A stretch of 64,000 nt of DNA from Anaerobutyricum hallii (GCF_900209925.1 NZ_LT907978.1:2451001-2515000), one strand, 5' to 3'. Shown: positions 1 to 64,000, counted from the first letter of the stretch. The notes: a model not told the origin generated them from the letters alone. A program made the numbers and translations.

Positions 1-426
1 GTATTTTTTATCAAGTACAGTTAGTTCCCCATGATCTCCCCGTTCGACATCCCAGCCATACTTTGAAATAAAAACTGGCTGCATTTTTTTAAAGAATTCA
101 TCAGATGTGACCCCTGCCGGAAGTTTGAACTTCATTCTGCGAAGCCGCCTCACTTTATGGTCTGCATATGTATCGATCAGGCATACAAGACACAGCAAGA
201 TAAATGCAGCAATTGCCAGCCATCCTGTGAAATCCCCTTTCAGAATTCCAATTATCAAACTGATTGGAACCAGTATATATAATTTGCGGAATTTCTTGAT
301 TTCATCCGGTAATGGTTCCGGCGAGGTGACTGTTCTTGCCTGCGAAGTATCCTCTTCTCCGCCCATACTTCCTCTTATGTAGCCGTCATGAACAGATTCC
401 ATGAATCCTTTCTCTTTCTTTGCCAT
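1..426 (-). CDS. Hypothetical membrane protein (C-terminus beyond window)
   Basis: An open frame of 142 codons runs off the left edge. It starts at an ATG preceded by GGGAGG. The product begins MAKKEKGFMESVHDGYIRGS, has an acidic and polar first 45 residues, then a hydrophobic stretch at about residues 48-85 that can form two membrane segments, then a basic turn (KVRRLRRMKF) and a soluble domain. I recognise no family. It is followed upstream by another small membrane protein gene on the same strand 28 bp away, so the two may be cotranscribed. The plus-strand ORF overlapping it at 107-382 is a shadow. Confidence 0.7.
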   Translation of the reverse strand, partial: MAKKEKGFMESVHDGYIRGSMGGEEDTSQARTVTSPEPLPDEIKKFRKLYILVPISLIIGILKGDFTGWLAIAAFILLCLVCLIDTYADHKVRRLRRMKFKLPAGVTSDEFFKKMQPVFISKYGWDVERGDHGELTVLDKKY

Positions 427-454
427 TGATGATTCCTCCCATTATTTAAAATAA

Positions 455-652
455 TTACCTGAAAAGCCAACGCTTAATCAAAGCTACCGGAATTAAAATC
501 CAGCCAAACATTGCTCCGATTAAAAAACGCTGAATCCACATATCTCCGATTCTCCCAATAATTACTTTGTTCGCGTAAATGGTCTCACCCACTGACCAAT
601 AGCCAAGCACAAAATATGAAATCCCGAAAATTGCACTGATTATTTCTCCCAT
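455..652 (-). CDS. Small integral membrane protein, 65 aa
   Basis: The start is well set by AGGAGG eight bases before the ATG. The protein is almost entirely hydrophobic, with two predicted membrane helices (around residues 5-24 and 40-62) and a short polar loop containing GRIGDMWIQR. No family is recognised. It lies downstream of a promoter at 697-725 whose upstream sequence is repeated in front of the Mor-like gene at 6.1 kb, which suggests it belongs to the same regulon as the CRISPR-adjacent regulators. Confidence 0.7.
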   Translation of the reverse strand: MGEIISAIFGISYFVLGYWSVGETIYANKVIIGRIGDMWIQRFLIGAMFGWILIPVALIKRWLFR

Positions 653-696
653 AACCTTTTCCTCCTGTGTTCCTTTTATATTTATTTTTGCTTATA

Positions 697-759
697 ATTA
701 TAGACTCCATAAAAAGCAATTACTATCTGCAAATTTCCTGGAAATTTTCCTTATTTTAT
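697..759 (-). promoter_or_regulatory. Promoter with 43-bp upstream element shared with 6134-6196
   Basis: On the minus strand a TATAAT (697-702) lies 17 bp downstream of TAGTAA (720-725), a poor -35. Upstream, 717-759 is nearly identical to 6154-6196. It contains the overlapping palindromes GGAAAATTTCC and TTTCC-A-GGAAA. The poor -35 and the conserved palindromic block suggest activator or repressor control. It drives the 65-aa membrane protein gene. Confidence 0.6.
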
Positions 760-771
760 TTCACAAAGCAC

Positions 772-1533
772 CTATGCACATTCCACTAATAAACTACTAC
801 CTTCTAATGAGCCTTTCATTTTCTTCTCCCATTCTTCACGAAACTTTCCCACTTGAAAACGTTTCGCATAAACTACTGAAAATTTTTCTTCTAAGTTTAT
901 AACTTCTTTAATGTCACAAATCCTATATATTTCTAAGTACTTATCGTCCTCTCCTTTTGATGCTGCCAGATAAAATTCCTGTTCTAAAAACACAATCCCT
1001 TTTGGCGCTATCTTCACTTTTTGATACTCGTTGTTATCTGTTTGCAGAACAATATCAATATATTTCTGACCTTCTATAGACCGTTCTAATTCCCATATTT
1101 TAGACAGTTCTACTTTCTCGGAATTTTCCCTATAATACTCCAATTCATTTCTTATTTCTCCTGCACCAACAACCTGCGCTCTTCCACTATCTTTTTTCAT
1201 TAATTTATCTACAATATTTTTTATTTGTTTTTTAGAAAGGACTTTACTTCCCAAAAGAATTTTACATACTGCCAACGCTTCCTCTGGCAGCAACAATTCA
1301 CCATTTTCTTGTAACATATAATATTTTCTACTATTCCGATCATATTTTACAGATGTTTTTCCACTTCCTGCAAAATAAGGGTCTGATACAACTCCATCTA
1401 TTTCCGAAAGATCACGCTGAATACTTCTTGTTGATACTTTATATTCCTGTGCCATTTCTTCTTTATTAATTCCTTCCCCGTTTTGAAGTCTTGCAAAAAT
1501 TTTAAGAATACGTTTTTTTCCGTTCACTTCCAT
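772..1533 (-). CDS. WYL-domain transcriptional regulator (DeoR/HTH_11 type)
   Basis: The N-terminus is a winged helix-turn-helix (KRILKIFARLQNGEGINKEE, then STRSIQRDLSEID). The second half (about residues 155-235) resembles a WYL domain, with KIAPKGIVFLEQEFYLAASK and a following EIYRICDIKEV. WYL proteins are ligand-responsive regulators often found with CRISPR and other defence loci. I chose the ATG at 1533 because GTGAGG lies six bases upstream; a GTG 12 bp further up is the alternative. A 17-codon ORF ends 27 bp upstream on the same strand and is probably cotranscribed. Confidence 0.8.
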   Translation of the reverse strand: MEVNGKKRILKIFARLQNGEGINKEEMAQEYKVSTRSIQRDLSEIDGVVSDPYFAGSGKTSVKYDRNSRKYYMLQENGELLLPEEALAVCKILLGSKVLSKKQIKNIVDKLMKKDSGRAQVVGAGEIRNELEYYRENSEKVELSKIWELERSIEGQKYIDIVLQTDNNEYQKVKIAPKGIVFLEQEFYLAASKGEDDKYLEIYRICDIKEVINLEEKFSVVYAKRFQVGKFREEWEKKMKGSLEGSSLLVECA

Positions 1534-1560
1534 ATCAAACCTCACATAAACTTTCTAAAA

Positions 1561-1614
1561 TCATTTTTTGACAATAATAATTACGATACCCGCTACCGTT
1601 CTTAATAATCCCAT
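1561..1614 (-). CDS. 17-codon hydrophobic, cationic small ORF
   Basis: The frame encodes MGLLRTVAGIVIIIVKK and stops with TGA. It is preceded by GAGGAGG six bases before the ATG, one of the strongest ribosome sites in the window, which argues for translation. The peptide is a hydrophobic stretch ending in two lysines. It sits directly in front of the WYL gene at 772-1533 on the same strand. It resembles in size and character the small ORFs near cas6 (23767-23838 and 23948-24001). Function is unknown; a leader peptide, a membrane-active toxin-like peptide or a signal are all possible. Confidence 0.5.
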   Translation of the reverse strand: MGLLRTVAGIVIIIVKK

Positions 1615-1629
1615 ATTATCCCTCCTCGC

Positions 1630-1650
1630 ATATCAGTTATAATCTGATAT
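1630..1650. repeat. 7-7-7 inverted repeat before the small ORF
   Basis: ATATCAG and CTGATAT flank a 7-bp AT centre immediately upstream of the ribosome site of the 17-codon ORF. It could be an operator for the divergent WYL genes or an RNA hairpin at the ribosome site. Confidence 0.45.
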
Positions 1651-1738
1651 CATTTCTTGTTTTAATCATTTACGTTGAACTGCTGTTGCCATCTCTTTAC
1701 TGCTGAAATCATTTTAGCACAGATCATTCCGCTTATTT

Positions 1739-1768
1739 TTGACAAGTCAGTTATCCATATGATATAGT
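1739..1768 (+). promoter_or_regulatory. Sigma-A promoter of the interrupted WYL gene
   Basis: TTGACA (1739-1744) and TATAGT (1763-1768) are separated by 18 bp, about 30 bp upstream of the ATG at 1799, which also has AAAGGAG in front. Confidence 0.6.
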
Positions 1769-2401
1769 TTTCTTATACTTAGAAAGGAGTTTTAGCATAT
1801 GTCTGATAAAAATATCCGCTCAAAAAATAATCTCGCTGCACAAAATATAATCCGTCTTTTAAAACTATTTATAGAAAAAGATTCCCTTTCCATTTCTGAT
1901 ATTGAAAAAGAGCTTGGGTTTAAAACACGCCAAACAATTTATTCTTATATAAATTCCCTCCAGCACGTGGGATGTGTATTTTCTAAAAATATTCATAACC
2001 GTCACACTTACTATTCTCTAGAACATAAAGATTCAAAAGAAGTACAGCTTCTCTTATATGAGCCTCTGACTTTAAAGACGCTGCGAAAATATTCTATTTT
2101 AAAGAAGCTGCAAAACAAACCTGTTTCAGAGAAAAACTCCTTGCAGACAACCATTCCCGATATAAAAAAAAGTCAATTTTATGAACTTTTTAATGAATTA
2201 TTAGCAGAAAAAGAAATTTACAAATCCGAAGAAGACAATCTTTTTTATTTGACTGGCAAAACGTTTATGCCTACGATACAGGTTAGCTTCGACCAGCTCG
2301 AATCTCTCTATATAATGGTCTCATAAATTAAGACACTTTTTCGGACAGTTTTTAATGAATCTGATATACTTAAACCAGTATGAAAGAAAGGATCCATTAT
2401 C

Positions 2402-2749
2402 ATGTCCAGACAAAGAAGAAATTTTAATGCCAAATTCAAATCAGACCTTGTAATTGAGCTGCTTAAGGGTGAGAAAGATCTCAATACCCTTGCAACTGAA
2501 AATAACATCCAACCAAATCTGCTCCGCAACTGGAAAAAAGAGTTCTTGAACAATGCTTCGGTTGTGTTCGACGACAAGCGTGAGGAAAACCTCAAAGAAA
2601 AGCTTGCCGAAGAGCGTAAGGAGAAAGCGGAGTATGCCAAAAAGGTTGGTCAGTTAACCATGCAGGTTGACTGGCTCAAAAAAAAATCTGAAGAAATTTG
2701 TGGACCTGACTACGAGAGTAAGTTTAGTCCAAAACCTTTTGACGACTAA
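2402..2749 (+). CDS. IS3-family OrfA (HTH/coiled-coil transposase subunit), copy 1
   Basis: A 115-aa protein with the HTH_Tnp_1 pattern: FNAKFKSDLVIELLKGEKDL, then LLRNWKKEFL, followed by a leucine-zipper-like segment (EENLKEKLAEERKEKAEYAK). OrfA binds the IS ends and, when fused to OrfB, makes the active transposase. AAAGGATC lies just before the ATG. A run of nine A (2678-2686) near its 3' end is the likely recoding site. Confidence 0.92.
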   Translation: MSRQRRNFNAKFKSDLVIELLKGEKDLNTLATENNIQPNLLRNWKKEFLNNASVVFDDKREENLKEKLAEERKEKAEYAKKVGQLTMQVDWLKKKSEEICGPDYESKFSPKPFDD

Positions 2750-3557
2750 GGAAATTCCGGCTTCTGTTGGCGCCAGGTTGCTTGACATCAACCGTACAAG
2801 CATTTATTACAAGGGTGCCCCTATTTCAGATGAGGAACTGGCCTGCAAAGAGATCATTGATCATCTCCATACAGATAATCCCACTTGGGGCGCAAGACAA
2901 ATGTCTGCACAGTTAAAAACCCGTGGTTACCAGGTTGGACGCCGCAAGGCAAGACGCTACATGAATGAGATGGATATTTACCCGATTTATCCAAAGATGA
3001 ATCTTTCCAAGCGAATGCAGCAGGCGAAAGTATGTCCATATCTTCTTCGTAATGCGGTCATAGACAAACCAAATCAGGCATGGTCTATTGACATTACATA
3101 TATTCCGATCAAGCGCGGATTTCTGTATCTGACAGCCGTGATCGACTGGTATAGCCGTTGTATTGTCGGCTGGGAAGTGGATGACACACTTGATACCAGA
3201 ATGGTTATCAGTGCCCTGAAAAAAGCTTTCAAAGTGGCAAAACCTCAGATCTTGAATTCAGATCAGGGTTGTCAGTTTACAAGTCAGCAATACATTGACT
3301 TTGTAAAGGAAAACGGTATCCGCCAGAGTATGGATGGAAAAAGCCGCTGGGCAGACAACATCATGATTGAGCGCTGGTTCCGCAGCTTCAAGTATGAGGA
3401 AGCCTATCTGACACAGTACAACAACATCAGGGAAGCAAGGGCTGCTATCAGACAGTATATCCACACCTACAACTTTGAGCGACGCCATTCTGCACTTGAT
3501 TACCAAACACCGGCTGAATGCTACTATCCGGCAATGTTGATGCCATATGTAGCTTAG
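2667..3557 (+). CDS. IS3-family OrfB (DDE transposase), copy 1
   Basis: The frame opens at a TTG inside orfA and gives 296 aa. It has an HTH_21 region (LLDINRTSIYYKG) and an rve/DDE core: D in WSIDITYIP, D in LNSDQGCQFTS and E in NIMIERWFRSFK. It lies in the +1 frame relative to orfA, so a classical -1 slip on the A9 run would not join them. A transcript with one A fewer would. Independent initiation at the TTG lacks a good ribosome site. Confidence 0.92.
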   Translation: MTGSKKNLKKFVDLTTRVSLVQNLLTTKEIPASVGARLLDINRTSIYYKGAPISDEELACKEIIDHLHTDNPTWGARQMSAQLKTRGYQVGRRKARRYMNEMDIYPIYPKMNLSKRMQQAKVCPYLLRNAVIDKPNQAWSIDITYIPIKRGFLYLTAVIDWYSRCIVGWEVDDTLDTRMVISALKKAFKVAKPQILNSDQGCQFTSQQYIDFVKENGIRQSMDGKSRWADNIMIERWFRSFKYEEAYLTQYNNIREARAAIRQYIHTYNFERRHSALDYQTPAECYYPAMLMPYVA

Positions 3558-4398
3558 CATATATTGGATCTGGGGAGTGCTCCACTGTTCTCTCCATGTT
3601 CCTTGTAACTTGTCCACCATATCAGTTCATTATAAAAATCTTAGATTTTTGTCTTGACAACTGAGCCACTATACTACTACCAACTTCCTGCTTTGCCTTC
3701 CACAACTTCTCATGCACCTCAATACCAGTCTCTTTACAAAAAAATAGCTGCCTATTTTGATGAACCAGACTCTGATTCTCATATAGACAACTATATTTGT
3801 TACGGGTATTTTCCGCATGCTTTAAATGAGCAGACCTTATATATTTTCAACCAATTACAATCAGCCGGCTTTTCACAAAACATATTAAAAATCACATATA
3901 CATCAAGAAAAAATCTTCATTATACAAAAACTTTTGCTGTTGGTCTGATTGTTCATGTTTTAGAAAAGGATAAATTATATTTAGTAGGAAAAGATATTCA
4001 AAATCTCAAAAAAAATACCGTTATTCCCATTGAAAATATAAGCCATATCGAAAAGACACAAACAAAGAATAACTATTATCTCTCTAAAGAATTTGAAGAT
4101 CTTTTTGACTCTATGTTCAGCATTTCGACAGATTCCCCTGTAAAAGTAACACTCTCTTTTGACGATTGGGGCAATATAAAAGACAAGATATCTGCTCTTT
4201 GCAAACAGCGTCCAAATGCATCACAACAGTATGATAATCAGCAAATTATTTATACGGATTCCATTAGCGGTCTTAATGATTTTGCTAATTATCTGCGACA
4301 ATTTGGCAAAGCTGTTCATGTTTTAGAGCCAGCCGAACTTCACGACAAACTACAAGAATCCGTAAAAAAAACATTAGATTATTATAAAAGGAGTACAC

Positions 4399-5442
4399 AT
4401 GAATAACTACTATAATCCATATAATCGGCTCCATTTTTATTACTCTTATCTTAATTCAAGTCATTTTGACTTCTATATTGAATCTACCGAAGACAGTATA
4501 GGATATTCCATAAATGATCTGTCACGCATTAGTAATATACCAAAAGAAATCGTTCGCCAGGATATTTATTTAATATTTCTATGGCAAAATCAGAATATTG
4601 ATTCAAATACAGAATCTCTGCCCTACATTTATTTTGATCAATATATTGATAATCCCACCGAAGAACAGTTCATTTCCGGCGAATTAGATCATTATCTACT
4701 TGTATTGAATACAATAGCAGCTTATGAAATCCCTGTTACTTTTGAAGAACAGAAAGCTTTGGAACTTCTGAAAAAAGATTTGGAACAACCGGCTCACCTT
4801 CATTTTCCTTCCATCACTAAATTATATCGTGTAAAAGATAGTTATCGTTTTCACCACAACCCACACATTATTAACCATCTTAACCAAATAAATGATGCAA
4901 TTAACTACCAGCAGGTAATTAAGATTACATATTTGTCACCTAAACCGAAAAGAAAGGCAGACTATTTGTATTTTTCCTTTCTTCCTGTTAAAATTGCTTA
5001 TGATTCTACCGATAATCTTTACTATGTATTAAGCATTGGAAAAAAGAATTCTGATATTCGTTCCTACCGTATTGACCGTATCATTCATTTAGAACCAGCA
5101 AACGGAATATCCGATTATTCCCCTGATCTTTCTTTTTTAATGCAAATTGCTCCTAACGTATGGGGATGTAATTTTTCTGCTGTCTCAGACCCTAAAAACT
5201 TATTTCATGTTAAAGTTCGCTTCTTCAATGTTGCTAATGTATTCAACAAAGTAAGAAAAGAACTCTCCTGTCGTACTAATGGACAGCTTTACGAAAAAGA
5301 TGGATTCCTTTACTATGAAGATGATGTATATGGTATTGATAAGTTCCGTTCATGGATCTTCAGTTACGGACGAGCTGCTATCGTACTGGAACCAGAAGTT
5401 CTACGCACACAAATTATCACTTCCCTAAAAGATCGTCTTTAA
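4399..5442 (+). CDS. WYL-domain transcriptional regulator
   Basis: This 347-aa protein has an N-terminal region with a possible HTH (IGYSINDLSRISNIPKEIV) and a C-terminal WYL-type domain (about 195-345): FSFLPVKIAYDSTDNLYYVL, SYRIDRIIHLEP and a final FRSWIFSYGRAAIVLEPEVL. AAAGGAG precedes the ATG. It overlaps the IS-split WYL gene upstream by 8 bp, so its transcription is now probably polar-affected or driven from the IS. It converges with the Mor-like gene, overlapping it by 26 bp. Confidence 0.82.
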   Translation: MNNYYNPYNRLHFYYSYLNSSHFDFYIESTEDSIGYSINDLSRISNIPKEIVRQDIYLIFLWQNQNIDSNTESLPYIYFDQYIDNPTEEQFISGELDHYLLVLNTIAAYEIPVTFEEQKALELLKKDLEQPAHLHFPSITKLYRVKDSYRFHHNPHIINHLNQINDAINYQQVIKITYLSPKPKRKADYLYFSFLPVKIAYDSTDNLYYVLSIGKKNSDIRSYRIDRIIHLEPANGISDYSPDLSFLMQIAPNVWGCNFSAVSDPKNLFHVKVRFFNVANVFNKVRKELSCRTNGQLYEKDGFLYYEDDVYGIDKFRSWIFSYGRAAIVLEPEVLRTQIITSLKDRL

Positions 5443-6058
5443 TATATTCTTCTTTATATTTCTTCAGAAGCTGGTTAATTCTTCTTTCCGTATACCCAAG
5501 CTCTGCTGCCAGTTCTGATATTTTTTTATTTCCAATATTTTCCCTTAAAAAGCTGTCTCTATACTTTTCCGTATACAGCTTTTTAGGAAATGAAATCTGA
5601 TGCCCCTTATACAAATTATAAATTCGTCCTGTAATTTCTTCCCCAAACATAATAAAAAGTTCATTATAAATTGGACGATACTTCATGATTATTTTCTGTC
5701 CTGTTTCTTCATTTACATTAATTACATTAATGGAAGCTTTCTGACTCTTTTGTAATCTTTGCCTGATATTACGCTCTGTGTACTCAAGTTGTACTGCCAT
5801 CTCTGAGACACTTTTACTTGCACTATTCACCTTTACATAATAATCAATATACTGTTCTGTATATAGTTTCTTAGGAAATGACACCTGCCGTCCTTTATAC
5901 TCGCTATGTATCTTTCTCGTTACTTCTACACCAAATTCTGAAAATAGTTCACTGTAAACTGAGCGATAGCTATCCGGAGTTTCCTTATCATATCTATCCA
6001 TCTCTAACGTCTGTCCTGCTTTTCCGTATTGTTTCCAACAACTTTTTTTCTCTATCAT
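5417..6058 (-). CDS. Mor-type HTH DNA-binding protein with an internal duplication
   Basis: Two similar halves are obvious. Both carry (Y/F)xELFxxFGxE(V/I)TxxI, then YKGxQ(V/I)SFPKKLYTE and a helix-turn-helix (EMAVQLEYTERNIRQRL and ELAAELGYTERRINQLL). This is the pattern of the phage Mu Mor / middle-operon activator family, which normally has one such domain per chain and acts as a dimer. Here the dimer may be covalent. I set the start at the second ATG (6058), eight bases after GAGAGGGG; the first ATG at 6064 is too close. It lies downstream of a promoter element shared with 697-759, so it may control itself and that gene. Confidence 0.72.
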   Translation of the reverse strand: MIEKKSCWKQYGKAGQTLEMDRYDKETPDSYRSVYSELFSEFGVEVTRKIHSEYKGRQVSFPKKLYTEQYIDYYVKVNSASKSVSEMAVQLEYTERNIRQRLQKSQKASINVINVNEETGQKIIMKYRPIYNELFIMFGEEITGRIYNLYKGHQISFPKKLYTEKYRDSFLRENIGNKKISELAAELGYTERRINQLLKKYKEEYIKDDLLGK

Positions 6059-6133
6059 AAACATTTCCCCTCTCTGCCATCATTATATATATCTGGCTGG
6101 ACAGGAAATGTCTTTCAAAAAAATCTTTTCCTA

Positions 6134-6196
6134 ATTATATCTTTTTACAAATCCAATTACTATCTGTAAATTTCTTGGAAATTTTCCTTATTTTAT
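6134..6196 (-). promoter_or_regulatory. Promoter with shared palindromic upstream element
   Basis: TATAAT (6134-6139) lies 17 bp from TAGTAA (6157-6162), exactly as at 697-725. The block 6154-6196 differs from 717-759 at only a few positions and holds the same GGAAAATTTCC palindrome. It precedes the Mor-like gene. Confidence 0.6.
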
Positions 6197-6296
6197 AATA
6201 TACAATAGTACATAGATATCACAACTTGGAAAGCCGTCAATTTAGTGTTGATGCGATTTTAGCGATTAATAAACTTTTTATCGTTCACAGTACAGA

Positions 6297-7985
6297 TTAT
6301 CCTTTCCGCTTTTCATTTTGCATTTTAAGTTTTTTAACTAGATATGTTAAAACTTCACATATATCTGCATATTCAAAACCATTCTTTTTTCCATCAGCAT
6401 GATTTGCGGCATTTCTTTGCCCTTTCATGAAGAAATATATATATATTATTTCTTCTAATGCTTCTTTATTTTGTTCTGTAACCTTACTCTGTACCCTTCC
6501 ATTTTCATAATGCCACATTACCTTTGCCGCGTTATTTGAAGCATTTTCATTTGCTTTGTCATATTTTTCACTCTCTGTTTTTTTCATACAGCTTTTCAAA
6601 TATTGTTTTTTCTCGATTTGCGCTGACATTTTTTTAACATCTGCTTTATACTTTTCAGGCATGTTAGGAAGTTCTTTAATTTCCGATAATATTATGAGAT
6701 ATTTATCATCCTGAAAGCAAAACGGTAAATACTGAACAAACCACTTATAAGCATATTTTTCTTCTTTACTAAAATACTTCCTCTTCTCATCTATTGCTTT
6801 TTTTAATTCTTTGCTCGGATTTTCTCTTCCATTTGTCTTATTATCAACATCGTCTATAACTTGAAGAACATCTTTATACTCTTCATCTTTTGCTTTATAA
6901 AGTCCTGTATCCCATAAATACTGCGGCAAACATTCTGAACAAAATGTTAATGCCTGCTGGATATATTGTTTTTCTATACACCATCCTATAATTTCTGCAA
7001 TATCCTTATTTAATAATGGCTGAAATTCTTTTTGTATATCTCTTATTACATAACGGAATAGTTGTGTATATGTATTATCTTTTTTAGATTGCTCTTCTAG
7101 CTCTGCTTTATTTATAAATGTTTCAAACTCTTCCAACAAAGCACCTGCACTTTCCATAATACTGCTTGTACGGCAAAGTTGCAGATTATTTGAAAATTCT
7201 TCCATCACATCTAACAACTTATTTATTTCTTTATTTTGAGCTTTTTTAAAATACTCTTTTAAACCTTTAATCCGGCCATAATTAATATATTCATTAATAC
7301 TTCCAATTAAATTCGTACTGTCAAATATAGACAACAAATTCTGAAGCGGTACTTTGCCATTTTGTTTATTGCCAAAATTCATTGTTATAATCTGTTCTAA
7401 CTGAACATTCCGGGTCTTTAAAAACTGAGCCAAAACAACCTGCATAAATGCCACATAACGCGGACCGCCATTATAATCAATATACAAATGAATATCATTA
7501 TCCTTATCTGGAAATTCCATTACATTATTTACTGCATTAATTACCGCCTCTGCCACCTCGGTATCTTCTGGATTATCCGAGATTGGTATTTCTTTATATT
7601 CTGGCACGTAATCATAATCCTCTGTCTCTAATTCCACAAGCTTTTTATAATAATCTAAAAGCTTAAACTCTTTTTTACCCAAAAATAATTTTTGGATCTT
7701 CTCCTGAAAACTATCCCTTCTTTGAGTTCCTACTTCTTTACCACTTTCATTACACTTGCTAATCTCAATCTTTCGGTTAGATACTTCGTTCGAACAAATA
7801 ATAACAATTCTATCTAATTTATTCGGAAAAACCATCTTCATTACATATCGCATCGGTGCTTCATTTGTTACAAAGCCCCATACTTCATCCTGCTTTTTTC
7901 CATCACTCAACGTATATACGTATTGATTTTCCTTTATTCCCTCTTCTTTAATTGCACTCATACACAATAACAGTACATTTTTCAT
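6297..7985 (-). CDS. CARF-HEPN ancillary RNase (Csm6/Csx1-like, TM1812-type)
   Basis: The N-terminus (KNVLLLCMSAI) and IDYNGGPRYVAFMQVVLAQF around residues 160-185 fit a CARF Rossmann domain that senses cyclic oligoadenylate. Near the C-terminus RNAANH gives the R-x4-H motif of a HEPN ribonuclease (R524/H529 with this start). In type III systems such proteins are switched on by Cas10-made signal and degrade RNA nonspecifically. I chose the ATG at 7985 because AGAGGTG sits nine bases upstream; a GTG at 8018 would overlap the preceding gene. It is the last gene of the RT-cas1/cas2 operon. Confidence 0.82.
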   Translation of the reverse strand: MKNVLLLCMSAIKEEGIKENQYVYTLSDGKKQDEVWGFVTNEAPMRYVMKMVFPNKLDRIVIICSNEVSNRKIEISKCNESGKEVGTQRRDSFQEKIQKLFLGKKEFKLLDYYKKLVELETEDYDYVPEYKEIPISDNPEDTEVAEAVINAVNNVMEFPDKDNDIHLYIDYNGGPRYVAFMQVVLAQFLKTRNVQLEQIITMNFGNKQNGKVPLQNLLSIFDSTNLIGSINEYINYGRIKGLKEYFKKAQNKEINKLLDVMEEFSNNLQLCRTSSIMESAGALLEEFETFINKAELEEQSKKDNTYTQLFRYVIRDIQKEFQPLLNKDIAEIIGWCIEKQYIQQALTFCSECLPQYLWDTGLYKAKDEEYKDVLQVIDDVDNKTNGRENPSKELKKAIDEKRKYFSKEEKYAYKWFVQYLPFCFQDDKYLIILSEIKELPNMPEKYKADVKKMSAQIEKKQYLKSCMKKTESEKYDKANENASNNAAKVMWHYENGRVQSKVTEQNKEALEEIIYIYFFMKGQRNAANHADGKKNGFEYADICEVLTYLVKKLKMQNEKRKG

Positions 7986-8007
7986 AATTCTTTTCACCTC
8001 TCTGATA

Positions 8008-8370
8008 TCAATACTCACGAAATTTTACAAACTGAAAAACAGCTTTTTTCTGATACGTTCCATCCGGCAATATTGTTTCGCTTATCTTTCTCTCACTACA
8101 CGCTGCAAGTACGGTAAGCCCCTTTTCTTTAAAAAGCTTTACAAGCTGATATGTAAGTGTCATTTCTCCCTGACACATAATAGCCGATGGATTCTTTTTT
8201 AAAACACTTATAACTATTGTCTCTGCTAATTCTTTGATATTCTGAGTAGAACTTTGTGCATTTACTTCAGGAAAAGGATAATCAATAATTGTTCCCCATT
8301 GTTTTGCTGCCTGTTTTTGTTCTTCTCCCCAGCCACTAGAGGGATGGTTTGATAAATTAATAAAATTCAT
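8008..8370 (-). CDS. Small CRISPR-associated protein, CARF-like/ring-nuclease candidate (Csx15/Csx20 group?)
   Basis: This 120-aa protein reads MNFINLSNHPSSGWGEEQKQ, then IIDYPFPEVN, a central MCQGEMTLTYQLVKLFKEKG, AACSERKISE and ends FVKFREY. I recognise this as a small single-domain family encoded next to type III cas genes, proposed to be CARF-related and to degrade cyclic oligoadenylate. The exact Csx number is from memory and uncertain. Its position between cas2 and the CARF-HEPN effector fits an off-switch. It starts in an ATGA overlap with cas2. Confidence 0.6.
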   Translation of the reverse strand: MNFINLSNHPSSGWGEEQKQAAKQWGTIIDYPFPEVNAQSSTQNIKELAETIVISVLKKNPSAIMCQGEMTLTYQLVKLFKEKGLTVLAACSERKISETILPDGTYQKKAVFQFVKFREY

Positions 8371-8627
8371 AGAATATTATCTCCTAATTCATTTAATCCA
8401 ATCACTTCTTTAGAACTATATTTTAATGTTTCAAATTCATAAATAGCCACACTATCCTCTTCTTTACAGATGACCGTTTTGATTTCATCTTTTAAACGAT
8501 TGAGCTTTGCTTCTGTTATAACTCCCTCAAAAACAGACTTTTGCACATGATTCAGATATCGTCTACATATTTTTAACACTTTTTTATTACGTTTTATATT
8601 AATATCGTATACAAGAATTACAAACAT
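8367..8627 (-). CDS. cas2: CRISPR-associated endonuclease Cas2
   Basis: An 86-aa protein of ferredoxin-like Cas2 type. It begins MFVILVYDINIKRNKKVLKI, with the catalytic-type Asp after the first strand (VYD), then RRYLNHVQKSVFEG, the typical second strand region. Cas2 dimers bridge two Cas1 dimers in the integration complex. The gene lies 26 bp after rt-cas1 and overlaps the next gene by 4 bp, so the adaptation genes are translationally coupled with the signalling genes. Confidence 0.93.
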   Translation of the reverse strand: MFVILVYDINIKRNKKVLKICRRYLNHVQKSVFEGVITEAKLNRLKDEIKTVICKEEDSVAIYEFETLKYSSKEVIGLNELGDNIL

Positions 8628-8653
8628 TTTTCTACCTGTTTATCATTTTATCG

Positions 8654-10582
8654 CTATATATATTTATACGGAACATATTTTTCGCCTTGCTCTACATATT
8701 TTTTTATTTTTTGTATTTCTCTTTTTATTATATAATCATAGGTTTTCTGTTGTCCTTCAACCAGAATCGTCTGATAAAGTTTCCTTTCAAATTCTCGAAT
8801 AAAAAGTGTTTTCCCTTCTCCTGAAATAAAGATTCCTTCCTGTTCTACTTCAACAAAATCAACCGCGTGAATCATTTTTCGATTTATAAGCGTAAATATC
8901 GTGCGATCCACAAGAATTGGTTTAAATAAATCTGCAATATCCAAATTCAAGCTTTCTGGGCGAAATCCTGCCGCATGAACAAATCCAATTCGAATATCCA
9001 GAGAAGTCCGATTAATTTCATTCGCAATCCTTTGATAAAGCATCGTATTTCCGAAACTTATCATTGAATTTAATGAATCCTTTGGCGGACGTCTGGTTCT
9101 TTTCGTAAAAACAAATTCCTGGCTATCTAAAATTTCATTAAAACACTGATAATATTTCTGTCTTGCCTGTGCTTCAATTAACATTAATCCATTTACATCC
9201 TGCGCCTCATTTAGTTTCTTCACATAATCAGACATCTGTTCTACTGCCTGTGTAAGAATTTGTGATTCTTTTCTTCTTCCATAATAGCGAAGATTCGCTC
9301 GCAGATTTGCAATACTGGCAATTTCGAGCTTTCTTGCAATTGCAAGCCTCTCCTTTGTATCTTGATAAATTTGCATTTGTTTTATTTGTGTTTTCATATT
9401 TTTTCTGCAATTTTGCGGAACAAAACTCCCGATTTTTTCTCCAAATTTATCAAAAAATGCAATGTTAACTCCTTTTTTATTCGCAAAAGAAAAAAATTCA
9501 CTGGTAAATATCGTATTGGAATATATATACAGCGAATCCATTGTCTCTACTGGAATGTACTTCTTCCTTTCTTTATTCTCAAATAATATATTATAATCCT
9601 GTCTTGTCAGAATCCCATCATTTATCAAATGATAATTTCTATCAATTTTCTGTATTCCTGTAGTATACCACCCCCGAAATACCGTTTTTTCTGCATTCTT
9701 TGCCCGCTTTACAACTACTTTTCCACTTTTTTCTTCAAATACAAACCCAAGAAGCCTTCGATTAATCCCCTTAAAAACCCCAGTTCTTCCTTCATTAATA
9801 AGAAGTTCTTCCTTCTCCTCTAAATAATTTTTTACTTCCTGTAATTGCTGCCAGGCTTCTTCATAAGAAGTGGTATATGTATTAATGTTATCCCCAAATC
9901 TGCAAAAAGAATATCCTTTGTTCTCCATGTACTGGTCTAAATCATTCAAATATAAGTTACTAAGTACCGGACTTAACGGGGACCCCTGCACTATTCCTAA
10001 TGTTTTTTGTGAAATGCGATAATCATCCTCAATCGTACAATGTAAAAAAGAAAGAATCAGATTCATTACTTTCTCATCTTTCACATATCTTCTAAGCTTC
10101 TTTATCAGCCGATCATGGGGAATGCAGTCAAAAAAATGTTGAATATCCAATTCTGCACTCCACCTTTTCCCTTCCTGCATACAAAAAGCCGCATGCTCTG
10201 CTGCCGCAAGTGTTCCTTTATTCTCTCGATATGCATAAGAATATTCTGAAAACTCTGAATCCAGCCTTCCTGATATAACTTGCGCCACTGCTCTCAATAG
10301 AAATCTGTCTATCGTATTTATCTGAGAAATGATTCTATGTTTTCCAATCTTAGAAACAATTTCTCGTTGTTTTACAATCCCCGGACTGTAATTCCCACTG
10401 TAAATCGTATCCTTAATCACCACCTGGTTTGCATTCCAGTATTCCGGCAAATCTGATACCATGACACCATCTGCTCCACAGCTATCTCTTTTTCCTTCAA
10501 AAGATTCAAAAGCTCTCTGCAAATTTTCTGCATCAAAAATAGCCTCCAGACTAATTTCTGTCACAATCCCACCATCTTTCAT
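8654..10582 (-). CDS. cas1: Reverse transcriptase-Cas1 fusion protein
   Basis: The N-terminal ~300 residues are a group II intron-like RT: GADGVMVSDL, then KHRIISQINTIDRFLLRA, motif A ELDIQHFFD (D146), motif B QGSPLSPVLSNLYLNDL, motif C RFGDN (D231, N232) and RRLLGFVFE. The usual motif C is YADD, so the second aspartate is Asn here. Residues ~300-642 are Cas1 with its catalytic triad E470 (IEAQARQKYY), H536 (GFVHAAG) and D548 (LNLDIADLFKP). Such fusions allow spacers to be taken from RNA. The ATG at 10582 has no ribosome site; a GTG at 10564 has GGTGGG before it and may be the true start. No separate Cas6 domain is fused. Confidence 0.93.
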   Translation of the reverse strand: MKDGGIVTEISLEAIFDAENLQRAFESFEGKRDSCGADGVMVSDLPEYWNANQVVIKDTIYSGNYSPGIVKQREIVSKIGKHRIISQINTIDRFLLRAVAQVISGRLDSEFSEYSYAYRENKGTLAAAEHAAFCMQEGKRWSAELDIQHFFDCIPHDRLIKKLRRYVKDEKVMNLILSFLHCTIEDDYRISQKTLGIVQGSPLSPVLSNLYLNDLDQYMENKGYSFCRFGDNINTYTTSYEEAWQQLQEVKNYLEEKEELLINEGRTGVFKGINRRLLGFVFEEKSGKVVVKRAKNAEKTVFRGWYTTGIQKIDRNYHLINDGILTRQDYNILFENKERKKYIPVETMDSLYIYSNTIFTSEFFSFANKKGVNIAFFDKFGEKIGSFVPQNCRKNMKTQIKQMQIYQDTKERLAIARKLEIASIANLRANLRYYGRRKESQILTQAVEQMSDYVKKLNEAQDVNGLMLIEAQARQKYYQCFNEILDSQEFVFTKRTRRPPKDSLNSMISFGNTMLYQRIANEINRTSLDIRIGFVHAAGFRPESLNLDIADLFKPILVDRTIFTLINRKMIHAVDFVEVEQEGIFISGEGKTLFIREFERKLYQTILVEGQQKTYDYIIKREIQKIKKYVEQGEKYVPYKYI

Positions 10583-10821
10583 ATCTTATGTCTATATTTA
10601 ATTGTAGTTCTTAAAAAAAGAAATTGAAGAAGTTTCAATCCCTCATAGGTAATGTAATCCTTATAAGGTGGTCGAAGATGAAATGTTGGCTGAATATGGT
10701 CTCAATATAGTGGCTCAGTTGTCAAGACAAAAATCTAAGATTTTTATAATGAACTGATATGGTGGACAAGTTACAAGGAACATGGAGAGAACAGTGGAGC
10801 ACTCCCCAGATCCAATATATG

Positions 10822-11712
10822 CTAAGCTACATATGGCATCAACATTGCCGGATAGTAGCATTCAGCCGGTGTTTGGTAATCAAGTGCAGAATGGCGTCGC
10901 TCAAAGTTGTAGGTGTGGATATACTGTCTGATAGCAGCCCTTGCTTCCCTGATGTTGTTGTACTGTGTCAGATAGGCTTCCTCATACTTGAAGCTGCGGA
11001 ACCAGCGCTCAATCATGATGTTGTCTGCCCAGCGGCTTTTTCCATCCATACTCTGGCGGATACCGTTTTCCTTTACAAAGTCAATGTATTGCTGACTTGT
11101 AAACTGACAACCCTGATCTGAATTCAAGATCTGAGGTTTTGCCACTTTGAAAGCTTTTTTCAGGGCACTGATAACCATTCTGGTATCAAGTGTGTCATCC
11201 ACTTCCCAGCCGACAATACAACGGCTATACCAGTCGATCACGGCTGTCAGATACAGAAATCCGCGCTTGATCGGAATATATGTAATGTCAATAGACCATG
11301 CCTGATTTGGTTTGTCTATGACCGCATTACGAAGAAGATATGGACATACTTTCGCCTGCTGCATTCGCTTGGAAAGATTCATCTTTGGATAAATCGGGTA
11401 AATATCCATCTCATTCATGTAGCGTCTTGCCTTGCGGCGTCCAACCTGGTAACCACGGGTTTTTAACTGTGCAGACATTTGTCTTGCGCCCCAAGTGGGA
11501 TTATCTGTATGGAGATGATCAATGATCTCTTTGCAGGCCAGTTCCTCATCTGAAATAGGGGCACCCTTGTAATAAATGCTTGTACGGTTGATGTCAAGCA
11601 ACCTGGCGCCAACAGAAGCCGGAATTTCCTTAGTCGTCAAAAGGTTTTGGACTAAACTTACTCTCGTAGTCAGGTCCACAAATTTCTTCAGATTTTTTTT
11701 TGAGCCAGTCAA
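10822..11712 (-). CDS. IS3-family OrfB (DDE transposase), copy 2
   Basis: The product is identical in all 296 residues to OrfB of copy 1, with the same DDE residues (WSIDITY, LNSDQGC, NIMIERW). Nothing suggests decay, so this copy may be active. Its transcription runs with the CRISPR array direction. Confidence 0.92.
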   Translation of the reverse strand: MTGSKKNLKKFVDLTTRVSLVQNLLTTKEIPASVGARLLDINRTSIYYKGAPISDEELACKEIIDHLHTDNPTWGARQMSAQLKTRGYQVGRRKARRYMNEMDIYPIYPKMNLSKRMQQAKVCPYLLRNAVIDKPNQAWSIDITYIPIKRGFLYLTAVIDWYSRCIVGWEVDDTLDTRMVISALKKAFKVAKPQILNSDQGCQFTSQQYIDFVKENGIRQSMDGKSRWADNIMIERWFRSFKYEEAYLTQYNNIREARAAIRQYIHTYNFERRHSALDYQTPAECYYPAMLMPYVA

Positions 11713-11977
11713 CCTGCATGGTTAACTGACCAACCTTTTTGGCATACTCCGCTTTCTCCTTACGCTCTTCGGCAAGCTTTTCTTTGAGGTTTTCCTCACG
11801 CTTGTCGTCGAACACAACCGAAGCATTGTTCAAGAACTCTTTTTTCCAGTTGCGGAGCAGATTTGGTTGGATGTTATTTTCAGTTGCAAGGGTATTGAGA
11901 TCTTTCTCACCCTTAAGCAGCTCAATTACAAGGTCTGATTTGAATTTGGCATTAAAATTTCTTCTTTGTCTGGACAT
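11630..11977 (-). CDS. IS3-family OrfA, copy 2
   Basis: Identical to the 115-aa OrfA of copy 1, with the same HTH and the A9 run (T9 on the plus strand at 11693-11701) that could permit production of an OrfAB fusion by transcript slippage. Confidence 0.92.
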   Translation of the reverse strand: MSRQRRNFNAKFKSDLVIELLKGEKDLNTLATENNIQPNLLRNWKKEFLNNASVVFDDKREENLKEKLAEERKEKAEYAKKVGQLTMQVDWLKKKSEEICGPDYESKFSPKPFDD

Positions 11978-14482
11978 GATAATGGATCCTTTCTTTCATA
12001 CTGGTTTAAGTATATCAGATTCATTAAAAACTGTCCGAAAAAGTGTCTTAATTTATGAGACCATTATACAATCCCTCATAGGTAATGTAATCCTTTAACT
12101 GGAAAATACTACATCATCTCGATGTTAGAAGTCTCAATCCCTCATAGGTAATGCAATACAAAAGAAACCGATAAAAATATTTCTTTCGATTACGGTTTTG
12201 CTTTGAGAAAGTCTCAATCCCTCATAGGTAATGTAATCCGTTTCGTCAACAGACGGTTTGTATGAGAGGTTATATCTGTCTCAATCCCTCATAGGTAATG
12301 TAATCCAGTACAAATGAAAACAATAATAATATGGTAATCGCAGCAATCGTCTCAATCCCTCATAGGTAATGTAATCCAAGTATGTTCCGTGAAGATAATA
12401 GAAATTGTTTCGATGTATGTCTCAATCCCTCATAGGTAATGTAATCCGCGATGAAGGTACATTATGTACAAAAAAAATTTATTTAACTGTCTCAATCCCT
12501 CATAGGTAATGTAATCCTTCTTAATTATGATGAAGCTATCAACTTTTTCTCTTTTGTCTCAATCCCTCATAGGTAATGTAATCCGAGAAAAAAGAAGGAA
12601 GAATTAAGGGTTGGATGAAGGGTCTCAATCCCTCATAGGTAATGTAATCCAGATCAGATGGAATTTGTTATTATGGGAATGCGAAATCGTCTCAATCCCT
12701 CATAGGTAATGTAATCCATATTATTAATTATGATTTCAATAATGAAAAAGATAGTCTCAATCCCTCATAGGTAATGTAATCCATCCATCAGATGGTGTTT
12801 TAACAGACATACAGTATGGGTCTCAATCCCTCATAGGTAATGTAATCCGTGTTATCAACCATAACAATGATGAATTCATTGGTAAAATAAATCGTCTCAA
12901 TCCCTCATAGGTAATGTAATCCGTTAAGCAGGTATTTCCGGAAAGAATCAAATTCACAGTCTCAATCCCTCATAGGTAATGTAATCCAATATTACGCATA
13001 TTGATCAAATTTAATAATCGCGTTGTGCCGTCTCAATCCCTCATAGGTAATGTAATCCATACCATGACATATTTTGATGATTTAAAGATTAAAGTCTCAA
13101 TCCCTCATAGGTAATGTAATCCAAAAAAAGATGTGAAAATCATCAATGGATTTACAATGTCTCAATCCCTCATAGGTAATGTAATCCTGTTAAAAGATGT
13201 TTTAAAACCGGTATATGGTAAAATGAGGTCTCAATCCCTCATAGGTAATGTAATCCGGAACTGTTGGAATCATTTCTTTTAAAAAGTCTTATGTCTCAAT
13301 CCCTCATAGGTAATGTAATCCGAAGACGAAGAGTAGAAGAAAATTTTCAAGTTGCATTAAGTCTCAATCCCTCATAGGTAATGTAATCCAATGAAAAAAT
13401 ATGTGTAATTATAACCCTTTTACAAGGTCTCAATCCCTCATAGGTAATGTAATCCCTAAAGATAATAGAAATCTTATTTTTAAAAATGCGGAGGATAATG
13501 TCTCAATCCCTCATAGGTAATGTAATCCCTATGGAGAGAAAATCAGTGCTGAGTATTGTGAAGAATTAACGTCTCAATCCCTCATAGGTAATGTAATCCT
13601 CATTTTTAACTTAAAAAACATATGCAATATAAAGGTCTCAATCCCTCATAGGTAATGTAATCCTTAATGATAAAATTGGTTATGATGAAATTATCGCACC
13701 GTCTCAATCCCTCATAGGTAATGTAATCCGAAGACGGGAAAGATATTCGTCTAAATGTTTCAGCGTCTCAATCCCTCATAGGTAATGTAATCCGGTAAAC
13801 TTGAATATGGTTACGATGGAGTAGTTTATTACGTCTCAATCCCTCATAGGTAATGTAATCCTATGATTAAAACTAAAATTACATTTTCAAAAAAGTCTCA
13901 ATCCCTCATAGGTAATGTAATCCGTAATACAATAATAATCAATATAAGACCTTAAAAAAGTCTCAATCCCTCATAGGTAATGTAATCCCCTCTAACAAGT
14001 AAAATATCAGGACTAGAAGAAATTCGAGAGTCTCAATCCCTCATAGGTAATGTAATCCTTCCATATGGAACTGTTTATGTAGATACTCCGTTTCCTATGT
14101 CTCAATCCCTCATAGGTAATGTAATCCATAAAAATGAAGATATAAACACTATTCCGAATAAATCGTCTCAATCCCTCATAGGTAATGTAATCCGAAAAAT
14201 AAATAAAAAGTATACATTTAAGTCTTTTAACATGTCTCAATCCCTCATAGGTAATGTAATCCTGGTACGGTTGGCGTAATTGCTTTTAAGAAATCGTCTC
14301 AATCCCTCATAGGTAATGTAATCCGGAGGTATCTATATGAAGAAATTATTTAGCATCGATAGTCTCAATCCCTCATAGGTAATGTAATCCCCGTATCAAA
14401 TGTTAAAGATAAAAACAATGTTGTTGTGTCTCAATCCCTCATAGGTAATGTAATCCAACTGTTTTTATCAGCTCTTGTTATT

Positions 14483-14511
14483 ATAATATCTCTTTTTTCT
14501 TCCATTTTCAA
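14483..14511 (-). promoter_or_regulatory. Sigma-A promoter of the CRISPR array
   Basis: On the minus strand TTGAAA (14506-14511) and TATTAT (14483-14488) are exactly 17 bp apart. Transcription would start about 20 bp before the first repeat. This agrees with the crRNA direction deduced from the repeat. Confidence 0.8.
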
Positions 14512-14524
14512 CCCATTTTTTGCA

Positions 14525-14728
14525 AAAAAGTCTGTCGACCTCCAATGCTTATTCTTCTTAAACTCTGCTTATTTTCTACGTTTTTTACCTTTGGTTAATT
14601 ATGTAAATAGGTCGACAGACTTTTTAAGTCATTTTTCATAATTTTTTATGCTTTTTTGATGAAATACTGTTTAAATAATCTGTCCAAAACGCACTGTTCA
14701 TGCAGAATTAGAGGTCGACGGACTTTTT
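14525..14728. repeat. Three GTCGAC-centred motifs in the leader, two forming a perfect 17-bp inverted repeat
   Basis: AAAAAGTCTGTCGACCT at 14525-14541 is the exact reverse complement of AGGTCGACAGACTTTTT at 14609-14625. A third copy, AGGTCGACGGACTTTTT, lies at 14712-14728 with one change. No gene lies here. Such sites could bind a regulator or an integration-complex factor, or fold in the leader transcript, since the promoter-distal pair is upstream of the -35. Confidence 0.8.
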
Positions 14729-14808
14729 TTTACATTTATCAATATTATTATTTTTTCTCATGTTTTATATAGTGTGAGAAGTACTAACACTACCTATGGG
14801 CACGCTCC

Positions 14809-14842
14809 AAAAAAGGGCATCGACACAGTTCCCGATGCCCTT
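14809..14842 (-). terminator. Terminator of the type III effector operon
   Basis: AAGGGCATCG (14813-14822) pairs with CGATGCCCTT (14833-14842) across a 10-base loop and is followed on the minus strand by six T. It lies just after the stop codon of the last effector gene and separates the operon from the leader. Confidence 0.9.
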
Positions 14843-14846
14843 CTTA

Positions 14847-16769
14847 TCATCTTCTGTTTTTTTCCTTTTGTGTTGTATTGCTCCTGTTTGAATTTAATTT
14901 AGACGTATCCATATATTCATAATGATATAAAATCGGATCTTCCGACAAAATTTCAGGAAGACATTGAACCTTATTTTCTTTTTTATTTTTTGGAGATTTG
15001 TTTTCCGAAAACCAATTATGTGATGCTAAGTCATTCTTTTTAGCTCTATCGCTTTCCTGTATACTTTCAGGACATAAAATCATTGGATATTCGACTTTTC
15101 TATTTTCCATAATATTGAAATCAGAAATGCGTTGTATTTCTGTTACCGATTTATATTGTTTATGTAACATTCCCCCTAATTTTTCTAAATTATTTTCTAT
15201 CTCTAAATGATATTCCGGAGACAATCTTCTTTCTGTCTGATTAATAATACAGACTTTCACACTTCCTAATCCTAACGGTTTCCCTCTTCCTAATTTATGA
15301 CACAAATTTCCATTTAATTGATTTTCCCCCAAACATAATGTCCATTTTAATTCATCTAACTGTACTGTTGTTATTTCATTATAATAAATTCTAAATTCAA
15401 ATTCACTTCCAGTGTCTGCCAAATTAAAATATCCACTTTGCATATTTTGATTTATATTCTCTTCTTTCCTTAAATCTCTATAAATATCTTTATTGTGTGC
15501 GGCTTCCGGAATATGCCAGTAATATTTTCTTCCTCTTATTTCGACTTCTGGACTTTCATAGTCTGTAGGATATTTAAAAGAATTCGTTTTTGCATAAAAA
15601 GGCCAATATGAATATCTTGGCGTAGCTAATGTTTTTAACTTAACATTTTTTTGCCATTTAACTTCCCCTTTTGCTCTGGCATCTGTAATCCTTACTCTTC
15701 CTCCTACTGCCTCTTCTCTGGCCATACCAAATAAATTGCAGGCACTGCATAACTTTTTTCTATTTTGACAAGGAACTTTTTTCTTTGCTAAATCATCAAG
15801 CGTTGTATAATATCCAATCCGCCCTATGCATGCCATAGATAACTTTACTTTCTTTGTCTTCTGATCTTTTTGATACCATATAGGAATTACTTTCTTTTCC
15901 TTTTTGGCATATTCATAATCAGCGTATCCTGTATGCTCATCAGGATACATTTTATTAATTGCCGTATTCCTATAAACTTTTAAAGTTTCCTCCAAAAGCT
16001 GCATTGCAGTTTTTACAGCATTTTCTCTTAAATCACTGATTTCTTTACCTATTTCAAATACCCTTTCAAATTTTTTATTTGAAAAAGCTTCCCCTACATA
16101 TACATATTGATCTGATTCATTAACAAGTGATAATTTGGATACATACATTCCAGACTCTATTTCAATTTTTACCGAATCCCCCATACGAAACTTTGTATTG
16201 TCATCCGCGACAAGGCATCTAACTTCATTTTCTATTTCTGTTCTATATGATTGTTTTATTTTTACTTTGATTTTTTTTCCTTTTTTATAAGCGTTTTTAT
16301 CTGGAATCTTATAAATTTTTTCTACTGTATATAATTTCCACTCACCATCTTTTTCTTTCAAAATCCCTGGTTTATAGATTTCTTTTTTTTCTGCACCTGC
16401 TCTTGAAAACAAATGCGTATTTGGTTTCATCGTCGATAAACAGGACTCTGTTATTGTTTCGTATACTGAACGAATCATCCCTCGAAGACTGCTCCCCGGT
16501 ATCATAGGATTTTTTTGATTATTCTCGTTTATTGAAAAAAAATCATGCTTACTTTCTCCGCCAGACTCTTCCCCTTCTGGTAAATCTGGTATCGCCAGAG
16601 GCGTTTTTGCAACCAATACACAATCTAAATATCCTGTATGAAGTTCTTCTTTATCTTTGTATGTTTCTTCTATATTTTCTTGTTTTATTTTTTTTCGATC
16701 AATCGACACAAAATTATAAGGATTTACAAAAGTTCTATCTGACTTTTTATACATATTTTTTTTGGTCAT
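14847..16769 (-). CDS. Type III-D RAMP protein, Cas7 with insertion (TIGR03986-type)
   Basis: A 640-aa RAMP protein. The N-terminal Cas7 core shows TGYLDCVLVAKTPLAIPDLP, then ESGGESKHDFFS and the hallmark IPGSSLRGMIRSVYE. A long insertion (about 120-330) follows, then a cysteine cluster CQNRKKLCSACNLFGMA and the glycine-rich KLGRGKPLGLGSVKV typical of RAMP C-termini. In the III-Dv complex such a protein forms one backbone segment; D in KHDFFS is a candidate RNA-cleavage residue. GGGGGAAGG precedes the ATG. The last ~100 residues are charged and low complexity. Confidence 0.85.
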   Translation of the reverse strand: MTKKNMYKKSDRTFVNPYNFVSIDRKKIKQENIEETYKDKEELHTGYLDCVLVAKTPLAIPDLPEGEESGGESKHDFFSINENNQKNPMIPGSSLRGMIRSVYETITESCLSTMKPNTHLFSRAGAEKKEIYKPGILKEKDGEWKLYTVEKIYKIPDKNAYKKGKKIKVKIKQSYRTEIENEVRCLVADDNTKFRMGDSVKIEIESGMYVSKLSLVNESDQYVYVGEAFSNKKFERVFEIGKEISDLRENAVKTAMQLLEETLKVYRNTAINKMYPDEHTGYADYEYAKKEKKVIPIWYQKDQKTKKVKLSMACIGRIGYYTTLDDLAKKKVPCQNRKKLCSACNLFGMAREEAVGGRVRITDARAKGEVKWQKNVKLKTLATPRYSYWPFYAKTNSFKYPTDYESPEVEIRGRKYYWHIPEAAHNKDIYRDLRKEENINQNMQSGYFNLADTGSEFEFRIYYNEITTVQLDELKWTLCLGENQLNGNLCHKLGRGKPLGLGSVKVCIINQTERRLSPEYHLEIENNLEKLGGMLHKQYKSVTEIQRISDFNIMENRKVEYPMILCPESIQESDRAKKNDLASHNWFSENKSPKNKKENKVQCLPEILSEDPILYHYEYMDTSKLNSNRSNTTQKEKNRR

Positions 16770-16781
16770 TTTCCTTCCCCC

Positions 16782-17285
16782 TTAAACTTCTCCTACCGTT
16801 TCAAATCCGCATATCCGCCAGTCTCTTACATATGCCTGACCTGTTTCTTCATAATAGCCAATATAATTCCTTATTTTAATTTTGATATCCGAAGGCTTCT
16901 TACTATACGTTATTGGCAGAATAAATCTTCCTCCTCCCGTTGTTGTGAATTGTAAACCCTCTTCTGTTGCCTTTGTTCTGGTAGAATCAATATCTAAATA
17001 TTGTCTTTCTGTATAGTATTGTTCCGTATCTTCTTCTGCTGTCTGATCTTCAATAAAACGGCTTTTCCATTCTCTCTTGATTGTTGAACGAATTATGCGG
17101 TATTCCATCTGTTCGTTAAATATACGGCATTCCAGCATTTTTTGAAAAGATTGTTCCAGCATTTCTTCTTCTTGAATGGATAACGGCCATTTTAAAATGC
17201 ATATCTTATCTGTGAAGGCGGCATATAAATACCCCTTATTTATTTTCCGAACTTCCCTTTTGATTTTTATTTCATCTAAGTTCAT
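16782..17285 (-). CDS. csx19: Csx19 (TIGR03984-type) type III-D subunit
   Basis: A 167-aa protein beginning MNLDEIKIKREVRKINKGYL and containing FTTTGGGRFILPITY and a C-terminal IRNYIGYYEETGQAYVRDWR with CGFE. This fits the small subunit found with csx10 in type III-D loci. The start codon overlaps the upstream stop (TAATG) with GGAGG in front, indicating tight coupling. The assignment rests on these motifs and on its position between the two Cas7-like genes. Confidence 0.75.
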   Translation of the reverse strand: MNLDEIKIKREVRKINKGYLYAAFTDKICILKWPLSIQEEEMLEQSFQKMLECRIFNEQMEYRIIRSTIKREWKSRFIEDQTAEEDTEQYYTERQYLDIDSTRTKATEEGLQFTTTGGGRFILPITYSKKPSDIKIKIRNYIGYYEETGQAYVRDWRICGFETVGEV

Positions 17286-18634
17286 TATGCATGTCCTCCT
17301 TCCATCATCTTCTGTATCAATTGCTGGTACATATGTGGTATTTCCTCTGCTTCCTGTGCAACCGGAATTTCTTCTCCATTGATCTGTATTTTTTCAATAG
17401 AAAATAGTCCTCTTCCAATGGATGTTAACCCACCAACAGAAAGTATTCCTAAGTGTAAATCCAATATAGCTGCCGATAAAGCTGCATAAAATTCTTTCTC
17501 TATCGTCTTTTCATTATTTTCCCTGTTAAAAGCCTTCTTTCTTGCATCCAGTTGAATTTTTAATTTTGTTTTTCCATTAAACCAGGTTTTCTCTGTATAT
17601 AATGCTCTATCAATGATTCCTCCTGTAAAACGATCAATAGCATTATGCGTTAATACTTTTTCTACTGCGTCTTTAATCTCACTTTCACTAAAATAAATTT
17701 GCGATTTATGACTAGTTGAACCAAAGTATTGTTCGAATTTATTTTCTGTGATTCGATTGATGTGATGGCGAAATGCTCCTGCCCAGGAAGTTCCCGGAAT
17801 AACCGGAATCTCTTCGTTGTTTTTACCACGTATATAAGACATCTGTTTATAGTCTGGTTCTCTATTTTCACCTTCTCTTTGTACTGTTGTTGTATAACGT
17901 CGAATAGAGATTCCACTTTCTTGTTTCAGGGAAAGAATGATTTCAAGAAGACCTTTGTCTTGTTCCTCAGATGCAGCAAATTGCTCTATACTTTGCTCCA
18001 CCCATCCGTTCTCACTATACATATCAAAATCCAGCCACTGGTCTATTCCGGCTTCGTCCCATATAAACTCTGCTCTTTGTACTTTACAAAGCTTTGTCTG
18101 TCCCAGTCCACGTGAAGCTTTAGAACCAAAGTGAATGTGTCCCCTTTTCCACTGCTGTGCGATTAGATACCCAACTTCTCTTTCTTGCGGTATATCTCCA
18201 GCTTCATCCTTGATATCCTGCTCTAACCAGGTTTCTAACTCAATACCCGGTTCCAACACTTCAAAATCAAATTTCGCACCTGCCAGCGCTGTTTTATACT
18301 CATCCAAAGCAACACTATCTCTTACTGATATTTTATAATCTTTTTTCTTGATTTTTGCATCATATAAAATAACCTGACTGGCTTCTATTTCTGGTTGTCC
18401 GTTCTTATCTGTATCGGTTTCCAGATTCTTTACTGTTCCAAATAAAGACTGATATTCTTTCGGTAATACACTTCGAAAAATTCCTGTTATTGTACTTCCC
18501 GGAATATATGGTGTTCCACTTCCGTCTTTTATCAAATCATTATCCGTTACTTCATTTTGTCCATTCCCAATATTCATTGCAGAGGTAATTTTAAATTTGT
18601 AACGATAATATACCTTTTTCTTTATCTCCCCCAT
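17285..18634 (-). CDS. Double Cas7 (Cas7-2x, Csm3-like) RAMP protein
   Basis: Two RAMP/Cas7 units lie in one 449-aa chain. The first has ITSAMNIGNGQNEVTDNDLI then GTPYIPGSTITGIFRSV. The second has SGISIRRYTTTVQ, EPDYKQM and IPVIPGTSWAGAFRHHINR. Each ends in a glycine-rich loop (GSKASRGLGQTKL and SVGGLTSIGRGLFSI). In III-Dv complexes a fused pair of Cas7 subunits lines the crRNA and cuts target RNA; D in DNDLIKD and in EPDYKQ are candidates. I chose the ATG at 18634, which has GGAGG nine bases upstream; it follows the previous stop by two bases. Confidence 0.87.
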   Translation of the reverse strand: MGEIKKKVYYRYKFKITSAMNIGNGQNEVTDNDLIKDGSGTPYIPGSTITGIFRSVLPKEYQSLFGTVKNLETDTDKNGQPEIEASQVILYDAKIKKKDYKISVRDSVALDEYKTALAGAKFDFEVLEPGIELETWLEQDIKDEAGDIPQEREVGYLIAQQWKRGHIHFGSKASRGLGQTKLCKVQRAEFIWDEAGIDQWLDFDMYSENGWVEQSIEQFAASEEQDKGLLEIILSLKQESGISIRRYTTTVQREGENREPDYKQMSYIRGKNNEEIPVIPGTSWAGAFRHHINRITENKFEQYFGSTSHKSQIYFSESEIKDAVEKVLTHNAIDRFTGGIIDRALYTEKTWFNGKTKLKIQLDARKKAFNRENNEKTIEKEFYAALSAAILDLHLGILSVGGLTSIGRGLFSIEKIQINGEEIPVAQEAEEIPHMYQQLIQKMMEGGHA

Positions 18635-18636
18635 TA

Positions 18637-21000
18637 TTAAACCTCCGTCATTTCCTTCTCTTTCATTAAATACTTCTGTAAAACAAGCTGCTCCTGTAAA
18701 CAATAGTGCCAGAGTTCATATGCCAGATTCCGAGCTGCTTCTTCTCCATACCAATCACATAAATCTGTATATTCTTTATACACATTTCCTTTGTTGTCTT
18801 GTATCAGGCTTTTTACTATACTTATCTTCAAGTCTGATTTTTCCTCTTCTTTTTCTAACTCTCTAAATACCTTTTTCCCAAATAATTTTGACAAAAAGTC
18901 TGTCAATTCATCACGCACTTCTTCTCTTTTAACAGACTGAATCCTTTCTTTCAGATTGAAATATATTCTTTCTGCCTCATTAACTTCTCCTCTACATTCA
19001 TTTACCGCTTCCATAAGCATTAATTTCACGCGCCCTAATGTAGCCGCAGAAATTTTGAGACGTTTCTCTTTTTTATCTTGCTGTATGTTTTCGTACCAGT
19101 TTTTCTGCATTCTTTTATATAATTTTTCCTGAAGAATTACTTTAAGTTGTGGCTCTAACTCATCAAGCTCAGCTCTTACCTGCTGTATTTGTTCTTTTTT
19201 ATCCAAATGTAGTATTTTGTTTGTCATCTCCTGAGGGTCTAATTCATCAATACAATAACAGCAATCTTTTATATTTGTTATGGAGATTCTTCCAAGACCT
19301 TCTATATTTCGTTCACCTATATATTCTGGATATTCCTTTAAATCCGTTTCCAATACAAAACTAAAAGCACTTCCTGCTGCAATTGCCGGAACAGATTGTT
19401 TTTTCAAATTCCATTTCGCATGATATCCATTTAATACTTTTGTCTGGATATAATCCCCTGTATAACCTACACTCGTCTTTAGCCTTGTGTTGGTAATTCC
19501 AAGATATTTTGCAATCTCCTGTCGCACTTTTTCATGATATACTGTATAATTTCCTTCCTCGTCCATAAATACAGCATCACTCCGAAGTGTCACCATAATT
19601 GAATCTCCTTTAGGAAATATCTCCTGCTTAGTTTTTGATTTTGCTGCTGTTACTTCCACATCCCCTACAATATAACAGTGACCATACTGTACACTTTTCG
19701 ACTTTCCAAAACGCAGGTCGGTTTGAGACAGTAACTCAAGCACTACATTAAGCCATTTCTTTTCTGTCAGAATTGTTCCACCAAATAATTGTCCTGCCTC
19801 AATGACTTCCTCTGAATACAGTAAACCATTAGGTCTATCTTTACTTTTTTCTGTTGTATTATGATGATAGACCATCTCCATCTCTACTTCATGTACGGCA
19901 TATTTCCCATTCTTACATGCTACATATTTTCCTTTTAGTTTTTTGGGCTGATTTCCATTGTCTGAGCAATAAGAAATATCTTCTTTATATCTTTTTTCCT
20001 GTTCTTTTTCATCATTGCAAATAATGTTCACCAGTTTTTTTGTTTTCTTTAGACGATTGATATACTGTGGCGCAGGATAACAAATAAGATACTCTTCTCC
20101 CTTTTTAGAGACCGGCATCAAATCAGAATAACAAACCTGCCCATCTAAAAACAGAGCCTGAAATGCCTCATCCTCTGCTGTTCCTGTTTTCAAATACTGT
20201 GCAGCGATTGCGCCAAGTACACTCGCACCACTGATATAAGTTACAGACCCCCGAATATCATTTGCACTCATTTTTAACGGTTCATGATTTTGAATCACAT
20301 ACTGAATCTTTACTTTTCCTTCTTCTCCCGCAACAGTATCCAATCCCTTTATTTCTGTCTTAGAATAAAGTTCCCGGCCTTCTCCCATCTCTATTTGTAT
20401 GTTTCCAAGTCCTCGATTTCTCTTCATTCCAATATGTCTTGTAGCTTTCATAATGCGTAAAAGTACATTTTCTAATACTTCTCTTTCTTCTTTTCTACAA
20501 GTATAGCTAATCGGTGCTTCAAATACGAGTGCCTTTTCTTTTTGTGCAAAATTATTTTGTCTTACAACTCTTGTAAATCGTAAAGATCCATCCTGCGCTA
20601 CGCCTGATTCTCCTATTTGTGTCTGCGCCTGCACCATCGTAAACTGATCTAGCAACTCCTGCGCACCTAAATATTCCGCTGCACCAAATGTCTTTTCTTT
20701 TAAAGTCTCTATTGCTTTTTCTTTTTTCTTCCATCCGATCGGAAATGCGTTCCCTATTATCACACCATAGCTGCCATTATCTCCTGATACACCAAAAATT
20801 CTTTTTATCTGTGCTTGATCTGTTTTAATCATGTAGGCAGATTCTTTCATGCATCCTTTTAAACGCCTTCCTGAAATAAATGGAACTCCATATTTATCGT
20901 ACGAAATATCACTATCAATAAGTCCTGCGTAAGAAAAACCGGAACCTGCACATAGATCAGACTTTAACGTAATCTTCAAACTATTTTGAATTGTTACCAT
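18637..21000 (-). CDS. csx10: Csx10-like Cas7-Cas5-Cas11 fusion
   Basis: A 787-aa protein. The N-terminus is a RAMP domain of Csx10 type: LKSDLCAGSGFSYAGLIDSD, YDKYGVPFISGRRLKGCMKE and KRNRGLGNIQI. A second RAMP region follows (LRFGKSKSVQYGHCYI, about residue 430). The last ~190 residues are helical and charged, ending with a small globular part (LAYELWHYCLQEQLV), consistent with a Cas11-like small subunit. No separate Cas5 or Cas11 gene exists in the operon. The ATG at 21000 has GGGGGAAG before it, and cas10 overlaps by 20 bp. Confidence 0.83.
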   Translation of the reverse strand: MVTIQNSLKITLKSDLCAGSGFSYAGLIDSDISYDKYGVPFISGRRLKGCMKESAYMIKTDQAQIKRIFGVSGDNGSYGVIIGNAFPIGWKKKEKAIETLKEKTFGAAEYLGAQELLDQFTMVQAQTQIGESGVAQDGSLRFTRVVRQNNFAQKEKALVFEAPISYTCRKEEREVLENVLLRIMKATRHIGMKRNRGLGNIQIEMGEGRELYSKTEIKGLDTVAGEEGKVKIQYVIQNHEPLKMSANDIRGSVTYISGASVLGAIAAQYLKTGTAEDEAFQALFLDGQVCYSDLMPVSKKGEEYLICYPAPQYINRLKKTKKLVNIICNDEKEQEKRYKEDISYCSDNGNQPKKLKGKYVACKNGKYAVHEVEMEMVYHHNTTEKSKDRPNGLLYSEEVIEAGQLFGGTILTEKKWLNVVLELLSQTDLRFGKSKSVQYGHCYIVGDVEVTAAKSKTKQEIFPKGDSIMVTLRSDAVFMDEEGNYTVYHEKVRQEIAKYLGITNTRLKTSVGYTGDYIQTKVLNGYHAKWNLKKQSVPAIAAGSAFSFVLETDLKEYPEYIGERNIEGLGRISITNIKDCCYCIDELDPQEMTNKILHLDKKEQIQQVRAELDELEPQLKVILQEKLYKRMQKNWYENIQQDKKEKRLKISAATLGRVKLMLMEAVNECRGEVNEAERIYFNLKERIQSVKREEVRDELTDFLSKLFGKKVFRELEKEEEKSDLKISIVKSLIQDNKGNVYKEYTDLCDWYGEEAARNLAYELWHYCLQEQLVLQKYLMKEKEMTEV

Positions 21001-22681
21001 ATTTTTCTTCCCCCTCTTCTTTGCGAAACCACAAATCATAAACTATCACAATATCATAAATCATTTTCCGGTATTTCTTATATTTTTGTCCAAATTCTTC
21101 TCTGTCTTCCTGTACAAATATTTCTTTCATTCTACGTTTGATATCTTCATCAGACTGATGTGCATAAATTCTTCGCATTTCAAGATTAAATGCGCCCTCA
21201 GACAATTTTGCAGCTACCGCCAAATCTTTTACATTTGTACGACTTTCTATCATCTGAAGTGCTTCTACAACTTTTTCTATTTCCATTATCGTAATATCTT
21301 CTGGCATTTTACTTGTTGTATTTTTCTCATCTGCCATATCTAAAAGCCATGGTTTACTTATTAACCCACCTACTTCTTTTTCACGAATATCCTCTAAGCT
21401 CATTCCGATTCCTTTTTGACAATAATGAACATCAATATAGCAGACTTCTTTACTTTTTCCTTCCTTTTCACGAGCTTTTTCAAGCTTTTTCATTCGTGTT
21501 TTTCCAGATTCACAACATTCTTCTGCTATTTTATAAGCTTGAGCATATGGTGCATGGCTGTGAAAAATAGCAATTCCTGCACAGGCGCTGCATGGCTCGG
21601 TACTATCTTTCCAGCTTACTTGATGAAGCCCTTTTAAATATGTTTTTGCTATATCATAAGCATCTCTTGCATTACAGATTAAATTAATTTCATCTCCTGC
21701 AAATACCACTAATCGCTTTCCTGCTTTTTTCTTCCCTTTCTTTGCTTTTTCTTCCAACATCTGGTCTATATCTTTTATTCGGTCCTCTACATAATTTTTC
21801 TGAATAAATTCAGATGTTTCACGTAGTTTTTTTACGCATTGATCATAGGATGTTTCTGTTCCTAAAACATTCTGCACTTTCGCTCCCATATTATTTCCAT
21901 CAATATAAACCACTGCAAGAAGACTTTCCTCACCTTTTCTGGTTACCAGTTTATCTAAATCTTTCTCTCCATACTTCTCATTATAAACATCTAAATGTTT
22001 GGCCAGCTTAGCTTCTGCTTCTGTACTTACTTTTTTCCTCGTATTTTCATTATATTTTGTTAATGGAAGCGAAGTTACCTCGTCCACCTGAACAAACGGC
22101 AGTGTGTTTACCGGACAAATCACGCTCTCTTCCGCTTCACTGATTCGATGCTTTTCATATAATTTCTTCCGATCTTCTATAAAATTTACTAAACCATTTT
22201 CCAATTCAATATAAGTACACAGCACCTTTAACGTATACAATTCTTTTAATAACTTTCTTGTAAAAATCTTATTAATCTCTATACAGGTTTCCTTGTCTTT
22301 ATATAATACAAAGAAATTACCTCCCCCTTCATACACAACTTCACCTGCATATCTTGCAGCACACTTTTCATCCTGCATCATACGCTCAAATGCCTTCTGT
22401 GAAAACTCTTTCCCTTTATTTATTTCACTAATATATTCTGGTTCCTTTTTTGGATCATTATAGTTATAAATCCCACAGACTGCATCATCAGATAATGGTA
22501 TTCCCTCCTTCTTCGCCTTACGTCTCATATATTCTTCTGCTGACGGGAATAAGTATTCTTTAAAACAATCTCTGATAATACAGGATCCTCCGACAATTTC
22601 TTTTAACTTATTTGTCTTGAATATGTATTCTTGTTTTCCTCTGACATCATACATTGCCAGTGCGTATTTTGAATTGCTCAT
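20981..22681 (-). CDS. cas10: Cas10 (type III-D), no HD domain
   Basis: A 566-aa Cas10. It starts directly with the palm region (MSNSKYALAMYDVRGKQEYI), so the HD nuclease domain is absent. The first palm shows YEGGGNFFVLY (about 117-127). The second has VVYIDGNNMG (D261) and FAGDEINLI, where A328-G329-D330-E331 stands in place of GGDD; this resembles the GGDEF form and keeps both acidic residues. A CSACAG follows. With a CARF-HEPN protein in the locus, cyclic oligoadenylate synthesis is plausible. GAGGGAGGG precedes the ATG. It is the first gene of the effector operon. Confidence 0.92.
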   Translation of the reverse strand: MSNSKYALAMYDVRGKQEYIFKTNKLKEIVGGSCIIRDCFKEYLFPSAEEYMRRKAKKEGIPLSDDAVCGIYNYNDPKKEPEYISEINKGKEFSQKAFERMMQDEKCAARYAGEVVYEGGGNFFVLYKDKETCIEINKIFTRKLLKELYTLKVLCTYIELENGLVNFIEDRKKLYEKHRISEAEESVICPVNTLPFVQVDEVTSLPLTKYNENTRKKVSTEAEAKLAKHLDVYNEKYGEKDLDKLVTRKGEESLLAVVYIDGNNMGAKVQNVLGTETSYDQCVKKLRETSEFIQKNYVEDRIKDIDQMLEEKAKKGKKKAGKRLVVFAGDEINLICNARDAYDIAKTYLKGLHQVSWKDSTEPCSACAGIAIFHSHAPYAQAYKIAEECCESGKTRMKKLEKAREKEGKSKEVCYIDVHYCQKGIGMSLEDIREKEVGGLISKPWLLDMADEKNTTSKMPEDITIMEIEKVVEALQMIESRTNVKDLAVAAKLSEGAFNLEMRRIYAHQSDEDIKRRMKEIFVQEDREEFGQKYKKYRKMIYDIVIVYDLWFRKEEGEEKYGNNSK

Positions 22682-22712
22682 TCTCTTTCCCTCCCTCTTA
22701 TTTATAATTTTA

Positions 22713-22756
22713 TTTTATCTCATTTTCTTGGCAAATCCAAACTTTTTATTTATAAT
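22713..22756. promoter_or_regulatory. Divergent cas6/cas10 promoter region
   Basis: For cas6, TTGGCA (22728-22733) and TATAAT (22751-22756) are 17 bp apart on the plus strand. The minus strand has TTGCCA overlapping the same site and a TAAAAT 16 bp downstream towards cas10. The two -35 boxes share bases, so the effector operon and cas6 are probably coordinately controlled. Confidence 0.65.
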
Positions 22757-22801
22757 ATAGTATAGTTTGATAAATTTATATAATAAATCTGGAGGATTGT
22801 T

Positions 22802-23542
22802 ATGCGTTTTTACCTCACTTTTGAACCTGAAGGTGTCCTTACTTTACCTTTGGCACACCACCACATATTACAAGGCTTTATTTATTCTGTTATTTCCAGC
22901 AATAAAAACTACAGTCAATTTTTACATGAACAAGGCTATCGTACATCCGGAAGTTCTTTTAAACTTTTTACTTTTGGTCCATTGAACGGAACATACCACG
23001 TAAATAGACAACGAAAAGAAATTCGTTTTTTTGGTGCGGTTACTTTTGAAGTTCGCAGTGCAGACTTTCGTTTCAGCGAAGCTTTCCTTGATGGCTTATA
23101 TTCTAATACTCTTTTTCATCTTGGAGGCACCAATATTCATATTACAGATATAAATACGGATTCTTATAAGATAACAAGCAATCGCATACAAGTTCGTATG
23201 CTTTCCCCAATTGTCTTATACCACACCGTTTCTACTCCCGAAGGGAATAAAACTATTTATCATAATCCTCTCGAAGACCATTATGAAACCTGGCTTAATG
23301 ATAATCTGCAGCGAAAGTATTATTCTCTTTATCATAACAATTCTGTTCCATATATAAAGTTCTCGACTATATGTGTAAGCAGTCGAGACAAATATGTAAC
23401 ATTATTTAAAAATCATACTTATATTAATGGCTGGAAAGGCACTTATCAATTACAAGCGCCTTCCGATATTCTCGACTTTTTGTATTATGCCGGCCTTGGT
23501 TCCAAGAATTCTGAGGGTTTTGGAATGTTCGAAGTAAAATAA
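22802..23542 (+). CDS. cas6: CRISPR endoribonuclease Cas6
   Basis: A 246-aa Cas6. It begins MRFYLTFEPEGVLTLPLAHH, then LQGFIYSVI, has the family's FKLFTFGPL segment, and ends with the glycine-rich loop GLGSKNSEGFGMFEVK. Cas6 cuts the pre-crRNA in the repeat to leave the ATTGAGAC handle. His in the N-terminal LAHHHILQ is a candidate catalytic residue. GGAGG sits seven bases before the ATG. It is the only cas gene on the plus strand. Confidence 0.93.
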   Translation: MRFYLTFEPEGVLTLPLAHHHILQGFIYSVISSNKNYSQFLHEQGYRTSGSSFKLFTFGPLNGTYHVNRQRKEIRFFGAVTFEVRSADFRFSEAFLDGLYSNTLFHLGGTNIHITDINTDSYKITSNRIQVRMLSPIVLYHTVSTPEGNKTIYHNPLEDHYETWLNDNLQRKYYSLYHNNSVPYIKFSTICVSSRDKYVTLFKNHTYINGWKGTYQLQAPSDILDFLYYAGLGSKNSEGFGMFEVK

Positions 23543-23584
23543 AAAAAGCAGCCGGAGATGATATGACATCTTCTCTGGTTGCTC
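23541..23584 (-). terminator. Terminator of the small-ORF/hicB operon
   Basis: On the minus strand AGCAACCAGAGA pairs (with G-U pairs) with TCTCCGGCTGCT and is followed by seven T. It overlaps the cas6 stop codon, so the two convergent units end here. Confidence 0.8.
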
Positions 23585-23600
23585 TTAAGCTGATTACATA

Positions 23601-23741
23601 TTAGCGACTTTCTTTTCGGATTGTTCCAATTTTTTTATCACTTCTGGTGTCTCTTCCATTTTTATTACGAATAGTTCCTGGTGGTAATCCATGTTTTTTT
23701 TCAAATGTTCCTACAGTACAGTCTGATCTTGTTCTTCTCAT
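23601..23741 (-). CDS. 46-aa basic small protein
   Basis: The frame starts at an ATG preceded by AGAGGTGATT and encodes MRRTRSDCTVGTFEKKHGLP then PGTIRNKNGRD and TRSDKKIGTIRKESR. It is very basic, with several GT(I/F) repeats (VGTF, PGTI, IGTI). It resembles nothing I can name, but its regular motif spacing suggests a conserved DNA- or RNA-binding peptide. It is the last ORF before the operon terminator. Confidence 0.6.
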   Translation of the reverse strand: MRRTRSDCTVGTFEKKHGLPPGTIRNKNGRDTRSDKKIGTIRKESR

Positions 23742-23766
23742 AACCAATCACCTCTCATTAAACACA

Positions 23767-23838
23767 TTAAAAAGATCCCCGAAGAATATCACTTACAGCA
23801 ACAATAATACGTGCAGCTACTTCTAACTTACCTAACAT
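23767..23838 (-). CDS. 23-aa amphipathic small ORF
   Basis: The ATG follows AGAGGAG by eight bases. The peptide begins MLGKLEVAARIIVAV and ends SDILRGSF. It can form an amphipathic or membrane-inserting helix. It is close in style to the 17-codon ORF just upstream (MLAKIIAKII core) and to the one at 1561-1614. Function unknown. Confidence 0.5.
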   Translation of the reverse strand: MLGKLEVAARIIVAVSDILRGSF

Positions 23839-23927
23839 AATAAAGACTCCTCTCATTTTTAAATACAATCATAAATATAGGATAAATTTAGATATAAACT
23901 ATACAACAACAAAGCTTCTTCTCTGTA

Positions 23928-23936
23928 CCCCCCCCC
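23928..23936. repeat. Nine-base C homopolymer
   Basis: Nine consecutive C (G9 on the transcribed minus strand) lie between two small ORFs in an otherwise AT-rich stretch. It may vary in length between cells or reflect a sequencing uncertainty. Confidence 0.8.
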
Positions 23937-23947
23937 GGATACAAATA

Positions 23948-24001
23948 CTATCTTACGATAATTTTTGCAATAATTTTAGCAAGCATACATAAATTTTTCA
24001 C
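23948..24001 (-). CDS. 17-codon cationic amphipathic small ORF
   Basis: A GTG preceded by AAAGGAGGGACAGCA opens the frame MKNLCMLAKIIAKIIVR. The peptide has lysines or arginine spaced through an Ile/Leu/Ala helix, as in membrane-active peptides. It lies 34 bp downstream of hicB. The near-perfect ribosome site is the main evidence for expression. Confidence 0.5.
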   Translation of the reverse strand: MKNLCMLAKIIAKIIVR

Positions 24002-24035
24002 TGCTGTCCCTCCTTTTTAATAACTTAATACATAT

Positions 24036-24428
24036 TTATCTATTTTCAATCCCTAGTTCTTCCTTAATTCCCCGAACCATAGCAGCCGAGAAATTGACTT
24101 TTTTACCTTTTGCTAAGATATCCAGCCACTGAGGAATTGTTACCGTTTTCTTTACATAAATTTCCTTTATATTATTTCTAAAATACGGCATCCATATATG
24201 AATATATGCTGCTCCTTTTATATCTGACGATGGCTTAGGAAGTTCTCTGTTCTCTGCTTCATAATCCATAATGGTTAAAGCTAGTATATCCTGTGCCGTT
24301 CTCACAACATCATCTATATCATCTGTTTCACTATATGTAAGTATATCTGGAAAATCAACAAAACGAATTTCTGTTTCTCCCTCTTCTCCTTTACTAAAAA
24401 TTGCTGGATAAATATAGTTTTCTTTCAT
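24036..24428 (-). CDS. hicB: HicB-family antitoxin
   Basis: A 130-aa protein. The N-terminal HicB fold shows YIYPAIFSKGEEGETEIRFV then DFPDILTYSETDDIDDVVRT and AQDILALTIMDYE. The C-terminus (VTIPQWLDILAKGKKVNFSA then MVRGIKEELGI) looks like a ribbon-helix-helix DNA-binding domain. HicB neutralises the HicA RNase and represses its own promoter. Unusually, hicA is not downstream but divergent at 24875, and hicB is surrounded by tiny ORFs in one transcription unit. Confidence 0.85.
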   Translation of the reverse strand: MKENYIYPAIFSKGEEGETEIRFVDFPDILTYSETDDIDDVVRTAQDILALTIMDYEAENRELPKPSSDIKGAAYIHIWMPYFRNNIKEIYVKKTVTIPQWLDILAKGKKVNFSAAMVRGIKEELGIENR

Positions 24429-24457
24429 GGGTTTATTTTTCTCCTTACCTTTTTTTC

Positions 24458-24484
24458 GGCATCTGCCTTTATAAGACAGATGCC
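24458..24484 (-). promoter_or_regulatory. Hairpin in front of hicB
   Basis: GGCATCTG and CAGATGCC can pair across 11 bases, about 30 bp upstream of the hicB start and just after the stop of the 24-codon ORF. There is no T-tract on the minus strand, so an RNA-stability or attenuation role is more likely than full termination. Confidence 0.45.
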
Positions 24485-24497
24485 TTATTAAATATTA

Positions 24498-24572
24498 TCA
24501 ATGACACAACTCCTTGCCGCTTAATCTGCACACAATTTGTAATGGACATGTAAAACATCCCAATATACTCAT
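24498..24572 (-). CDS. 24-aa cysteine-rich small ORF
   Basis: AAGAGGAGG lies nine bases before the ATG. The peptide starts MSILGCFTCPLQIVC and ends RLSGKELCH, with four cysteines including a CxxC. Its ATG overlaps the stop of the preceding 27-codon ORF (ATGA), a sign of translational coupling. Function unknown. Confidence 0.5.
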   Translation of the reverse strand: MSILGCFTCPLQIVCRLSGKELCH

Positions 24573-24652
24573 AAACAAATACCTCCTCTTAAGATTTCCA
24601 CATTTTTTTCAGATACATATCTTGTAATATCAAACAATTCCAATGTTCCCAT
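24569..24652 (-). CDS. 27-aa small ORF, first of the hicB operon
   Basis: GAGAGGAG precedes the ATG by seven bases. The peptide begins MGTLELFDITRYVSEKNVE and ends ILRGGICL. It is the first ORF after the promoter at 24711-24739 and overlaps the next ORF by four bases. The 3' end of its own frame doubles as the ribosome site of that ORF, so it might be only a leader. Confidence 0.45.
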   Translation of the reverse strand: MGTLELFDITRYVSEKNVEILRGGICL

Positions 24653-24710
24653 AAATACTCTCCTCTCTGCGAAAAGTTCTTTAAGTTAATCATCCCTGTT
24701 TCTGATACGT

Positions 24711-24739
24711 ATTGTAACACGTGTTATTATTCCTGTCAA
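24711..24739 (-). promoter_or_regulatory. Promoter of the small-ORF/hicB operon with palindromic operator
   Basis: TTGACA (24734-24739) and TACAAT (24711-24716) are 17 bp apart. The 12-bp perfect palindrome TAACACGTGTTA (24715-24726) lies in the spacer and overlaps the -10, a classic repressor position. HicB is the obvious candidate. Confidence 0.8.
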
Positions 24740-24761
24740 TAGTTTTTTTCAATTTTTTTAA

Positions 24762-24790
24762 TTGACTATTCTGTCTGTCAAAGTTATAAT
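24762..24790 (+). promoter_or_regulatory. hicA promoter
   Basis: TTGACT (24762-24767) and TATAAT (24785-24790) are 17 bp apart. The -35 boxes of the two divergent promoters are only 22 bp apart. Confidence 0.75.
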
Positions 24791-24874
24791 ATATGTATAT
24801 ATTATTCATATGTCTTATATAAAAGTTCAGCTTTTTTTGTTGCTATTAACTTTTGCAAATATAAGGAGATACAT

Positions 24875-25075
24875 ATGAGTAATAATTTTAAATCTATCGA
24901 GAAAAAACTTACCTCTAACGGCTGGCAGCTTGTTCGCATTAGTGGTTCACACCATCAGTACAAGAAAGCAGGAGTTTCTACTCTGGCAACTATACCAAAC
25001 CATGGTAAGAAAGATATACCTATCGGTATATTAAAAAGTCTCGAAAAACAAACAGGACTATCTCTTCGGAGATAG
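24875..25075 (+). CDS. hicA: HicA-family mRNA interferase toxin
   Basis: A 66-aa HicA. It has IEKKLTSNGWQLVRISGSHH, with the catalytic His region GSHHQYKK, then IPNHGKKDIPIGILKSLEKQ. HicA folds as a double-stranded-RNA-binding-like domain and cuts mRNA. AAGGAG lies seven bases before the ATG. Classical hicAB operons run hicA then hicB; here hicA has its own divergent promoter and its own terminator. Confidence 0.88.
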   Translation: MSNNFKSIEKKLTSNGWQLVRISGSHHQYKKAGVSTLATIPNHGKKDIPIGILKSLEKQTGLSLRR

Positions 25076-25090
25076 CCCTGTTTGTTTTTA
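25046..25090. terminator. Bidirectional terminator between hicA and the lipoprotein gene
   Basis: AACAGG-A-CTATCTC pairs with GAGATAG-C-CCTGTT around a TTCG tetraloop, with A-rich and T-rich flanks on both sides. It overlaps the hicA stop. Confidence 0.9.
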
Positions 25091-25133
25091 TGCCATTTTA
25101 ACTGCTATTTTTATTTCTTAATGAAACGTAACT

Positions 25134-26231
25134 TTATTGATCAAATGACCAGCTGCCGTCATCGTTTTGTGTTCCGCCAATGACATCCTGTCCATCTACG
25201 GATACTAATACGTCTGTGCTGCTGATATCGTCTCCTTTTACAGAGAAGTCATAATATTCTTTATCACCTACGGTTACTTTTTTCTTGTAGGAGTATTCTG
25301 CATCACTGCCGTAGTAATCTTTTGCCTGGCTTAACGCATCATCCTGGGAAATGCTTTCGGAGCTGCTGCTTGATGAGTCAGAGTCTGTATCTGTTTCGCT
25401 GTCTGCTTCTGTTGTGCTTCCTTCTTCAGAAGTACTTTCTTCTGTACTCTTTTCTTCTTCGCTCTTGTCTGTTGTGTTTTCTTCGTCAAAGCCGTAGGAA
25501 CTATTTTTCTTTGCTGTGATATCTGTTACAGAATAAGCGAAGTTATTATCATCGCCATCGAATGATGTCTCTGTGATCGTTACCTGATAAGTTCCTCTTA
25601 CTTCGTCTGTATCTTTGTTGCGAAGTTGTGCTGTGATGATATAGTCACTTCCGTCCTTTGTACAGTCTGTGATATATGGGACGAGGCTTCCTACGTCACC
25701 TTTTAAGAATCCATACATGTCTTTATCATCATCGTAGGTTGCGTATTTATCTCCGTCTGAAATTTCAGGGAATTCCATGTCGCCCTTTCCGTATGTGTTA
25801 TATAATGCGGAGGCATACATATTCGTTGTGTTCTCTTTAAGATAGTAGAAGGAGTCTTCTTCTACGCCATCTCCGTATGCGGATTCTGTTTCCATTAAGG
25901 ATGTGAGAACTGCCATGGAAAACCAGAAGGAATCTGCTTCTTCTTCGCTCGTGTCGTTCGTGTAATATGCATAGCCTTTCGACAGCTTCTGTACCATTAA
26001 CGCTTCGATCGGATAGATCATGTTGTCGAAGTTGTCAGGAAGTGTCACATTCGATGCTACGTAGTCTGCTGTTGTATTTGCCTTACTTTCTGTCGTTGCT
26101 TCGGTTCCCTGTTCGCTCTTAGCTGTGTTGTTTTTCTTCGCATCCTTACTGCTGGAACATCCCGCAACACCTGCTACCATCATTCCGGCTAATGCTACTG
26201 CAAGCACTCTTTTCAGTTTATTTTTAATCAT
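25134..26231 (-). CDS. Secreted lipoprotein with acidic/serine linker and PepSY-like C-terminus
   Basis: A 365-aa protein. The signal peptide ends in a lipobox (LAGMMVAGVAGCSSS, Cys25). A soluble domain (about 60-245) follows, then a linker of Glu, Ser, Thr and Asp (about 250-295). The final ~70 residues (ISQDDALSQAKDYYGSDAEY, then GDKEYYDFSVKG) look like a PepSY-type fold. It probably sits on the outer face of the membrane. No function is assigned. The gene is monocistronic, with a terminator shared with hicA. Confidence 0.75.
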   Translation of the reverse strand: MIKNKLKRVLAVALAGMMVAGVAGCSSSKDAKKNNTAKSEQGTEATTESKANTTADYVASNVTLPDNFDNMIYPIEALMVQKLSKGYAYYTNDTSEEEADSFWFSMAVLTSLMETESAYGDGVEEDSFYYLKENTTNMYASALYNTYGKGDMEFPEISDGDKYATYDDDKDMYGFLKGDVGSLVPYITDCTKDGSDYIITAQLRNKDTDEVRGTYQVTITETSFDGDDNNFAYSVTDITAKKNSSYGFDEENTTDKSEEEKSTEESTSEEGSTTEADSETDTDSDSSSSSSESISQDDALSQAKDYYGSDAEYSYKKKVTVGDKEYYDFSVKGDDISSTDVLVSVDGQDVIGGTQNDDGSWSFDQ

Positions 26232-26374
26232 AATATCGTTCCTTTCCGTAAAATATTTTCATGGAAATAATAGCGCACTTAAAAAAAATTGTAAAGGTAT
26301 TTCTCTTTATTTTCTTTCCTGGCTTTTACGCTATTCTGATTTTATGAATGAATAGAAAGCAGGCAAAGGAATAG

Positions 26375-27841
26375 TTAGTTCAGTTCTTCGGTATAGATTT
26401 CATATACTTCGCTCTGCTTACTGAGTTTTAGTAAGGTATCTTTATCTGCAATCGTTGTAAAACCATATATTTTAAGACCATTCTTTTTAACGTAGGATGC
26501 CATTTCTTTTAATGCTTCCGGCGAGTAATCATCTCCTGCTATCATTTTCAGAAACTGTTTCTGATCTGACAGATAATTAAGAAGACTTACAAAATGCTGT
26601 CTGGCATAGTTTTCTTTTTTAAGATTGTTTTCTACGCTGTCCCAGTGATCTGGTTCATCCATTTGATCTGTTTCACATCCCGGCAGAAGGGCCGGATACT
26701 TTTTATCGTCCCAGTTGAAGGCTGCATTATAAGATGGTACGCATACGAAACCAATATTTGCTGCACCGGAGAGGAAATCCGTTATATACTCTTCTCCTGC
26801 CTCTGCTTTATCCTTGTTTGAAAAATCGGCAGCCTCTTCAAGATCTCCTTCGTCTTTCTGTGGTTCTAATACTTGTACTGCACACCATACTTCTGAAAGA
26901 TCCTGCTTATCTACGTACTTTTTAAAATCGGCATAAGGCATGATCTTATCTAGAGATATGTAACCTATATACATTTTTTGAGAATCCAGATTTTTTAATG
27001 ATTCTATAGATTGTTCTTTTGTACCAGCAGCGCACATATTGACTTCTTCGTTCTCTTTCAGTTGAAAATACTTTCTGGTACATTGTAAATTCTCTTCTAA
27101 TGTATTCTCTTCTTTTCCAACAAGGTTACTGTATGCAAAGGCATTGCTAACCGGTGTTTTTAAAATATTATTGTCGTAATATCTCAGCTTGCCTCGGACA
27201 ATCTCTCCGGATACATCGGTCAGGTTTCTTGTAAAGCTCGAAGTCTGGTTCACTGTAATATTATACTTTCCATACCCTTTTGATTCTGCTTCAACAGAAA
27301 CTCTTCTCTTTCCCGGAAGAAAGACTTCTGAGTATACTGCCATATCACGACTCATCTTGTTGATCGTATAATCCTTATTCCCGATATTTTCCGCTGGATT
27401 ATAATAGAAACAGGATACTATGGTCGGAAAGCAGAACTGTACAAATAGAATTAATGCGAACGCTAAAGCGAGAACGGTTAACCCTAATCTTCGAAATGCC
27501 CGTCTGATGGAACGATTGATCATTGTGATAAATTCTGTATCGATATCCTCTTCCTTGGTACTTCTTCTTTTCTTGTTCTTCCCTCGCTGACCTCTCGCTC
27601 TTTGTTCCTGAGCATCAGCTTCTGCTTTCTCTTTCCCTGTCTCTGTCTGCCTTCCATCTGCAAAAACGAAGCTGTTCCGGTCTTCTTCTGCAAAAACGTC
27701 TTCCAAACCGGGAATTCCTTCCTGTTCATAGAGATAATCACTGATTGCTTCCTGCTTCTCGATATCTTTCTCGATCCGCTTTCTCTGTTCTAATTCCAGC
27801 TCTCCTGCTTTATATAATTCTAATAATTCACGATAGGTCAT
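26375..27841 (-). CDS. Membrane-anchored anti-sigma factor (sigma-factor regulator N/C domains)
   Basis: A 488-aa protein. A cytoplasmic part begins MTYRELLELYKAGELELEQR and is rich in charged residues. One membrane segment (VLALAFALILFVQFCF, about 121-136) follows, then a large outer domain. The layout fits the Sigma_reg_N/Sigma_reg_C type of anti-sigma factor. Its start overlaps the stop of the ECF sigma gene by 4 bp, as expected for an inhibitor of that sigma. Confidence 0.75.
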   Translation of the reverse strand: MTYRELLELYKAGELELEQRKRIEKDIEKQEAISDYLYEQEGIPGLEDVFAEEDRNSFVFADGRQTETGKEKAEADAQEQRARGQRGKNKKRRSTKEEDIDTEFITMINRSIRRAFRRLGLTVLALAFALILFVQFCFPTIVSCFYYNPAENIGNKDYTINKMSRDMAVYSEVFLPGKRRVSVEAESKGYGKYNITVNQTSSFTRNLTDVSGEIVRGKLRYYDNNILKTPVSNAFAYSNLVGKEENTLEENLQCTRKYFQLKENEEVNMCAAGTKEQSIESLKNLDSQKMYIGYISLDKIMPYADFKKYVDKQDLSEVWCAVQVLEPQKDEGDLEEAADFSNKDKAEAGEEYITDFLSGAANIGFVCVPSYNAAFNWDDKKYPALLPGCETDQMDEPDHWDSVENNLKKENYARQHFVSLLNYLSDQKQFLKMIAGDDYSPEALKEMASYVKKNGLKIYGFTTIADKDTLLKLSKQSEVYEIYTEELN

Positions 27842-28356
27842 CTTCCTTCCTCCTTCGTTAAATAATCCTTCAGTTCCTTCTTCGCCCGGTAAGAGAGAAC
27901 CTTCACATTACCCGGAGTGATCTTAAGCATCGCCGCAATCTCCTTCTGTGAAAAGTCCCCAAAATACTGTAATAGGATCACTTCCTTTTTCTGTCCCTTT
28001 AACTGGCTTACCGCTTCTAAAAGCTGCTTCTTCTCTTCTTTATGAAGAATTTCTTCCAGAATATCCCTTTGTATTAAGTCTTCTCTTCGTGATATATGTA
28101 CCTCCATGGCTGCATGCTCGAAATCAGATGCTTCGACCATCATCTGCTTCTTCTGCCTGTTATAATAGTTATAGTAAAGATTACGCGCTACCATATAAAG
28201 CCATGCCCGCATATTGGTATGAGAATCCTTCAATGTCAGTAAGGCTTTTAAAAAGGTGTCCTGCAAAATATCATCTGTTACACTCTCACTTCCACAAAGT
28301 GAAAAGACAAAAATATATAATTCTTTATAATATCGCTGATATAATGCTTCTAACAA
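27838..28356 (-). CDS. ECF-type RNA polymerase sigma factor
   Basis: A 172-aa protein with region 2 (YRSEV-like opening YQRYYKELYIFVFSLCG, then DDILQDTFLKALLTL and RAWLYMVARNLYYNYY) and region 4 (LKGQKKEVILLQYFGDFSQK then EIAAMLKITPGNVKVLSYRA). The frame opens at a TTG; a CTG 15 bp upstream would place GGGGGTGAG close to the start, so the N-terminus is uncertain. It forms a pair with the downstream anti-sigma gene. Confidence 0.88.
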   Translation of the reverse strand: MLEALYQRYYKELYIFVFSLCGSESVTDDILQDTFLKALLTLKDSHTNMRAWLYMVARNLYYNYYNRQKKQMMVEASDFEHAAMEVHISRREDLIQRDILEEILHKEEKKQLLEAVSQLKGQKKEVILLQYFGDFSQKEIAAMLKITPGNVKVLSYRAKKELKDYLTKEEGR

Positions 28357-28479
28357 ATGTTTATCCAGATTCTCACCCCCTCATTCCGATACTTTTCGAC
28401 TTCTTTCGTTTATATAACAATCAAAGAAGAAAAAGGTTACACTATTTATTTAAAATTTTAGAATTTATTCACATACAAA

Positions 28480-28605
28480 AAAACAAGAACTCTATTACAT
28501 AATCCATGTAAGATCAATGCAGGTAAAAATGCTGAAAATACGGATGCGGCATTTCCTAATGCTGTGACGACCTTTACATGTATCATGTGATAGAGTTCTT
28601 GTTTT
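28480..28605 (-). terminator. Very long stem-loop terminator after the AlaX-like gene
   Basis: A 21-bp near-perfect inverted repeat (outer arms ending AACTCTATTACAT and ATGTGATAGAGTT) encloses a second stem CATGTAA/TTTACATG and an inner hairpin. Seven T follow on the minus strand. It is far larger than an ordinary terminator and belongs to a set of long stem-loops in this half of the window. Confidence 0.75.
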
Positions 28606-28637
28606 CGTTTTTTCTCTTTTTGTTTTTTCTCTTTTTT

Positions 28638-29798
28638 CTATTCAGAAATGAAATCGCAAAATAGTGCTTTTATTTGTTTTCCGGCTGCCTTTACGGAACC
28701 TTGTGCAAAGAATGGTTTACCGCCGCCGCGGCCGTTTAATTCTTTGTTCACCTTTTTTACGAGTTCTTTAATGTCCCCGTTCCGTTCTCCAATGGCATAT
28801 TTATATCCGTCTGTGTCGTTGCCGGCAAAGAGGGCTGCTATGCCGCCGCAGGTGTTTAAAATGGAATCGGTGCACTTTCTGACTTCTGCTGCTTCCATTG
28901 TATCCTCGATGAGGAGTACATTGCCTTTCCCAGCAAAGGAAGCTGCTTTTGCCTCAAAGCTTTTTTGTTTTTCCTGTGCCAGTTGTCCTTTTAAATCATA
29001 GACTTCATCAAGCAATCTCTGTACCGCTTCTTTTGTTTCATTCTCCTTTACGGAAAGGCTGACCGCAATCTGGCTGTTTTGCTCTGTGCTGCCGGACAGA
29101 TAGTCTAAAGCACGTTTGCCGGAAAGCATTTCCATGCGGACACCATCCCGGAACTTTTTGCAGGAAAGTATCTTAACGAGTCCGATCTGGCTGGCGTGAG
29201 TGACATGTAAGCCACAGCAGGCACAAAGGTCCGCTCCCGGGAATTCGACTAAACGGATTTCTCCGGTTAGTTCTTTTTTACTGCGATACGGGATAAACTT
29301 GCGCTGGCGTTCGTCCGGATAGAAAATATTCACCTGCTGGTTCATCCAGATGTAATAGTTTACTTTCTTTTCTATTTCCTGTACCTGCTGCCAGGTGAGC
29401 ATTCCGCTAAGATCAATTGTGATGATTTCTTCTCCCATATGGAAACCGACATTTTCATAGCCGTATTTCTCATGGATCATTCCGCTGACAATGTGTTCTC
29501 CGGAATGTTGCTGCATCAGGTCAAAGCGCCAGTTCCAGTCTATCTTTCCGACGACCTGTGCGCCTTCTTCTAATGGGCTTTCCATGATATGGCAGAGTTC
29601 CCCGTCGATATACTGCACATCAGCTACCGGAATGTTGTCAATCATTCCTTTATCGGCTGGCTGTCCGCCGCCTTCCGGATAAAATGCGGTTGCGTTTAAA
29701 ATGACGTGGTATTTTCCATCTTTTTCTTCGCAGGAAAGAACAATCGCCTCAAATTCCTGGATATATACATCTTCATAAAATAATCTTCTTGTCTTCAT
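28638..29798 (-). CDS. AlaX-type alanyl-tRNA editing protein with DHHA1 domain
   Basis: A 386-aa protein. It has the AlaRS-like editing site: FYPEGGGQPADKG, HSGEH (zinc-binding HxxxH) and CACCGLHVTH (CxxxH). A coiled region follows and a C-terminal DHHA1 domain with GRGGGKPFFAQGS. It hydrolyses mischarged Ser- or Gly-tRNA(Ala) in trans. No tRNA synthetase catalytic core is present. The ATG has no competing start upstream in frame. Confidence 0.88.
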   Translation of the reverse strand: MKTRRLFYEDVYIQEFEAIVLSCEEKDGKYHVILNATAFYPEGGGQPADKGMIDNIPVADVQYIDGELCHIMESPLEEGAQVVGKIDWNWRFDLMQQHSGEHIVSGMIHEKYGYENVGFHMGEEIITIDLSGMLTWQQVQEIEKKVNYYIWMNQQVNIFYPDERQRKFIPYRSKKELTGEIRLVEFPGADLCACCGLHVTHASQIGLVKILSCKKFRDGVRMEMLSGKRALDYLSGSTEQNSQIAVSLSVKENETKEAVQRLLDEVYDLKGQLAQEKQKSFEAKAASFAGKGNVLLIEDTMEAAEVRKCTDSILNTCGGIAALFAGNDTDGYKYAIGERNGDIKELVKKVNKELNGRGGGKPFFAQGSVKAAGKQIKALFCDFISE

Positions 29799-29813
29799 AA
29801 TCCTGTCTGTTTT

Positions 29814-30800
29814 CTATTTAGATGATGCGGTCTTTACATATAATGAAAGATCGGTTTCCGGATTCTGTATCTGCATCTGATACTCCGTAAATTCCTTGTT
29901 ACCATTTTCGTCTTCATATACTTTATAACCTTCGTGATCTAGTACAGTAAAGTATACATCTACAGGGATATTATATGTGTATTCCTGATTATTCTCTCCG
30001 TTATAATCGGAGTATACGGTACATACCCGCTTCTCTTTTTCAAGCTTCTGATAAAATACCGGAACTTTCTTCTGTCCATCAAATTCTACGTTATATCCGT
30101 AAAATACTTCATCTCCACACTTTTCTTCTACAGAAGTGATGATCTGTGTCTTTTTATCCATGGTAATCGTCTTCTCAATCGTATCGCCAACAGAGAATCC
30201 GTACGTTGTTGCGTACTCATCACTGGCCTGTACCTTTGTTGTAAGCCGTAAGGTGATGGTATTATCACGTTCCTTCTCATTCTGCAGCTGGTCTTTCGTA
30301 TCTCCCTGGAAAACGCTGTCTTCGATGCTCTTTACACATTCCTGTTCGTAGTCATCTCCGATCAGTCCATAATACTGTACATACTTATCGTTATAACGGT
30401 ATAATTCTTTATTTGCGATTACTTCTTTATAATCTGCATCGGTTCCTTCTTTCTTAAAGTAAGAGAAGTAGTTGCCTTTCTTATCCTTTCTTACCTGACG
30501 AGTTGTTGTGTAATCTGAACCTTCTGCCAGATGAGAATAGGAAGTTGTGATCGTTACGTTCTTATGGTCTTTTAATAAAGCCTCGATGTTATTTGCTGCA
30601 TTGATTTCTTCCATGTGCTTTGCATTCTTATGTGTTTTATGCAGCACACCAAAAACAACACCTGCAAGAATAATGATCGTAAGTAATAAGCTAATGCCTA
30701 AAACTTTCCAGAACCATGGTTGATTTCTTCTTCGTCGATGAGACGAATTACGGTCTAAGTCATAGCCTTTATATTTCTGTGCATTTGTAGTATCCGCCAT
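29814..30800 (-). CDS. Single-pass membrane protein with extracytoplasmic domain
   Basis: I place the start at the ATG giving MADTTNAQKYKGYDLDRNSS, with AAGGAG 13 bases upstream; the frame is open further but into the upstream spacer. A basic stretch (HRRRRNQPWFWK) precedes one membrane helix (VLGISLLLTIIILAGVVFGV). The rest is an outer domain with many Tyr/Asp/Lys residues, unassigned to any family. It lies 15 bp upstream of the AlaX-like gene. Confidence 0.7.
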   Translation of the reverse strand: MADTTNAQKYKGYDLDRNSSHRRRRNQPWFWKVLGISLLLTIIILAGVVFGVLHKTHKNAKHMEEINAANNIEALLKDHKNVTITTSYSHLAEGSDYTTTRQVRKDKKGNYFSYFKKEGTDADYKEVIANKELYRYNDKYVQYYGLIGDDYEQECVKSIEDSVFQGDTKDQLQNEKERDNTITLRLTTKVQASDEYATTYGFSVGDTIEKTITMDKKTQIITSVEEKCGDEVFYGYNVEFDGQKKVPVFYQKLEKEKRVCTVYSDYNGENNQEYTYNIPVDVYFTVLDHEGYKVYEDENGNKEFTEYQMQIQNPETDLSLYVKTASSK

Positions 30801-30970
30801 AAATAAAAATGTTCTCCTTTCTAGTTTTATGTACTCCTGCTGTATCTTTCCAGGCAAGAAAGAATTCAAAAGTACACTTTTATATGCTCTGACGCTCTTA
30901 CCAGAAAGAAGTCGTCAAAGGCCATATCTGCCTTATTATAAATCAATCTTTAGTCACATTTCAAGTTTTT

Positions 30971-31465
30971 TCAATCTTTTTGTATATTTTTCATCAACAT
31001 ATAGCTGATTCCGTTTGTCTGGTTCTCTTTTTTCTCTTCATCGGTCAGTGGGCGGACTACCTTTGCCGGAGAACCAAAAGCTAACATTCCATCAGGAATA
31101 ACGGTTCCCTGTGTGACAAGACTTCCTGCCCCAATGATACAGTCAGAACCGATTTTCGCACCGTTCATAATAATCGCGCCCATTCCGATCACTGTATTAT
31201 GACCGATCGTACAGCCATGAATGATCGCATTATGGCCGATTGTTGTGCCGTTGCCAATCTCGCATGGAAAGCCTGCATCTGCATGAACAACTGTGCCATC
31301 CTGTACATTTGATCCACAGCCAACAACGATCGGTGCCATATCTCCACGTATTACCGCATTGTACCACACTGAACTTTCATCCCCTAATGTAACATTTCCC
31401 ACTACACATGCACCGGGTGCTACCCATGCATTTCCCTGAATATCTGCATTTTTAATATAACTCAT
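30971..31465 (-). CDS. Gamma-carbonic-anhydrase-like hexapeptide-repeat protein (YrdA/PaaY type)
   Basis: A 164-aa left-handed beta-helix protein: GNAWVAPGACVVGNVTLGDE, SSVWYNAVIRGDMAPIVVG, VQDGTVVHAD, then GHNAIIHGCTIGHN. These keep the three zinc-ligand His positions of the family (HAD, GHNAIIHG). The ATG at 31465 has GGAGG nine bases upstream; the longer frame reads into a hairpin repeat and is not real. Confidence 0.87.
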   Translation of the reverse strand: MSYIKNADIQGNAWVAPGACVVGNVTLGDESSVWYNAVIRGDMAPIVVGCGSNVQDGTVVHADAGFPCEIGNGTTIGHNAIIHGCTIGHNTVIGMGAIIMNGAKIGSDCIIGAGSLVTQGTVIPDGMLAFGSPAKVVRPLTDEEKKENQTNGISYMLMKNIQKD

Positions 31466-31490
31466 TTTTCCCTCCTGTTTTTTGTAATGT

Positions 31491-31532
31491 ACTCTCGGAG
31501 TGTTTCTTGCACTTGATTTAGATTCCGAGAGT
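31491..31532. repeat. Hairpin repeat, copy 1 (downstream side of polC)
   Basis: ACTCTCGGA and TCCGAGAGT flank a loop containing TTGCACTTGATTT. A related copy (ACTCCCGGA, GTGCTTGATTTTG, TCCGAGAGT) lies at 36217-36264, on the other side of polC. Confidence 0.7.
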
Positions 31533-31576
31533 AACATTGTATAATTGCTTTTGCCTCAGATTAGATTATACTCAGA

Positions 31577-34500
31577 TCATGCGGAACCTTGTGTCATAAA
31601 GAAATCAAATGTAAGCTGATCGGTTTCCGGTAATCCGGTAAGGATACCAAGTTCCACCATCTTATCTACGTTTGTCTTGCTGACTTTTGCCTGATTTCTA
31701 AAGTTTTCAAGGGAAGTAAACGGTCCATGCTTTGCCGCTTCCTCCACCTGCTCACATGCCTTGTCGCCAAGTCCTTCCACACTAGAAAGCGGCGGCATGA
31801 TCTTACCGTCTATAATCTGACATTCTCTTGCTTTTGCCTTATAAATGTCAATCGGCATGAATGTAAAGCCTCTCGCATACATTTCCTGCGCGATTCTTCC
31901 ATCACGAATCGTATCCTGGTCTTTCTTCGTCTGCTGATCTTTTGGTGTTTTCAGCAGTTCTGAAAGTGCTATATCTAACCGTTCCTTTCCTCTGCACATG
32001 ATCTCATAAGAAAATGCGGATGCACGAATACCAAAATAGGCGGCATAATATGCCAGTGGCTTATGTACTTTAAACCACGCTACACGCCATCCCATCATAA
32101 CGTAGGCAGCGGCATGTGCTTTCGGGAACATATATTTAATCTTTTTACAAGACCAGATATACCAGTCCGGCACGCCATGAGAAGTCATCTCTTCTTCCCA
32201 CTCCGGCTTTAACCCCTTTCCTTTACGGACGGATTCCATAATGGTAAAGGACTGCTCTTTATCTAATCCCATGTTGATAAGATAGGTCATGATATCGTCT
32301 CGACAACAGATTGCTGTAGAAATCTCCGCTTTTCCCTCTTCAATTAATGTCTGTGCATTGCCAAGCCATACGTCCGTACCATGGGACAGACCGGAAATAC
32401 GTACCAGATCAGAGAAACACTTTGGATTCGTATCTTTTAACATCTGCATAACGAATTCTGTACCAAACTCCGGTACACCAAGAGAACCCATCTCGATTCC
32501 ACCGATATCTTCCGGTGTGATTCCAAGAATATCGGTGCTGTGGAACAGCGACATAACTTCCGGATCATCGAGCGGAATCGTTGTCGCATCCATTCCTGTT
32601 AAGTCTTCTAACCTTCGAATCATTGTTGGATCATCATGGCCGAGAATATCAAGCTTTAATAAGTTATGATCGATGGAATGGTACTCAAAATGTGTCGTAA
32701 TAATATCCGTATTCACATCATTTGCCGGATGCTGGATTGCCGTAAAGTCATAAATGTCATACTCATGTGGTACTACGATAATTCCTCCCGGATGCTGGCC
32801 GGTTGTTCTTTTTACTCCCGTACAGCCTTCCGCTAAACGCTCCATCTCACATCTTCTTTTGTGAATATCTCTTTCTTCAAAATACTTGTATACATATCCG
32901 TAGGCTGTTTTTTCTGCAAGTGTACCGATAGTTCCGGCACGAAAGGCTTTCCCTTCTCCAAAAATAACTTCTACATATTTATGCGCTTTTGACTGATATT
33001 CTCCAGAGAAGTTTAAGTCGATATCCGGCTCTTTATTTCCCTTAAATCCAAGGAAGGTCTCAAATGGGATATCATGCCCCTCTTTTTGTAAAGGTGTCCC
33101 GCAGACCGGACAGTCCCGGTCAGGCATATCGCATCCGGACATACCTTTTTTTGCATATGGCTTTACCGCATCTGAATCGAAGTCTACATAATGGCATTTC
33201 GGGCAAATGTAATGTGCAGACAGAGGATTAACTTCTGTGATTCCTGCCATTGTCGCTACGAAAGAGGAACCTACCGAACCTCTTGAACCTACCAGGTATC
33301 CATGGTCATTTGAATCCCACACAAGCTTCTGCGCGATGATATACATTACGGCAAATCCATTGGATATGATGGAATTCAACTCTCTTTGGAGTCGTTCTTC
33401 TACGATATCTGGAAGATCTGGTCCATAGATTTCATGCGCCTTATCGTAACAAATATTTGTTAATGTCTCATCAGACTTTGGAATGACCGGTGGACACTTA
33501 TCCGGATGTACCGGCGATATCTTTTCGATCATATCGGCAATCTTATTCGTATTCGTAATAACAACTTCCTTCGCCTTTGCCTCCCCAAGATATGCAAACT
33601 CTTCTAGCATTTCTTCTGTCGTTCTAAAATACAGCGGTGCCTGATTATCTGCATCGGAGAAACCTTTTCCTGCCATAAGAATCCGGCGGTACTGCTCATC
33701 TTCTGGATTTAGGAAATGTACATCACAGGTCGCAACAACCGGCTTGTGATAACGCTCGCCAAGTTCCACGATCTTCCGGTTATAATTTTGCAGATCTTCT
33801 ACTGTTTTTGCATCATACTTATCACTCTCAAGCATAAACATGTTGTTGCCGATCGGCTGAATCTCAAGATAATCATAGAAACGGACCAGTTCTGCTAATT
33901 CTTCTTCGCTCTTTCCCCGAATAATCGCCTGAAATAACTCTCCGGCTTCGCAGGCAGAACCTAAGATCAGTCCTTCTCTGTACTTTTGAATGAGACTTTC
34001 CGGCATTTTCGGACGACGGTTAAAATAATCAAGATGCGAGGCCGATACCAAACGATTCAAATTGACGCGGCCGATATCATTCTTTACAAGGATAATTCCA
34101 TGATATGCCGGTGCTTTCCGAATCAGATCCGGGGACATCGCTCCCATATCATTTAACTTTGCAAGCGTATGCACATCCTTTTCTTCAAGCATTTCCACAA
34201 AACGAAGAAAGACTTCTGCCGTTACCCTTGCATCATCCACTGCTCTGTGATGATGTTCCTGCTTAATGTTTAAACGCTTACATACTGTATTTAACTTAAA
34301 CTTATTCAGATCCGTAAGCAGCAGTCTTGCCATCTGTACCGTATCAAGCACCGTAAAATCGGTCGTAAATCCCTGCCGCTTTGCATTCTCTTCAATAAAG
34401 CTGACATCAAACTCTGCATTATGTGCAACCAGGCTGCAGCCTTCGCAAAATTCCAGAAATTCCGGCAGAATCTCTTCAATCGTTCCTGCATCTGCAACCA

Positions 34501-36028
34501 TCGCATCATCAATACTTGTCAGTTCGGTAATCCGCAGAGGAATCGGCCGCTGTGGATTGACAAACACACTGTAATGGTCTGCTATTTCCCCATTACTTAC
34601 CTTCACCGCACCAATTTCGATAATCGCATCGTGCAGCGGGCTAAAACCGGTAGTCTCCAAATCAAATACTACATAGTCATCGAAAAGCGTCTGTCCTTTA
34701 TCGTTCGTAACAAGCTTTTTCAAATCATTTACAAAATATCCCTCTACTCCGTAAATAATCTTAAATGGTTCGTCCATCGTGATACAGTGATTTGCGATCG
34801 GGAATGCCTGCAATACGCCATGGTCGGTAATCGCCATCGCCGGATGTCCCCATTCTTTTGCCTGGTTGATTACTTTTTTAATGTCAACTACACTGTCTAA
34901 ATCGCTCATTACGGTATGAAGATGCAGTTCCACACGTTTCTCAAGACTTTTATCCATTCTTTTTTCTGTAAAGTCAGGAATCGGCTTAATACCGGAAATA
35001 GAAGAAAGGGTCAGATCGTGCTCAAAGGTATCCATACGAGGCATTCCCTTTACTTTATAAAACTTTCCTTTTTCAAATAAATCTAAAAATTCCGGGAGCT
35101 GGTTGTTGGCAATAAATATCTTTCCAACGATCGTGTCTGTAAAGTCCGTAATATGAAAGCTGACGATCGTGCGCTCTCTTCGGATTTCCCTCAGTTCCAT
35201 CTTCAGAATCTTTCCACGCACGACAACCTGTCCGATCTCGTCCACGATTTCCTCCAAAGGAACAACTTCCCCATCACAATCCTTCCCATAAATAACATCC
35301 GGATCTTTAGACCGTCTTCTCTGGCTAAATTCCTGCCTTCTTGCCCGCTCTTCAAAGAAATTACCGGAATAATTATGATGCTTCTTTTCTTCTTTTGGCG
35401 TTTCCCCTTCTTCCGCTCCGTTCTCTTTCTTCTCACTTTCCACCTTTTTAATCTGGCTCATAACCATATCCACTTCCAGATTCAGCTTATGATTTCTCGC
35501 CTTATAAAAAGCCTGTTTCGCATCATCGGTAAAGTCGAACCCAACCTGAATCTCTTTGCCAAAACGATGAGAAAAAAGATGTTCCATATATTCTTTTAAA
35601 ACCCGCGACTTATCTCTTGCAAGAAAGGAATCTTCTAAGAGAATCGTCATAATATTCCCTTCAAATCCCCATTCTCCGTTTGCAAGAAGACTGTATTCCA
35701 CACGTCCCATGTTCTTTACTTCATGAAGAATACTGCCCCAGTAATCATTTGTAATACTTTCTAGTGTATACGCTGCGGATAACTCATACGTATCATCAAA
35801 TGAAATAAAAACAGAGGTCTTTCCAAACAGCTCCTTTTTGAGATCGTAAGCAACTTTATTTAAAACTTTTCTCTGGATAATATGTTCACTCTTTAAATGA
35901 ATCACTAACTGCCTTTTCTGCTGCTTCATTACTACTTTAGAAACAACTGCATTGGACAAAATATATTTTAAATTCTCAGGAACCGTATAATCTGGAAATA
36001 CTTCTGGAAATGTCTGTCCTTCAAGCAT
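31577..36028 (-). CDS. polC: DNA polymerase III PolC-type alpha subunit
   Basis: A 1483-aa replicative polymerase of low-GC Gram-positives. In order: an N-terminal domain, an OB fold (VVVRGKILKMELREIRRERT), a PHP domain (VELHLHTVMSDLDSVVDI) split by a DEDDh 3'-5' exonuclease (YVVFDLETTGFSP ... HHRAVDDARVTAEVF), the polymerase core (PDIDLNFSGEYQ, GTIGTLAEKTAYG) and the thumb and C-terminal helix-hairpin region. I chose MLEGQTFPEVF at 36028 because AAGGAGG lies seven bases upstream; the frame stays open for 93 more codons but these lie in an intergenic repeat. The length fits PolC. Confidence 0.97.
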   Translation of the reverse strand: MLEGQTFPEVFPDYTVPENLKYILSNAVVSKVVMKQQKRQLVIHLKSEHIIQRKVLNKVAYDLKKELFGKTSVFISFDDTYELSAAYTLESITNDYWGSILHEVKNMGRVEYSLLANGEWGFEGNIMTILLEDSFLARDKSRVLKEYMEHLFSHRFGKEIQVGFDFTDDAKQAFYKARNHKLNLEVDMVMSQIKKVESEKKENGAEEGETPKEEKKHHNYSGNFFEERARRQEFSQRRRSKDPDVIYGKDCDGEVVPLEEIVDEIGQVVVRGKILKMELREIRRERTIVSFHITDFTDTIVGKIFIANNQLPEFLDLFEKGKFYKVKGMPRMDTFEHDLTLSSISGIKPIPDFTEKRMDKSLEKRVELHLHTVMSDLDSVVDIKKVINQAKEWGHPAMAITDHGVLQAFPIANHCITMDEPFKIIYGVEGYFVNDLKKLVTNDKGQTLFDDYVVFDLETTGFSPLHDAIIEIGAVKVSNGEIADHYSVFVNPQRPIPLRITELTSIDDAMVADAGTIEEILPEFLEFCEGCSLVAHNAEFDVSFIEENAKRQGFTTDFTVLDTVQMARLLLTDLNKFKLNTVCKRLNIKQEHHHRAVDDARVTAEVFLRFVEMLEEKDVHTLAKLNDMGAMSPDLIRKAPAYHGIILVKNDIGRVNLNRLVSASHLDYFNRRPKMPESLIQKYREGLILGSACEAGELFQAIIRGKSEEELAELVRFYDYLEIQPIGNNMFMLESDKYDAKTVEDLQNYNRKIVELGERYHKPVVATCDVHFLNPEDEQYRRILMAGKGFSDADNQAPLYFRTTEEMLEEFAYLGEAKAKEVVITNTNKIADMIEKISPVHPDKCPPVIPKSDETLTNICYDKAHEIYGPDLPDIVEERLQRELNSIISNGFAVMYIIAQKLVWDSNDHGYLVGSRGSVGSSFVATMAGITEVNPLSAHYICPKCHYVDFDSDAVKPYAKKGMSGCDMPDRDCPVCGTPLQKEGHDIPFETFLGFKGNKEPDIDLNFSGEYQSKAHKYVEVIFGEGKAFRAGTIGTLAEKTAYGYVYKYFEERDIHKRRCEMERLAEGCTGVKRTTGQHPGGIIVVPHEYDIYDFTAIQHPANDVNTDIITTHFEYHSIDHNLLKLDILGHDDPTMIRRLEDLTGMDATTIPLDDPEVMSLFHSTDILGITPEDIGGIEMGSLGVPEFGTEFVMQMLKDTNPKCFSDLVRISGLSHGTDVWLGNAQTLIEEGKAEISTAICCRDDIMTYLINMGLDKEQSFTIMESVRKGKGLKPEWEEEMTSHGVPDWYIWSCKKIKYMFPKAHAAAYVMMGWRVAWFKVHKPLAYYAAYFGIRASAFSYEIMCRGKERLDIALSELLKTPKDQQTKKDQDTIRDGRIAQEMYARGFTFMPIDIYKAKARECQIIDGKIMPPLSSVEGLGDKACEQVEEAAKHGPFTSLENFRNQAKVSKTNVDKMVELGILTGLPETDQLTFDFFMTQGSA

Positions 36029-36047
36029 CTTTTTCCTCCTTTCCGCT

Positions 36048-36213
36048 CTAGAGCTTGTTTGAAAAATACTTTCTGCAAGATGTGCGTTGCAATTTGCGGG
36101 AGATTTCACCTGAATGAGGGCGGCGTAGCGGGCTACGTCAACTGAATGAAGGCAAAATATACCGTAAATTGAGGCGTGCAGGTTGCTGGAATGATTTTTC
36201 AAACAAGCTCTAG
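36048..36213. repeat. Intergenic repeat with perfect 20-bp terminal inverted repeats
   Basis: CTAGAGCTTGTTTGAAAAAT at the left is the exact reverse complement of the right end. The inner part has further nested pairing (GGCGTAGC with GCTACGTC; CAATTTGCGG with CCGTAAATTG). It fills the 312-bp spacer before polC. From memory, similar sequences are dispersed in Lachnospiraceae genomes, so it may be a miniature mobile or REP-like element. Confidence 0.8.
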
Positions 36214-36216
36214 TAT

Positions 36217-36264
36217 ACTCCCGGAATCTTTTTGTGCTTGATTTTGTGAGAAGACTCCGAGAGT
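36217..36264. repeat. Hairpin repeat, copy 2 (upstream side of polC)
   Basis: Counterpart of the hairpin at 31491-31532, with the same TCCGAGAGT arm and a GCTTGATTT loop. It directly abuts the 36048-36213 repeat. Confidence 0.65.
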
Positions 36265-36340
36265 ACATTTTCAAGATGTAGCATATATTTTTATTTTCAG
36301 AATACACTTTAATAAATAGTAATCGGAAGGACTGTTTTTT

Positions 36341-36769
36341 TTGAGTGCAAAAACTAAAATTGTTGTTGTAAAAGCAAAAGAACTTATCTATACTGCATTG
36401 TTTGTCTGCCTGGGTATCATACTGATCCTTCTTTTGATCTTTATGTTTGCTCCGGAAGAAAAAAGTACAAAAACAAGTGCAGGTGTTTACACACCCGGAG
36501 TCTATACTTCTACCATCGCACTTGGTGATAATACATTAGATGTTGCCGTTTCGGTCGATGCCGATCACATTACCTCCGTCAGTTTAAATCATCTGTCGGA
36601 CAGTGTCAGTGCCATGTACCCGCTCCTTGAGCCATCACTTGAAGAAATCAATGCACAGCTTGAAAATATTTCTTCAATCGATGATCTGAAATTAAATTCA
36701 GAAAACAAATATACGGGACTGATTCTCCAGCAAGCAATTAAAAATGCGCTTTCCAAAGCAAAATCCTGA
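36341..36769 (+). CDS. Membrane-anchored FMN-binding-like domain protein
   Basis: A TTG start preceded by GGAAGG gives a 142-aa product. One membrane helix (ELIYTALFVCLGIILILLLI) is followed by an outer domain with YTPGVYTSTIALGDNTLDVA, the opening typical of small FMN-binding domains. No attachment-site threonine motif is evident. The strand is opposite to its neighbours. Function is unassigned, perhaps an electron-transfer accessory. Confidence 0.65.
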   Translation: MSAKTKIVVVKAKELIYTALFVCLGIILILLLIFMFAPEEKSTKTSAGVYTPGVYTSTIALGDNTLDVAVSVDADHITSVSLNHLSDSVSAMYPLLEPSLEEINAQLENISSIDDLKLNSENKYTGLILQQAIKNALSKAKS

Positions 36770-36797
36770 CAAAGCAGCATTTTAAAGTGAAAAAACT

Positions 36798-38729
36798 TTA
36801 CAGCCCCAGCTTATCCTTTAACTCGTCCAATTCGCTCATCCAGACTGCTGAACTTGCATCACTCGGCATTCGCAAATCTCCTCTCGGTGAAACCGCAATC
36901 GAACCAACCTTTGGGCCATCCGGGAGGCAGGATCTCTTAAAATGCTGTGCAAAGAAACGCCAGCAGAATGTACGAAGCCATTTATAACAGGTGGCCACAT
37001 CATATTCTTCTCCAAATGCCTGGCGGGTCAGACGGAAAATCTTTTCCGGATGGAAGCCAAAACGAAGCATATAATATAAGAAGAAATCATGTAGTTCGTA
37101 AGGTCCTACCAAATCTTCTGTTTTCTGTGAGATCACACCATCTACCGGTGGCAGCAGTTCCGGACTTACTGGAGTATCTAAAATATCAAGAAGTACTTCT
37201 TTTAGCTCCTGCTCCTTGCTTGTATCTGCGTAATACCGTACCAGATGTCTTACGAGAGTCTTTGGTACAGAAGAATTCACTGCATACATGGACATATGAT
37301 CCCCATTATAGGTCGCCCAGCCAAGTGCAAGCTCGGACATATCTCCGGTTCCAATTACCATTCCGTTCGTCTGATTTGCGATATCCATCAGAATCTGGGT
37401 TCTTTCACGTGCCTGTGAATTCTCATAGGTCACATCGTGATTCTCCGGATTATGGCCGATATCTGAAAAATGCTGTTCTACTGCTTTATTAATACGTATT
37501 TCTCTTAAACTTGCTCCAAGCTTCTTTGTGAGCGTTACCGCATTCGAATAGGTTCTGTCTGTTGTCCCGAAACAAGGCATCGTCACGCAGACAATGTTCT
37601 CTCTTGGAATATTCAGCATATCAAATGCCCTCGCTGTCACTAATACCGCAAGTGTTGAATCGAGACCTCCGCTGATTCCGACAACCGCAGACTGGCAATG
37701 TGTATGCGCAAGGCGCTTTTTCAGTCCCATTGCCTGAATCGTAAGAATCTCATCACATCGTCTTTCTCTGTCTGCTTTATTTGAAGGAATAAATGGTGTG
37801 CGTTCAAACGTCCGGCTAATCTGGGTTCTTTCTTCTTTTAATCTAAAATACACTCTCTCATACTTCTTATCTGCGCCCTCAGTCACAAAGGTAGTCATCC
37901 TTCTTCTATCTGCCTCTAATCTTTGCAGATCGATTTCTGTCTCAATATAACTGTTCTGGAATCTTCTTGATTCTTTTAAAATAGCGCCATACTCTGCAAT
38001 CATGTTATGCCCGCTGTATACTAAATCCTGTGTAGATTCTCCTTCGCCGGCACAAGAATAAAGGTAGGCACAGACAAGCCGCGCAGACTGCTGTGAGACA
38101 AGATTACGACGGTACGTATCCTTTGTCGTTGTCTCATCACTGGCTGACGGATTACAGATTACCGTTGCACCAGCTAATGCATGATGTGTAGATGGCGGCA
38201 GAGGAGACCATAAATCTTCACAGATTTCACAGCCGATCACTAATTCCTCCATATTCTCACAGCAAAATAAAAGATTCATCCCAAAAGGTACATCCTTTCC
38301 ACCAAGACGAATCATCTTTATCTCTTCTTCTCCCGGAGCAAAGTGTCTTGCCTCATAAAACTCCGAATAATTCGGCAGATAATGCTTCGGTACTACCCCT
38401 AAGATCTTCCCTCCCTGCACAAATACCGCACAATTATAAAGCTTGTGATTCACTGTTAACGGAAGACCTAGAACAGTAACCATATCCTGCCCCTTTGTTT
38501 TCTCTAAAATAACAAAAAGCTGTTTCTTTGCTTCATCTAGTAATGTCTTCTGTAAAAACAGATCATTACATGTATATGCAGTAAGCACAAGTTCCGGAAA
38601 AACTAAAAGCTTCACTCCATTCTTATCTGCCTTTTTCATTACTTCCATTATCTTTTCTTTATTGTGAATCGGATTGGCAACTTCCACATCGACAGATGCC
38701 ACTCCGACTTTTAAAAAGCCGTCTTTCAT
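36798..38729 (-). CDS. nadE: Glutamine-dependent NAD+ synthetase
   Basis: A 643-aa two-domain enzyme. The N-terminal nitrilase-type glutaminase has LLVFPELVLTAYTC (Glu), a Lys in the middle and VIGCEICEDLWSP (Cys). The C-terminal synthetase has the PP-loop SAVVGISGGLDSTLAVL and GTGDMSELALGWATYNGDHM. It makes NAD+ from deamido-NAD+ using glutamine. The ATG at 38729 is preceded by GGAGG; an earlier ATG overlaps that site and is less likely. Confidence 0.95.
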   Translation of the reverse strand: MKDGFLKVGVASVDVEVANPIHNKEKIMEVMKKADKNGVKLLVFPELVLTAYTCNDLFLQKTLLDEAKKQLFVILEKTKGQDMVTVLGLPLTVNHKLYNCAVFVQGGKILGVVPKHYLPNYSEFYEARHFAPGEEEIKMIRLGGKDVPFGMNLLFCCENMEELVIGCEICEDLWSPLPPSTHHALAGATVICNPSASDETTTKDTYRRNLVSQQSARLVCAYLYSCAGEGESTQDLVYSGHNMIAEYGAILKESRRFQNSYIETEIDLQRLEADRRRMTTFVTEGADKKYERVYFRLKEERTQISRTFERTPFIPSNKADRERRCDEILTIQAMGLKKRLAHTHCQSAVVGISGGLDSTLAVLVTARAFDMLNIPRENIVCVTMPCFGTTDRTYSNAVTLTKKLGASLREIRINKAVEQHFSDIGHNPENHDVTYENSQARERTQILMDIANQTNGMVIGTGDMSELALGWATYNGDHMSMYAVNSSVPKTLVRHLVRYYADTSKEQELKEVLLDILDTPVSPELLPPVDGVISQKTEDLVGPYELHDFFLYYMLRFGFHPEKIFRLTRQAFGEEYDVATCYKWLRTFCWRFFAQHFKRSCLPDGPKVGSIAVSPRGDLRMPSDASSAVWMSELDELKDKLGL

Positions 38730-38749
38730 AAAAACCTCCAAAAATACAA

Positions 38750-38783
38750 AATGGGAATCCTAAGTACCTTAGTCTTCCCATTA
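38750..38783 (-). terminator. Hairpin terminator candidate between rpoD and nadE
   Basis: AATGGGAA pairs with TTCCCATT and inner ACTAAG with CTTAG. The minus strand continues with TTGTATTTTT. It lies downstream of rpoD and just before the nadE ribosome site, so it could also attenuate nadE. Confidence 0.6.
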
Positions 38784-38871
38784 TTGTAATCAATTATTTA
38801 TCTTTTGGCAACAAACAGTATACGAAAAATGTGTATATCACAAAAATTGTGACAACATCTTCATAAAAAGC

Positions 38872-39975
38872 TTACTCAAGGAAATCCTTAAGCTTTCTGC
38901 TTCTGCTTGGATGACGAAGCTTACGGAGCGCCTTCGCCTCAATCTGTCTGATACGCTCTCTTGTTACGTTAAATTCCTTACCAACTTCCTCAAGAGTTCT
39001 TGTCTTGCCATCATCAAGACCAAAACGAAGCTTGATTACATTACGTTCTCTTTCTGTAAGAGAAGCCATCGCTTCTTCAAGCTCTTCCTTCAACATGGAG
39101 AAGGATGCGGAATCAACTGGCGAAAGGAGAGACTCATCTTCAATGAAGTCACCTAACTGGCTGTCCTCTTCTTCACCAATCGGTGTGTCTAAGGATACCG
39201 GATCTCTTGATGTCTTTAAAATCTCATCAATCTTGGCAACCGGCATATTCATCTTCTTAGCAATCTCTTCATTCGTAGGTTCTCTTCCGAGCTCCTGAAG
39301 TAACATTCTTGAAGTACGAAGAGTTTTATTAATTGTCTCTACCATATGTACCGGTACACGAATCGTCTTCGCTGTATCAGCGATACCTCTTGTGATCGCC
39401 TGACGAATCCACCAGGTAGAATATGTACTGAACTTATTCCCCTTCTTATAATCAAACTTCTCAACGGCCTTCATCAGACCCATATTCCCTTCCTGAATCA
39501 GGTCAAGGAAAGACATTCCTCTTCCTACATACTTCTTAGCAATGCTGACAACCAGTCGAAGGTTCGCCTCGATCAGCTGCTTTCTCGCCTGCTCATCACC
39601 TTTCTCAATACGCTGCGCCAGAAAAACTTCTTCTTCTGCAGTAAGCAAAGGAATATTACCAATCTCTTTTAAATACATACGAACCGGATCCTCTAAGCTT
39701 ACACCTTCAAGAATATCCGCATCGTCAATAATCTCTACTTCCTCTGCATCATCGTCTATAAAATTATCATCGTTATCTTCATCTTCGTTGGTATTTAAAA
39801 CATCAACACCCTGTTTTTCAAAATAATCAAGAATCCACTCAAACTTCTCAGGAGTTAATTCGATGTTCTTAAACGCATCATTAACTTCCTTATATTCTAA
39901 CACATTCTTATTCTTCTGTGCCTGCTTAAGAAGCTTCTCCATAATATTCGAAAAAACTAATCTTGTATCTTCCAT
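38872..39975 (-). CDS. rpoD: Primary RNA polymerase sigma factor (sigma-A/RpoD)
   Basis: A 367-aa primary sigma factor. Region 1.1-like acidic N-terminus ([20 protein letters not shown]), region 1.2 ([20 protein letters not shown]), region 2 ([35 protein letters not shown]), region 3, and region 4 ([20 protein letters not shown]). The usual partner dnaG is not adjacent; the next upstream gene encodes a YbjQ-type protein. Confidence 0.97.
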
Positions 39976-39993
39976 TCTGTTCTCCCAACTTTA

Positions 39994-40305
39994 CTATACC
40001 AATCTAACTGCTGTACCATATACTAACACTTCAGCAGCCCCCTGCATCACTTCACTGGATGAATAGCGAACACAGATTACTGCATCTGCTCCCATCTGCT
40101 GTGCATTCTTCACCATCTTATCTGTTGCAAGCTTTCTGGCTTTCTCCATCATCTCCGTATACGAAGTCAGTTCTCCACCTACTAAAGTCTTTAAACTGTT
40201 CATGATATCCTTCCCTGCATGAACAGTCTGGATCGAAGAACCTTCCACAATACCCAACGGCTCAACATTCCTTCCTGCAATCTGTTCTGTAGTAACTAAT
40301 AACAT
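39994..40305 (-). CDS. YbjQ/UPF0145 family protein
   Basis: A 103-aa protein with the family pattern: MLLVTTEQIAGRNVEPLGIV, HAGKDIMNSLKTLVGGEL, YTEMMEKARKLATDKM and GADAVICVRYSSSEVMQG. The fold is a heavy-metal-binding-like alpha/beta domain that forms pentamers in known members; its role is unknown. GGAGGT lies before the ATG. Confidence 0.9.
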   Translation of the reverse strand: MLLVTTEQIAGRNVEPLGIVEGSSIQTVHAGKDIMNSLKTLVGGELTSYTEMMEKARKLATDKMVKNAQQMGADAVICVRYSSSEVMQGAAEVLVYGTAVRLV

Positions 40306-40715
40306 AGCTCACCTCCATTACCAGTGGCGACACTCAACCTATTATAATCTCATGTTATCAACATAATACCCCAAAAAAAAGAGGTTGTCAACAAAAAGTG
40401 AGGGGAAATGGACGAAAAGATCTGAAAACTACAATTTTAGATCTTGATAAAGAAGAATTTCTTCCAATATTACTTTTTATTCTGTTGTGCTAAACGTTCC
40501 ATTTTGCCCAATAGTACAGAAACTTCGCAGAAATGAATGCGAAGTTTCTATAGTCAAAATTCCACAGCACAAAAGTCATAAAAAGTAATATTGAAAGAAA
40601 CCCTTCTTTCCCGTAGTTCATCGCCTTGTAGTTTTCAAATCTTTTCTGACTTCTGCAATGCCCTTTTTATGACAAAATAGATGCGGAAGTTTGTGGTTGT
40701 AATCTATAGTTTGTA
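40306..40715. other. Gene-free stretch filled by a long cruciform element
   Basis: No gene is visible. The stretch is occupied mainly by the stem-loop at 40415-40644, whose arms nearly reach the flanking genes. Confidence 0.8.
40415..40644 (+). repeat. Long structured element Y, homologous to 41592-41757
   Basis: The outer arms AAAAGATCTGAAAACTACAA and TTGTAGTTTTCAAATCTTTT differ by one pair. Inside are AATATTACTTTTTAT/ATAAAAAGTAATATT, TTGTGCT/AGCACAA, ATTTTG/CAAAAT and a terminal hairpin AGAAACTTCG/CGAAGTTTCT. Unpaired segments AAACGTTCC, TGCCCA and ATAGTC match the element at 41.6 kb, which lies in the opposite orientation, while the stems differ in compensating ways. Confidence 0.85.
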
Positions 40716-41261
40716 TTACTTTTCTATGTACTTCTTTGCTTCATTTAATGGTAATAAGCCAATGGGTTCTAGCTGTTTATCCTCAACAATTTTCCAAGTA
40801 TCTTTGTGTTTCTTTAAAATAATTTCATGTTCTGCATCATATCCTGTCGCGGTATCTGTGTTTGATATTGTTAAATATGTTTCTTCTTTGATTTTTGTAC
40901 TGATTATTGAATCAGATATTTTTTTAGAACTTATGAGATTTACCGCAGTTTTTATTGCTGAATATGTTTCCCCTGATTTTTTCAATTCATCTCTAAACTG
41001 TGCGATTTGTTCCCGCAGTTCTTTTTCTTTAAGATTCTCTTTTTTCGATATAAATGGACTTTCACTCACTATTTGTTCATCAGAAATCATAATACTTGCT
41101 CTGTCCTTTAAAAGCCGCTCTATTTCATTAGATATTACTGCCTTTTCCTTTTTATTAATATCCGAATTATGCTTGTATATAACCGCCACGCTAACAATTA
41201 CCAGTACCAGCAGACCTATCATAAGAAATAAAAATACGAATCTTTTATATTTCTTCATCAC
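40716..41261 (-). CDS. Hypothetical membrane-anchored protein
   Basis: A 181-aa protein. One N-terminal membrane helix (FVFLFLMIGLLVLVIVSVAV) precedes a lysine- and glutamate-rich outer part with a possible coiled coil (KKENLKEKELREQIAQFRDE) and a C-terminal segment (GYDAEHEIILKKHKDTWKIV) that resembles small lipoprotein domains with a TWKI core. The second ATG, three bases in, is an equal start candidate. It is more AT-rich than its neighbours and flanked by two long inverted-repeat elements, which suggests acquired DNA. Confidence 0.65.
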   Translation of the reverse strand: MMKKYKRFVFLFLMIGLLVLVIVSVAVIYKHNSDINKKEKAVISNEIERLLKDRASIMISDEQIVSESPFISKKENLKEKELREQIAQFRDELKKSGETYSAIKTAVNLISSKKISDSIISTKIKEETYLTISNTDTATGYDAEHEIILKKHKDTWKIVEDKQLEPIGLLPLNEAKKYIEK

Positions 41262-41820
41262 TATATACTCCTTTTGTTTGTATCCGTAAATCTAAAACTG
41301 CTTTGTTTCTTCCACTTCAATCCATGCTGTAATACAAACAAATAGTAACATATATTCAACTTAGTTCACTCTAAAGATTTCTTAACTTTTCATAATAATA
41401 CTTTATCTGTCCCTTCTTTAAAAAAATGTACTTACTAAATTACTAAGTTGCCAGATGAGTGATAAACGCCGCTATATATACATTTTGTCGGATTGCTCAA
41501 AAACATGCAAATAAAATAATTTGGTATTCGTTATCAAAAACAAACAGCCGATGAAACAAAATTTTATGCTGAATTGTAAGAAAACTATGGCAAAGAAAAA
41601 AGAATTGTTATAAGTATTGCATTTTGTGACTTTGCGCTATGGAATTCTGACCATAGGAACTTGGGACTCGTTTTTCCCAAGTTCCTGTTTTTCTGGGCAG
41701 AATGGAATGTTTAGCGCAACGGAACAAAATCTAACTTATAACAATTCTTTTTTCTTTAGAAGACTGAATACAATTCAGCTCAATATCTTCTACTATAGCG
41801 GCGTCTGTGTCCCCAGCAAA
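41262..41820. other. 559-bp gene-free stretch
   Basis: It contains the long structured element X (41592-41757). The part 41262-41590 is AT-rich and I see no convincing ORF, RNA gene or repeat in it. Confidence 0.7.
41592..41757 (-). repeat. Long structured element X, downstream of thrC
   Basis: Perfect 24-bp outer arms (AAAGAAAAAAGAATTG then TTATAAGT, and the reverse complement) enclose TTTTGT/ACAAAA, TTGCGCTA/TAGCGCAA, ATTCTG/CAGAAT and a terminal hairpin GGAACTTGGG/CCCAAGTTCC. Read on the minus strand, the loops AAACATTCC, TGCCCA and TATGGTC match element Y. A T-rich tract in the second arm could also terminate thrC. Confidence 0.88.
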
Positions 41821-43311
41821 TTATTTTATCTTTAAGATCTTCTTTACTTCTTTACACATGTCTGCTGTTTCGCATACTGTATCATGCAGTACTGCGGCGC
41901 TTCGGATATCTTCGATTGCCTGTGGTACCTTTACTCCTGACAGTTTTTCTAATTCGTCAATGAGTTCGAAATCTGTCTTACTGTCATAAGAAGGATCGAT
42001 TGCATTCATAACGCTTCTTGTAAATTTATATGGACTTGCTGTAGATGCAATCACTGTCTTTGTCTTGTCGTCTGTTTCTTTTTCATACTTTTTATAAACA
42101 GCGGCTGCTACAGCGGTATGTGTGTCGATGATGTAACCTGTCTTATCGTAAACTTCTTTAATCGTCTGTGCTGTTTCTTCTTCTGTTGCGTAGTTTCCGT
42201 AGAAGTCTTTCATCTGTTCTTTCATTTCTTCGGTGATCGTATAAACACCGTCTGTGTTGAGTTCTTTCATGAATTCTCTGTTCTTCTCGGCATCTCTTCC
42301 TGCTGTCTGGTAAATGAGACGTTCTAAGTTGCTAGAGATTAAGATGTCCATGGATGGAGAAGATGTGAGGATGAAGTCTCTGTTTCTGTCATAGCATCCT
42401 GTGGTAAAGAAATCAAAAAGTACTTTGTTCTCGTTGGATGCGCAGATTAACTTCGCAATCGGGATACCCATCTCTTTTGCATAGGATGCTGCGAGGATGT
42501 TTCCAAAGTTTCCTGTTGGAACAACAACGTTGATCTGTTCTCCTTCGGAAATCTCTCCACGTGCCAATAATGCTGCGTAGCTGTAAACATAGTATACAAC
42601 CTGTGGAACAAGACGGCCAATATTGATAGAGTTTGCGGAAGAGAACTGATATCCTGCTTCGTTCATTTCCTGTGCAAGGGCTGCATCAGAGAACATCTTC
42701 TTTACGCCTGTCTGTGCATCATCAAAGTTACCTTCGATTCCGATAACGTATGTATTATCTCCACGCTGTGTTACCATCTGTTTTTCCTGGATCGGGCTTA
42801 CACCATGTTTTGGATAGAATACGATGATCTTTGTTCCAGGTACATCAGCAAAGCCTGCTAAAGCTGCCTTTCCTGTATCGCCGGATGTTGCTGTAAGAAT
42901 AACGATCTCGTTCTTTACGTGGTTTTTCTTTGCACTTGTTGTCATTAAATATGGAAGGATGGAAAGTGCCATATCTTTAAATGCGATTGTTGCACCATGG
43001 AAAAGTTCAAGATAGTAGGCATCCTCTTTCTTTACTAATTCTGCAATACTTTCTGTGTCAAACTTTTTATCGTAAGCACTGTTAATACAGTGTTTTAATT
43101 CTTCTTCTGTAAAATCTGTCATGAAAAGCTTCATAACTTCATAAGCTACTTCCTGGTAACTCATTGCAGAAAGTTCTTTTAATGACTTATCCAGCTTTGG
43201 AATATATGAAGGAACAAACAGACCGCCTTCTCCGGCAAGTCCTTTTAAAATAGCCTCGGAAGCGGTTGCTGTTTCCTGATTATTTCTCGTACTTTTATAA
43301 ATCAAATCCAT
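41821..43311 (-). CDS. thrC: Threonine synthase
   Basis: A 496-aa PLP enzyme that turns O-phosphohomoserine into threonine. It begins MDLIYKSTRNNQETATASEA and carries the PLP lysine in FHGATIAFKDMALS, TATSGDTGKAALAGF and the phosphate-binding VPTGNFGNILAASYAK. It is the longer, fungal/E. coli-like type. The ATG at 43311 has GGAGG before it; a longer frame exists but without a ribosome site. I see no T-box or other riboswitch upstream. Confidence 0.95.
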   Translation of the reverse strand: MDLIYKSTRNNQETATASEAILKGLAGEGGLFVPSYIPKLDKSLKELSAMSYQEVAYEVMKLFMTDFTEEELKHCINSAYDKKFDTESIAELVKKEDAYYLELFHGATIAFKDMALSILPYLMTTSAKKNHVKNEIVILTATSGDTGKAALAGFADVPGTKIIVFYPKHGVSPIQEKQMVTQRGDNTYVIGIEGNFDDAQTGVKKMFSDAALAQEMNEAGYQFSSANSINIGRLVPQVVYYVYSYAALLARGEISEGEQINVVVPTGNFGNILAASYAKEMGIPIAKLICASNENKVLFDFFTTGCYDRNRDFILTSSPSMDILISSNLERLIYQTAGRDAEKNREFMKELNTDGVYTITEEMKEQMKDFYGNYATEEETAQTIKEVYDKTGYIIDTHTAVAAAVYKKYEKETDDKTKTVIASTASPYKFTRSVMNAIDPSYDSKTDFELIDELEKLSGVKVPQAIEDIRSAAVLHDTVCETADMCKEVKKILKIK

Positions 43312-43541
43312 TTTTACCTCCTGTATGCAGTGTGCGTCAGCCGCACACAAGTGTGTTTCGCAATCAAATAAACGTCACAATTATAGCATAATCCAAACTT
43401 TTTGTATACGCATAATTTGCAGGTTTTCATTCTTATTTATTCTTTTTTATTTTTTCAACAAAATTTTCGAACAATTTCTGCCTGTTTTTATTCCTTTTTA
43501 TCATTTATTTTTTATTCTGTATGTTTTTATTTTTACGCCTT

Positions 43542-44417
43542 TTATTCTTTTGCCTGCTTTTCCATCTGCCATACTGCCAGAGCAATGAAGGCAATTCCCA
43601 TAAGAATACACACGATACTTGCTGCCTTATAAAATAAAAAAGAAAATGTCTGTGTAGAACTGTCTATTCCGATTCTTCCACAGTAAAGATTCATCAGTCC
43701 GCTGTCTCCTGTAATGTTTCCATAATATCCCATATATGCTGCCAGAGGATTCAGCAAACTAAAAAGCATACATAAATTAATAGCGATCGGTGCAAGACTT
43801 TCTGCTCCTGTTACTGAAATCGAAAATGACCGTATTATTTCCGTTGCTAAAACTGTTCCTAAAACAAACATTGCTTCGATTGCTGTATTCTGTGCAAATG
43901 CCCAGATTCCTTTTTTGCAGTAACTGAATGAAAAAACAGAGATTGATGCACTCCAAAAAGTGCAGATCAGCATCATGATTCCAAGGCGTAGGATTTTTCG
44001 CCATGGTAAGCCACTGTAGATGCAGGACAGAGAAATAATCGGAAGGCTTGATACAAAGAGCATCATATATATGGCAATAATTACAGAAACTCTTGCGATT
44101 ACAAATTGTTTGGAAGAACCTGGTATCATAGCGAATTCCTCTAACATATGCTTTTCTCTGTCTGTCGCATAGAATCCCCACACAGAAAACGGCATCAAAA
44201 CAAAAATCATACCAATCTGAAAAGTGCTTATGATCAAAAACTGATACAGATAAGAAGAGGTATTATAGGAATAGCCTTCCTGTAAAGATTCTGCATTAAA
44301 AAACATAAATAAAATTGTGATAAATGCAAGAATTGCATTATAAAAAATAATGATCATCGGAAGACGGACATTTCTTCCTTCTTTTAACCATTCTACTTTT
44401 AAAAAGGGATTTAGCAT
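43542..44417 (-). CDS. ABC transporter permease subunit
   Basis: A 291-aa polytopic protein with about six membrane segments, starting MLNPFLKVEWLKEGRNVRLP. It has the opening and hydrophobic pattern of ABC-2 type exporters. It is the last gene of the five-gene operon beginning with the response regulator, six bases after the ATPase gene. The substrate is unknown. Confidence 0.75.
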   Translation of the reverse strand: MLNPFLKVEWLKEGRNVRLPMIIIFYNAILAFITILFMFFNAESLQEGYSYNTSSYLYQFLIISTFQIGMIFVLMPFSVWGFYATDREKHMLEEFAMIPGSSKQFVIARVSVIIAIYMMLFVSSLPIISLSCIYSGLPWRKILRLGIMMLICTFWSASISVFSFSYCKKGIWAFAQNTAIEAMFVLGTVLATEIIRSFSISVTGAESLAPIAINLCMLFSLLNPLAAYMGYYGNITGDSGLMNLYCGRIGIDSSTQTFSFLFYKAASIVCILMGIAFIALAVWQMEKQAKE

Positions 44418-44423
44418 AAGCTC

Positions 44424-45329
44424 TTACCTCCGGAAAATTTCTTCTATATTAGCCAGATCCCGCATGTAATTGTGAATTAATGCACCGGATGCAACTAAAT
44501 CAGTCAGAAGCTCTGCTTCTTCTTTCTCTCCGCCGTTAAACCGGAAAATGACATCATCTCCGTCAACCGTCACCCTGTCAACCAGATGATTTTCTTTTAA
44601 TACTTCCAGTGCTTTTTCCATCTGGGCTAAAATATGCATCCGCACTGGACTTTTACATAATGCTTCTGCGTATACTTCTTCCACCGGTCCAAAGGTCAGG
44701 TTCTTTCCTTCTTCTATTACAACAACATCTGTAATAAAACCCATCATTTCGGGATACATGGATGTGTTGATTATCATGGATGTTCCTTTTTCATGCAGAC
44801 TCAGCAAAATTCCTATCATCTTTTTTCTTGCTGTAACACTCATATTGTCAAAAGGGTCATCCATTAAGAGCCATTCCGGTTCCTGCAAGATTGCCTTTCC
44901 CAGATATAAAAATGGAAAGATATCTATTGGAAGTTCTCCGATAAATGTTTGTTTATACTGGGTCATCTCAAGCATCTCAAGAACTTCTTCAATCCGCCTG
45001 CTCCGGTAACGTCCTCCTACTTTATACAAAGATAAAAATAACTCATAGTACTCTTCCACCTTCAGAAGATTATAAAAGCCATATTCTTTTGACATATATC
45101 CAAAATTACAATAAGCATTCCTGCCTTCTTCATAAATAGAGATGCCATCCATATAAATCTGTCCTTCTTCCGGCTTTTCTCCACCGGAAGCTACCTTTAG
45201 AAGCATGGATTTCGCTTCTTTATCCTCTCCAAGCAATGCCAGTATCACTCCATCCGGGGCTTTGAGATTGAAATGATCTAATACTTTTTCCCCTTTTCTG
45301 TAAATAGAAATATTTTGAAAATCCAGCAT
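44424..45329 (-). CDS. Degenerate ABC transporter ATPase subunit
   Basis: A 301-aa protein with ABC ATPase architecture but altered motifs. The Walker A region reads LLGEDKEAKSMLLKVASGGE, lacking the usual second and third glycines though Lys-Ser is kept. No LSGGQ signature precedes the Walker B-like EWLLMDDPFDNM, where the catalytic Glu is Asp-Pro (DDPFD). It is probably weakly active or a structural partner. It lies between a large membrane protein and the permease in the operon. Confidence 0.78.
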   Translation of the reverse strand: MLDFQNISIYRKGEKVLDHFNLKAPDGVILALLGEDKEAKSMLLKVASGGEKPEEGQIYMDGISIYEEGRNAYCNFGYMSKEYGFYNLLKVEEYYELFLSLYKVGGRYRSRRIEEVLEMLEMTQYKQTFIGELPIDIFPFLYLGKAILQEPEWLLMDDPFDNMSVTARKKMIGILLSLHEKGTSMIINTSMYPEMMGFITDVVVIEEGKNLTFGPVEEVYAEALCKSPVRMHILAQMEKALEVLKENHLVDRVTVDGDDVIFRFNGGEKEEAELLTDLVASGALIHNYMRDLANIEEIFRR

Positions 45330-45342
45330 TCTTCTCCCCCTG

Positions 45343-47769
45343 TTATTCTTTATAAATTAACGAAATCACCGGTGCAGTCGTATACTCATTGCTTTCTTTT
45401 AACTGATACGTAATCATCATTTCACCGGAATCTGATAAATACGATTCGAGAGCCTCCTCATACAGGCAATCACCTGCAGATGTAAAAATCCTGTCTTTCT
45501 TTTTTGTACGGTAATTATAGGCATAAATCTTGCCGGTGAAATTATCCTTGTTTCTCACAAGCGCCTGTATCTCCTCTTTTCGGTCAAAGATATACGTCGC
45601 TTCTGTCTTTTTTTCATCTAATGTATCTTCTTCAATCGCCAGACCTTCTTCTTTTTGTTCCAGACAGGATATATTAATATTCAAAATCTTCTCACCGCTA
45701 TTCTTCTCCTTTATAGGAAAGTGGTTAACTAGCATTGTGACATGATTTTTCAAGACATTTTTATCTGAAAAAAGCTTGAAATCATTTTCATTTGTAATAC
45801 CAACAATGAGCAGTTCATTTTGTGACTTTTCTGTATTCATATAGGTCTGCTGAATATATTCCATCAGATTCCCTGTTACCGTATTTTCATTATCTGTTCC
45901 AAAAACTGTATTTTCTTCATCATAACGATTCCAGCACTTCACCATACTTTCAGAAACAGAAACCTGCTGCCCTGCCTTTATATTCTTAAGAATCACATAT
46001 TGATTGTCCCGCATTAAAATAACTCTGGAAAAATTATTTGCAGAAATATTTGTAATATCTCCGGAAAATGCAGTATATGTTCCGGTCAGATTCTGACGAA
46101 ACACTTCTTTTTCTGAATGTTCACCGACATCTCCTGATAATTTTAAAACTCTTGAACTTCCCGGCACACTTTCTTCAAAAGCAATATCAAATCCTTTCTT
46201 TGTATTGTTTATCGTAACGTCCTCGCCAGAAGTTTTTACATTCTTTCCAATAATCGTCCGATAATTATAATCTACCGGAACTACAGAAGTAACGGATGGA
46301 AGCAGATTCACACTTGCTTCTTCTCCCTCGTTTGTCTGATAAAGAAAGTAAATGGTTTCCTGTTGCTTTTCACTATCCCTTACTCTTAACGCAGAAAAAG
46401 CACTGTCATTGTTCCCAGTCATTCCTCTTGAGCGCACAAGCATACCTGCTGTAAAGCATATTGCCAGAACAGGAACGACAATCCAGATGTACTCTCTCTT
46501 TTTAATCTTTCTGAGATAATAATAGGCAATCATTACAAGCATTAAAATATAACAAATAAAGAAAACGCCATAATAAAATGTATTCGGTAACTGTGACTTC
46601 ATAAAGGCATACAAAGATTTCTTTACATACCAAAGACTCGTATCACTGCTTTCCATTTCGTTATCTTTTTCCAGAAAATGTGTCATTACAGTAGAAGTCA
46701 TCTTATCTCTTCCACTCCACTGCAAATAAGAAGTGTTACTAAGACTGAAACGAAGTACCGATACCCTTCCTGCCCCAACCACTGCTGTATATGCAATCGC
46801 TGGATTAAGATTTTTATAGGAATTCCAGGTGTATTTTTTTGAAAACTCCAACGTACTCATAAGAATCGAAAGCTCCTGCCCACTCTCTTCTCCTTCCAGA
46901 TCAGGCAGAGTAGAAACTTCGACTCCTTCCTGTACGATACCAAAATTCTTTCCGATTCCTTCTAATGAATCTTTAGAGCCTTCCTGCTGGCTTCCTCCCG
47001 TAAGGAGCAGCTTCCCTCCTGACTTTTTAACCCACTTTCTAAGGGCGCGCTTCTGTTCCTTAGATAACTGTCCGGTATCAAACGAATCAATGATGATTCC
47101 ATCCAGCCCTTGAAAAGCTTCTACACTTTGTGGAAAGCTTTTTCTTGAAAAGGTAATCATCCTGATGTCTTCTTCGCTCTCTTCTCCAACTTCTATACTG
47201 TTTAAATAAGATAACTGTCTCGACTGGCTACTCAACACACCGATCAGGCTTTCGCTCTGCCCGCTACTTTCCTCTTCTTTATTCTTCTTATCAGAAAAAG
47301 AAACATTCTCTGACAACTGTGTTACCCCAAAGGAATCCTTGATTTCAAAACAGATCACCGATGGATTCCCAAGCTGCGGAACATTCAACGTAATGGTCTG
47401 TTCTTCTGAGCGCTGGCACCTGATCGCCGATTGATAGGCAATTCCTTTTCCGTTCTCTCCCGGAAGTGTAACTTTCATTACGCCGGCAAAGCTCTTATCT
47501 GTAGAACGAATCTTTAATGTGACTGGCATTTCCTTATCTCTGGCAACATATCCCGCCACACCAAAAACAACACTTCCGGTACAGTTCTCTGTCTTAAACT
47601 TGTAACAATATCCATTCGTACCTTCTAATGTCTTCTTATCCCATTCTACGACTATCTTTTGTCCCCGCTGCTGATGCCGACATCCGTAAAACCAGAAAAC
47701 AACGGAACACAGAAGTAAAAGAAGTAATATTATAATTTTTTTGTAAGTACGGAATAAATCATTAATCAT
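45343..47769 (-). CDS. Large membrane protein of an ABC/two-component operon
   Basis: An 808-aa protein. An N-terminal membrane helix (IIILLLLLLCSVVFWFYGC), an outer domain, a glutamine-amidotransferase-like segment (IIIDSFDTGQLSKEQKRALR then KWVKKSGGKLLLTGG), and two close central membrane helices (YYGVFFICYILMLVMIAYYY and WIVVPVLAICFTAGM) precede a second outer domain. The layout recalls proteins of gliding/ABC-associated loci with a DUF4350-like domain. It probably acts with the adjacent ABC proteins at the envelope. Confidence 0.65.
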   Translation of the reverse strand: MINDLFRTYKKIIILLLLLLCSVVFWFYGCRHQQRGQKIVVEWDKKTLEGTNGYCYKFKTENCTGSVVFGVAGYVARDKEMPVTLKIRSTDKSFAGVMKVTLPGENGKGIAYQSAIRCQRSEEQTITLNVPQLGNPSVICFEIKDSFGVTQLSENVSFSDKKNKEEESSGQSESLIGVLSSQSRQLSYLNSIEVGEESEEDIRMITFSRKSFPQSVEAFQGLDGIIIDSFDTGQLSKEQKRALRKWVKKSGGKLLLTGGSQQEGSKDSLEGIGKNFGIVQEGVEVSTLPDLEGEESGQELSILMSTLEFSKKYTWNSYKNLNPAIAYTAVVGAGRVSVLRFSLSNTSYLQWSGRDKMTSTVMTHFLEKDNEMESSDTSLWYVKKSLYAFMKSQLPNTFYYGVFFICYILMLVMIAYYYLRKIKKREYIWIVVPVLAICFTAGMLVRSRGMTGNNDSAFSALRVRDSEKQQETIYFLYQTNEGEEASVNLLPSVTSVVPVDYNYRTIIGKNVKTSGEDVTINNTKKGFDIAFEESVPGSSRVLKLSGDVGEHSEKEVFRQNLTGTYTAFSGDITNISANNFSRVILMRDNQYVILKNIKAGQQVSVSESMVKCWNRYDEENTVFGTDNENTVTGNLMEYIQQTYMNTEKSQNELLIVGITNENDFKLFSDKNVLKNHVTMLVNHFPIKEKNSGEKILNINISCLEQKEEGLAIEEDTLDEKKTEATYIFDRKEEIQALVRNKDNFTGKIYAYNYRTKKKDRIFTSAGDCLYEEALESYLSDSGEMMITYQLKESNEYTTAPVISLIYKE

Positions 47770-47793
47770 ACTTCATTCCTCGTATCTTTTCTG

Positions 47794-48954
47794 TTATTTT
47801 CCGGCTTTTGGTACATGCGCCTGCACGACCGGAAGCTCAATCTGAAATCTGGTTCCGGATTCATCACTTGTTGCCCATATTTCTCCCTCATGAAGATTCA
47901 CAATATTTTTGGCTATCGCAAGTCCAAGCCCGGTTCCGCCTGTTTTTAAGGATCTTGAATTCTCTACTCTGTAAAACTTATCAAAAATCTTATCCAGATC
48001 TTCTGCCGGAATAATCTTTCCGTAATTAACGATCGCTACAAATGCCATCTTATCTTTTAGCCCGGTATGCACTTCTACAAGCTTTCCATCTACTCCATAC
48101 TTAATTGCATTTGAAATCAGATTACCGATCGCTCTTGCAAGAAGCTCGCCGTTTCCCTCAATATTGAGTGCCCCTTCATAAAAGTCTGTGCGGCACTCTA
48201 ACTTATGGTCCATAAAGCTTGGATAAAATTCATCTACTAACTGCGGAACAAAGAGATTCAGATCAAGAATCTCTTTCTTTATCTTTACTTTGTTTTTATC
48301 GTATCTTGTATAATCAAATAAATCTTTTACAAGTGTCTCTAACTGCTTTGCTTTCGATGATACGATTCCAAGATACTTCTGCTTTTGTTCTTCCGTAAGA
48401 AAGTCTCCTTGTGTAAGGAGATCAAGATAACCAAGTATCGATGTAAGCGGTGTCCTAAGATCATGTGCTACATTGGTAATCAGTTCATCTTTCGTCTTCT
48501 CTACTGCTTTCTGGGATTCCATCGTTTCATACAGGTTCTGTCGCATCTCATTAATCGAAGCAGCGATTTCTGAGAACTCATCCTCTCCCTGCACAGGAAT
48601 CTCTTCCATCAGATCTCCCGACTTCATCCGCTCTACGCCACTGATGATCTCCCTGACATACATAACGAACTTATTCGATATCAAAATAAAATAAATAACC
48701 AGAAGCAATATGGTAAATATTACGATCACCCAGGCATCAAGCGCCACAGACTGTGACATCGTAAATGTTCCTAAACTCATCTTTCCCTGCCCGGATGCTC
48801 CCCACACTTTCTTATATTCGCCAGCTATGATCTCCGTCTCATACAAATAGATTCCCATGAATATGAGGCCTTCCGTTGCAATTGTTGCAAGAAGACTTAA
48901 AAACATGTACATAATCATCTTAAAACGAAAGCTTTTAAATCGCTTAACCTTCAA
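47794..48954 (-). CDS. Sensor histidine kinase
   Basis: A 386-aa kinase. Two membrane segments (around 12-34 and 75-95), HAMP (KFVMYVREIISGVERMKSGD), HisKA with AHDLRTPLTSILGYLD (phospho-His), and a HATPase_c with the N box GNLISNAIKYG and GTGLGLAIAKNIV. It resembles the VanS/cell-envelope group. It overlaps the upstream response-regulator gene by 11 bp and heads the operon with the ABC-related genes. Confidence 0.92.
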   Translation of the reverse strand: MKVKRFKSFRFKMIMYMFLSLLATIATEGLIFMGIYLYETEIIAGEYKKVWGASGQGKMSLGTFTMSQSVALDAWVIVIFTILLLVIYFILISNKFVMYVREIISGVERMKSGDLMEEIPVQGEDEFSEIAASINEMRQNLYETMESQKAVEKTKDELITNVAHDLRTPLTSILGYLDLLTQGDFLTEEQKQKYLGIVSSKAKQLETLVKDLFDYTRYDKNKVKIKKEILDLNLFVPQLVDEFYPSFMDHKLECRTDFYEGALNIEGNGELLARAIGNLISNAIKYGVDGKLVEVHTGLKDKMAFVAIVNYGKIIPAEDLDKIFDKFYRVENSRSLKTGGTGLGLAIAKNIVNLHEGEIWATSDESGTRFQIELPVVQAHVPKAGK

Positions 48955-49654
48955 TTTTGTAGCCTACCCCCCATACTGTTTTTAAAATCTTCGGACTTCT
49001 GGAATTATCTTCAATCTTCTCACGTAATCTTCGTATATGAACCATTACCGTATTATTCACTTCATAAACTTTCTCGTTCCATACCTTTTCAAAAATCTCA
49101 TCCGTACTGAATACTCTGTCCCTGTTCGATGCTAATAAATATAAAATATCGAATTCAATCGGTGTCAGTGCAATTTCTTTTCCGTTCTTTTTCACTACGT
49201 GCGCTGCCTTGTTGATCGTAAGATCCTGAATCTCGATCTCATCCTTCCCGGCCGCTTCCTGCTCTTCTCCTAACTGTATTGTCGTATAGCGCTTCATCTG
49301 CGACTTTACTCTTGCAAGAAGCTCTAACGGATGAAATGGCTTCGTAAGGTAATCATCTGCGCCCGTACCAAAGCCAACAATCTTATCCATATCTTCCGCC
49401 TTAGCTGATAAAATAAGAATCGGGATATTACTGGTCTTTCTAATCTCACGACACACTTCTAATCCGTCAATTCCCGGCATCATAATATCAAGAATAAGCA
49501 TACGAACCTCCGGATGCTGCTTCAGTGTTTCTAAACACTGTTCCCCATCTGATGCCTTTAATACCTGATATCCATCATTCACCAGATAAATCTCCACGAG
49601 ATCCGCAATCTCTTTATCATCATCTACTACGAGAATACTAGCATTCTTTTCCAT
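48944..49654 (-). CDS. Response regulator, OmpR/PhoB family
   Basis: A 236-aa regulator. Receiver domain with acidic pocket (LVVDDDKEIADLVEIYL), phospho-Asp in LILDIMMPGIDGLEVC and Lys in DYLTKPFHPLELLARV. The C-terminal winged helix (LTPIEFDILYLLASNRDRVF and NTVMVHIRRLREKIEDNS) binds DNA. Partner of the downstream kinase; it may control the same operon. Confidence 0.94.
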   Translation of the reverse strand: MEKNASILVVDDDKEIADLVEIYLVNDGYQVLKASDGEQCLETLKQHPEVRMLILDIMMPGIDGLEVCREIRKTSNIPILILSAKAEDMDKIVGFGTGADDYLTKPFHPLELLARVKSQMKRYTTIQLGEEQEAAGKDEIEIQDLTINKAAHVVKKNGKEIALTPIEFDILYLLASNRDRVFSTDEIFEKVWNEKVYEVNNTVMVHIRRLREKIEDNSRSPKILKTVWGVGYKIEG

Positions 49655-49755
49655 ACATTTGCCCTTCCTTTATGTTTTTATTAAAATTCTGCATAACATT
49701 GAATGGTTACATTTTACCATAAAACTACTCTAAAAGTCCTTACAAACTTCTTACC

Positions 49756-49784
49756 TTGACATTTTTCACCTTATTTGCTAGAAT
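49756..49784 (+). promoter_or_regulatory. rnpB promoter
   Basis: TTGACA (49756-49761) and TAGAAT (49779-49784) are 17 bp apart and lie about 35 bp before the predicted 5' end of RNase P RNA. Confidence 0.85.
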
Positions 49785-49820
49785 GATGAGCGATGCTTTG
49801 CATCTTATATTTGTTTGTAA

Positions 49821-50164
49821 GAGTCGGATAAATGATCGCTTCCCTTCGTTACCGAAAGGTCTGGGAAGAGGAAAGTCCGGGCTTCACAGGGCAGGGTGCC
49901 GGATAACGTCCGGTGGAGGTGACTCCAAAGATAGTGCAACAGAGATATACCGCTGGCTTATGCCAGTAAGGGTGGAAAGGCGGGGTAAGAGCCCACCGAT
50001 TCTCTGGTAACAGAGAATGCCATGTAAACCTCACCCGAAGCAAGACCGAATGTAAAACGATAATCTGGCCCGGATTGTTTTCAGGTGGGTCGCTAGAGGC
50101 TGCTGGCAACAGCAGAAGTAGACAGATGATCATTCACGACATAACCCGGCTTATCGTCCGGCTC
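49821..50164 (+). ncRNA. rnpB: RNase P RNA
   Basis: All universal blocks are present in order: GAGGAAAGTCCGGGC, ACAGAGATATACCGC, GGTAAGAGCCCACC, CTCACCCGAAGCAAGACC, GGTGGGTCGCT and the closing CATAACCCGGCTTATC. The termini pair as P1 (GAGTCGGATAA with TTATCGTCCGGCTC), and five T follow, giving a terminator. The layout fits class A, as in Clostridia. The ORFs overlapping it are shadows. Confidence 0.96.
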
Positions 50165-50689
50165 TTTTTAACAAGTAAATTTCACAGACTATGATGCGCG
50201 CAGCTTTTAGTTCTGTATAACGAAAAAGATTTTTTTATATAACATGAATCGTGCCTGTTGAAAAACATCTGCCGAAATATCTCTTCGGATTCGGACAAAA
50301 AACGTGTCCGCCCCGATAGAGATATTTCGGCAGATGTTTTTCAAATGTCAGATTCATTGTTATATAAAAAATTCTTTTTCTTTTGTAGGCTATGTGCTGC
50401 GCTTCACTATTTTTTATGTCAAAACTTTAAGTGTTATTAAAAAGAGACGAGTGCGACTTGGAGTTTTATATGAAATACTCTTCTTTTCTCGTAGACTTTG
50501 TGCTGTGCTCTGTTACTTTAATAAACGATGGTATTTATTTAGAAAATGCTGTATAAAAGAGCCTGTGGGAGAGAAATGAAATCTTCGGAGCCCTCCCCTT
50601 TTCTCCCCCTAAAATCTGAAATAGAAATCCTCCGAGAATTCTTTTTGCAGGTTGCCAACGAACAGACCCCCGAAAACTTTCAAAATCCC
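50165..50689. other. 525-bp gene-free stretch between rnpB and metA
   Basis: It holds the long stem-loop at 50222-50380, then two imperfect direct repeats (50371-50416 and 50477-50522, sharing CTTTTGTAGGCTATGTGCTG versus CTTTTCTCGTAGACTTTGTG). No convincing ORF is seen. Confidence 0.65.
50222..50380. repeat. 159-bp stem-loop
   Basis: Outer arms (GAAAAAGA..., ATATAACATGAATC against GATTCATTGTTATAT) continue into a perfect inner stem TTGAAAAACATCTGCC plus GAAATATCTC with its complement, closed by a GGACA/TGTCC hairpin. The whole element can form one nearly continuous hairpin. Confidence 0.85.
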
Positions 50690-51619
50690 CTATTTCAGAT
50701 TCTGAATCTCTAATGGATCATAAGTTGTCATCTGGTATACATAGTAGTTAAGCCAGTTCGTATACAACGTATTGGCATGGCATCTCCATGACTTTACCGG
50801 TCCTAATTCCGGCTTATCATCCTTGTAATAACGTTTTGGGAACGGAACATTATCCATTCCTTTTGCCAGATCTCTCTTATACTCCCCGTCAAGTGTCATA
50901 ACGTCGTATTCAGGATGTCCGGTTACAAAAATCTGTCGTCCTTCTTTTGCTATGATAATAAAAGGACCTGCTTCTTCGGAATCTGCCAGAATCGTCAGTT
51001 CCGGATTCTTCTCCACATCTTCTCTGACAATCCTGGAATGTCTGGAATGTGGTGCATTAAATACATCATCAAATCCCCGGACAAGAGGAGTCTTTCTGTG
51101 AATTGTACGATGTTCGAAAATTCCAAATATCTTTTCATCTAACAGTTCCTTACGCACACCATAATGATAGTAAAGACCTGCCTGCGCTGCCCAGCAGATG
51201 TGGAAGGTTGAAGTGACATGTGTTTTAGACCACTCCATAATTTCCACTAACTCCGGCCAGTAATCTACTTCTTCAAAATCCAGTGTTTCTACAGGTGCTC
51301 CTGTAATAAGTAATCCATCAAAATACTGCTGTTTGATTTCAGGAAAAATCGTATAAAAAGTTTCCATATGGGTTCTGGATTCATTCTGCGCATTATGTGT
51401 TTCTGTTTTTAAAAAGGTAATGTCAACCTGTAACGGTGTATTCGAAAGACTCCGTAACAGTTGAAGCTCTGTTTCCTGCTTTGTAGGCATCAGATTCATG
51501 ATAATAATTTTTAATGGACGGATATCCTGTTTTAAAGAACGTTCATAATCCATTACGAAAATATTTTCATGTTCCAGTATTTTTTTTGCCGGCAAATCAG
51601 TATTTATTCTGATTGGCAT
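50690..51619 (-). CDS. metA: Homoserine O-acetyltransferase (MetA family)
   Basis: A 309-aa MetA. It has FHICWAAQAGLYYHYG (Cys nucleophile), the EHRTIHRKTPLVRGFDD segment and FVTGHPEYD. The residue after GAPV in ITGAPVETLDFEEVDYW is Glu, which in characterised members marks acetyl-CoA rather than succinyl-CoA use. It activates homoserine for methionine synthesis. I see no SAM or T-box riboswitch in the 100 bp upstream. Confidence 0.93.
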   Translation of the reverse strand: MPIRINTDLPAKKILEHENIFVMDYERSLKQDIRPLKIIIMNLMPTKQETELQLLRSLSNTPLQVDITFLKTETHNAQNESRTHMETFYTIFPEIKQQYFDGLLITGAPVETLDFEEVDYWPELVEIMEWSKTHVTSTFHICWAAQAGLYYHYGVRKELLDEKIFGIFEHRTIHRKTPLVRGFDDVFNAPHSRHSRIVREDVEKNPELTILADSEEAGPFIIIAKEGRQIFVTGHPEYDVMTLDGEYKRDLAKGMDNVPFPKRYYKDDKPELGPVKSWRCHANTLYTNWLNYYVYQMTTYDPLEIQNLK

Positions 51620-51719
51620 ATATTTTCATCTCTTTTCTATTATTGTTTCAACCCGCTACTGCCGCTAAGTCTCTTTTTTGTAAAACATTCTATTGTTATT
51701 TCATCATTTTTAATCTTTG

Positions 51720-53687
51720 TCAATTATTATCAATCATCGAAAGAAATTCTTCTTCTGTAATCACAGGTATTCCAAGTTCTTTCGCTTTCTTATTCTTACT
51801 TGAAGAAGACATCGTATCGTTATTGATAAGATAATCTGTCTTTTTAGAAACAGAACCTGTCACTTTGCCTCCAAGGCTTTCGATCTTCTCTTTTAATTCC
51901 TTTCGGTTTGTGAAGTGCTCTACCGTTCCGGTAATAACAAATGTCTTATCTAAAAGGCTCTGTGCCGATTCTCCTTCTGCTGATATATTCTCCACTTCAA
52001 AATGCAAATATGGCAGCAGCTTTTCAAGGAGCTTCTGGTTATGGATATTATCAAAGTAATCTCTTACACTTGCTGCGATCACTTCTCCGATTCCATCGAT
52101 CTGTGTCATCTCTTCTACGGATGCTCCTCGGAGATTCTCTAACGAATTGCCAAAATGACGGCATAAAAGCTTCGCATTTGAACTTCCAACGTTAAGAATT
52201 CCGATTCCGTAAACAAAACGGAATAACTGTGTCTCTCTTGACTTTTCAATAGACTGTATTAAATTATTATACGACTTCTCACCAAATCCGTCCATAGCAA
52301 TAATCTGCTCTTTATATTGTTCTAAAGTGTACAGGTCATTCAATTCAGACAAAAATCCCTGCTCGATCATCTTCATCAATGTTGCTTCTGACAATCCTTC
52401 AATATCCATCGCATCACGACTCACATAATGAGAAAAGAGCTTTACTTTCTTTGCGCTACAATACGGATTCACACAGTATAACGTCTTCACATCATTCTCA
52501 ATCCGCACTTCTGTCGCACCACCACAGGCAGGACAATGGGCAATCGGACTGCATGTTCCACTTCTCGTCAGATTCTCAGCAATCTGAGGGATAATCATAT
52601 TGGCCTTATAAACTTTGATATGATCATTCTCTCCAAGCTCCAGTCCTTCCATAATGCTGATATTATGAAGGCTCGCACGACTGACTGTCGTTCCCTCAAG
52701 TTCCACCGGCTCAAAAACCGCAATCGGGTTAATCAGCCCTGTTCTTGACGGACTCCACTCAATGTGTAAAAGCTTTGTCTCTGCCTCCTCATCTGCCCAT
52801 TTAAACGCAATAGCATTACGAGGAAACTTTGCCGTTCTTCCAAGAGAATTCCCGTAGGCAATATCATCATAAATAAGAACCAGTCCATCCGAAGGGAAAT
52901 CATTTTCTACGATTTTTTCTGAAAACTGCTGAACTTCTCCGATAATATTTTCTCTTGTCACTCTCTTATACGGTACAATTTCAAAGCCGAGATCCTGTAC
53001 CCAGAGCATATTGCTTTCAACAGAATTCTCCAGCTCTCTTCCTTCTGCTTTTACAAGCGCAAATGCAAAGAAAAATACATTTCTTCTGGCTGTCACTTCA
53101 TTATTCAGCTGTCTTACAGAACCACTGCACAGATTACGTGGATTCTTGTAACGCGCATCAACATCTTCAATTCCTTCATTGATCTTTCGGAAATCCGAAT
53201 ACTTGATCACTGCCTCACCACGAAGAACGACCTCACCTGCAAACGGAATCCTTGCCGGAAGATTTTTAAATACTCTGGCATTATTCGTGATAACCTCACC
53301 TACAACACCATTCCCCCGCGTTACTGCCTTCTGCAAAATACCGTCACGATACGTAAGCACAACCGTAAGACCATCCATTTTCCAGGAAAGAAGCCCTTCC
53401 CTTTCACCTAACCAGTCTCGTAATGCTTCCGGGCTCTTTGTCTTATCTAAAGACAGCATCGGACTTTCATGTGTTTCTTTTTCGAGTTCACTAAGTACTT
53501 CATAGCCGACATTCTGTGTCGGAGACTGGCTCATAACAATACCAGTCTCTTTCTCTAACGCCTGCAGTTCATCATATAATTCATCGTATTCTTTATTGGA
53601 AAATACTTCCCGGTCTTCCTGATAGTATGCTCTAGAAGCCTTATTCAATACTTCTACAAGTTCTTTCATTCTTGCCTGCTTATCCAT
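51720..53687 (-). CDS. ligA: NAD-dependent DNA ligase
   Basis: A 655-aa LigA. The adenylation domain has the active-site Lys in LLSWKMDGLTVVLTYRDG, followed by the OB fold, the zinc finger (CPACGGATEVR ... LYCVNPYCSAKK), helix-hairpin-helix repeats (GFGEKSYNNLIQSI) and a C-terminal BRCT (DKTFVITGTVEHFTNRKELK). The ATG at 53687 follows AAGGGG; it overlaps the preceding gene by 8 bp. The Lys motif is WKMDG rather than the more common KxDG spacing with E (K-M-D-G is kept). Confidence 0.95.
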   Translation of the reverse strand: MDKQARMKELVEVLNKASRAYYQEDREVFSNKEYDELYDELQALEKETGIVMSQSPTQNVGYEVLSELEKETHESPMLSLDKTKSPEALRDWLGEREGLLSWKMDGLTVVLTYRDGILQKAVTRGNGVVGEVITNNARVFKNLPARIPFAGEVVLRGEAVIKYSDFRKINEGIEDVDARYKNPRNLCSGSVRQLNNEVTARRNVFFFAFALVKAEGRELENSVESNMLWVQDLGFEIVPYKRVTRENIIGEVQQFSEKIVENDFPSDGLVLIYDDIAYGNSLGRTAKFPRNAIAFKWADEEAETKLLHIEWSPSRTGLINPIAVFEPVELEGTTVSRASLHNISIMEGLELGENDHIKVYKANMIIPQIAENLTRSGTCSPIAHCPACGGATEVRIENDVKTLYCVNPYCSAKKVKLFSHYVSRDAMDIEGLSEATLMKMIEQGFLSELNDLYTLEQYKEQIIAMDGFGEKSYNNLIQSIEKSRETQLFRFVYGIGILNVGSSNAKLLCRHFGNSLENLRGASVEEMTQIDGIGEVIAASVRDYFDNIHNQKLLEKLLPYLHFEVENISAEGESAQSLLDKTFVITGTVEHFTNRKELKEKIESLGGKVTGSVSKKTDYLINNDTMSSSSKNKKAKELGIPVITEEEFLSMIDNN

Positions 53688-54456
53688 GATAAACCCCTTC
53701 CGGTTTTCTTCCAGCAAGTTTTTCAAGCTTAGAAAGCTCCTCGCCAGTAATTTCCCGATACTTTCCTGTCGGAAGATCTCCCAGATGAATATTCATAATA
53801 CGAAGACGCTTTAACTCTCTTACTCTGTAGCCACATGCCTCACACATACGACGAATCTGGCGATTCATTCCCTGTGTAAGAATAATACGAAATGTATACA
53901 CACCTGTCTTTTTTACTTTACATGGGCGGGTAACTGTATCAAGAATCTCCACTCCCTCACTCATCTGCTTTAAAAAGGCATTCGTCACCGGACGATTGAT
54001 CGTCACTTCATATTCTTTCTCGTGATAATTTCTCGCCTTTAAAATCTCATTCATTAACTCCCCATCGTTCGTCATTAAAATAAGACCTTCGGAATCCTTA
54101 TCCAATCTTCCTACCGGATAAACTCTCTCCGGATACTTCAAAAAATCAACGATATTATCTCTTTCTCTCTTCTCCGTAGTACAGACAATTCCCTTTGGCT
54201 TATTCACAGCCAGAACGATCTGCTTACGGCTTATCGAAATGCACTTACCATCGACACGAACTTCCTGTCCTGCATGAACCTTCTGCCCTAACTGTGCCGG
54301 CTCTCCATCAATCAAAATACGGCCCTGCTCCACATAGCGGTCTGCCTGTCTTCTAGAACACACACCTGCATCACTTAGAAACTTATTCAGGCGCATCGGC
54401 TCCCCTGTAGAAATCTTTTCTTTAAAATCCTGATTCTTTCTTCCTGTATCCGTCAT
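53680..54456 (-). CDS. RluF/RsuA-family pseudouridine synthase
   Basis: A 258-aa protein. An S4 domain (MRLNKFLSDAGVCSRRQADR) precedes the catalytic domain with the Asp motif YPVGRLDKDSEGLILMTNDG and the C-terminal LTQGMNRQIRRMCEACGYRV. It modifies ribosomal RNA, probably 23S rRNA. The ATG at 54393 (MRLNKF) has AGGGG before it and may be the true start; the longer frame overlaps the previous stop as TAATG. Confidence 0.9.
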   Translation of the reverse strand: MTDTGRKNQDFKEKISTGEPMRLNKFLSDAGVCSRRQADRYVEQGRILIDGEPAQLGQKVHAGQEVRVDGKCISISRKQIVLAVNKPKGIVCTTEKRERDNIVDFLKYPERVYPVGRLDKDSEGLILMTNDGELMNEILKARNYHEKEYEVTINRPVTNAFLKQMSEGVEILDTVTRPCKVKKTGVYTFRIILTQGMNRQIRRMCEACGYRVRELKRLRIMNIHLGDLPTGKYREITGEELSKLEKLAGRKPEGVYHG

Positions 54457-54848
54457 TACTTATCAAACTTTCCATTCGCTTTATTCTGAAACTTCTCTGC
54501 ATCTACAATGAATCTCTCATGCGTTCCCTTACCGATCACACCTGCAGGATCCTTCACTTCCACTACAAAAGTCAGCTTCTTTCTATCAATCTCTGTAAGT
54601 GTCACTTCACAACTTACTTCACAGCCAATCGGACTGGCAGAAACATGATCTACATTTAAATTCGTACCAACCGTTGTCATTCCCTCATCAAGATGGCCAT
54701 CTAATAAAGCAACTGCTGTCTTTTCCACTAATAATAACATCGCAGGAGTTCCGTATACTAAAAGACTTCCGCTTCCTAATGTCTTAGCCGCATTCTCTAC
54801 TGTTACTTTCTCCGTTTTTATCATTTTCATTCCTGTATCTAAAGCCAT
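54456..54848 (-). CDS. FlK-like hotdog-fold thioesterase
   Basis: A 130-aa hotdog protein with GSGSLLVYGTPAMLLLVEKT, MTTVGTNLNVDHVSASPIG and GVIGKGTHERFIVD, matching the fluoroacetyl-CoA thioesterase-like family. The His in NVDHVSA and Glu in LVEKTA fit the catalytic positions. It may hydrolyse an acyl-CoA in the cytoplasm; its substrate is not shown by the sequence. It is cotranscribed with the pseudouridine synthase and ligA. Confidence 0.85.
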   Translation of the reverse strand: MALDTGMKMIKTEKVTVENAAKTLGSGSLLVYGTPAMLLLVEKTAVALLDGHLDEGMTTVGTNLNVDHVSASPIGCEVSCEVTLTEIDRKKLTFVVEVKDPAGVIGKGTHERFIVDAEKFQNKANGKFDK

Positions 54849-54967
54849 TTTAAAACCTCCAAAATTTTCATTGTTCTATTTCTAATGCTGTATTAGTATA
54901 CCAGAAAAGAGAAATTTTTTCCATTAAAATTACTATTTTATTATTCATTGGGGAAATAGACGAAAAT

Positions 54968-55072
54968 AAAAAAGGCAGCCTATAGCCAATGTAAAGATAT
55001 CACTGCGTAGAAAATGCCTGACCGGCATTTTTACTTGCTCTCACATTACATTGGCTATAGGCTGCCTTTTTT
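54968..55072 (-). terminator. Long stem-loop with 27-bp perfect arms
   Basis: AAAAAAGGCAGCC plus TATAGCCAATGTAA is exactly mirrored at 55046-55072, and an inner hairpin AAAATGCC/GGCATTTT is present. T-tracts on both strands mean it can terminate in either direction. Confidence 0.8.
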
Positions 55073-55086
55073 ATTTTCTGCTTGCT

Positions 55087-55360
55087 GGCTCCAGAAGAAA
55101 TGAATGCAATAGTTTTTGAGGAGAGAAGGGGGAGAGGTCAGGAGTCTGCTACTTACTCTCTTCGCTATGCTGAACCTTTTTTCAAGTTTCACTGATGATA
55201 AGATGATACTGCAATTTATCGCTGTACATGATACATTTATCATTATATTGTCGCAATACATCGTTTTTATCAATGCGTGTCATACGTTGCATGATGCACA
55301 TCTCGCATCAAGAATACCGAGACATTCTTGAATTAGATTGTATTCATTCCTTCTGGAGCC
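55087..55360. repeat. 274-bp inverted-repeat element
   Basis: GGCTCCAGAAGAAATGAATG at the left pairs with CATTCCTTCTGGAGCC at the right with one mismatch. Inside lies TCAAGAAT-N8-ATTCTTGA (55308-55331) and a segment related (on the other strand) to 58045-58080. Confidence 0.7.
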
Positions 55361-55369
55361 AACACACAG

Positions 55370-55484
55370 AAAAAAGAAATAATACCATATCCCAGATGCG
55401 GCTTCGGAGCGTGTTTAAGATGCGGACAAGCATCTTAAACACAGCGACTACAGAGCAGATGGGATATGGTATTATTTCTTTTTT
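55370..55484 (-). terminator. Long stem-loop terminator after the fructokinase gene
   Basis: Perfect 25-bp arms (AAAAAAGAAATAATACC plus ATATCCCA and complement) enclose a second perfect hairpin GTGTTTAAGATGC/GCATCTTAAACAC. Six T follow on the minus strand just after the scrK stop. Confidence 0.85.
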
Positions 55485-55497
55485 CGTCTGTTTTCCT

Positions 55498-56463
55498 CTA
55501 ATGAATCAAATAGTTAATTTCTTCTTTTTCCGGCATTGATTTTAATGCTCCTTTTTTTGTTGTTACAAGTGCGGCTGCGGCATTACTTATTTTTAACATT
55601 TCTGCAAGTTCTGTTTCGGAGAGGTTTTGTAAGTCATGTTCTAAGATATAGTTTAATGCACTGCCGCAGAAGGTATCTCCGGCACCTGTTGTTTCTATGG
55701 TATCAACTTCAAATCCGGCCTGCTCTACTTTTTGCCCTTTATAGTAAGCCCGGCTTCCGTCTGCTCCCATTGTAAGGAGTATGAGCGGAATATTATATTT
55801 ATCTATCAGGTACTGTATTCCTTCATCGTAATCTTCTTTGCCAGAGACAAATTGAATTTCGTTGTCGGATATTTTTAAAATATCGCAGTTGGCAAATCCA
55901 TATTCCATCTGCGTTCTGGCAAGTTCTAATGACTCCCATAATGGTGGGCGAAGGTTTGGGTCAAAGGAGATAAGACAGCCATTTTCTTTTGCTGTTTTTA
56001 CTGCCTTTTTGGTAGCTTCCCGTACGCCTTCTGCCGTCATTGATAACGTGCCAAAATGGAATATTTTTGATTGTTTTATTGTTTCTTCGTTTACTTCTGC
56101 GGCTGTAAGCATCATGTCAGCTCCAGGATTTCGATAAAAAGAAAAGTCTCTGTCCCCATTTTTAAAAGTATGTACAAATGCTAAGGTAGTATTTACCTGA
56201 TTATCAAATATGAGATTGGAAGCATGAATTCCGGCTTCTTCGATCGTTTCTTTTAACATTTTTCCGAACTGATCATTTCCTACTTTTCCGATGAATGCTG
56301 TTTTTTTCTCCATTTTCTGAAGAAATGCAAGTACATTACATGGTGCACCGCCCGGACAGGCTTCAAATAACGGATTGCCCTGTTCGCTCTGCCCATTCAT
56401 GGTAAAGTCTACAAGCAATTCTCCTAACGCCGTCACATCTATCGTTTTCTTATTTTCTTCCAT
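55498..56463 (-). CDS. scrK: Fructokinase (PfkB/ribokinase family)
   Basis: A 321-aa kinase. FEACPGGAPCNVLAFLQKM binds the sugar, and TIETTGAGDTFCGSALNY carries the catalytic Asp and anion hole. It phosphorylates the fructose released by the neighbouring GH32 enzyme. The ATG at 56463 follows AAGGAAAGG; an upstream TTG in frame is weaker. It is the third gene of the sucrose operon. Confidence 0.92.
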   Translation of the reverse strand: MEENKKTIDVTALGELLVDFTMNGQSEQGNPLFEACPGGAPCNVLAFLQKMEKKTAFIGKVGNDQFGKMLKETIEEAGIHASNLIFDNQVNTTLAFVHTFKNGDRDFSFYRNPGADMMLTAAEVNEETIKQSKIFHFGTLSMTAEGVREATKKAVKTAKENGCLISFDPNLRPPLWESLELARTQMEYGFANCDILKISDNEIQFVSGKEDYDEGIQYLIDKYNIPLILLTMGADGSRAYYKGQKVEQAGFEVDTIETTGAGDTFCGSALNYILEHDLQNLSETELAEMLKISNAAAALVTTKKGALKSMPEKEEINYLIH

Positions 56464-56500
56464 TTTTCTTTTTACCTTTCCTTCCAATACTGTCTAGATA

Positions 56501-58012
56501 CTATACTTCTTCGTGATGGTGAACAATAAAACTTCCCAGCTCATATCCTGTTACACTTCCCGTATTTTCTTTTGAGAGGAAAGTAACTTTCTGTTTTAAA
56601 TTCTCGCTATAAACACGAGTTGTCATAACTGTTTCTCCATCATTAATAAAAATTTCTATTGCAGAAGTATCTGAGAAGATTGTGAGATTTCTCAACTTCT
56701 CCACCTTCGCAGCTCTCTCTTTTCTTCCCCGTCCACTTTTGCCCATATTTAAACGGAGAATTCCTTCTTCCAGAGATAGAATAACATCTTCTCGAAGCTG
56801 CAGCTTCATCGAGCGACTTTGCTGCCCACGTTCTTTTTCTATTATTTCTACTATTTCTACTTTTTCCACTTTCTCTGCTTTTTCTTCAAAATCTATATGA
56901 AGCTCAAAGCAGCTATCTTCCGGCTCCCACTGCGTAAATTCCGACAACGCACAATGGAATTCATTTTTACGTAGTTCCTGCATTTCTTTTAATGGCTTCT
57001 GCAGCAGCTTTCCGTCTTTAAAAGAAAGTTCTCTTGGCATAGTGAGAGCATGAATCCAGTCATAGGAAACGGTAGCATCATTGTCATATTCTGCATCCGG
57101 AATTCCCATCCATCCAATTAAAATACGTCTGCCCTGTTCATCTTGAAATGTCTGTGTCGCATAAATGTCAAATCCTTTATCAAATTCAACAAATGTTCCG
57201 AACTCATATTTTCTATTTACTAAGTCAAAGTTCACCGGAAAATATCCACATTGGTACACATTTTGATAATCATATCCTTTCTGCTCTACTCCCTGTGGGC
57301 AGCAGGTCATGATCTGCTGTCCATCGATTTCAAACAGGTCTGGACATTCCCACATATAACCAAATGTTTTTTCCGGATAAATGGTATCATACCACTTCCA
57401 GTTTTTTAAATTTGTTGACTGAAAAAGAAGCGCACAGCCTCTGTCTTTTTCATCTCGTCCGCCCTGAATCATGTAGTACGTTCCGTCTTTTTCGTAGACT
57501 TTTGGATCTCTTACATGCTTTGACATATTGGAAGGATAATCATCGTTTGTCATTACCATTTCCTTATATGTGATATTTTTTCCATCCGGGCTGAAAAGAT
57601 GCATCGTATTCTGCTCTCTTCCATTCATGATGTAATCATATTCTTTGTCATAAAGCTTTACATTTCCCGTATAAAAGAAGTGAATCCCATCTTCTTTTAC
57701 AATGGCAGAACCACTGTATACGCCATCTCTGTCCCATTTAGTATCTGGGAAGAGGAATGGTTCCTCCTCCTCGTAATGAATCCAGTCTTTGGTCGTATAG
57801 TGTCCCCAAAGCTTCGTTCCCCAGCCTGCAAGAAACGGGGTGTATTGAAAATAAATATGATTTATTCCATGAAACTGACACAGTCCATTTGGGTCATTCA
57901 TCCAGCCTGTCGGTGGCATCATGTGAAAATGCAATCGGTTCTTATCACGTTTTACATTTTCCCGCATATTTTTATGTTTGGGATATTCTTCTAAATATAT
58001 CTCTTTATTCAT
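56501..58012 (-). CDS. scrB: Sucrose-6-phosphate hydrolase (GH32)
   Basis: A 503-aa GH32 enzyme. WMNDPNGLCQF holds the nucleophile Asp, HVRDPKVYEKDGTYYM the transition-state Asp and MWECPDLFEIDG the acid/base Glu. A C-terminal beta-sandwich follows. It splits the sucrose-6-phosphate delivered by the PTS. A short run EKAEKVEKVEIVEIIEKERG near residue 400 is a low-complexity insertion in the sandwich domain. Confidence 0.95.
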   Translation of the reverse strand: MNKEIYLEEYPKHKNMRENVKRDKNRLHFHMMPPTGWMNDPNGLCQFHGINHIYFQYTPFLAGWGTKLWGHYTTKDWIHYEEEEPFLFPDTKWDRDGVYSGSAIVKEDGIHFFYTGNVKLYDKEYDYIMNGREQNTMHLFSPDGKNITYKEMVMTNDDYPSNMSKHVRDPKVYEKDGTYYMIQGGRDEKDRGCALLFQSTNLKNWKWYDTIYPEKTFGYMWECPDLFEIDGQQIMTCCPQGVEQKGYDYQNVYQCGYFPVNFDLVNRKYEFGTFVEFDKGFDIYATQTFQDEQGRRILIGWMGIPDAEYDNDATVSYDWIHALTMPRELSFKDGKLLQKPLKEMQELRKNEFHCALSEFTQWEPEDSCFELHIDFEEKAEKVEKVEIVEIIEKERGQQSRSMKLQLREDVILSLEEGILRLNMGKSGRGRKERAAKVEKLRNLTIFSDTSAIEIFINDGETVMTTRVYSENLKQKVTFLSKENTGSVTGYELGSFIVHHHEEV

Positions 58013-58034
58013 TCATTCACCTATCTGTTTCTTT

Positions 58035-58056
58035 CAAGAATACCTCGGCATTCTTG
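58035..58056. repeat. CAAGAAT-N8-ATTCTTG hairpin
   Basis: The loop reads ACCTCGGC. Similar hairpins occur at 55308-55331 (loop ACCGAGAC) and 63319-63340 (loop GTCCCGGA). The following GTGAGATGTGCGTCATGCAA also matches the inverted sequence next to the 55.3-kb copy. Confidence 0.7.
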
Positions 58057-58128
58057 CTGTGAGATGTGCGTCATGCAATCCTGCCTGAGGCTATATCCGA
58101 TATGGGAATCATCTCACATCTGACTCAT

Positions 58129-60051
58129 TTATTTTTCAATTTCAGCAATGACTCTGTCTGCCGGAATCTGCTCGTTAATTTTAAGCACATTTCCTGTCGG
58201 AACTTCTGTAAAGACTACTAGAATTTCGGAAGAATATCCTTTGGATTCTACCAATTCTTTATCAAACTTCACAAGTATATCGCCTGCTGCCACCTGCTGA
58301 CCTTCTTTTACAAAGACTTCAAATCCTTCTCCCTTCATATTTACGGTATCAATTCCGCAATGAATAAGAATTACTGTTCCATCTTCTGTCTCAAGTCCTA
58401 CAGCATGACCTGTAGGATATACGAGTTTTACCTTTGCATTACAAGGTGACATCACAAATCCATTTTCCGGAAAAACAACTACACCATCGCCTAAGATTTT
58501 TTTAGAAAATGTCTGGTCAGAAGATTCTGAAATAGGCTTTACTTCACCTTCTGCCGGTGCATAGAAAATACTTTCCACAACATCTTTTGCTTCTGCTTTT
58601 TTTCCGTCATCTGTGCTGTTTGTTTCTTCCTCAATAGTTTCTGCCTTATTCACTGTTGTCCACATTTTTCCGATTATCGCTGTAGCAACAAACCCGATAG
58701 CAAGTGCAATAACATGTGCAACGATATAATTAATGTATCCATGATTTGCAGGGTTTGCGATTGCCATTCCCGGAAGTGCTGTCGTACCGAAACCAAGTGC
58801 AGTTAATTTTGAGAAATATACATATGCGCCAGCAGCAGCTCCACCGATACATCCTCCAATCAGAGGAAAACGATAACGAAGGTTTACACCAAAGATTGCT
58901 GGCTCACTGATACCAAATAATGTGGAAGCAAAACTTGGAATACAAATTTCTCTTGCCTTAACATTCTTCCAGTTTAATGCAAGATAGCCAAGAACAGCGC
59001 CACCCTGTCCCATAAGCGCAACTGACATCAATGGATTTAAGAAGTTTGTTCCTGTAGCAGCGATAAGCTGTGCCTCTACCGCCCCAATAATATGATGAAG
59101 TCCTGTGATAACGACAATCTGCTGAATTCCGGCAAATAATGCATAACCAAATGCGCCAAGATGGTTTGTACTCCATACAAGACCATCTGTGATTCCATTA
59201 GAAAGAATTCTTCCTACAGGACCTACGATCGTAAATAATAAAACGGTTGAAATAAATACGGTAAGCATTGGTGCAACTAATAACTTTACAACATCAGGAA
59301 TCTTACGATTAAAGAAATTATCAAGTTTTGCTACTACCCATCCCATCATGAGTGCGATAATAATTCCACCCTGGAAACCTACCATTTCAATCTTTAATCC
59401 AAATAAACGAATGATTTCCGGATCAACAGCTCCCTGCGCTGCCTGATAAGCATTTGCAAGGGAAGAATCAAGCATAATTGCTCCTACTACCATACCAAGA
59501 ACAGGATTACCACCAAATCTCTTTACAGCAGAATAGCAGACTGCCATTGGCAGGATTGCAAAAATACCAGTCGCTGCAAGACTGACTAATCGGTTAATCG
59601 CATATAAGGTATCATGTGTCTTTACAACTTCCATTCCACCTAAAACACTTGTAATTCCCATAAGAAGGGCTGCGGCAAGAAGTGCCGGCATAATTCCGAT
59701 AAATACATCAGAAAGTGACTTAATAACTGCCTGTACCGGATTCTGTTTCTTATTACTCTGCTCCTTCAGATCACCTAATGACATATTCTGCGTATGCGTG
59801 TACTCTGCAAAAATATCATACACATCATTTACTACACCTGCTCCAAAAATCAACTGGAGCTGATTTCCTGCAATAAATGCACCTTTTACTTTATGAATCT
59901 CTTCTAATTTTTCAATATTCGCAAGGCTGTTATCCTGTAACACAATGCGAAGTCTCGTCGCGCAATGTGCTGTTCCCTGAATATTTTCCATTCCGCCAAT
60001 ACACGCAACTATCTGTTTTGATATTTCCAGATATTCATTCCTATTTATCAT
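58129..60051 (-). CDS. scrA: Sucrose-type PTS transporter EIIBCA
   Basis: A 640-aa permease. The EIIB domain has the phospho-Cys in NIQGTAHCATRLRI, the EIIC domain has about ten membrane segments with GLHHIIGAVEAQLIAATGTN and GISEPAIFGVNLRYRFP, and the EIIA(Glc-type) domain ends with the phospho-His in VILIHCGIDTVNMKG. It imports and phosphorylates a disaccharide, most likely sucrose given its neighbours. The ATG at 60051 has GAGGAG before it. Confidence 0.92.
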   Translation of the reverse strand: MINRNEYLEISKQIVACIGGMENIQGTAHCATRLRIVLQDNSLANIEKLEEIHKVKGAFIAGNQLQLIFGAGVVNDVYDIFAEYTHTQNMSLGDLKEQSNKKQNPVQAVIKSLSDVFIGIMPALLAAALLMGITSVLGGMEVVKTHDTLYAINRLVSLAATGIFAILPMAVCYSAVKRFGGNPVLGMVVGAIMLDSSLANAYQAAQGAVDPEIIRLFGLKIEMVGFQGGIIIALMMGWVVAKLDNFFNRKIPDVVKLLVAPMLTVFISTVLLFTIVGPVGRILSNGITDGLVWSTNHLGAFGYALFAGIQQIVVITGLHHIIGAVEAQLIAATGTNFLNPLMSVALMGQGGAVLGYLALNWKNVKAREICIPSFASTLFGISEPAIFGVNLRYRFPLIGGCIGGAAAGAYVYFSKLTALGFGTTALPGMAIANPANHGYINYIVAHVIALAIGFVATAIIGKMWTTVNKAETIEEETNSTDDGKKAEAKDVVESIFYAPAEGEVKPISESSDQTFSKKILGDGVVVFPENGFVMSPCNAKVKLVYPTGHAVGLETEDGTVILIHCGIDTVNMKGEGFEVFVKEGQQVAAGDILVKFDKELVESKGYSSEILVVFTEVPTGNVLKINEQIPADRVIAEIEK

Positions 60052-60075
60052 TTTTACTCTCCTCATTTTTATTTT

Positions 60076-60170
60076 GGAACCGGTTCTGTTTTCGTGTTTC
60101 ATTATATCACCTTAATCTGCTATGTCAATAATAAATTATCTATTTTTTTATTTTCGGAACCGGTACCAAA
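60076..60170 (-). promoter_or_regulatory. Sucrose operon promoter with two LacI-type operators
   Basis: TTGACA (60123-60128) and TATAAT (60101-60106) are 16 bp apart. GGAACCGGTTCT (60076-60087) lies just downstream of the start site and GGAACCGGTACC (60156-60167) upstream of the -35. Both are ACCGGT-centred palindromes of LacI-family type, so a looping repressor, the neighbouring LacI protein, is likely. Confidence 0.9.
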
Positions 60171-60250
60171 AATTCACCCTGAAATTTGTTCAACCTGCAC
60201 AATTATTTTGGTTTGCTAAACTAGCGAATCAGGGGAACTTCGTAAATTCA

Positions 60251-60379
60251 AGTCGAGCAGCCGCGAGACTTGCGCGTGAAAGAGGTGGGAGTCTTCTCGA
60301 CTGAGATAAATAAAGCATATTTATGACTTTACTCTCATTGTGTTAAACACCCGCTCTAATGCCACAAATATGCTTTATT
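60251..60379. repeat. Two stem-loops between scrA and the LacI gene
   Basis: AGTCGAG (60251-60257) pairs with CTCGACT (60296-60302). The second, AATAAAGCATATTT (60309-60322), pairs perfectly with 60366-60379 and may end the LacI transcript. No gene is seen in the 421-bp spacer. Confidence 0.65.
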
Positions 60380-60472
60380 CATCTTCTTTGGAATTATATA
60401 TGTTAATTCTATTTGTTAACAAGCTCGTGAAATCTGTCAAAGAAATCTTGCGAATTGTCAACAAACAACACC

Positions 60473-61456
60473 TCATCTCACACTCTTTCGTTCAATAAAT
60501 TCATAGGGATTAACCTGTATCACACTAACCGGCTTTTGCTGTATCATCTGAAGCATTGTTTCTGCACTGCTTTCCCCCCAATTTCTCCAGTCAAACTTCA
60601 CTGTAGTTAACGGTGGCCGCATTAATTCTCCAGTTTCGTAATCACCAAATCCAACAACAGAGACCTCATCCGGTATTGCAATCTCTTTTTCATATAAAAC
60701 TTTATAAGCTCCCTGTGCAATTCTGTCCGTCGCACAGATAAGAGCAGCCGGTTTCTTTAATTTTTCTGTAAGTTTCTCTACATTATGGACCGCATCTTCA
60801 TAAAAAAAGCTTGTCTCGATCACTTCTGTTGGTTCCTTTCCACAGGAAAAAAGTCCATCAATCACACCTCTTTGGCGTTCGCCTCCTACTGCCGGATCCT
60901 CTTTAGAAACCCATAACAGATAAACTTCTTCAAAATCTCTTTTTCCAATATATTCTCCAATTTTATATCCGGCATTATAATCATCATTTATAATTGAATT
61001 CGCTCCCGGAAAACGTTGTCCAAGAAACAAAATAGGAATCTGCAGTTTTTCTACAACTTCCTCATATTCCTTCGTACTGCCAGTCGCAAGAACCATAATC
61101 CCATCTACATTCATATTTTTTAATCGCTCAATACTTCTGATTTCCTCTGCTATTTTATTTCCCGTATGCATAATAAGAGGCGTATAATCATTCTTCTTAA
61201 GATACTCCACGATTACTTCCACAAGTCTTGGCGTTGTTACGGAATCAAACCCCGGCACTGTCAGCCCAATTACCCGGCTTTCCTTTGCCTTCAACCTTGC
61301 AAAAACATTCGGCTCGTAATTATTTTCTTCAATAATCTTCTTTATCTTCTGTCCCGTAGACGGTCTGACACTTCCACCGTTTAAATATCTCGACACCGTA
61401 CTTTTCGCCACCCCTGACATTTTTGCTATATCATTAATCGTTAACTTTTTATCCAC
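60473..61456 (-). CDS. scrR: LacI-family repressor of the sucrose operon
   Basis: A 327-aa regulator. The HTH and hinge read LTINDIAKMSGVAKSTVSRY then LNGGSVRPSTGQKIKKIIEE, and a periplasmic-binding-like sugar domain follows (GIDGIMVLATGS-like VDGIMVLATGSTKEYEEVVE, ATDRIAQGAYKVLYEK). It opens at a GTG with AGAGG before it. Its operators are probably the ACCGGT palindromes at the scrA promoter. Confidence 0.9.
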   Translation of the reverse strand: MDKKLTINDIAKMSGVAKSTVSRYLNGGSVRPSTGQKIKKIIEENNYEPNVFARLKAKESRVIGLTVPGFDSVTTPRLVEVIVEYLKKNDYTPLIMHTGNKIAEEIRSIERLKNMNVDGIMVLATGSTKEYEEVVEKLQIPILFLGQRFPGANSIINDDYNAGYKIGEYIGKRDFEEVYLLWVSKEDPAVGGERQRGVIDGLFSCGKEPTEVIETSFFYEDAVHNVEKLTEKLKKPAALICATDRIAQGAYKVLYEKEIAIPDEVSVVGFGDYETGELMRPPLTTVKFDWRNWGESSAETMLQMIQQKPVSVIQVNPYEFIERKSVR

Positions 61457-61511
61457 TTTTTCATCCTCTATTCCCTGTTTTTATTTTTACCTTTAACATA
61501 TTTTGTGACAT

Positions 61512-61549
61512 GCTCCCACCACTTAAATCATAGATTTTGAAGTGGGGGC
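61512..61549 (-). ncRNA. Right-end hairpin of the IS605-type element, likely omega-RNA scaffold end
   Basis: On the minus strand GCCCCCACTT and AAGTGGTGGGAGC pair around CAAAATCTATGATTT. This is the hairpin found downstream of tnpB in IS200/IS605 elements, whose transcript serves as guide RNA; the guide would begin just after it (from about 61511 downwards). Exact ends are not provable by eye. Confidence 0.65.
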
Positions 61550-61675
61550 TTCTTGCTCAATGGCTCTACTGAGCCAAGTATCTACAAGCTATCCTCGCGT
61601 GCCCCGCGATTCTTTTGCCCGGATACGGGATACGGGCATATTTTCTTATTATCAGCTTGTCCGGATACGGACAGT

Positions 61676-62779
61676 TTATGCTGTCAACATCCTTCTTGCC
61701 TCTTCACGTATGTTGATTGCCGCATTACGATCTCTGTCCATCTCATTTCCACACACACAGTGATAGACTCTTTCGGATAATTTCAGCTCTTTCTTTACCC
61801 TTCCACATTTACAGCATTTTTTACTGGAAGGAAAGAAACGGTCTACCTTTACCATTTTCTTTCCTTTCCACGCCAGCTTATAGTCTAACATTTCCCTGAA
61901 CATTCCATATCCATTATCCTGTACGCTTTTTCCGAAATGCAGGCACTGACCCATTGCTTTCATATCGATATCTTCCACTGCAGCTGCATCATAACCGTCT
62001 GCAATCTTTCGGCTAAGTTTGTGCAGATGATCCCTTCGCTGATTCCGTATCTTTTCATGACATCTGGCAACTTTCTTTTTCTGCAGTTCATAATTATGAC
62101 TTCCTCGTACGCATCTTGATAACTTTCGCTGCTCCCTTGCCAGTCTTTTTTCATTTTTTCTGAAAAATCCTGCTTCTTCTGTCTCAACCTTTTCTGAAAA
62201 CACTGCCATCCCCTGCATTGCATAATCAATCCCAAGTATCTTTGCAGTACTGTAATCCGGTCCAGCAGCTTGGTTTTCACAGCTGTATCCTTCATAAAGC
62301 AGGCTTGCAAAATATTTTCCGGATGGTTCCATACTGACCGTCACTGATTTCAGGCAAAGACCTTCTGCTGGCTCCCTGTGTTTTTTCATGGCGATCCATT
62401 TTAATTTAGGAAGCCGGATCCGCTTACTTTCCACCAGGATATTTCCATTGACCATATTCGTTGTATAGCTGTTTTTGGAATGATGTTTTGACTTAAACCT
62501 TGGAAATCCAATCTTGGGATCCCGAAAAAAATTCTTATAGGCCTTTTCCAGATGAAGCTGGACATTTGCCAGTGCCAGCGAATCTACTTCTTTCAGAAAT
62601 GGATATTCCTTTTTATACATGGCCGGTGTATTTTTTAACATTTTCTTCGTCTTTTCATACTCCCGGATCTTATCATTGAGCATCTGATTATACAGAAAAC
62701 GACAACAGCCAAATGTTTTGCCAAGAAGTATCTTCTGTTCTTCTGTCGGATAAATTCGGAAACGATATGCTATGTTCAA
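61676..62779 (-). CDS. tnpB: TnpB, IS200/IS605-family RNA-guided nuclease
   Basis: A 367-aa intact TnpB. An N-terminal helix-turn-helix part (MNIAYRFRIYPTEEQKILLG) precedes the RuvC motifs: Asp in LGIDYAMQGMAV, Glu in AAAVEDIDMKAM and Asp in MDRDRNAAINI. Between the last two lies the zinc finger CCKCG and CVCG. It starts with TTG overlapping the tnpA remnant stop. TnpB cuts DNA with an omega-RNA made from the element's right end. Confidence 0.93.
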   Translation of the reverse strand: MNIAYRFRIYPTEEQKILLGKTFGCCRFLYNQMLNDKIREYEKTKKMLKNTPAMYKKEYPFLKEVDSLALANVQLHLEKAYKNFFRDPKIGFPRFKSKHHSKNSYTTNMVNGNILVESKRIRLPKLKWIAMKKHREPAEGLCLKSVTVSMEPSGKYFASLLYEGYSCENQAAGPDYSTAKILGIDYAMQGMAVFSEKVETEEAGFFRKNEKRLAREQRKLSRCVRGSHNYELQKKKVARCHEKIRNQRRDHLHKLSRKIADGYDAAAVEDIDMKAMGQCLHFGKSVQDNGYGMFREMLDYKLAWKGKKMVKVDRFFPSSKKCCKCGRVKKELKLSERVYHCVCGNEMDRDRNAAINIREEARRMLTA

Positions 62780-63163
62780 TACTTTTTCCCTCCCTGGGTT
62801 TCAATGTCTTGATGGATTACTTCTACCAAATCCCCTCCTGCTGTCAGCAGGGCAGAAACTCTGACTCCAAAAGGCTTCTTTCCAAAGCTTTTCCCTGATT
62901 TCCGGATGCTCCTTTTTCAATAGTCTGCTACTGGCGCTTTTTCAGGCATTGATAAATTTACCAAGTTCCGTTCTCGACTGCGCATGGAACATTACATACA
63001 CATGATCAATGTCATGATTCCATTCTTCCAGAACAATCCCATACCTTGGAGCAATATGTTCCCATATTCCTTTTGCTCTTTCTGAAATTGGATTATCAAT
63101 GACTTTTCTTCGATATCTCACTACCATGATCAGATGATAGTACATCAGATATACTGAATGCAC
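62776..63163 (-). pseudogene. tnpA: Decayed TnpA (Y1 transposase) of the same element
   Basis: The first 73 codons (MHSVYLMYYHLIMVVRYRRK ...) match IS200/IS605 TnpA. A TGA then interrupts at the position where relatives read FINAYKS, and the frame goes on as KSASSRLLKKEHPEIREKLW. One extra C after SQSFC shifts the remainder (LLTAGGDLVEVIHQDIETQG). The HUH motif reads HVY, not HVH, and Asp (HQDIETQ) stands where the catalytic Tyr is expected. Four lesions make it inactive. Confidence 0.88.
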
Positions 63164-63488
63164 ATTATGATTTATTTTTCCTTTTCTACTGACTCTATTA
63201 TACCATGGATTGCATTATTGAACAAGTGTTCTCTTTTTATTTTTACGCAATTCATCTCCCACCTGCAGAGGAAGGAGAATTCTTGCTATATTATGTTAAA
63301 ATTCTCTTTCTTCTAATCCAAGAATGTCCCGGAATTCTTAAGCCCCCTGTAGCACCGGTTGGGGCACATCTAATGTATAATTATATATCGAATCTATTTT
63401 CTTTGTCAAAGACTTCAAACTTATGTTATAATACTTTTTAAGAAACTAACTGATTAGTAATTTATTTTTAAGAAAAGAGGATATTATC
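63164..63488. other. Spacer between the IS605 element and the S1-domain gene
   Basis: It should contain the left end of the element. It holds the hairpin CAAGAAT-N8-ATTCTTA (63319-63340), a GCCCC/GGGGC hairpin (63342-63365) and the promoter of the next gene: TTGTCA (63403-63408), 18 bp, TATAAT (63427-63432). No gene is seen. Confidence 0.65.
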
Positions 63489-64000
63489 ATGAGTGAATCA
63501 ATGGCAGATTTTGAAAAAGAAATTGATGAGTCCCTGAAAACTCTCAACGTTGTAGAGAATGAAGGCGAGGCTCCTGAAGAAGAAACAGGATTTAATGCCT
63601 GGGATAAAGTTCAGCAGTATTTAGAAGATGGCACTGTTCTCTCCTTAAAAATCGGCGGTATCGTGAATAAAGGAGTTATCGTTTATGTAGATGGACTCCG
63701 CGGATTCATCCCTGCTTCCCATCTTGAGATCGGTTATGTAGAAGATACAAACCCATACCTCGGAAAAACGGTAGAAGCAAAGGTTATCACAGCCGATCCT
63801 GAGAAGAACCGTCTTGTATTATCTGTAAAAGAAGTCCTTTACGACAAAAAGCGTGCAGAAAAAGAACAGCGTATCAACGCAATCGAAGCTGGTGCTGTTC
63901 TTACCGGTAAAGTAGAATCTCTGATGCCTTATGGTGCATTTATCGACCTTGGCGATGATATTTCCGGTCTGGTACACATTTCCCAGATTGCACAGAAACG
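63489..64000 (+). CDS. S1 RNA-binding domain protein (ribosomal protein S1-like), N-terminal part
   Basis: The frame runs off the window after 170 codons. It begins MSESMADFEKEIDESLKTLN with AGAGG upstream. Two S1 repeats are visible: LKIGGIVNKGVIVYVDGLRG then FIPASHLEIG, and AGAVLTGKVESLMPYGAFID then LGDDISGLVHISQI. It probably binds mRNA in translation, as the short S1 homologues of Clostridia do. Confidence 0.92.
   Translation, partial: MSESMADFEKEIDESLKTLNVVENEGEAPEEETGFNAWDKVQQYLEDGTVLSLKIGGIVNKGVIVYVDGLRGFIPASHLEIGYVEDTNPYLGKTVEAKVITADPEKNRLVLSVKEVLYDKKRAEKEQRINAIEAGAVLTGKVESLMPYGAFIDLGDDISGLVHISQIAQK

Follow-up and report, generated by a model that had tools for sequence, protein, structure and literature searches.

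Organization of the hicB operon and its divergent hicA partner

The DNA analyzed here (the window) is a stretch of 64,000 nucleotides from the genome of Anaerobutyricum hallii (NZ_LT907978.1:2451001-2515000). It contains a minus-strand operon made of hicB and five tiny genes (p1, p2, p4, p5 and p6), and a hicA gene that is transcribed divergently from a promoter of its own (Table 1).

Table 1. Features of the divergent hicA-hicB locus, in window coordinates.
Feature	Position	Strand	Evidence
Promoter of the hicB/peptide operon	24711..24739	-	TTGACA-17-TACAAT
Operator site 1 (putative), TAACACGTGTTA	24715..24726	.	Perfect 12-bp palindrome, overlaps -10
Operator site 2 (putative), ATACGTAT	24705..24712	.	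12 bp from site 1
p1, 27 aa, peptide family A	24569..24652	-	E 0.058, family A profile
p2, 24 aa, four Cys, peptide family B	24498..24572	-	E 2.9e-5, L099 peptide query
Hairpin after p2 (GGCATCTG..CAGATGCC), without U tail	24458..24484	-	Sequence
hicB, 130 aa, probable C-terminal ribbon-helix-helix	24036..24428	-	phrog_497, E 2.2e-23
p4, 17 aa, amphipathic, GTG start, family C	23948..24001	-	E 0.021, family C profile
p5, 23 aa, amphipathic, family C	23767..23838	-	E 0.008, family C profile
p6, 46 aa, basic, separate mobile small-protein family	23601..23741	-	91% in MT836271
T-tailed imperfect hairpin, operon end before convergent cas6	23541..23582	-	Read from sequence
hicA promoter, TTGACT-17-TATAAT	24762..24790	+	11/12 match
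hicA 5'UTR hairpin covering SD and AUG	24797..24877	+	Fold -18.0 kcal/mol in window
hicA, 66 aa, divergent from hicB, GSH motif intact	24875..25075	+	PF07927, E 2.4e-18

A first-pass annotation of this sequence had described six minus-strand open reading frames (ORFs) of 27, 24, 130, 17, 23 and 46 codons, and all of them are present with those lengths. The ATGA overlap of p1 and p2, the promoter with its 12-bp palindrome and the T-tailed terminator were likewise found as described, and every ORF is preceded by a strong ribosome site (a Shine-Dalgarno match of 5-8 nt at a spacing of 6-9 nt). The terminator hairpin is, however, absent from the list returned by a terminator scan of the window, and Rfam gave no match. 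The same annotation overlooked the partner gene, an intact divergent hicA.

Both marks of a HicAB toxin-antitoxin pair can be recognized in the window: a HicA with a dsRBD-like domain and the GSH motif of the catalytic His (RISGSHHQYK), and a HicB fold over the full length of the antitoxin. HicA matches PDB entry 6g26 (E 1.9e-11) and HicB matches 9svk_B over residues 6-128 (E 2.6e-11), with a PF15970 match below the cut-off. The ribbon-helix-helix (RHH) of HicB is recognized by sequence pattern only.

The density of tiny ORFs in the operon exceeds random expectation. The two stretches that flank hicB contain 5 ORFs of 15-60 aa preceded by an SD, versus 0.88 in dinucleotide shuffles (fraction 0.001); 4 versus 0.68 when p6 was left out (fraction 0.002), and 3 versus 0.07 when an SD match of at least 7 was required. 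No SD-led tiny ORF was found on the opposite strand of these stretches, and the remaining gaps of the window contain 7 such ORFs over both strands of about 7.3 kb, a density per base and strand some nine times lower. Codon-usage scoring ranked frame 1 best among the forward frames for p1, p4, p5 and p6 but not for p2, the ORFs being very short for this kind of scoring.

Tiny peptides recur at divergent hicA-hicB loci

Ordinary searches led at first to the inference that the tiny ORFs are not conserved, a view that was overturned by comparison of hicB loci. Whole-genome searches of 397 genomes of the family found no relative of p1, p2, p4 or p5, and whole-genome peptide and DNA searches found relatives of hicB and p6 only; the searches with p1, p2, p4 and p5 came back empty because these peptides are too short. 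Scans of Pfam, NCBIfam and PHROGs gave no significant match for p1, p2, p5 and p6, while p4, below the 20-residue limit, lay outside the scan. Conservation in relatives, on which the first-pass annotation made its reading depend, thus fails to appear in ordinary searches of 397 genomes but does appear in the locus comparison, where four families recur.

Eight HicB relatives are 50-57% identical to the window HicB, whose subfamily has the signature MKENYIYP...VYVHxWMPYFR.... Divergent hicA-hicB pairs with this HicB subfamily are found in other Lachnospiraceae (loci L097, L098, L099, L101, L102, L013, L014 and L112) and in one viral contig (L110). The 10 divergent loci compared include one pair from a single genome and one pair from a single genus; L097 and L098 are two loci of genome G002, of the same genus as the window. 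Because several loci derive from related genomes, locus counts are not fully independent.

Micro-ORFs led by an SD and located on the hicB strand group into four families, A to D, which recur at 8 of the 10 divergent loci; at L101 and L110, the pair and its operator are present and no peptides were found. Relevant features of the families can be summarized as follows:

(i). Family A (p1 in the window) has members in L102 (MGIIEIFDPTRNFEW), L112 (MIIEIFDPAGSLDVYDVGREFLQAGG) and L099 (MKKIEVFNMNRFF), and weakly in L014.

(ii). Family B (p2) has one member outside the window, in L099 (MEVKCLCCPLKVVCALTGGCLCE). In both places the peptide gene is followed by a stem-loop that lacks a U tail (after position 7837 in L099), and a hairpin nearly identical to that of the window (GGCATCTG..CAGATGCC) lies behind the peptides of L013, after position 4620.

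(iii). Family C (p4 and p5) is amphipathic and elsewhere 25-29 aa long, with members in L097 (MKMDKWTIARIIAKVVLTVVDEIRKE), L098 (MEGKILTVIKIIARVMEVIVDEIRD), L102 (two), L013 and L112 (one each). A second C type, M(S/G)IIK(M/V)VKVTC, is found in L013 and L112.

(iv). Family D, 57 aa long and with a glycine zipper, is found in L014, L099 and L112.

Gene order varies, and A and B lie upstream of hicB in the window only. L112 carries D, A, C1 and C2 together in one operon.

A blind test was then made in which profiles built only from peptides of other genomes were run on the complete set of 1,274 short ORFs in the window. The family A profile (L102, L099, L112 and L014) ranked p1 first, the family B peptide of L099 ranked p2 first, and the family C profile ranked p5 first and p4 second. 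Hence, p1, p2, p4 and p5 were recovered independently of the first-pass annotation. The score of p2 (62) was reached by 0 of 2000 shuffles. The matches of families A and C in the window are individually weak (E values in Table 1) and absent from genome-wide searches.

Selection on the peptides is also apparent in relatives. Among the closest ones, pN/pS ranges between 0.10 and 0.35: 0.10-0.26 for family D, and 0.35 (C1) and 0.18 (C2) for the L112/L013 pairs. Purifying selection, one of the checks named beforehand, is therefore borne out in those families, while two paralogous C pairs lie near 1 (0.88 for L097/L098, 0.99 for the two L102 copies). The families are also specific. Family D is confined to hicB loci in 20 genomes, and so are the family C matches at E < 0.01 in 25 genomes, a search in which the short window members p4 and p5 fall below significance. 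Tiny SD-led ORFs lie downstream of 10 of 12 hicB genes versus 29 of 91 other genes on the same contigs (p 9e-4). Searches of viral and plasmid sequences found no relative of family D. Altogether, these observations support the view that the locus is a real operon under a HicB-type operator, whose tiny genes are conserved as families.

p6 belongs to a separate mobile family

The first-pass annotation treated p6 as one of the set. We rejected it as a member because hicB is missing from every other context of p6, whose family is a different one, borne by phages and plasmids. It is 91% identical to a protein of a human-gut phage contig (MT836271), the family is present in Lachnospiraceae genomes, and relatives are found on plasmids of Paenibacillus (79%), Spirosoma (56%) and Nitrosomonas (partial). 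In two IMG/VR contigs, the gene lies between terminase (terL)- and portal-like genes, named from their sequences. Probably, p6 joined the operon as a mobile cassette. Its predicted fold has a pLDDT of 60, too low for use.

The p6 family as a whole comprises basic proteins of 46-50 aa with a repeated RSDxx(V/I)GTxxK motif, hosted by genomes or plasmids of Firmicutes, Bacteroidota and Proteobacteria and by phage contigs. Copies were located at L087 2809-2964 and L088 3995-4147, and the two viral-contig copies have promoter- and terminator-like flanks. In two genomes, the p6 neighborhood contains a small acidic EF-hand-like protein (L015 6342-6575, FDLNHDGNISLLES; L018 1277-1447, NDLNRDGNISSMEA).

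Putative operators and a hidden ribosome site

The regions between hicA and hicB contain 16 YACGTR sites versus 1.7 expected, mostly paired 11-12 bp apart. The sites lie between the -35 and -10 elements of the hicB promoter or just beside the -10, as in L101 (TTGACACGTATTAAATACGTGCTATAAT), L110 (TTGACACGTGTTCAACACGTGTTATAAT) and the window (TTGACAGGAATAATAACACGTGTTACAAT). Most of these loci have this arrangement in common, and sites related to operator site 1 are found at the hicB promoter of 6 other loci. The motif is absent from the intergenic regions of L097, L098 and L013, the last of which has AGATTATAATCT instead. Since the sites occupy or adjoin the promoter spacer of a gene whose product has a probable RHH, they are very probably HicB operators, and autorepression of the operon is the most likely arrangement.

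The hicA promoter carries no operator. A similar promoter is located 74-85 nt upstream of hicA in six loci (window, L097, L098, L099, L102 and L014). In most of 11 loci, the 5' part of the hicA leader pairs with the ribosome site and the start codon, although the pairing sequences differ. RNAalifold gave no consensus because the alignment fails, and the pairing was tested locus by locus instead: against shuffles, pairing of the 5' arm with the ribosome site had p 0.054 in the window and p 1e-8 for the 11 loci combined. Because the leader pairs in this manner, translation of HicA is probably locked by default. The hairpin, found in the window and at 10 other loci, might act as an RNA switch that controls a toxin or an inducer. 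The GSH motif of HicA has been lost in 2 of 11 aligned loci (L013 and L112), both of which retain peptides.

Three loci (L097 7565-7783, L098 7730-7948, L030 2258-2461) encode a conserved protein of about 70 aa just past hicA. Its sequence reads MAFYxSPEEMYxARAxRFKxDGDxHWAKAxxGxGDYHYGKAKK, and the L097 copy has no Pfam match.

Defence genes in the neighborhood

The first-pass annotation placed the operon beside cas6. A convergent cas6 is indeed present in the window; across loci, however, the common theme is defence genes rather than cas6 alone. The window neighbors form a type III CRISPR locus with RT-Cas1, a Cas10-like protein, RAMPs and Cas6, whose genes are on transcripts separate from the hicB operon (terminator, convergent cas6). 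The csx/RT-cas1 part of this locus lies between two identical IS3-like transposase genes (296 aa, window 2667-3557 and 10822-11712) of opposite orientation. At the opposite end of the CRISPR region, an SD-led hydrophobic peptide of 17 aa (MGLLRTVAGIVIIIVKK) is encoded on the minus strand (window 1546-1798, start 1614), immediately upstream of the gene for a WYL-like regulator.

In L097 (G002:C94:104000-118000), hicB and a 26-aa C peptide are followed by cas13d, cas1, a cas2-like frame and a CRISPR array of at least 10 repeats, all co-directional. L097 is thus a complete type VI-D locus headed by hicA and hicB; its cas13d has a PADLOC E value of 0 and 6iv8 as the closest solved chain. In L100, PDC-M26A/B-like AAA and PD-(D/E)XK genes are placed between hicB and hicA. 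L102 has two uncharacterized genes and a PIN_8 gene, and in L011 a solo hicB precedes both a csx20-like frame and the gene for a Cas10. L101 is a hicA-hicB locus without defence genes.

In L013, L014 and L099, a large protein of no assigned family and a possible receiver protein are encoded behind hicB and the peptides. By eye, the first has HATPase-like motifs and the second looks receiver-like, but a sub-threshold Response_reg match is all that the searches gave, and we make no assignment on that basis; the predicted fold of the L014 partner protein has a pLDDT of 36, too low for use. Viral and plasmid searches found no relative of the partner protein behind hicB and the peptides. The two-gene operon spans L013 4768-8160, L014 3555-7092 and L099 8046-11529, and lies downstream of 7417 in L112. 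Solo hicB genes directly upstream of a csx20-like frame, with neither hicA nor peptides, were seen in L011/L104 and L012.

The presence of peptide relatives beside the same HicB in further gut bacteria, often before defence genes, points to an undescribed peptide-bearing HicA/HicB module.

Comparison with known systems

The first-pass annotation knew of no HicB system of this composition, and we found no description of one either: a census of HicA contexts (PMC10865869) distinguishes 14 classes, none of them divergent and none with peptide genes, and does not use the word 'divergent'. The nearest likeness is HicAB Class 4 of Gerdes (PMC10865869), which shares a HicA domain with GSH, a HicB-like N-terminus with a probable RHH C-terminus, and a palindromic operator at its own promoter. 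Class 4 is, however, a bicistronic hicA-hicB operon, whereas in the window and nine other loci the genes are divergent with two promoters, the hicA ribosome site is sequestered, conserved micropeptides are encoded on the hicB transcript, and defence genes lie downstream. Phages such as AP45, phi105 and Xenia encode a related HicB (34-38% identity) adjoining HicA; unlike in the window, their genes are in tandem (hicA-hicB) with no annotated peptide genes. The window locus is therefore best read as a variant of HicAB with previously unrecognized peptide content.

WYL/CapW/BrxR-type regulators (PMC9122601, PMC9122588) are a parallel of another kind, DNA-binding regulators found at diverse, unrelated defence systems. 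The regulator at our loci differs in being an antitoxin with a toxin partner and in bringing peptide genes.

Phenol-soluble modulins (PSMs), delta-lysin and leaderless bacteriocins are peptides of 20-30 aa that lack a leader and form an amphipathic helix. The likeness extends in part to family C, leaderless and amphipathic, and to the Gly-zipper of family D; families A and B do not fit the leaderless amphipathic type. Unlike PSMs and leaderless bacteriocins, the peptides of our loci are encoded in apparent defence operons, and no transporter or immunity gene was seen to recur in the neighborhoods inspected.

A model and its alternatives

Alongside the anatomy, the conserved families, the purifying selection in relatives, the operator layout and the neighbors, all established at the level of sequence, we infer repression, induction, a membrane action of the peptides and a role in defence. 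With moderate confidence, we propose a divergent hicA-hicB variant in which HicB represses a micropeptide cassette that would be induced by excess HicA and would act on membranes in defence. HicB, a DNA-binding antitoxin, would bind paired YACGTR sites at its own promoter and repress its own operon, whose transcript carries the leaderless cassette (families A-D). hicA would be transcribed from its operator-free promoter, and the hairpin would mask the ribosome site of its mRNA. Stress or phage infection might raise the level or the freedom of HicA relative to HicB, and HicB would then leave the operator. By analogy, such release may be expected from E. coli hicAB, where excess HicA frees HicB from its operator (summarized in PMC10865869). 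The operon would then be switched on, yielding more HicB, peptides and, where co-directional, a defence effector such as Cas13d. The peptides (amphipathic helices and a Cys-rich peptide; a glycine-zipper peptide elsewhere) would probably act at the cell's own membrane, as effectors or helpers of the defence system linked to them.

Other explanations can be considered for the tiny genes. One is that the cell secretes the peptides, as leaderless bacteriocins or PSM-like products, against its neighbors, with HicB as a mere on-off switch. The presence of several kinds of short leaderless amphipathic or glycine-zipper peptides per operon would fit, as would the high hydrophobic moments of p4 and of the L098 and L013 peptides and the resemblance of family D, below cut-off, to Gly-zipper domains. 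Yet the operons share no recurrent transporter or immunity gene, the partners that do recur in the same direction are defence-like, and a membrane nature is not clear for families A and B. We regard a secreted weapon as unlikely. Equally unlikely in our opinion is that the ORFs are regulatory leaders with inert products, which would adjust hicB and downstream genes through their translation or stalling. Tight spacing, the ATGA overlap, the hairpin after p2 and the Cys codons of p2 are what one would expect of leaders; purifying selection on the sequence and family resemblance among the products are not, and most tiny ORFs come after hicB (on the window transcript, p4 and p5 are followed by p6 only).

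The pair might also be a plain addiction module found in defence islands by coincidence, with the peptides as hitch-hiking type I-like toxins. Its occurrence in phage contig L110 without peptides and in L101 without defence genes is in line with this idea, to which we give low credence: Cas13d and other genes appear to sit directly in the operon, and in L013 and L112 HicA has lost GSH while the peptides persist, which makes HicA addiction an unlikely reason there. That the window ORFs are chance or decaying frames seems hardly credible. The 397 family genomes without a match by ordinary search, a run of 9 G between p4 and p5 (23928-23936) and the lack of close relatives might suggest it, but the dinucleotide shuffle test and the blind recovery by profiles from other genomes argue against it.

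The model of a HicB-repressed, HicA-induced cassette admits a broader version, in which the locus is a portable immune front end of a kind not described before: HicA would be mainly an inducer and HicB a repressor, gating four micropeptide families and interchangeable defence effectors including Cas13d. The translationally locked hicA and the catalytic motif lost at two loci would suit HicA as an inducer. We offer this version tentatively, and consider it more doubtful than the model itself.

Peptides that have no homologues by ordinary search can still prove to be conserved when loci are compared one by one. A search rule that follows from our data is the combination of divergent HicA and HicB genes, YACGTR pairs and SD-led micro-ORFs. 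If the model is correct, a toxin-antitoxin pair would serve as a switch for defence operons, and such operons, a Cas13d locus among them, would hold genes too small for annotation programs and thus a layer of immunity effectors that has been missed.
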